The notes beneath the pieces were generated by a model. It saw only the letters and a program-made list of their open reading frames with translations, made no database searches and was not told the origin of the DNA. 21,875 nt of DNA. Origin: a virus. The position numbers and the translations under genes are program-made. The stretch covers positions 1 through 21,875 of the IMG/VR virus record IMGVR_UViG_3300009703_000122; one strand, given 5' to 3'. Every line of letters starts with the position of its first letter. Position 1 is the stretch's first letter. Below are positions 1 to 21,875 of this stretch, one piece after another.

Positions 1-330
1 ACCGGTTGGACCTGTCGACCCGGCTGGACCGGTTGGACCTGCTGGACCTTGAGCTCCGTCAGCTCCATCTGCACCTGCCGCTCCGGTAGCACCTTGAGGA
101 CCTTGAGGACCTGTTGAACCAGTAGGACCTGCTGGTCCTTGAGCTCCATCTGCACCGTCATTCCCATCAGCACCTGCTGCACCAGTTGCTCCGGTTGCTC
201 CGGTTGCACCTGTTGACCCTTGAGGACCTGTAGCACCTTGAGGACCTGTAGCTCCCTGAGGACCTGTAGCTCCCTGCGAACCAGTAGCTCCAGTAGCTCC
301 AGTAGCTCCGTCTTCTAACTTGTCCCATGC
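1..330 (-). repeat. Collagen-like Gly-X-Y repeat region of tail fibre
   Basis: About 105 codons on the minus strand read almost entirely as Gly-X-Y triplets (GAT, GPQ, GPA, GAD, GST). Collagen-like triplets are known from phage tail fibres, where they form trimeric rods. The run starts after an [12 protein letters not shown] segment and continues past the window edge. Confidence 0.88.
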
Positions 331-2811
331 ACTACTGCCTGTACGGTAGTAGAGGTAGTTATCGGAAGTATTGAAGTAAAGGTCACCAGTTTGCAAGGCA
401 GAATTATCTGCACGAGTAGAAGGTGCACTAGAAGCAATCTGGTATATGTCGGCAAAGTTATTAACGTCACTGATGTTAGATGAGACGTTAGTAACTGCAG
501 TAATGTTATTGCCTACATTATTAATATTGGTAATAGCACCTGCACATGTCTGCAGTGAGCCACCTGTGCCAGTATTACTAGCAGCAACGGTAATAGAACC
601 TAGGTCATTGTTTTGAGAGATATCATTAGCAACGGCGGAGACATCAGTAAGCTGAGCAGATGTGAGAGTTACATTACCCCAAGTGGAGCCGTCATAGGCA
701 CGGAGAACATCTGTAGTGGTGTCAAAGTAAAGGTCACCCTCTACCAATGCAGTGCTGTTTGATCTAGTTAATGGACCGTTAGTGAAACCACTACCAGCAG
801 TGGGAGAGATTTGATAGCGATTATTGAATGCATTAATATCACTCAAGTTGCTAACAACAGTCTGCAGTGAACCTCCAGTGTTAGTGTTGGTTACAGTACC
901 AGTAACAGAACCTAGGTCGTTATTCTGAGCAAGGTCATTAGCTACAGCAGATACATCTGATAGTTGGGTTGGAGTAAGGTCCATACCCATTTGGAACTTT
1001 TGATTCCACGTACCAGATTCTCTACGCCAAAGTTCTTTACCAGTGCTGTCGGAATCAACCCAGAAGTCACCATCCACACCACCAGTAGGTGTCGTGGTTT
1101 GGTAGTAGATTTCAGTGCCGTCAGCACCGTCAGCACCGTCAGCACCGTCAGCACCGTCAGCACCGTTAGTTCCAGGAGTACCGGGAGTACCTTGATCACC
1201 TTTGGGAATGCTGAAATCAAAGGTTGCAGCTGTGGATGTACCACTATTGGTTACAGCCGCGCTAGAGCCAGCAGCACCTGTCGTGACAGTACCGACAGAA
1301 ATAGTTCCTGTACCACCGGTATCACCTTTAGGTATTGCAAAGTCGAGTACTGCTGCTGCAGATGTTCCACTGTTAGTTACGCTTACATTCGTACCAGCGT
1401 TGCCAGTAGTAACCGAACCAACAGAAACCGTTGCAGCAGCTCCAGTAGCACCTGTGGGAATGGTGAAATCTAAAGTGGCTGCACCAGATGTACCAGAATT
1501 AGAGACGGCAGCAGATGAACCAGCAGCACCAGTAGTTACTGACCCTACGCTTACTGTAGCGGCATCGCCTTGGTCACCCTTAGGTATGGTGAAATTAAGG
1601 ATGGCTGATGTGTTAGATCCTGTATTAGTAATAGAGGCGCTAGATCCCGCAGCACCGGTTGTAACAGTACCAACAGTAATAGTACCTGCTGGACCTTGTG
1701 CACCGCCAGTAGCATTCCAAGCACTACCCGTGTAATACTTTAAAAGATTGTTAGTAGTGTCGTACCAAAGATCACCAGATACAACCGTCCAACCAGCAGG
1801 TAAAACTGGGTTACCGGAGTTGTTAACATCCTCTGCAGCAATTAAATACTCATCTGCATACCTGTTTAAAGCACCAATACTTCCGGCAACAGTTGTGATG
1901 TCAGTAGCATTACTAGCAACGTTTTGAATGTTATTGTTACTAATCTGACCAGCAACAGCTGTCACATCCCCGTTGATACCGGCTACTGTATTAATGTTAG
2001 GTATTGCGGGAATAACAGTACTGATATTGGACAGGTTAGGTGCCGTTGCAAGGGTACCGATATCAGAGACACTAGGTGCAACAGCTGTAATATCAGAGAT
2101 TGAGTTTGAAATAGATTGCCAGTCAACTGTGCTGGATCCTCCAGAAACTGCATCACTGATAAGACCATAGTCACTAAAGGTACTAGCAGCTCCAGCAATA
2201 ACTTCAAGTGCACTAATCTGTGAATTAGTAAGTGTAACTGGATTCCAGGTATTGTTGTAGCGATAGTTTAACCGTATATTTGCTGTATCAAGCCAAATAT
2301 CACCATCTTGTAGTGCTGTACTGCTTCCACCTGGGCGAGTAGTAGGTGCTGTTCCACTGGATTGGAATTTGTATTCAAACTCGTTGCCCTGGTCTACAAA
2401 AGCAGCAATAAAGTTATAGAGATCAGCTACGGTATTACCGTCTGCCTGGATACTGGCATTAGCAGTATTAACACCCGTAAGATCTAACTTGCGCTCATCA
2501 AACTCCTCAATAATATTGAAGACCTGAGTCTGATTCCTATTAAGGTCTTGAGCACGGATTGAACCACCTGGGTTAAATTGAACAGCAGCATTGTCTGTAC
2601 TTGTCTCACGGCGTACCGTAAAAACATCACCAACATTGTAGTTGCCTGATGCAATAGCGATCTGTGTTCTTGTAACGAATTGCCAATTTGTAAATGGCGT
2701 AGCTCCCTTGTAGACCTTTACGTCACTTTCATTAATCCAATCAAATGTAAAATTAATGAGGAGATTGCCGGTAGTTCCAGAAGCTACTGTGTATTTAGTT
2801 TCTAAGTTCAT
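1..2811 (-). CDS. Tail fibre protein (T7 gp17-like N-terminus), 3' end cut by window
   Basis: The reading frame is open for 937 codons from ATG at 2811 to the window edge, with no stop; the C-terminus lies outside. The first ~130 residues resemble the T7 gp17 tail-fibre N-terminal domain that attaches the fibre to the tail (a YTVASG start, FTFDWI, VRRETST and [14 protein letters not shown] segments). Beyond this the protein is modular. There are five short copies of a GDxxxDTxxxxLxxxxGSxW-type motif, four tandem 42-residue beta-type modules (about residues 373-540), a GAD run (about 550-565) and a Gly-X-Y collagen-like stretch (about 832-937) still running at the edge. The start overlaps the stop of the upstream internal core gene as ATGA, so translation is probably coupled. 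It should trimerise and bind the host surface; receptor specificity cannot be read. The domain call is confident, the receptor role is from the family. Confidence 0.88.
1121..1165 (-). repeat. Five perfect copies of a 9-bp repeat (Gly-Ala-Asp codons)
   Basis: The plus-strand unit tcagcaccg occurs five times without change, with a degenerate sixth copy (tcagtgccg) at 1112-1120. Read on the minus strand it encodes a GAD run inside the tail fibre. Perfect identity at DNA level, including the wobble positions, suggests recent slippage expansion. It is in frame, so copy-number change would alter fibre length without breaking the gene. Confidence 0.85.
1190..1700 (-). repeat. Four tandem 126-bp repeats in tail fibre
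   Basis: Equivalent positions recur at 1586, 1460, 1334 and 1208, exactly 126 bp (42 codons) apart. Each unit encodes a VGxVTTGxAGxxxxVTNSGT-type segment, then a hydrophobic DFTIP and a GxxG collagen-like link. Copies differ at many bases, so the duplication is not recent. Confidence 0.85.
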
Positions 2812-5800
2812 TGGTCAAGAATTTCTTGTACATCTTCTGGAAGTCGGCCTTCCAATACTGCTTGCTTCTGTTCAAGCAGGTCTCCTTGTCGATCTAATAC
2901 AGCGTCGTAGTTAGATAATTGAGGGATAGCCTCTTCTCTTGCAGCACGGAGGTGCTGGTCCAATTCATTGAACAAGTAATCAAACTTGTCAACTGGGTAA
3001 CTCTCAGATCCATAACCCTGCCGACGTAGTGTTTTCATCTTTTTCACAAAGTCTTTGGCATCCTTTCGAGCCATAACTTCACGTAGTCGATCTAAGAAGT
3101 ACTGATCTTTACCCATGATTGCATAAAGTTCAGATTGTTCTTGTGGAGTAAATTCGATACCGTCATCACCTTTAATCATGATAGGCCTTGAATCGTATTC
3201 AATTTCAACAAGGAACTGACGTTCTGGGGTCAAATCACCAGAAACTTTGAATGGTGAAAGGTCGTTATATAGACGTACAAGGAGATTGTCGTGAGACCAC
3301 ACTGGAGATCCATCAAGCCAGTCGGTAAGTACTGGTGCTGCACCTTGGGGGTCAAGGACATCTAAGCCACGGTTCCTGTTACGCAGCAATGCCATGTATT
3401 CATTATTGTGAATAGTAAGCATTGGGCTAAGAACACGGCCGAGGTCATTACGAGCACCACTTAGAGGCAGTGCCGAGCTGGTAAACGAAGCAGACCAACG
3501 ACTCCATGCACCTTCATCACCGGATACAATCGACAACAGTGGTTCTAAACCCTGCAGTGGTGTACGTCCAGTGATAGTTGAAGCAGCAATATATGCCAAC
3601 TTACGGAATGAATTCTCAGTATGTGCTTCAGAAACCATGTCAAAGTTATCTGCAACATTAGCTACTGCAGAAACCCAATCAGCCCAAGGTCCAAGGTTTT
3701 CAAAGGAATGCCAGTTACCAAGCGGATCTTGGAACTGCCGTGGATTCCAATCCACTTCTCTACGAAGTTTTTGTACCTCTCGGTCGTAATGACCGTCACC
3801 ACGCAGCCTGCCTTGGAGTGCCATGCCTACTGCCATTGCTGCAATTGTGGTGCCGATAGCTACCCGACCAATCGTTTCATTCTGCAGCTCAGTAAATTTA
3901 GCAATCTTCCTATCATCAATAGGTATCCCACGTTTCTGTAAAGCAGTGGTAATTTCATCTGGATGGAAGTCACTTACTTTTTTACCGTGATACCCAACAA
4001 GCTCCCTGTAGTCACCAGCAAGGGCACCAAGAGGAGTTCGGTTCCAGCCAGCACCGATCATGTTCATCGATGTTTTGGTAAACATCATGAATGGACGGAT
4101 AGCTGGTATGTGAGTAATGATGCTACTAATTCCATTAATAGCTTCACTGTCTAAGCTCATTGCAATTTCACGGCTTGCATACTCCACAGCCTCATCTTTG
4201 ATGAATCCAGACCTGTCGAACATTTCGCTGTAGTGTTGATCCGCAGCCCTTTGTAGGTCCTCAGGACCCATATCACCAAACAGAAGGTTTGCGTCATAAG
4301 CACGCCCACGGGCTTCAAAGTTAGCAATCACTGCACGGGTAAAGCCATCAAATGCACCCATTGCATTAACACCGAATCGGAGTACTGGATGTTTTTGCAG
4401 GTCATTTAGGTTTTCAACGAAGTTAACCATGACCCTTGGGCCTAGTTCGCCGTTGGCTTCTGCAGCATCTGCAGCTGCATTCAGAACCTCCATTGTGTTT
4501 GCATTTTTAATCTGCAGATCATCACGCATTACATAAGGTACTGAGTGAGGATCCATTGAGGATTTCTTGAACACCATCCCCATGTGAGCACTACCCTTTC
4601 TCAGGGTGTCCATCACGGCGCTGTATTGATACCAACCACGTCGGATAGAATCCATGTCCCCACGAACCGCAGCCCCTGCAAACAATGCAGCTGGTTTCTC
4701 AAGCAATAGGATGGTGTTAGAAAGCCCGGCTTTCATTGGTGTGACAATACTTGAAAGCATTGAGTTGTAGATATTGCCCCACACACCCTGCATTACTTGC
4801 GATGGGATAGAGACCTCACCTACATCAAAAAAAGCCTTTTTAATGACACCAAGGCTGTTACTAACGAATTGGTTTAATTTATAGATACTATCGACGTTTC
4901 CATCTGTAAGTTCATAAGCCAACCACAGTGGTTTCATTGCTTCTGGATGACTTGTACTAAGAGCTCGTAACTCTTCTACAAACTTACGATTCCTAGGGAT
5001 GATGTTACCTAATGCATCTTCAGTTTGCTCCCGTGCCTTATCGGCAAGATCTTTCAGTTTCTTGGGATCACGGTTTTTGATAACCGACCACATACGCTTC
5101 CACGTATTCAGGTAGTTCAGTGAGCTACCGCGAATATACGAAGCAAGCCCCTTTTCTACCATCAAGTATTCAAGTCGATCGAGGATCTGTTCCTGAGCAC
5201 GTTGGATAATATTGGTGTCATCCATCATGCGTGCACCTTCAGCGATGTCGCTGATCTGACCAGCCATTGAGGTAGTCAAATATGCCTGGGCTTTCATGGT
5301 GTCCATGTTCATGTAGTCATCCATATATGACTTCATGGCCTTCATGACACCGTTGTATGCGGGGTTGTTTAGATTCTCAAGCCCTTCATTGATGTTCTTG
5401 TATTCATCAAGGATACCTTTGAGGAATCCACGATCAGCAAGAGGGTCGTAAAGCACTTCTGCAAGACGTGTGCCTGCAGCATCAATCTCTTCAAATGATG
5501 TGGTTGCACCCTTGGCGATATGATCCCATTCACCAGAGTTGGTGATGGATTGTTTAACGAGATCAACTAGCGTACGCCGTGATAAGTCATCAGCTTGGAG
5601 ACCGAACTTAAGTGCACCCTCTGTGATAATGCTTCCAAGTCTGCCCCATGTGGTACCTCGGTTGTTTTGGATACGGGCAGCAGCGACCATTGCATCAGCT
5701 ACACCACGCTTATTGGGAGCAATAGTTCCTTGTTGAACTGGGTCAATCAAATCCGAGTGGACACCAAGGAGTGGCTCATCAAGTCGTGCACCAGCTTTCT

Positions 5801-6788
5801 GGCTTAAGTTCCAATCTGCAACTTCATTCAACGCATCTTCGCGTGACATTGCACTGAACTCAACTTGTGCTTCTACGTCATCAAGCGCATCGAGAAGATC
5901 ATCACCACTTTGAGATTTACCAAGCTTCTCATAGATTGCTCCCATCTTCTCCTGATTAACGACATCAAGTTCGTTAAAGAAAGCTTCAGAGATTTTATTG
6001 CGTGGTTTAATCTTTGAAAAGAAATCAACTCCACGCAATGCATTCATCAATCGAGCAATACCTACACCAAGGTCAGCAAATATGCCGAGTGCTACACCTT
6101 CCTTGACGGTTTTATCTCGCTTCAGATCTTCACTGTCTTCATCGAGTGTTGCCCAGTCGTCACTAATCCAACCCAAGCGGTTTGGGAATTGTTCCTTTAA
6201 GTAGCCGAGAAGGTTATCCCCCTCACCACTCGTCTTATTTAAATAATCGACTGATGCACCTGCACCTGCACTGAAGGCAGCCTCACCGAGCCACTTGACC
6301 AGTGGGTCGTTAGTTACTGCCCATTTACCAATGCTTACAGGTTTAACAGCCGCAAGTGCTTGCAACCCTTTAACACCAAACCTTGTTGCATAAATTGTAG
6401 GAATAACTACGGATGAGATCTCACGAAATGCCTGAGCAAATTCGTTCTTATATGCTGGAGCCTCCGGTAAATCTAAGGGGCTGAAGTGGTTGAATGCATC
6501 AATTGCAAAATCAACCGTTCCAGCAGCGGGTGATGTGATTAGTTCTTGTGCAGTCTTACCGCCCTCTAGAAGGGTCTCTCCAGCAGCCGTTACAGCTTCC
6601 ATAAAGGAAGGTTCTTCATCGGCCTTCTCGGGGCTTGTAGGTGCCTCTGAGGTGGCCTCTGGCTTGGGAGCGGGAGCCTGCTTTACTGATCCGTCTTCTT
6701 CAAGACCAAGGATCGTGTTTTGTTGTTTTAGTTCCTCCAGCTCTTGTGGAGTTAGTTCCCTATCTAAGGGATCAATAAGTTCTGCCAT
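2808..6788 (-). CDS. Internal virion (core) protein, T7 gp16-like by position
   Basis: A 1326-residue protein, close to T7 gp16 (about 1318), in the matching place between the gp15-like gene and the tail fibre. In T7 the gp14, gp15 and gp16 proteins form the internal core that is ejected into the cell and makes a channel for DNA. The N-terminus is acidic and low-complexity (Glu/Pro/Ala-rich up to about residue 65). The middle and C-terminal parts are long, mostly helical and charged, with some hydrophobic helices ([19 protein letters not shown]). The lytic transglycosylase domain that T7 gp16 carries at its N-terminus is not visible; a matching domain lies in the neighbouring gene instead. 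It starts in a TAATG junction with the upstream gene (1-base overlap) and ends in an ATGA junction with the fibre gene. Identity rests on length and synteny more than on motifs. Confidence 0.75.
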
Positions 6789-9460
6789 TAGCGGTCATAC
6801 TCTGAAAATGTTGATCGGAATTTCTCCACGTCCCCACTATTGAAATCTGACATTCGCATCATTGCTGGATGATTAAGTGCCACGTCAGATCCTCCAAAAC
6901 GACACATAGCCATTAACACATAAGCAAGGTACAGACTATTTTCACCACCAGCATAGCTTCCACCGTACTGTGGGATTCTCTTTTTGTTGTTGATTACTGC
7001 CGTGTCGCCTGCATTATAAGCAAGAGCAGCTAATCCCATCCGTTCTTCAAGAGAAAGGTTTGGGTACTCTCTTGTCATAGCTTTCATGCTATCCGCAAGG
7101 TGACGTACAGCCATATCTGCTGCAGATTGCGGATTCATAGGATCGCCTCCCATGTTTCTTGCAGTTCCTGGCATAATCTGAAAGTAGCCTCTAGCTCCAG
7201 CTGAGCTGACATCACCACTCCTCCAAACACCTCGATTCTCAGCATCACCAACTGCAAACGTCAGCATGGCAAGTTGGTCTGGTGTAAGTCCAGTACCAGC
7301 AACATGCTTAGCTGCAGCTGTTTCGATATGTTCACCTAGGTTGTCAGGTAATGGTGGTCTCTGCCATTTGGCTGCACCAGTAGCAGTACAAAATGCACCA
7401 GCACGACTTTGTTGTGTTGCTTTTGGACCGTAGATATCTTGAATTTGTTTTGCTGATAATCCTTTATCTAGGTCCGTATTTGCTTTGGGGAATTGAACTC
7501 CTTTCCCATCTGGGTGGTGAAACTTGTATGCGCGATTGAAGAGCTCGACAGGAGCAATGTTGTACTTAACGCCGTAATCGTAAAATTTTTGAGGTAGTTT
7601 AAATCCATTCTTTGTTAGGTTTGCTGCTATTTCTTTGATCTCTGTATTGGTAGAAATTACTTCTGGAAGAGCCGTTAATCCACGCTTTTCGAGTCCTTGG
7701 TTAATGCGTGATATCTCCTGCTGTTTAGCTTCAAAATCTGAGGGGTCACCGTCAATTCCACGGAACTGGCCTTTGTTTGAATACTCCCCCCTACTATCTG
7801 ACCGGAAGTACCTACTACTAGGGTCTTGTTGCTCAAGCAAGAACAACTCTTTTGTCTTCCGATAAGCCTCGTCAGGATCTTTTACATTATCGTAGATACT
7901 AACAAACAGTTCTTTCAGTCGATTCTCAACTTGATCATGCACATCTGTTCGTGTCTTATATGGGGTAAGGTTAAACATACCCTTTACATAACTAGGAATC
8001 AGATCCAACTTTTGCTTAGCATTGTCTGGCATGGCCAGCATTTCTGTACCAGCTCTCGCAGCTTGTTGAAATTCATTCTGAAGCTGAGGACTTGCATTTA
8101 GATAGACAGGATGCTTCTCATGTAGTGAAAAATTCTGCCTTAGAGTATTGAGCTGCCTACGCTGATCATCCATCACGATATCGTCCATCGTGAATCCCTT
8201 ACGGAAATTAGAGATAACTTGGCTGGGATTCAACCCCTTACCCAAATACATCTCTGCTTCAATATCATCGAGATCTTTTTCTGTCATAGGAGTACCAGCA
8301 GTAAGGCTTTCACTTAGTACCTGCCGAGTCTCCTCTTCCGTCTCCAAATAGAGCATATCTCTGTCGTGAGTGGTTGCTTTAAAAGCAGACCTTTCGTACT
8401 CTCTTCGTAGTAGTAGTAGTTCATTGTAAAGACCAAGGCGCTCACCATCATCCTTCCACTTGGCCTTCGAGCCTTTCCTGGAAGATGGCTGGGAAAAGAT
8501 TACTTCAATATCTGTGCCGGTAAGTTGACCGTTTTTAGCCCAATAACGAAGTAGCTTGCTGTTTTGAGCCCAAGCACCTTGCAATCCATCTTCATGGAGA
8601 TGTGATGTGGATCCCATCCATTTACCTAGATCTTTATCAGAAAGGAAGGTCTGCGATGCTTTAAGACGTGCATCCCCCTTAAGCTGCTTTGTCCATTCAA
8701 CCCTCGATTTACCAAGAATCTCAGCCCTTGCCTGGTTAATTTGTGGTTTGAGACTGAGCTCATAGAGGTCATCGGGTAGGAAGGAAGCTCCTGTTTGCTC
8801 ATGGAATTGACGTACCAGTACTTCCGTTGCTGCAACTATTTCAGCAGGATCTCGTGCCTGCATGGGGGTAATAACACGATCACCAATAGGGATCTCAGTA
8901 CTATCATCTGTTGCCAGCCTTTGGTTCAACCATGGCTTGACATACTTTCCAAGACTCTGAACCATAGAGTTCTGAGCATGAAACTTTTGGTAATTGTCTA
9001 AGTTATTGAGAGCTGCAATAGCTTCGTAGTTAGCCTTCTGGGCATTCTTTAGTTTTACATTATCAATCTTCTTAGAGTCGTCCTTCATTGAGGCGATCTC
9101 TAACCTGATTCGTTCGAGGTCTTCAGATGTAGTTTGGACATCAAGCAGAGCCATCTTGGCTTCAGTTTGCTTGGCCTTCTCATACATCTGTGCGCCCAAA
9201 TCAAGCCCAGCTTTCAGCTTTTCTGAAAACTGAGCCATTTGATTCATACGAACTTCTGTTTCTTTAGATTCTCGACCACGCTTCAACTTCACACTGAATG
9301 CTTTCACATCGGCCGTAGCCTTTTCGTGTCGTTGAAGTGTGTTCTCGAATTGTTGTGCGTTCAGACGTATCTGTTCTGTGACATCGGGAAGGTTGATTGG
9401 TTTGAACCCTTGGGATCTTTGACTACCTTCAAACTCGATGTTTCCCTTGAATGCTGCCAT
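6788..9460 (-). CDS. Internal virion protein with C-terminal lytic transglycosylase (SLT) domain, T7 gp15-like by position
   Basis: 890 residues. The first ~700 are charged and helical with coiled-coil-like heptads and fit an internal core protein. Residues about 708-851 carry a soluble lytic transglycosylase signature: a candidate catalytic Glu741 in GDAENRG, then SSAGARGYFQIMPGTA (about 752-767) and ALAYNAG (about 812-818). Such domains cleave the glycan strand of peptidoglycan, here presumably to let the ejected core cross the wall. In T7 this activity is at the N-terminus of gp16, so the domain sits on a different protein here. No strong Shine-Dalgarno sequence precedes the ATG at 9460; the upstream gp14-like gene stops 7 bases before it. 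The SLT call is confident; the gp15 name is by order. Confidence 0.85.
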   Translation of the reverse strand: MAAFKGNIEFEGSQRSQGFKPINLPDVTEQIRLNAQQFENTLQRHEKATADVKAFSVKLKRGRESKETEVRMNQMAQFSEKLKAGLDLGAQMYEKAKQTEAKMALLDVQTTSEDLERIRLEIASMKDDSKKIDNVKLKNAQKANYEAIAALNNLDNYQKFHAQNSMVQSLGKYVKPWLNQRLATDDSTEIPIGDRVITPMQARDPAEIVAATEVLVRQFHEQTGASFLPDDLYELSLKPQINQARAEILGKSRVEWTKQLKGDARLKASQTFLSDKDLGKWMGSTSHLHEDGLQGAWAQNSKLLRYWAKNGQLTGTDIEVIFSQPSSRKGSKAKWKDDGERLGLYNELLLLRREYERSAFKATTHDRDMLYLETEEETRQVLSESLTAGTPMTEKDLDDIEAEMYLGKGLNPSQVISNFRKGFTMDDIVMDDQRRQLNTLRQNFSLHEKHPVYLNASPQLQNEFQQAARAGTEMLAMPDNAKQKLDLIPSYVKGMFNLTPYKTRTDVHDQVENRLKELFVSIYDNVKDPDEAYRKTKELFLLEQQDPSSRYFRSDSRGEYSNKGQFRGIDGDPSDFEAKQQEISRINQGLEKRGLTALPEVISTNTEIKEIAANLTKNGFKLPQKFYDYGVKYNIAPVELFNRAYKFHHPDGKGVQFPKANTDLDKGLSAKQIQDIYGPKATQQSRAGAFCTATGAAKWQRPPLPDNLGEHIETAAAKHVAGTGLTPDQLAMLTFAVGDAENRGVWRSGDVSSAGARGYFQIMPGTARNMGGDPMNPQSAADMAVRHLADSMKAMTREYPNLSLEERMGLAALAYNAGDTAVINNKKRIPQYGGSYAGGENSLYLAYVLMAMCRFGGSDVALNHPAMMRMSDFNSGDVEKFRSTFSEYDR

Positions 9461-9467
9461 TTAATTA

Positions 9468-10265
9468 TTATGGTAATTGAAATGCGGCGCCGCCAATCTT
9501 TGGACCAGAGCCTAATGTGCCAAACCTATCAACACCGAATTCAGTGGGTGGTTTGTTTAACCCACCTCCTTGAACAAAAGCTGAAGCGGTATCCATAGCC
9601 ACCTGGGCTGCTGCATTACCGATCCTCAGACCAATACTGCGGTCCATTGCTTTTGGTTTACTGGGCATTGCTGTTGGTCTAAAGACCTCCAGCTCTGGTG
9701 CAATAGCTACCTCTGCATGTGCATTAAGGTTGGCTTGGTATTCATCTCGTGAGATCTGATCCATAACACCCTGTGTACCCTCAAGGCTGCGACCAAGGTT
9801 GGCTGCACTCAAGAAGCGGTTACGATGGTATCCACCGTACGTGTCTTTAAATGTTGCAAGTTCAGAGGCTCTGCTTGTGTAACCACGTGCTGCAGACTCT
9901 CCAGCAGATCTCGTAAGTTCTGCAAGAAGGTCTTGCTGTTGGAACATAAATGCAGAGATGGAATCCATGGCACCCATTTGTTCGCCAATGTATCCACGCT
10001 CTGCAGCTTCTCTATTCATTTGTAGTTGCTGCTGGTACCTCTGAAGATCCATATCCCAGATCTTCCTAATGCGAGTGTTAGCGCGATCTACTCGTGCAGC
10101 TTCTTGAGCATTAGCAATTTGTACCTGCCGTTTCTTATCGCTATATGCTTTACGGTTGGCCTCATCAGCTGCATTATACTGGGATTCTTGCATTGCGAAT
10201 CCAAGTCCTTGTTTAGCTGCACTTAAGCCAGCCGAGACCGCCATAAAAGCTAAAGGTAAAGGCAT
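9468..10265 (-). CDS. Internal virion protein, T7 gp14-like by position
   Basis: 265 residues, somewhat longer than T7 gp14 (196). It opens with a small-residue hydrophobic segment (LPLAFMAVSAGLSAAKQGLG), followed by an Ala/Gln/Arg-rich helical region (about 25-150) typical of injected core proteins. The C-terminus is Gly/Pro-rich. In T7, gp14 goes into the outer membrane as the distal part of the ejection channel. Synteny is right: directly after tail tube B and before the gp15-like gene. The ATG is preceded by a clear AGGAG at 9-base spacing, inside the 3' end of the upstream gene. No enzyme motif is visible. Confidence 0.75.
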   Translation of the reverse strand: MPLPLAFMAVSAGLSAAKQGLGFAMQESQYNAADEANRKAYSDKKRQVQIANAQEAARVDRANTRIRKIWDMDLQRYQQQLQMNREAAERGYIGEQMGAMDSISAFMFQQQDLLAELTRSAGESAARGYTSRASELATFKDTYGGYHRNRFLSAANLGRSLEGTQGVMDQISRDEYQANLNAHAEVAIAPELEVFRPTAMPSKPKAMDRSIGLRIGNAAAQVAMDTASAFVQGGGLNKPPTEFGVDRFGTLGSGPKIGGAAFQLP

Positions 10266-10267
10266 AT

Positions 10268-13200
10268 TTATACTCTCCTATAGAAATTAGATGCGTAACG
10301 ACCTTCCCAGTTAAGTGATTCAACTGTCACTGGATACGGGGTTTTACCCTCAATGGTTACTGAAAGGTTATTGTTGCGTTGATAAAGTGGGAGGATGTGT
10401 GTAGCACCTTCAGTAAGATTGACACTGTTAAGGAGGTACCTGTTTGCTTGCAGTGCTGTAATGGTCTGAGTCCTATCTGTAATGCCGAGGATTTTTACCT
10501 TGTAATCTACAGAACCAGAAAGACCAGTTTTAACTTTAAGCCTGTGTATGATTAGTTGGGATGTGGTGTCTGCATCAAACCTCCCTTCACCACCAGCTTG
10601 TACTACATAGAATCTTGGTAACTCAATGGACATATCATACTGATACCCAAGTACCATTTTCTTACCAACGTAGTTTCCAGTGATCTTGATGTGTTGGGTA
10701 GTGTTCTCATCAAAAGTAGTAATCGTTTCATTAGTTGAATCTCCATAAACAACTAATACTGGCGTTGTCCCTTGAAGTGGTTCATAGGGATAAAGAATGG
10801 TTGATTGATCAGTTGCAGAGTCGTACTCAACAATTGGTTCGTTGTACCACATATCAAGGCAGAGGTTTGTCTTGGAACCGCTTTCAAGCTCAATAAATCC
10901 TTGACTACTACTTTGAGCAACCCGGAAGCTAGTAAGATAGTAATTATTTCCAGATTTAACTACTGTGTTATATGTATTCTCATCGAAGAATTGATGCTCA
11001 AGTGTTCCTGGTAGTTTCCATCGATACCATGTATTGGTAATCTCTTCTCCACCAGTACGGTAGAAATTAAAGTTGTAAACGATATCAGTACCCAGCTGCC
11101 CAAAGGACACCAGAGAGACCGCAGGAGACGCTGTAACCGTGTCAATTGTGCTCGGGAGTAGTTCGGGTACCGGCTTGGTTTTCTCCGAGTACTGAGGGGC
11201 TTCTACGTTGCTTACACGTTGCAGCTCAAAGAACTTTGTATTGTCACTAGTCTTTGAAAAGAATGCAGAACTAGAACCAAGACTGATAGCTGGTAACTGC
11301 GGCTCAGCATTGAAACCAGAAAGCTTATTAATCTTTGCAGTCGTAGGGGATAGTAGATCAGATTCAGTAGTCAGTAAGAACTGCTGAGATTGTCCGAAGA
11401 TAACAAGACCAACAGCTTCTTGGTGTGTATAGAAGAGTTCTACTGGATCTGTAGTAGATACAGAACTATCGATTGGATCGTCGGGAGCTGTTGCTAGAGC
11501 AGACTTAGCAAAGAAGTCAAAGAAGTGCCCAGCACGACTAAGGATAATACTGTCACCCGAAAGGAATCCCATACGGTTCCGATACATGAACATGTCGTTG
11601 ATGTATCTATGACTATTACCGTCAGTTATAAAGTGTGGTGTTGGGTTCGTTTCCTCGTCACCAACTTTTCTATCTTCCCAGAAGTCCCATGCTTTGAATT
11701 CAAAGATACCATTTGCATTTACTTTTAATACATGCGGCATCGTATTCTTGTCAACGATGTAGTCGATATTAGATCCATTACTTTCATTCCAAGTACCTGG
11801 ACTGAAGTCTTCTCCATTCTCAGAGCGATACTCCATGTACATATCATCAACAGTGACATCAGTGCTGTTGATTATTTTTACTTTATAACCATTCTTGGCT
11901 TGTACTGGGAGGTTACCAACGTCGCTTATCTCATGCCTGAATACTTCAACTGATTGGTCTGTTGGACCAGAAACAGTAATGTCAAATTGCTGCTGAGAAT
12001 CTTTAATGTAGATGCCTGTACCAGTAGCTTGAAAAGTAAAGTCACCCCATTCAGTAGCGCCAGCATCAGCTAGAAATTGGGCATTAAAACTACCTGGACT
12101 AACTACACTCGCCCCACTTGCCATTTTACTTACAGTGTCGGCAGTGGTTGCAGCATAGGTTACAGAAGCAGTAATCGAAGAAGTAGTGGGAGATGTGGTT
12201 TGATTAAAGGATGTATCTTCTGTCCTTACATACCCTTCTTCGTGTGGCTGCTTTCCATTTGTGTCATTAAGTAGACGAGTAATGGTTATTTCATAGTTAC
12301 CACCAGCAAGCACATTGAAGTTGACAAATGCCTCGTCAAACTTAAATACTGCAGTTTTACTATTGGCAAGCCACTGCACTCTTTTCTTTTTATTGAGTAC
12401 AAAAGTAGTATCTTGAATAGTGACAAACTTCAAATCATTCTGAACGTTTAAAGTATCACTGTCTTTATCGTTATCAAAATAGCTAGTATTAGAAGTTGTT
12501 GCGGTAGCTGGGTTAAACAGCGTCCCATCAGTTGCCTGCTGCGCAGTTTCTAACGCTGTAAAGCTTGGAGCAGTCGGAGGTGTACCTGCAGGACTACCAG
12601 CTGGATCAACCGTAACTAACTCGTAAAGCACTGGGCTATTCAAGGTACCGAAGTTATAAGCATTAGGATTTACTGGTGCATAGATATCATCATTTAAGTT
12701 ATCCTCAGAACGATTAGTTCCAGTGCGGTACTCAGTACTACCTACTGTTATTGATGTAGTTTGAGCTGTACCAAGCGAGGCACCGTCTTTGTAAAAAATG
12801 TAATCAGCACCTGTCTTTACAACCGCTGTGTTTATAGTCCTAGTTACAGTACCATTATCTTTATTGTAAACAGCGTCGATTTGGAAGCTACTAGATAGTT
12901 GCTCATCAGAAGCAATTACATCTGTGAGATATTGATCCGCTTGAGTTTTATAATTTGTAAATCCTGTACCATATAACTGCCCAAAGGCTGTAGCTTCAGC
13001 AGTTATTGTTGAAGCAACTGGCCCAGTCACTCCAGTGTATCCAGCATACCCGGAAAAATCAACACCTCTAGGTATGCCTGATTCTTTATACCAGATTTTA
13101 ATATTAGGCTTTGCGGTATCTCCTGCAAAAAAGTATAGCTGCCCTACATACTTTGCATCCTCTCCAAGGATTGAGAACCAGTGACCTCCATTAATTGCTC

Positions 13201-13366
13201 CTCTTAGTGGTGCCTCAAACTTACCACCTGGACGTTTCATTAACCCAAGTGCATACTCTGGAAATGTATTCAGAGAATCTCTTACCTGCCCTGGGACTTT
13301 CTTATTATCCGGTTGCTGGCTAATGCCTCCCAGCAGGTTCGGTATCTTTTGGGTTACTGTTGTCAT
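10268..13366 (-). CDS. Tail tubular protein B (nozzle), T7 gp12-like
   Basis: 1032 residues. The N-terminus carries the hallmark of T7 gp12, IPNLLGGISQQPD (about residues 8-20) followed by MKRPGGKFEAP; T7 gp12 has a GGISQQPD...LQKRP start. The rest is beta-rich, with many short Ser/Thr/Gly segments, and ends NFYRRV. In T7 gp12 forms the hexameric nozzle below gp11 to which fibres attach. It is longer than T7 gp12 (about 794), the excess probably lying in the Thr/Ser-rich region at about residues 110-480. The start overlaps the stop of tail tube A as ATGA. Confidence 0.92.
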   Translation of the reverse strand: MTTVTQKIPNLLGGISQQPDNKKVPGQVRDSLNTFPEYALGLMKRPGGKFEAPLRGAINGGHWFSILGEDAKYVGQLYFFAGDTAKPNIKIWYKESGIPRGVDFSGYAGYTGVTGPVASTITAEATAFGQLYGTGFTNYKTQADQYLTDVIASDEQLSSSFQIDAVYNKDNGTVTRTINTAVVKTGADYIFYKDGASLGTAQTTSITVGSTEYRTGTNRSEDNLNDDIYAPVNPNAYNFGTLNSPVLYELVTVDPAGSPAGTPPTAPSFTALETAQQATDGTLFNPATATTSNTSYFDNDKDSDTLNVQNDLKFVTIQDTTFVLNKKKRVQWLANSKTAVFKFDEAFVNFNVLAGGNYEITITRLLNDTNGKQPHEEGYVRTEDTSFNQTTSPTTSSITASVTYAATTADTVSKMASGASVVSPGSFNAQFLADAGATEWGDFTFQATGTGIYIKDSQQQFDITVSGPTDQSVEVFRHEISDVGNLPVQAKNGYKVKIINSTDVTVDDMYMEYRSENGEDFSPGTWNESNGSNIDYIVDKNTMPHVLKVNANGIFEFKAWDFWEDRKVGDEETNPTPHFITDGNSHRYINDMFMYRNRMGFLSGDSIILSRAGHFFDFFAKSALATAPDDPIDSSVSTTDPVELFYTHQEAVGLVIFGQSQQFLLTTESDLLSPTTAKINKLSGFNAEPQLPAISLGSSSAFFSKTSDNTKFFELQRVSNVEAPQYSEKTKPVPELLPSTIDTVTASPAVSLVSFGQLGTDIVYNFNFYRTGGEEITNTWYRWKLPGTLEHQFFDENTYNTVVKSGNNYYLTSFRVAQSSSQGFIELESGSKTNLCLDMWYNEPIVEYDSATDQSTILYPYEPLQGTTPVLVVYGDSTNETITTFDENTTQHIKITGNYVGKKMVLGYQYDMSIELPRFYVVQAGGEGRFDADTTSQLIIHRLKVKTGLSGSVDYKVKILGITDRTQTITALQANRYLLNSVNLTEGATHILPLYQRNNNLSVTIEGKTPYPVTVESLNWEGRYASNFYRRV
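10275..10279 (-). promoter_or_regulatory. Shine-Dalgarno site AGGAG for the gp14-like gene
   Basis: AGGAG on the minus strand lies 9 bases before the ATG at 10265 and just before the stop of tail tube B. It stands out because most genes here lack a recognisable Shine-Dalgarno site. Confidence 0.7.
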
Positions 13367-14010
13367 CGTGCAAGAGCTTTAAACGGTTGATAGCTGTTGT
13401 AATGGAGACCATCCTTGGATCCAAAGATGCTGTAGTCTCCTTGATTTGTTTCATATTCCATAAGAGCTGCTCTTGTTTGGTCCTCCTCAACAGCAAGGAG
13501 TTGGACAAGCTCAGCACTGCCTACAAGTTTGATAGATACTTGTCTTGCTGCACGTGCAATGATGTGAGCTTGGAAGGCATAGGGTAGGTTGTCAAATCGG
13601 ATGAAGTAGACAACATCACAGTAGATATCTTCGTCAAATGTATATCCTTCTGTCTTATTCTTTTGGTGCCAGAAGCGGTCGTAAAGTTTACTAGTATTAT
13701 CGCTTGTGTCTAGCCTGCGAATTAGATTGTAGTTATTAAAATGCCGTGATTCATTGCTATCAATTTGCAGAACGTCATCAGCAATAGTAATTTTTTTATT
13801 TGCATCTGGTGTGAACTTAACAAGATATTCTGTGTTAAATGTCCAACCTTCTGCTTGTAGTTGGCGGTTGGTATCTCGTAGAGTTTGTAGGCAGATGTTG
13901 ACCTCGGGGTTTTGCATATCAAGGTCGAGGACAGGGGCCTGTCCTACTGAGCTAAGTATTTGATTTACTGCATCCAGTTCGGTGGACACTGCAGAGTTAG
14001 GGTTAGGCAT
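13363..14010 (-). CDS. Tail tubular protein A (adaptor), T7 gp11-like
   Basis: 215 residues from ATG at 14010. Similarity to T7 gp11 begins almost at once: ELDAVNQILSSVGQAPV (about residues 11-27), then RQLQAEGWTFN (about 49-59) and a C-terminal LVGSAELVQLLAVEEDQ region. Gp11 forms a ring joining portal to nozzle. The open frame extends upstream to a TTG at 14064, but that extension would translate through the terminator hairpin and adds residues with no family match, so the ATG at 14010 is preferred. No Shine-Dalgarno is visible; the start lies 13 bases past the terminator T-run. Tail tube B follows with an ATGA overlap. Confidence 0.9.
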   Translation of the reverse strand: MPNPNSAVSTELDAVNQILSSVGQAPVLDLDMQNPEVNICLQTLRDTNRQLQAEGWTFNTEYLVKFTPDANKKITIADDVLQIDSNESRHFNNYNLIRRLDTSDNTSKLYDRFWHQKNKTEGYTFDEDIYCDVVYFIRFDNLPYAFQAHIIARAARQVSIKLVGSAELVQLLAVEEDQTRAALMEYETNQGDYSIFGSKDGLHYNSYQPFKALAR

Positions 14011-14023
14011 GTCGTGTAGATAT

Positions 14024-14055
14024 AAAAAAAGGGGACCCCCGTAATGGAGATCCCC
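14024..14055 (-). terminator. Intrinsic terminator after the major capsid gene
   Basis: On the minus strand GGGGATCTCC and GGGGGTCCCC form a 10-bp stem (two G-U pairs) with an ATTAC loop, followed directly by seven T residues. It lies 24 bases after the capsid stop. T7 has its late terminator (T-phi) at the same place, between genes 10 and 11, where partial read-through lowers tail gene expression. Confidence 0.9.
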
Positions 14056-14079
14056 GAAAGACAAAAAACTATTTAGTTA

Positions 14080-15267
14080 TCAGGACCAAGAGTTGGCAGC
14101 CTTGTCGTAGGTAGAGAGTGTGCCACTTCCAGCACCAGTGTGGTTAGCACCAGCAGTCAAGGAGATAGCACCTGCAGGGTTCAGAGTACCGGCACCCATA
14201 GCAACCTTACCGACGATCAGGTCGCCCTGATACATCACGGAAACGTCACCATTGGTGGTCTGCACTTGAGGACCAACAGCTTCAACAACGCCCACGGAAT
14301 CCTTGTGGTAAATGAGACCACAGGTACCAAGGCCGTTAGCAGAAGCACCGACTCGGTAGTCGTTATTCTCACCAGCAACCCGTGTGTGAGCAAACCTATC
14401 GGGCATCACATTGTTCGACTTCTTGATGGTGATACCAGCAATCTGATAACCCCACTCACCGGAGCGAACGGCAGAGCCTTCCTCGTCACGGTTGATCGGG
14501 CTAATGATGTTATTAGAAACACCAGTAATCAACGAGTAGTACTGCTCAGGAGCAAGTACAGCAACACGTCCATTGGATGGGATGTTGTTCTCATCGAAGA
14601 TCTGTGCAGCACGATAGAACGATGCAACCAGTGCTGTGGGATCAGCAGCTCCGATCGGATTACTACTACCATCGACACCGAAGTACAGAACGTTGCCACC
14701 AGTTTGACCACTCACTGCTGCTCCTTCGCGTGATGCTTGTGCAACAGTTTTGAAGATGTTCTGGTCATAGCGATTGGCGAGAGCGTACGCAAGCTTGCGT
14801 GCGATTTCTCCGCGCAGATCGTAGTGAGCAAATACTTCGTCAAGGTTGTAGACGAAGGTAGAAGCGATTAGGAGGTCATCACAAATGATGGTCTTCTCTG
14901 CCACTGGCAGACCGTTTGATACAGCATTGACCGGGGGATCACCGGTACCAGGAGCATAGCCAGATTCACCAGGCTGGTTACCAGCGCTGTCGGGAGCCTG
15001 ACCAAGGATCGGGGTACCAGGGGTATGGTAATGACTATCAAGTCCACCAGTGAAGATGAACTGCATAGACTTACCGTTCCGCAGGGTACGGCTAGTTACA
15101 GTACCTTTTGCAACTTGTGCATCTTGGTAAGCCTTGAAGAGCTCACCACTAAACAGTTTCAGATAAGTTGCGTACTTTTCTGAAATAGCCTGTACACCAG
15201 GCAGGTAAGTATTAGTAAGAGCTGGAGCGGTTGAAGAACCAATACTCCAGGTATTCATATCAGCCAT
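14080..15267 (-). CDS. Major capsid protein, T7 gp10-like
   Basis: 395 residues, longer than T7 gp10A (about 344). The N-terminal region (YLKLFSGELFKAYQDA, then a TVTSRTLRNGKSMQFIFTG segment, about residues 36-76) is typical of T7-type capsid proteins with the HK97 fold. Further support comes from NRYDQNIFKTVAQASREG and the APEQYYSLI segment. The C-terminal ~60 residues are Gly/Ala/Thr-rich. It is the only large gene preceded by a real intergenic gap (159 bases), which holds a candidate phage promoter and hairpins, and it is followed by a strong terminator; both fit very high late expression. No Shine-Dalgarno is visible before ATG 15267, so the start relies on family fit. A second in-frame ATG is three codons in. 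Confidence 0.93.
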   Translation of the reverse strand: MADMNTWSIGSSTAPALTNTYLPGVQAISEKYATYLKLFSGELFKAYQDAQVAKGTVTSRTLRNGKSMQFIFTGGLDSHYHTPGTPILGQAPDSAGNQPGESGYAPGTGDPPVNAVSNGLPVAEKTIICDDLLIASTFVYNLDEVFAHYDLRGEIARKLAYALANRYDQNIFKTVAQASREGAAVSGQTGGNVLYFGVDGSSNPIGAADPTALVASFYRAAQIFDENNIPSNGRVAVLAPEQYYSLITGVSNNIISPINRDEEGSAVRSGEWGYQIAGITIKKSNNVMPDRFAHTRVAGENNDYRVGASANGLGTCGLIYHKDSVGVVEAVGPQVQTTNGDVSVMYQGDLIVGKVAMGAGTLNPAGAISLTAGANHTGAGSGTLSTYDKAANSWS

Positions 15268-15281
15268 TGTAATAAATTAAA

Positions 15282-15317
15282 AGAGATAGTTTACGAGTAT
15301 CTCTAAAGCGCTTTAGA
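15282..15317 (-). promoter_or_regulatory. Tandem hairpins in the capsid gene 5' leader
   Basis: A perfect 16-bp palindrome TCTAAAGCGCTTTAGA (15302-15317) overlaps a second inverted repeat, AGAGATA/TATCTCT (15298-15304 with 15282-15288). Both lie just downstream of the candidate promoter and about 15 bases before the capsid ATG. They share bases, so they may be alternative RNA folds that affect stability or processing of the capsid message. Confidence 0.55.
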
Positions 15318-15332
15318 TATTTAGTTGTATTG
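15317..15332 (-). promoter_or_regulatory. Candidate T7-class phage RNA polymerase promoter
   Basis: The minus strand reads CAATACAACTAAATAT, matching the T7 late promoter core TAATACGACTCACTAT at 12 of 16 positions without gaps. It sits about 50 bases upstream of the capsid ATG, where T7 has its strongest promoter (phi10). The +1 GGG of T7 is not kept (CTAAAG follows). Promoter recognition differs between T7-like phages, so this is a candidate from resemblance and position only. Confidence 0.4.
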
Positions 15333-15348
15333 TTTGTGGTCTATCCCA

Positions 15349-15360
15349 CCGTCATGACGG
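15349..15360. repeat. Perfect 12-bp palindrome CCGTCATGACGG
   Basis: A perfect inverted repeat upstream of the candidate capsid promoter. It could be a protein-binding site or, in a transcript entering from upstream, part of a processing hairpin. Function unknown. Confidence 0.5.
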
Positions 15361-15392
15361 CGAAGGGTATCCTCGTAAGGGCCAACGCCAAT

Positions 15393-15436
15393 AGGTAAGG
15401 GGGGAATTGAACCCCCCGAAGTAAACCTACTTACCT
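15393..15436 (-). other. tRNA T-arm and acceptor-like hairpin (no complete tRNA)
   Basis: On the minus strand a GGGGG stem closes a seven-base TTCAATT loop, giving GGTTCAATTCC, which fits the tRNA T-arm consensus GGTTCRANYCC. CTTACCT follows directly and pairs over all 7 bases with AGGTAAG at 15430-15436. Only 13 bases lie between the 5' strand and the T-stem, so D and anticodon arms are absent and no CCA follows. The 5' strand overlaps the stop of the 34-residue gene. It may be a tRNA relic, an integration-type site, a tRNA mimic or a processing hairpin. Confidence 0.5.
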
Positions 15437-15531
15437 TGTTTCTTGTAGGTAACGCCGCGATACTTCAGCTTAGAAACCTTCTCGGCTTCTTTCTGCTCAC
15501 GTACGCGAGCTTGCAGTTCAACATTAGGCAT
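15427..15531 (-). CDS. 34-residue peptide with LKYRGVTYKK motif
   Basis: A short gene from ATG 15531 to TAG 15427. A GGAG Shine-Dalgarno lies 7 bases upstream, one of the few good ones in the window. The peptide has a charged, helical first half (ELQARVREQKEAEK) and a basic end with LKYRGVTYKK. The YRGxxY motif recalls short cyanobacterial proteins with a YRGVxY start (DUF4278 type), but the match is too short to assign. Its 3' end overlaps the tRNA-like hairpin. Function unknown. Confidence 0.65.
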   Translation of the reverse strand: MPNVELQARVREQKEAEKVSKLKYRGVTYKKQGK

Positions 15532-15538
15532 GATGAAT

Positions 15539-15542
15539 CTCC
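15539..15542 (-). promoter_or_regulatory. Shine-Dalgarno site GGAG for the 34-residue gene
   Basis: GGAG on the minus strand with 7 bases to ATG 15531. It is the main support that this very short frame is translated. Confidence 0.6.
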
Positions 15543-15544
15543 AT

Positions 15545-15578
15545 TGAAGTACCACACCCCCGTTCCATGGTGTGGGTG
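15545..15578 (-). other. Intergenic hairpin between two small genes
   Basis: CCACACC and GGTGTGG on the minus strand form a 7-bp stem with a 10-base loop between the 60- and 34-residue genes. No T-run follows, so it is not a standard terminator. An RNA processing or stability role is possible. Confidence 0.4.
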
Positions 15579-15761
15579 TTATGCGTCCAACATGAAAGTT
15601 TCTTCCAGTACTACACGTTGCAGACTGTCTCTTAGATATCGATAGTATTCCTGCTCAGCAGCATCTCCACCTGGCCATTGGTCAAGAGCGAAATGAACTG
15701 CCTTGAGCATCATCTTTAAAGAGGTGGCTGTAAATTGTAACTCGTAGATGTTTTCTTCCAT
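15579..15761 (-). CDS. Small hypothetical protein (60 residues)
   Basis: An acidic, helical protein with aromatic residues (MEENIYELQF start, YYRYLRDSLQRVVLEE near the end); no signal peptide or membrane span. It begins 19 bases after the stop of the secreted beta-rich protein and follows it in the psbA cassette. The gap contains a 10-bp palindrome (AACGTACGTT). No Shine-Dalgarno site is visible. I do not recognise the family. Spacing, strand and ordinary amino acid composition support a real gene. Confidence 0.6.
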   Translation of the reverse strand: MEENIYELQFTATSLKMMLKAVHFALDQWPGGDAAEQEYYRYLRDSLQRVVLEETFMLDA

Positions 15762-15780
15762 GAGGATGAACGTACGTTAC

Positions 15781-16152
15781 TTAGAACTTATATTTCAGGC
15801 CAGCTTTTACACCAACTGAGACGTTCTCAAACTCCAATCCTTCTGGTGTCATCGCAGCAACTTCACCATATACTGAGGTCTTTTCAGTAACAGTGACGCT
15901 ACCACCAACCTTTCCAGATACTGCGGTGACCGAATCAGAACCATCAGGGAAGTTAAGTGCTGGGCCACCTTGGATGTACCAAGATGAAGCATTCACTTCC
16001 CCTTCAACACCAAAATGGGTCTCCAGCAAAGTGGAACCGTAGTCATTGCCAGCGAAGCCTGAGTTGGATTCAACGTTGACATAAGCACCTGCGAAAGCAG
16101 GAGTAGAAAAAGAAGCCACCGCAATGGTGGTAAGGAAAAGTTTGTTAGTCAT
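15781..16152 (-). CDS. Secreted outer-membrane-barrel-like protein
   Basis: 123 residues. A clear signal peptide (basic start, hydrophobic core, cleavage likely after Ala21 in TPAFA|GAY) is followed by about 100 residues of alternating polar and nonpolar strands, with Gly at turns (YIQGGPALNF, SGKVGGSVTVTEK, VGVKAGLKYKF). The terminal Phe is typical of outer-membrane barrels that use the Bam machinery. At this size it would make a small or partial barrel. It lies 20 bases after psbA, so is probably co-transcribed. Similar short exported proteins are, to my knowledge, found in marine cyanobacteria and their phages. The role could be outer-membrane remodelling or superinfection exclusion, but this is inference. 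Confidence 0.65.
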   Translation of the reverse strand: MTNKLFLTTIAVASFSTPAFAGAYVNVESNSGFAGNDYGSTLLETHFGVEGEVNASSWYIQGGPALNFPDGSDSVTAVSGKVGGSVTVTEKTSVYGEVAAMTPEGLEFENVSVGVKAGLKYKF

Positions 16153-16172
16153 AATAAATAGATAATGTATAA

Positions 16173-17240
16173 TTAACCAAGCACTGGCGCAGTATGTGTC
16201 GCCAGGTCGAGGGGGAAGTTATGAGCATTACGCTCGTGCATCACTTCAATACCAAGGTCAGCCCTGTTGAGAACATCTCCCCAAGTATTAATGACGCGAG
16301 ATTCAGAATCAATAATTGATTGATTGAAATTAAAACCATTGAGATTAAATGCCATAGTGCTTACCCCCAAAGAAGTAAGCCAAATACCAGCAACTGGCCA
16401 AGCAGCCAAAAAGAAATGAAGACTGCGTGAGTTGTTGAAGCTGGCGTATTGAAAAATGAGTCGGCCAAAATACCCATGCGCTGCAACAATGTTGTAGGTC
16501 TCTTCTTCTTGTCCAAACTTATACCCCTTGTTGTGTGATTCACTTTCTGTGGTCTCACGTACTAGGGATGACGTGACAAGACTGCCATGCATCGCGCTGA
16601 AGAGCGCTCCACCAAACACACCAGCCACACCAAGCATGTGGAAAGGGTGCATAAGAATGTTGTGCTCCGCTTGGAACACAAGCATGAAGTTGAAGGTACC
16701 TGAAATACCAAGTGGCATACCATCAGAGAATGATCCCTGACCGAAGGGGTACACCAAGAATACGGCGGCAGCGGCTGCGACTGGTGCTGAGTATGCGACA
16801 CTAATCCACGGCCTCATTCCCAGTCGATAACTAAGTTCCCATTCGCGTCCCAAGTAAGCGAAGACACCGACAAGGAAGTGGAAGACCACGAGCTGATATG
16901 GACCTCCGTTGTATAGCCATTCACTAAGTGATCCTGCTTCCCATAGTGGGTAGAGGTGGAGTCCGATGGCATTTGAAGAGGGCACGACGGCGCCCGATAT
17001 GATGTTGTTTCCGTAGAGCAGGGATCCTGCAACTGGTTCTCTGATTCCATCAATGTCAACAGGTGGTGCGGCGATGAATGCCAGGATGAAACATGTTGTG
17101 GCAGCCAGCAGACATGGAATCATGATGACTCCAAACCAACCGACATACATACGATTCTGAGTGCTTGTCACCCAGCTACAAAAGGACTCCCATGCCTCCC
17201 CTACGGAATTACGTGGGAGTACTTGGGTCATACTATTCAT
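16173..17240 (-). CDS. psbA: Photosystem II reaction-centre protein D1
   Basis: 355 residues from ATG 17240, or 352 from ATG 17231; the second start gives standard D1 numbering and may be the true one. Hallmarks are present: RMYVGWFGV, the Tyr161-containing [18 protein letters not shown] (with Asp170), [16 protein letters not shown] (Glu189, His190, His198), the [17 protein letters not shown] loop, [15 protein letters not shown] (Ser264, His272) and [15 protein letters not shown] (His332, Glu333, His337, Asp342, Ala344). Position 130 is Glu ([15 protein letters not shown]), as in high-light type D1. After Ala344, the normal processing site, only eight residues remain. All manganese-cluster ligands seen are kept, so it should be functional. 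Cyanophage D1 replaces the fast-turning-over host protein during infection. It overlaps the upstream stop by 8 bases. Confidence 0.98.
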
Positions 17241-17712
17241 TTAAAATTGATACGATAGGTACTACGTCATGACAGAGAACTTCAACTCTAGACCCAGGTC
17301 TAAAGGTAAAGCCCGCATTCATAATTTCAGTGCATTTCAGTGCACGTACTAGCTCATAATCGAGCCGCATTTTTTCTTCGTGACGCTTAGCTATACGCTT
17401 ACATTGGTCACGCATCTCTACATCCAAGGGCACCATAAGGCTCAGCTGCACACCCCAGTTATCACTTTTTACATACCCTGTGTGGTCGTATGGAGTTGTA
17501 TCATTCCCCATATAAAAAGGCGACAGGGTAACAGTGGGTCCATTACATGAGTTACCACCAGCAAAGTATTGTCTAGATGGAGCTCCATTATTTTGGAATT
17601 GCACTGCTTGATTAGTGACATTGCCTGTAGCTGCTGCTACTGGGTTTGAGGTGTTCTGTACCCTTGGTTCTTCAGCATATACTGGGCTTACTGAGAGAAG
17701 ACCGACAAGGAT
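17233..17712 (-). CDS. Exported Cys-containing protein lacking a normal start codon
   Basis: This frame encodes about 159 residues after a point that looks like a signal peptide ([16 protein letters not shown]). The mature part has Asn/Gln/Thr-rich sequence, then [13 protein letters not shown], a charged helix with [14 protein letters not shown] and LKCTEIM, and VLCHDVVPI; four cysteines suggest periplasmic disulfides. No ATG, GTG or TTG lies near the signal peptide. The frame stays open upstream to 18135, but that part (Cys/Ser/Arg/Tyr-rich) is a shadow of the overlapping 117-residue gene in another frame. Possible explanations are a non-AUG start (an ATC at 17712), a -1 frameshift from the upstream gene, or a sequence error. 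It ends 8 bases inside psbA. I do not recognise the family. Confidence 0.6.
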
Positions 17713-18041
17713 GTAGTGGTAGAGGTACTTGTAATGGTGCGGGTAGTATCGATCTGTTCGACCACTCCTGCCACTCTGCTTACAACCTCCAATTGATGTG
17801 GAAGACTGTCGTCTACAACCGTCCAGGTTGCTGCTGCATCTTCTATGGTCGTGCTGGGAGTTACGTTTGAACCAGACCATGAGGAATAAGCTCCTCCCAT
17901 TATTTGTTGTTGAATTGTTTCTGTGATATTCATCGTAGTTGTAGTGGTAGATTGCATACTTCCCTGAGTAAATGAGGGAGTAACAGTCTGCGCACTTACA
18001 GCTACTGGTGCAACTGCAATCAAAGCGATAAGCTTTTTCAT
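17688..18041 (-). CDS. Secreted Thr/Ser-rich protein
   Basis: 117 residues with a clear signal peptide (MKKLIALIAVAPVAVSA, cleavage likely after residue 17). The mature part is rich in Thr and Ser (TTTTTMNITETIQQQ, then a [16 protein letters not shown] end) with a central WTVVDDSLPHQLEVVSRVAGVVE region. It has no cysteine. The composition suggests an exposed or beta-structured periplasmic or outer-membrane protein. The ATG overlaps the stop of the 58-residue membrane peptide as ATGA, and its 3' end overlaps the next exported protein in the -1 frame. Function unknown. Confidence 0.75.
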   Translation of the reverse strand: MKKLIALIAVAPVAVSAQTVTPSFTQGSMQSTTTTTMNITETIQQQIMGGAYSSWSGSNVTPSTTIEDAAATWTVVDDSLPHQLEVVSRVAGVVEQIDTTRTITSTSTTTSLSVFSQ

Positions 18042-18214
18042 TCTTTCTTTTCTCTTGTAATTGAGAACGTTGCAAGTGTGCCACTAAGGATAGAGGCAAC
18101 GTATGTTGGATCCATCTTCGGCATCCATCCCGCATAAGATGCAGTTAAGAGTCCGGCGGACCAGATGAGGACGAGGAATTTGATAAATCCTTCTTTTTTG
18201 TTATCTTTGTCCAT
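18038..18214 (-). CDS. 58-residue two-span membrane peptide (holin-like size and topology)
   Basis: ATG 18214 to TGA 18038. A charged N-terminus (MDKDNKKEG) leads into a hydrophobic segment (about residues 9-29), a short loop with WMPKMDP, a second hydrophobic segment (about 35-52) and a charged REKKE tail. This two-span layout with charged ends is common in small holins, but many other small membrane proteins share it. Its start overlaps the 3' end of the Pro-rich protein gene by 70 bases, and it is coupled by ATGA to the secreted protein that follows. No Shine-Dalgarno seen. The gene call is firm from the coupling; the holin idea is weak inference. Confidence 0.65.
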   Translation of the reverse strand: MDKDNKKEGFIKFLVLIWSAGLLTASYAGWMPKMDPTYVASILSGTLATFSITREKKE

Positions 18215-18636
18215 AGCTGTTTAATGATCGGCTTGAATATACTTACGCAACGTTTGAATACTGCAGTAGCAGTCAACGTTGCTGCAACCGAAACCGTTGC
18301 AGTTGATACAGCTGTAACAAGTATTTCATTACTTGGGAGTGGAACAGTTACATCTAATCCCGGGACATCTACATACCTTACTCCTTCTTGAGGGGGAGGA
18401 GTGGGGATAGGTATCTGTGGTGGAGGTGGTACCGGAGCTTTCTCTTGTTGAGTCTGTTCCCCTTCAATTGGATCACCACGTATTTCAGCTGGTGATTTAA
18501 GTTGACTTGGTGGTACCACTAATGGTTTATAAGACGGCAGCTCAGCTCGGGGTACATCTAGTACTGGTCTTGGTAACTGAGGTGCCGCTGGTAATGTTAT
18601 GGAAGGGAATACAGGTGGCTCCCCGAGGTCCGGCAT
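18145..18636 (-). CDS. Pro-rich protein with one C-terminal membrane span
   Basis: 163 residues. The first ~100 are strongly Pro-rich (PAAPQLPRPVLDVPR, PPPPQIPIPTPPP), then a single hydrophobic span at about 105-127 (ILVTAVSTATVSVAATLTATAV), a basic stretch (KPIIKQLWTKITKKKD) and a Ser-rich tail. Positive residues after the span would place the C-terminus inside and the Pro-rich arm in the periplasm, as a long extended spacer. It starts in a TAATG junction with the scaffold stop, so it is probably co-translated. The last 70 bases overlap the next gene. No family is recognised. A spanin-like or wall-spanning role is conceivable but not shown. Confidence 0.7.
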   Translation of the reverse strand: MPDLGEPPVFPSITLPAAPQLPRPVLDVPRAELPSYKPLVVPPSQLKSPAEIRGDPIEGEQTQQEKAPVPPPPQIPIPTPPPQEGVRYVDVPGLDVTVPLPSNEILVTAVSTATVSVAATLTATAVFKRCVSIFKPIIKQLWTKITKKKDLSNSSSSSGPPDS

Positions 18637-19394
18637 TAGAACTGAACGTCGGGAGATCTAGCAAGTTTCTCCATAATGTCATTCCTATAGGCAGGGTCTG
18701 TTTCATATCGAGGGTCTGACATATCCCTGATCATCTCTGCTTGGCTTCTGTATCCTGCAGCTGCTGGGACACCTCTACCTTGTAGCAGCTGACCATCTTG
18801 GTTCTGCACATCATTGAACCTCTTCACGATCCCATCAACAGCAAAGTTGATTTGAATCATATTACCGCTATCGATAACTTGATCAAAAGCGGCTGTCTCT
18901 TCAGCTGAGAGGTTCTGTGCAGCCCACTGAATCATCTGTTGATAGGCTTCCTGTCCACCAGCACGGCTGTAAATATCATTCAGCTGTGCATCAGTAAGAT
19001 CGTCGCTATCAGCCTGCTGTTGTTCACCAGTGTTTGTGTTCTCAAAGAAGGCTTTAATAATATCTTCTTTGGATACATCTTCAAACCCCTTCAGGTCATC
19101 AGGTTGTAAACCCTTTTCACTTTGATATGCCTTAAAGGCATCAGCTAGTTTGTCAGTGGTTGTAGGTTCCTTAGTTGGTTCGGGTTGCCCCTGCTCCTCC
19201 TGAGTACCAAGCTTTGTTTGTAATTCAAGATAAGCTTTCTCTAGCTCTTCAGCGTCCCTGTATTTTCCAGCAAGTAGTTGCTCTTGAGCCTGGGCTAGCT
19301 CTTCACCAACACGAAGTGAATCAGCTTCTTCTGCAGCCCTTGAATCAACTACCTCTGCTGGTTCACTCGCATCGTGTGTAAGAATATTAGACAT
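18636..19394 (-). CDS. Capsid assembly scaffolding protein, T7 gp9-like
   Basis: 252 residues, acidic and Gln/Glu-rich, mostly helical (RVGEELAQAQEQLLAGKYRDAEELEKAY near the start), as usual for gp9-type scaffolds that guide procapsid assembly and then leave. The C-terminal part has SQAEMIRDMSDPRYETDPAY, a region typical of T7-like cyanophage scaffolds, after a GRGVPAAAGYR link. Position between portal and capsid supports the role. The start shares bases with the stop of the 43-residue gene (TAATG), and the stop is coupled the same way to the next gene. In T7 the capsid gene follows gp9 directly; here about 3.4 kb of accessory genes intervene. Confidence 0.88.
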   Translation of the reverse strand: MSNILTHDASEPAEVVDSRAAEEADSLRVGEELAQAQEQLLAGKYRDAEELEKAYLELQTKLGTQEEQGQPEPTKEPTTTDKLADAFKAYQSEKGLQPDDLKGFEDVSKEDIIKAFFENTNTGEQQQADSDDLTDAQLNDIYSRAGGQEAYQQMIQWAAQNLSAEETAAFDQVIDSGNMIQINFAVDGIVKRFNDVQNQDGQLLQGRGVPAAAGYRSQAEMIRDMSDPRYETDPAYRNDIMEKLARSPDVQF

Positions 19395-19525
19395 TAGGTG
19401 GTTCGTTTAAATGGATCTATCTTTTGGAAATCATATTTAGGCGGAGGATCCATAAAATTGTATGGTTTCTCCTTTGGCTTTGGTGCCGCCGGTTTCTTAC
19501 TGGGCGGGCGCTTCTTGACTGGCAT
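19394..19525 (-). CDS. 43-residue basic, Pro-rich peptide between portal and scaffold
   Basis: ATG 19525 to TAA 19394. It starts inside the portal gene in a different frame (29-base overlap) and ends in a TAATG junction with the scaffold start. It fills the whole 102-base gap between portal and scaffold. The sequence is very basic and Pro-rich in the first half (VKKRPPSKKPAAPKPKEKP), then YNFMDPPPKYDF and a KIDPFKRTT end. The exact fit to both neighbours is the main evidence. It could bind nucleic acid or act in head assembly; unknown. No Shine-Dalgarno visible. Confidence 0.6.
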   Translation of the reverse strand: MPVKKRPPSKKPAAPKPKEKPYNFMDPPPKYDFQKIDPFKRTT

Positions 19526-21047
19526 CTGCTGTTTTACTAGGGTCTAATGCTGGAGCCTTCAGAATCTGACCAGTTTGCTTAGTCAATTCCATATCAGCTT
19601 GTTGCTCCATTGCTGTTTGCTGTTCCTGTTGAATCTCTTCAACGGTCTTTACAAGGTTCAGAATATCAATACCTTGTGCAGCTGCTAGACGTTTGATTGC
19701 CTCATCAGCATTAACGTATTGCATCAACGCTTCTGGGCCTAGTGTCTGGGCAATGGTGGTGATGAACATGGTGAGTGATTCTCGATCCTGCCCACGTCCA
19801 AGGCTATTAATACCAGCAACAATTGTAGGGTTAACGATATCCTTAGGAATCTTTGGTAGTTCTCCACTGCGTTGCAAGACCAGTAACTTACGGTTCAGAT
19901 ATGGTACTAGGAATTCAACTGTCAGGAGACTAAACAAACCACCAAGCTGTGCTTCAAGTTCCATCTGAGTTAGACGGATTTCTTCTGCTGTTACTCGTTC
20001 AGCGTTACGTGGATTCATTACAAGGAAAGCTTCTAGCAACCTACGCTCCAGTGATTGGATCATCTGTGCAGAGGTAGCGAAGTCTGCTTGTTTACCAACT
20101 TGAACGACACCGATATCATCAGGTCTACCCTGAATGATGGCACCGTTACCAGCATTAGCTAGTGTTTGTGGTTTTGTAGTAGAGCTAGGAGCTACAGTAA
20201 ATACAACCTTTGCGGCTGCTGCACTACCTTCCACAAGTGCTTGGGATAAGGCATCAAGCGTCTTAAGGTCACCAAGGAACTCACCCACTCGGCCGCGACC
20301 ATAGCTCTCACCGTCAACAGTATTAAATCTCAGTACCAACCACGGAGATGCATCTTTTGGAGCAGTCCCTTCAGACTTAGGGATGACTTGGTCGTAAGCT
20401 TGTTGATACCAATACCATTTATTATTCTTCAGATAAACGTGGGTGTAGACTTCGCAATCGTTGCCATCACCGGCACTGCCGTAGTCACCCATGTCTTTCT
20501 CCTTGGGCTTAATTCCCGGTGGGAGTAAGTCATGATCGATTAACTCTTTGGTTACGATCTCAATTACTGTGCCGTTACCATCACGCTCTACTACATAGCG
20601 ATTAAGTGGATAGTGTTTAATACCTTCTTTACCCATAAAGAGTAGTGCATTACCACCGACTACCAAATGCTTAATGGCTTGGTGTACGGTGACACGATCG
20701 CTGGATGCAGCGATACTATCCATGACCATACGCTCCATCTTAGAGAAGCTAAGGTCCATCTCACTGCGGATTTCTGCTGGTAGTTCTGTACCTAGCTTGT
20801 CATCCCTGATCTGAAACTTAAAGAATGTAGTCTGTGGTGGTAGCAGTGCAAGCATTAGTTTACTTGCAAGAGTTACTACACACTTAGCTCCTACACTCTG
20901 CCAAGGTATGGAGATGCTTTTATATGTTGTTCTTGTCTCATCTTTTGTGATGAGGTACGGCAATGTAAGTTCAGCGCAAGTCACTGCTTCCTCTAGGAAT
21001 TGACTGCGCTGTGAACTTAGCCGTTCGTATCTACTTCGAGCTTTCAT
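19497..21047 (-). CDS. Portal (head-tail connector) protein, T7 gp8-like
   Basis: 516 residues, close to T7 gp8 (536). The N-terminus (RYERLSSQRSQFLEEA) is followed by LTLPYLI, a TTYKSISIPWQSVGAKCVVTLAS region and LMLALLPPQTTFFKF, all characteristic of the T7-type portal. Later come HLVVGGNALLF, PLNRYVVERDG and YGRGRVGEFLGDLKTLDAL. The C-terminus is Gln-rich, as often in this family. The dodecameric portal sits at one vertex and lets DNA in and out. The start overlaps the upstream stop (TAATG). Confidence 0.94.
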   Translation of the reverse strand: MKARSRYERLSSQRSQFLEEAVTCAELTLPYLITKDETRTTYKSISIPWQSVGAKCVVTLASKLMLALLPPQTTFFKFQIRDDKLGTELPAEIRSEMDLSFSKMERMVMDSIAASSDRVTVHQAIKHLVVGGNALLFMGKEGIKHYPLNRYVVERDGNGTVIEIVTKELIDHDLLPPGIKPKEKDMGDYGSAGDGNDCEVYTHVYLKNNKWYWYQQAYDQVIPKSEGTAPKDASPWLVLRFNTVDGESYGRGRVGEFLGDLKTLDALSQALVEGSAAAAKVVFTVAPSSTTKPQTLANAGNGAIIQGRPDDIGVVQVGKQADFATSAQMIQSLERRLLEAFLVMNPRNAERVTAEEIRLTQMELEAQLGGLFSLLTVEFLVPYLNRKLLVLQRSGELPKIPKDIVNPTIVAGINSLGRGQDRESLTMFITTIAQTLGPEALMQYVNADEAIKRLAAAQGIDILNLVKTVEEIQQEQQTAMEQQADMELTKQTGQILKAPALDPSKTADASQEAPAQ

Positions 21048-21415
21048 TATGCAAGATTCAGAGATGAGCCGTACGGTGTTGCGCTCATCGTTGATGTAAT
21101 GGGATCGATGTAACTGCTTGTTTTAATTAAGTCCCTTGTTTTTCTTGGTGTAGTTTTACCTTTTGCAGGTCGTGCTCCACCTTGCCCCATCTTCAGTTGA
21201 GAGACTAATGTATTAGTTGGTGCCAATGGTGCAGCCTTTTGGGTTGGTGCCTTTGGCGCTTCCGGCAGCTTCTTAGGCCTTGGATTTCTCACAAGGTTCA
21301 TTACCGCATCATACCTGCGATTTTGACCTCTCTGTACCGAGTACCTTGCGTGGTTAATCTCACCTATGGTGTAACCGGCAGCAATTGCCTGGTTGATAGC
21401 TCTAACCATATCCAT
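21047..21415 (-). CDS. Hypothetical basic protein upstream of portal
   Basis: 122 residues. The first ~45 look folded and helical (VRAINQAIAAGYTIGEINHARYSVQRGQ), followed by a Lys/Pro/Ala-rich linker (RPKKLPEAPKAPTQK) and a basic tail (KGKTTPRKTRD). A very good AGGAGG Shine-Dalgarno lies 8 bases upstream of ATG 21415. It is coupled to the portal by TAATG, which suggests a head-assembly link. No enzyme motif is seen and I do not recognise the family. Confidence 0.75.
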   Translation of the reverse strand: MDMVRAINQAIAAGYTIGEINHARYSVQRGQNRRYDAVMNLVRNPRPKKLPEAPKAPTQKAAPLAPTNTLVSQLKMGQGGARPAKGKTTPRKTRDLIKTSSYIDPITSTMSATPYGSSLNLA

Positions 21416-21601
21416 TTAATTTTCCTCCTGTAGTTTTGCTTGCAACCAATTCACAACAGAACGTTGACCTGATCTATACATGATGGTGCTGATTGAATCC
21501 CCAGGTCCGGGGTCAGAGGGGGGAAAGATTTCTTCCATTTCTCGAAGAGCTTGCTTTACTGTGAAACCAAATGTCTCAAGCGTATTGAGGGAGATTGACA
21601 T
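21416..21601 (-). CDS. Small hypothetical protein (61 residues)
   Basis: ATG 21601 is preferred to an in-frame TTG at 21613. The protein has a helical first half (LNTLETFGFTVKQALREMEEIF), a PPSDPGPGD turn and a second helix (SVVNWLQAKLQEEN). The helix, proline turn, helix layout suggests a small folded protein. It overlaps the 3' end of the R2-like gene by 26 bases and its stop abuts the next ATG (TAAATG). Unknown function. Confidence 0.6.
   Translation of the reverse strand: MSISLNTLETFGFTVKQALREMEEIFPPSDPGPGDSISTIMYRSGQRSVVNWLQAKLQEEN
21424..21429 (-). promoter_or_regulatory. Shine-Dalgarno site AGGAGG for the gene upstream of portal
   Basis: A full AGGAGG on the minus strand with 8-base spacing to ATG 21415. 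It may set the translation level of the coupled portal gene too. Confidence 0.75.
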
Positions 21602-21875
21602 TATTATGCTCAAAAAAGGCAGGCATTCTGGCCCGCTGTGTTTCTAAAAGACCTTCTGCTTTGCCTGCATACATAAGCGAGTCGCTCTGATCCAGCCAAA
21701 ATTTTTTGTCTAAATATTTATCGGTAGTATTTGTACCTAGTGGCTGCATGATCCAGTTAATCGTTGCTTTGCGGAGCTTGTCCAGTGACGGAGAGACCGT
21801 AAGGCCGAGTTCACGGGCGACAAGCGAGTTCGACGCAACGTGTACCTGCTCGTCTCTGCTGATGTCGGCAGATAC
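21576..21875 (-). CDS. Ferritin-like, ribonucleotide-reductase-R2-like protein, C-terminal fragment
   Basis: The frame is open from the right edge to TGA at 21576 (99 residues); the start is outside. Near the edge it has DEQVHVASNSLVARELG, an E-x-x-H helix like the second iron-binding helix of R2-type ribonucleotide reductase and other ferritin-like enzymes. FWLDQSDSL and a short VNLPQYA tail follow. Ribonucleotide reductase genes are known in T7-like cyanophages, where they supply deoxynucleotides. Only one metal-binding helix is visible, so another ferritin-like oxidase cannot be excluded. Confidence 0.5.
   Translation of the reverse strand, partial: VSADISRDEQVHVASNSLVARELGLTVSPSLDKLRKATINWIMQPLGTNTTDKYLDKKFWLDQSDSLMYAGKAEGLLETQRARMPAFFEHNNVNLPQYA

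Follow-up and report, generated by a model that had tools for sequence, protein, structure and literature searches.

A tRNA-like element before the capsid gene of T7-like cyanophages as a candidate mRNA processing signal

Anatomy and surroundings of the element

Why does a T7-like cyanophage carry, directly before its capsid gene, something that resembles a tRNA without D-arm and anticodon arm? The window, by which we mean the whole stretch of 21,875 bases analysed here, is a virus record whose minus strand carries psbA, capsid, tail tube and internal virion genes. The element is located on this strand between a 34-aa ORF (15427–15531), the translation of which shows weak DUF4278 similarity (Pfam PF14105, E=0.0047, below its cut-off), and the gene of the Gp10A-like major capsid protein (14080–15267; Pfam PF21703, E=1.2e-47). 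An earlier note had described it from the sequence of the window and offered three readings: a remnant of a phage attachment site, a tRNA mimic at which the message is cut before the capsid gene, or just a strong hairpin.

Reading the minus strand bears out the described anatomy. The acceptor 5’ strand AGGTAAG (15430–15436) is followed by a gap of 13 nt (15429–15417), which alone separates it from the T-stem, so that D-arm and anticodon arm are missing. The T-arm GGGGG(TTCAATT)CCCCC occupies 15400–15416, with the T-stem at 15416–15412 and 15404–15400 and the T-loop at 15411–15405. The acceptor 3’ strand CTTACCT (15399–15393) and the discriminator A (15392) complete the element at 15392–15399, and UU follows at once (15390–15391). 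T-stem, acceptor and discriminator thus measure 5, 7 and 1, the exact geometry of a tRNA, and the two stems add up to 12 bp, as in the minihelix substrates of RNase P and tRNase Z. Both enzymes have been reported to accept an acceptor/T-arm minihelix (PMC3714273; PMC11221534), RNase P measuring a fixed distance from the elbow (PMC4919913). A cut by RNase P is predicted just 5’ of 15436 and one by RNase Z between 15392 and 15391; the capsid mRNA would then start at 15391.

Taken by itself the element is not a conspicuous tRNA. ARAGORN detected no tRNA in the window, and the Rfam tRNA model RF00005 scored the element at 24.1 bits, under its cut-off of 29. The mascRNA-menRNA family (RF01684) was rejected as an identity, the window reaching 18.3 bits where 42.5 are required. 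Dinucleotide-shuffled windows contain on average 0.1 cases of a T-arm with a complete 7-bp acceptor, which makes the element only moderately unusual for the window alone. In nearest-neighbour folding the minimum-energy structure is a shifted register (AGUAGGU/ACCUAUU) of -19.7 kcal/mol, 2.4 kcal/mol lower than the forced tRNA register (-17.3 kcal/mol), and pairs into the UU; in the minimum-energy fold of element plus downstream core the acceptor is not formed. Since the statistics of the window element are moderate and its fold lies in the shifted register, the case rests on comparison with relatives.

The acceptor 5’ strand is formed by the end of the coding sequence of the 34-aa ORF (third base of CAA, then GGT AAG), and the TAG stop opens the 13-nt gap. 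This overlap counts against processing, because a cut by RNase P at 15436 would take off the end of the ORF. As an observation in its own right, the stop lies right behind the acceptor 5’ strand (15427–15436), so that ribosomes translating as far as this stop would unfold the mimic; comparable overlaps are present in P-SSP7 and S-TIP37, and a coupling of translation and processing through them is possible.

Further upstream, a Glutamine-II riboswitch aptamer was detected 5’ of a small ORF (15551–15601, minus strand; RF01704, 35.2 bits, cut-off 33). Such aptamers precede small ORFs in the psbA-capsid region of several cyanopodoviruses (window, L003, L004, L007, L008 and L552). Predicted sigma-70 promoters and terminators near the element were not above chance. 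Closer to the capsid gene, the leader contains a near-perfect palindrome, TATCTAAAGCGCTTTAGAGATA (15298–15319, minus strand), in place of which relatives have different ones. This second palindrome of the leader measures about 12–22 nt and varies in sequence among phages (CTCTAAGCGCTTAGAG, TCCAAACGTTTGG, TTCAGCTGAA); its centre is also palindromic, which a plain hairpin does not need.

The capsid-leader core and the module in front of it

BLASTN with the leader matched 26 phage records, all of them cyanophages or uncultured marine phages, and in the eight records inspected the match lay just upstream of the capsid gene. The conserved block begins directly 3’ of the discriminator and comprises UU, a stem of 8–9 bp, a UACG hairpin and a GUGG-GANAGA-CCAC hairpin. 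In the window (minus strand), P1/P2 at 15359–15389 consists of an 8-bp-class stem (GGCGTTGG/CCTTCGCC), a 1x4 internal loop C/ATAC and the P2 hairpin CCT-TACG-AGG. It is followed by the P4 hairpin GTGG-GATAGA-CCAC at 15336–15349, which reads GUCG-GAGAGA-CGAC in other phages with pairing kept; a palindrome, CCGTCATGACGG (CCGTCTAGACGG in others), overlaps both P1 and P4 (15349–15360). P1 of the relatives has 8–9 bp and the 1x4 internal loop (C / AYAC or AYAA), the P2 loop is mostly UACG, and internal loop plus tetraloop could be parsed in 48 of 51 core representatives. Both strands of P1 vary at paired positions, and in 1000 shuffles of the strands the pairing never came up to that observed. The conserved block therefore behaves as a structured RNA.

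A capsid homolog lies 3’ of the core in 264/264 testable contexts among the matches listed. The core is present as a single copy in each of five complete genomes, and the P4 motif occurs once in the window. The earlier note had placed the element next to a capsid promoter region, a designation that the single copy per genome in these five and the compensatory changes of RNA type do not support. Two promoter identities were rejected: a T7-like phage promoter would be expected in several copies per genome, and the Syn5 promoter sequence is absent from the capsid leader. No Rfam family matched the core when the window and the loci of relatives were scanned.

The core could also act on its own, as a self-cleaving ribozyme cutting the junction between module and core in the manner of the HDV-like theta ribozymes, whose cleavage sites lie at the 3’ ends of phage tRNAs (PMC10879173). 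Besides this precedent, the recurrence of the P4 part in unrelated phages, often in tRNA arrays and with a pseudoknot-like stem, speaks for such an activity. We nevertheless regard it as improbable: at E<=5 no Rfam HDV-type family was found in window 15000–16200, no nested double pseudoknot was apparent by eye, and the core parses as a simple P1/P2 hairpin plus P4. Moreover, S-RIP1 and Syn5 have a mimic and P1/P2 without P4, and the early-gene mimics described below have a simple stem-loop alone downstream.

Separate from this question, the 3’ hairpin of the core (UGAC[AG]GU[CG]GGANAGAC[CG]ACA; window 15336–15355) was found letter for letter in unrelated phages and a few bacterial contigs (L319, L327, L331, L333, L335, L352, L355, L358, L414, L430, L431, L559, L563, L569, L574 and L576). 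It is often situated in tRNA arrays or just 5’ of an ATG, and a covarying stem abuts it on the 5’ side, often together with an H-type pseudoknot. No Rfam family matched at the loci tested, and the recurring hairpin is possibly a new regulatory RNA or ribozyme. In cellular genomes the core motif gave at least 19 scattered matches; one of them (L565) is the capsid leader, on a contig assigned to Porticoccaceae by binning. In five B-type loci (see below) with a divergent leader (L214, L265, L266, L278, L291), a module of stem, C, hairpin, AYAC and stem lies about 50 nt further downstream.

A core profile over the fetched loci gave at least 285 distinct contexts with enough upstream sequence; these are partly related, so that counts do not represent independent events and P values are descriptive. 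In all 285 distinct contexts listed a module stands directly 5’ of the core: a hairpin termed B in 195, an acceptor/T-arm mimic in 79 (74+5), and a tRNA or tRNA-shaped gene in 11. Contexts with neither a B hairpin nor an ARAGORN call were classed as A-type, and the T-loop pattern was part of this search, yet no context was left without a module and no other type of loop remained. The B hairpin has a near-invariant 15-nt loop, CACCUCAGAGU(C/A)GGA, on a variable stem with pairing mostly kept, 11–12 nt before the core; the B-type and A-type loci scanned revealed no Rfam family for the B hairpin or for the mimics. Cultured phages are represented by P-SSP7 and Syn5, both with mimics in the capsid slot, and by Cyanophage NATL1A-7, where an annotated tRNA-Gly (Rfam 70.5 bits) with discriminator U, followed by UUGG, abuts the core and then the capsid gene. 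ARAGORN called Gly(UCC) in three of the 11 slots and Trp(CCA) in one (L078, Rfam tRNA score 60.5 bits); the remaining seven calls have implausible anticodons and look like decayed anticodon arms.

Within the A-type contexts listed, the distance from T-loop to core is tRNA-like and nearly fixed, with 13 nt in 57/79, 14 nt in 21/79 and 15 nt in 1/79. The T-loop follows the consensus U54 (U/G)55 C56 R57 A58 closed by G53-C61: G53, U54, R57, A58 and C61 are kept, C56 is changed in one case, and many mimics have G instead of U at position 55. Acceptor stems differ widely among mimics with pairing kept (combined Fisher p about 7e-12 from upstream shuffles, related sequences not being fully independent). 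Pairing is weak in several relatives, and a control of own versus swapped acceptors was uninformative as relatives share similar flanks. Conservation of the paired bases in related phages had been proposed earlier as a check; the T-arm/acceptor geometry is kept in the 79 distinct contexts listed.

The bases behind the discriminator also follow a pattern. RNase Z of B. subtilis processes CCA-less precursors, and a U no more than 2 nt from the discriminator stimulates it about 200-fold (PMC10100781). Among the contexts listed, 79/79 of A-type and 11/11 with a tRNA have such a U, the trinucleotide being TTG (57), TTT (18), ATT (3) or CTT (1) after the 79 mimics and TTG after all 11 tRNAs, and CCA follows the discriminator in none of the 79 mimic and 11 tRNA contexts. 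The elements thus agree with the B. subtilis-type pattern of no CCA at 74–76 and a U near the discriminator, a rule taken from B. subtilis and not from picocyanobacteria.

These constraints bear on a reading in which the module is left uncut and serves as a structural barrier to exonucleases, so that the upstream mRNA would be protected at its 3’ end or the capsid message on its 5’ side. Any stable hairpin, be it A, B or tRNA, would do for this purpose, which fits the interchange of modules, and modules often lie directly 3’ of a stop codon. A barrier explains neither the fixed 13/14-nt distance and kept T-loop identity nor the UU after the discriminator, nor the presence of real tRNAs, which need excision to work, and we consider it unlikely. 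Conserved geometry, T-loop identity and functional replacement likewise rule out the third of the original readings, that of just a strong hairpin.

Closely related phages differ in the module itself. Loci L429 (B) and L393 (tRNA-like) are 97% identical upstream and 96% downstream, L021 (mimic) and L025 (B) 97% upstream and 95% downstream, and L068 (B) and L078 (tRNA-Trp) 98.8% downstream, with a different module in each pair. The 3’ junction of the swaps is the start of the core (UUGR); in L021/L025, where P2 differs too, it is near the core start. Judged from these alignments, mimic, tRNA and B hairpin are exchangeable in evolution though they have no common sequence, and this lack of common sequence argues for independent recognition of the modules and not for docking on the core. 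A graded series from tRNA-Gly over tRNA-Gly(UCC)-like elements without D-arm (L096, L539, L478, L543) to the minihelix suggests that some mimics descend from captured tRNAs.

Variable upstream cassettes with an exact 3’ junction could also indicate an attachment or cassette-insertion site, at which a phage integrase uses tRNA 3’ ends and cassettes enter at the border of the core; P-SSP7, S-TIP37, Syn5 and S-SRP01 do encode an integrase. We searched the 22-mer GGGGTTCAATTCCCCCCTTACC of the element in a collection covering 84,980 species genomes and found no exact match, so that, of the host tRNA matches which the earlier note had suggested looking for, an exact one over this length did not materialize. 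One module is always at the capsid gene, the compensatory changes include G-U pairs, and the swaps are explained by ordinary recombination, which leaves this reading hardly credible. The more specific idea of an attP remnant finds no support, given the missing exact 22-mer match, an acceptor sequence free to vary and the fixed position before the capsid gene.

Mimics between early genes

A strict scan for mimics in 11 complete cyanopodovirus genomes gave 19 matches, compared to 0–0.1 per shuffled genome. Six are located at the capsid gene, 12 in early gaps on the coding strand and one inside a gene (S-TIP37, position 32626); the latter is probably a chance match. The noncoding DNA of S-TIP37 amounts to about 9%. 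The same scan found no mimic in T7 and a single match in HTVC019P, which looks like a genuine tRNA. When the IMG loci were scanned for more mimics, the matches were for the most part true tRNA arrays belonging to unrelated phages, and a search with one early-gene mimic matched at least five contigs.

Each of the 12 early mimics is followed by a stem-loop (Fisher p about 2e-19, related sites included). The order is mimic, discriminator, usually UU, stem-loop, short leader and ATG. In the Prochlorococcus phages 9515-10a and P-SSP10 and at position 1027 of P-SSP7 the stem has 7 bp and the loop 5 nt, with the ATG about 32 nt downstream; position 630 of P-SSP7 has a stem with a longer loop, outside the limits of the scan. 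Three mimics occupy three consecutive gaps in 9515-10a, and its close relative P-SSP10 has two. For several early mimics the minimum-energy fold consists of acceptor, small middle arm and T-arm, and then the stem-loop.

The positions in the early gaps match those of the RNase III sites of T7, and RNase III is present in cyanobacteria (PMC10989914). A site of the T7 kind, in which back-to-back hairpins are cut as double-stranded RNA, would need neither a T-loop identity nor a discriminator geometry and does not account for real tRNAs in the slot; with a helix of only about 12 bp, we think such a site very improbable.

Proposed message processing and known systems

We propose that the element is a minimal tRNA mimic, an acceptor stacked on a T-arm, serving as an mRNA processing signal, and assign this reading a probability of about 70%, the cuts and the enzymes being deduced from structure and context. 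Structure, geometry, position, recurrence and exchange with real tRNAs are established by comparison of the sequences. Of the three original readings, that of a tRNA mimic at which the message may be cut before the capsid gene is supported by comparison, through real tRNAs in the slot, exact geometry, UU, swaps and early copies.

According to this proposal the phage genome would be transcribed into long messages, and host enzymes of tRNA end processing, recognizing only the acceptor/T-arm stack, would cut at the mimic. Cyanobacteria possess both RNase P and RNase Z (PMC10989914). A cut by RNase Z right after the discriminator, between 15392 and 15391, appears most likely, and RNase P would probably also cut 5’ of the acceptor. 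Through the 3’ cut the capsid mRNA would acquire a defined start, UU and then at once the stable P1/P2 stem of the core, and would be uncoupled from upstream genes such as psbA. A 5’-proximal stem may shield the capsid mRNA from decay that depends on the 5’ end; such protection would be relevant, since host RNase E is induced by P-SSP7 (PMC9692554). In front of early genes the same composite stands where T7 has its RNase III sites.

A wider version of the proposal, to which we would give somewhat less than an even chance, is that interchangeable punctuation modules replace the T7 RNase III sites throughout the genome. Host enzymes would then cut early and late messages alike and leave decay-resistant 5’ ends of UU plus stem during RNase E induction, with the B hairpin mimicking the tRNA modules. 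That the same machinery recognizes the B hairpin, the most frequent module and one without tRNA sequence, is presumed here and not proven.

If true, processing at tRNA mimics would explain how very abundant ocean viruses separate and stabilize their messages, photosynthesis genes versus capsid, without T7 RNase III sites. The element would also be a minimal, naturally occurring substrate for tRNA-processing enzymes and would show how a captured tRNA can evolve into a processing signal; for the model phage P-SSP7 the RNA ends are predicted exactly. In the literature searched, neither the tRNA mimics nor the B hairpin nor the capsid-leader core is described.

Several known systems share parts of this arrangement. 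The precursor of the C4 antisense RNA of phages P1 and P7 is a substrate of RNase P and hence a non-tRNA phage RNA cut by this enzyme, as is predicted here; C4, in contrast, is a regulatory RNA and not a recurrent signal at gene borders, and has no T-arm minihelix with UU trailer. The mascRNA/menRNA is a tRNA-like element with short arms that is reported to be cut by RNase P and RNase Z, but is situated at the 3’ end of a eukaryotic lncRNA. Theta ribozymes are likewise structured phage RNAs at a tRNA 3’ end and are implicated in 3’-end formation (PMC10879173), whereas the core described here has no HDV family match, also stands 3’ of mimics and B hairpins, and belongs to the capsid leader. T7 itself, a member of the related phage group, has its early mRNA cut five times by RNase III (PMC4858673), and cutting in intergenic gaps of early and late messages would be common to both; the cyanophage elements, however, are tRNA-like and not long RNase III hairpins, and T7 had no such element in our scan. 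A likeness in layout is also seen in the tRNA punctuation of mitochondrial polycistronic transcripts by RNase P and RNase Z, where intergenic tRNA structures mark the cuts and the mRNA that follows owes its 5’ end to the 3’ cut. Compared to mitochondria, the phage elements with their predicted cuts are mostly non-decoding mimics, are followed immediately by a stem-loop, and can be substituted by the unrelated B hairpin.
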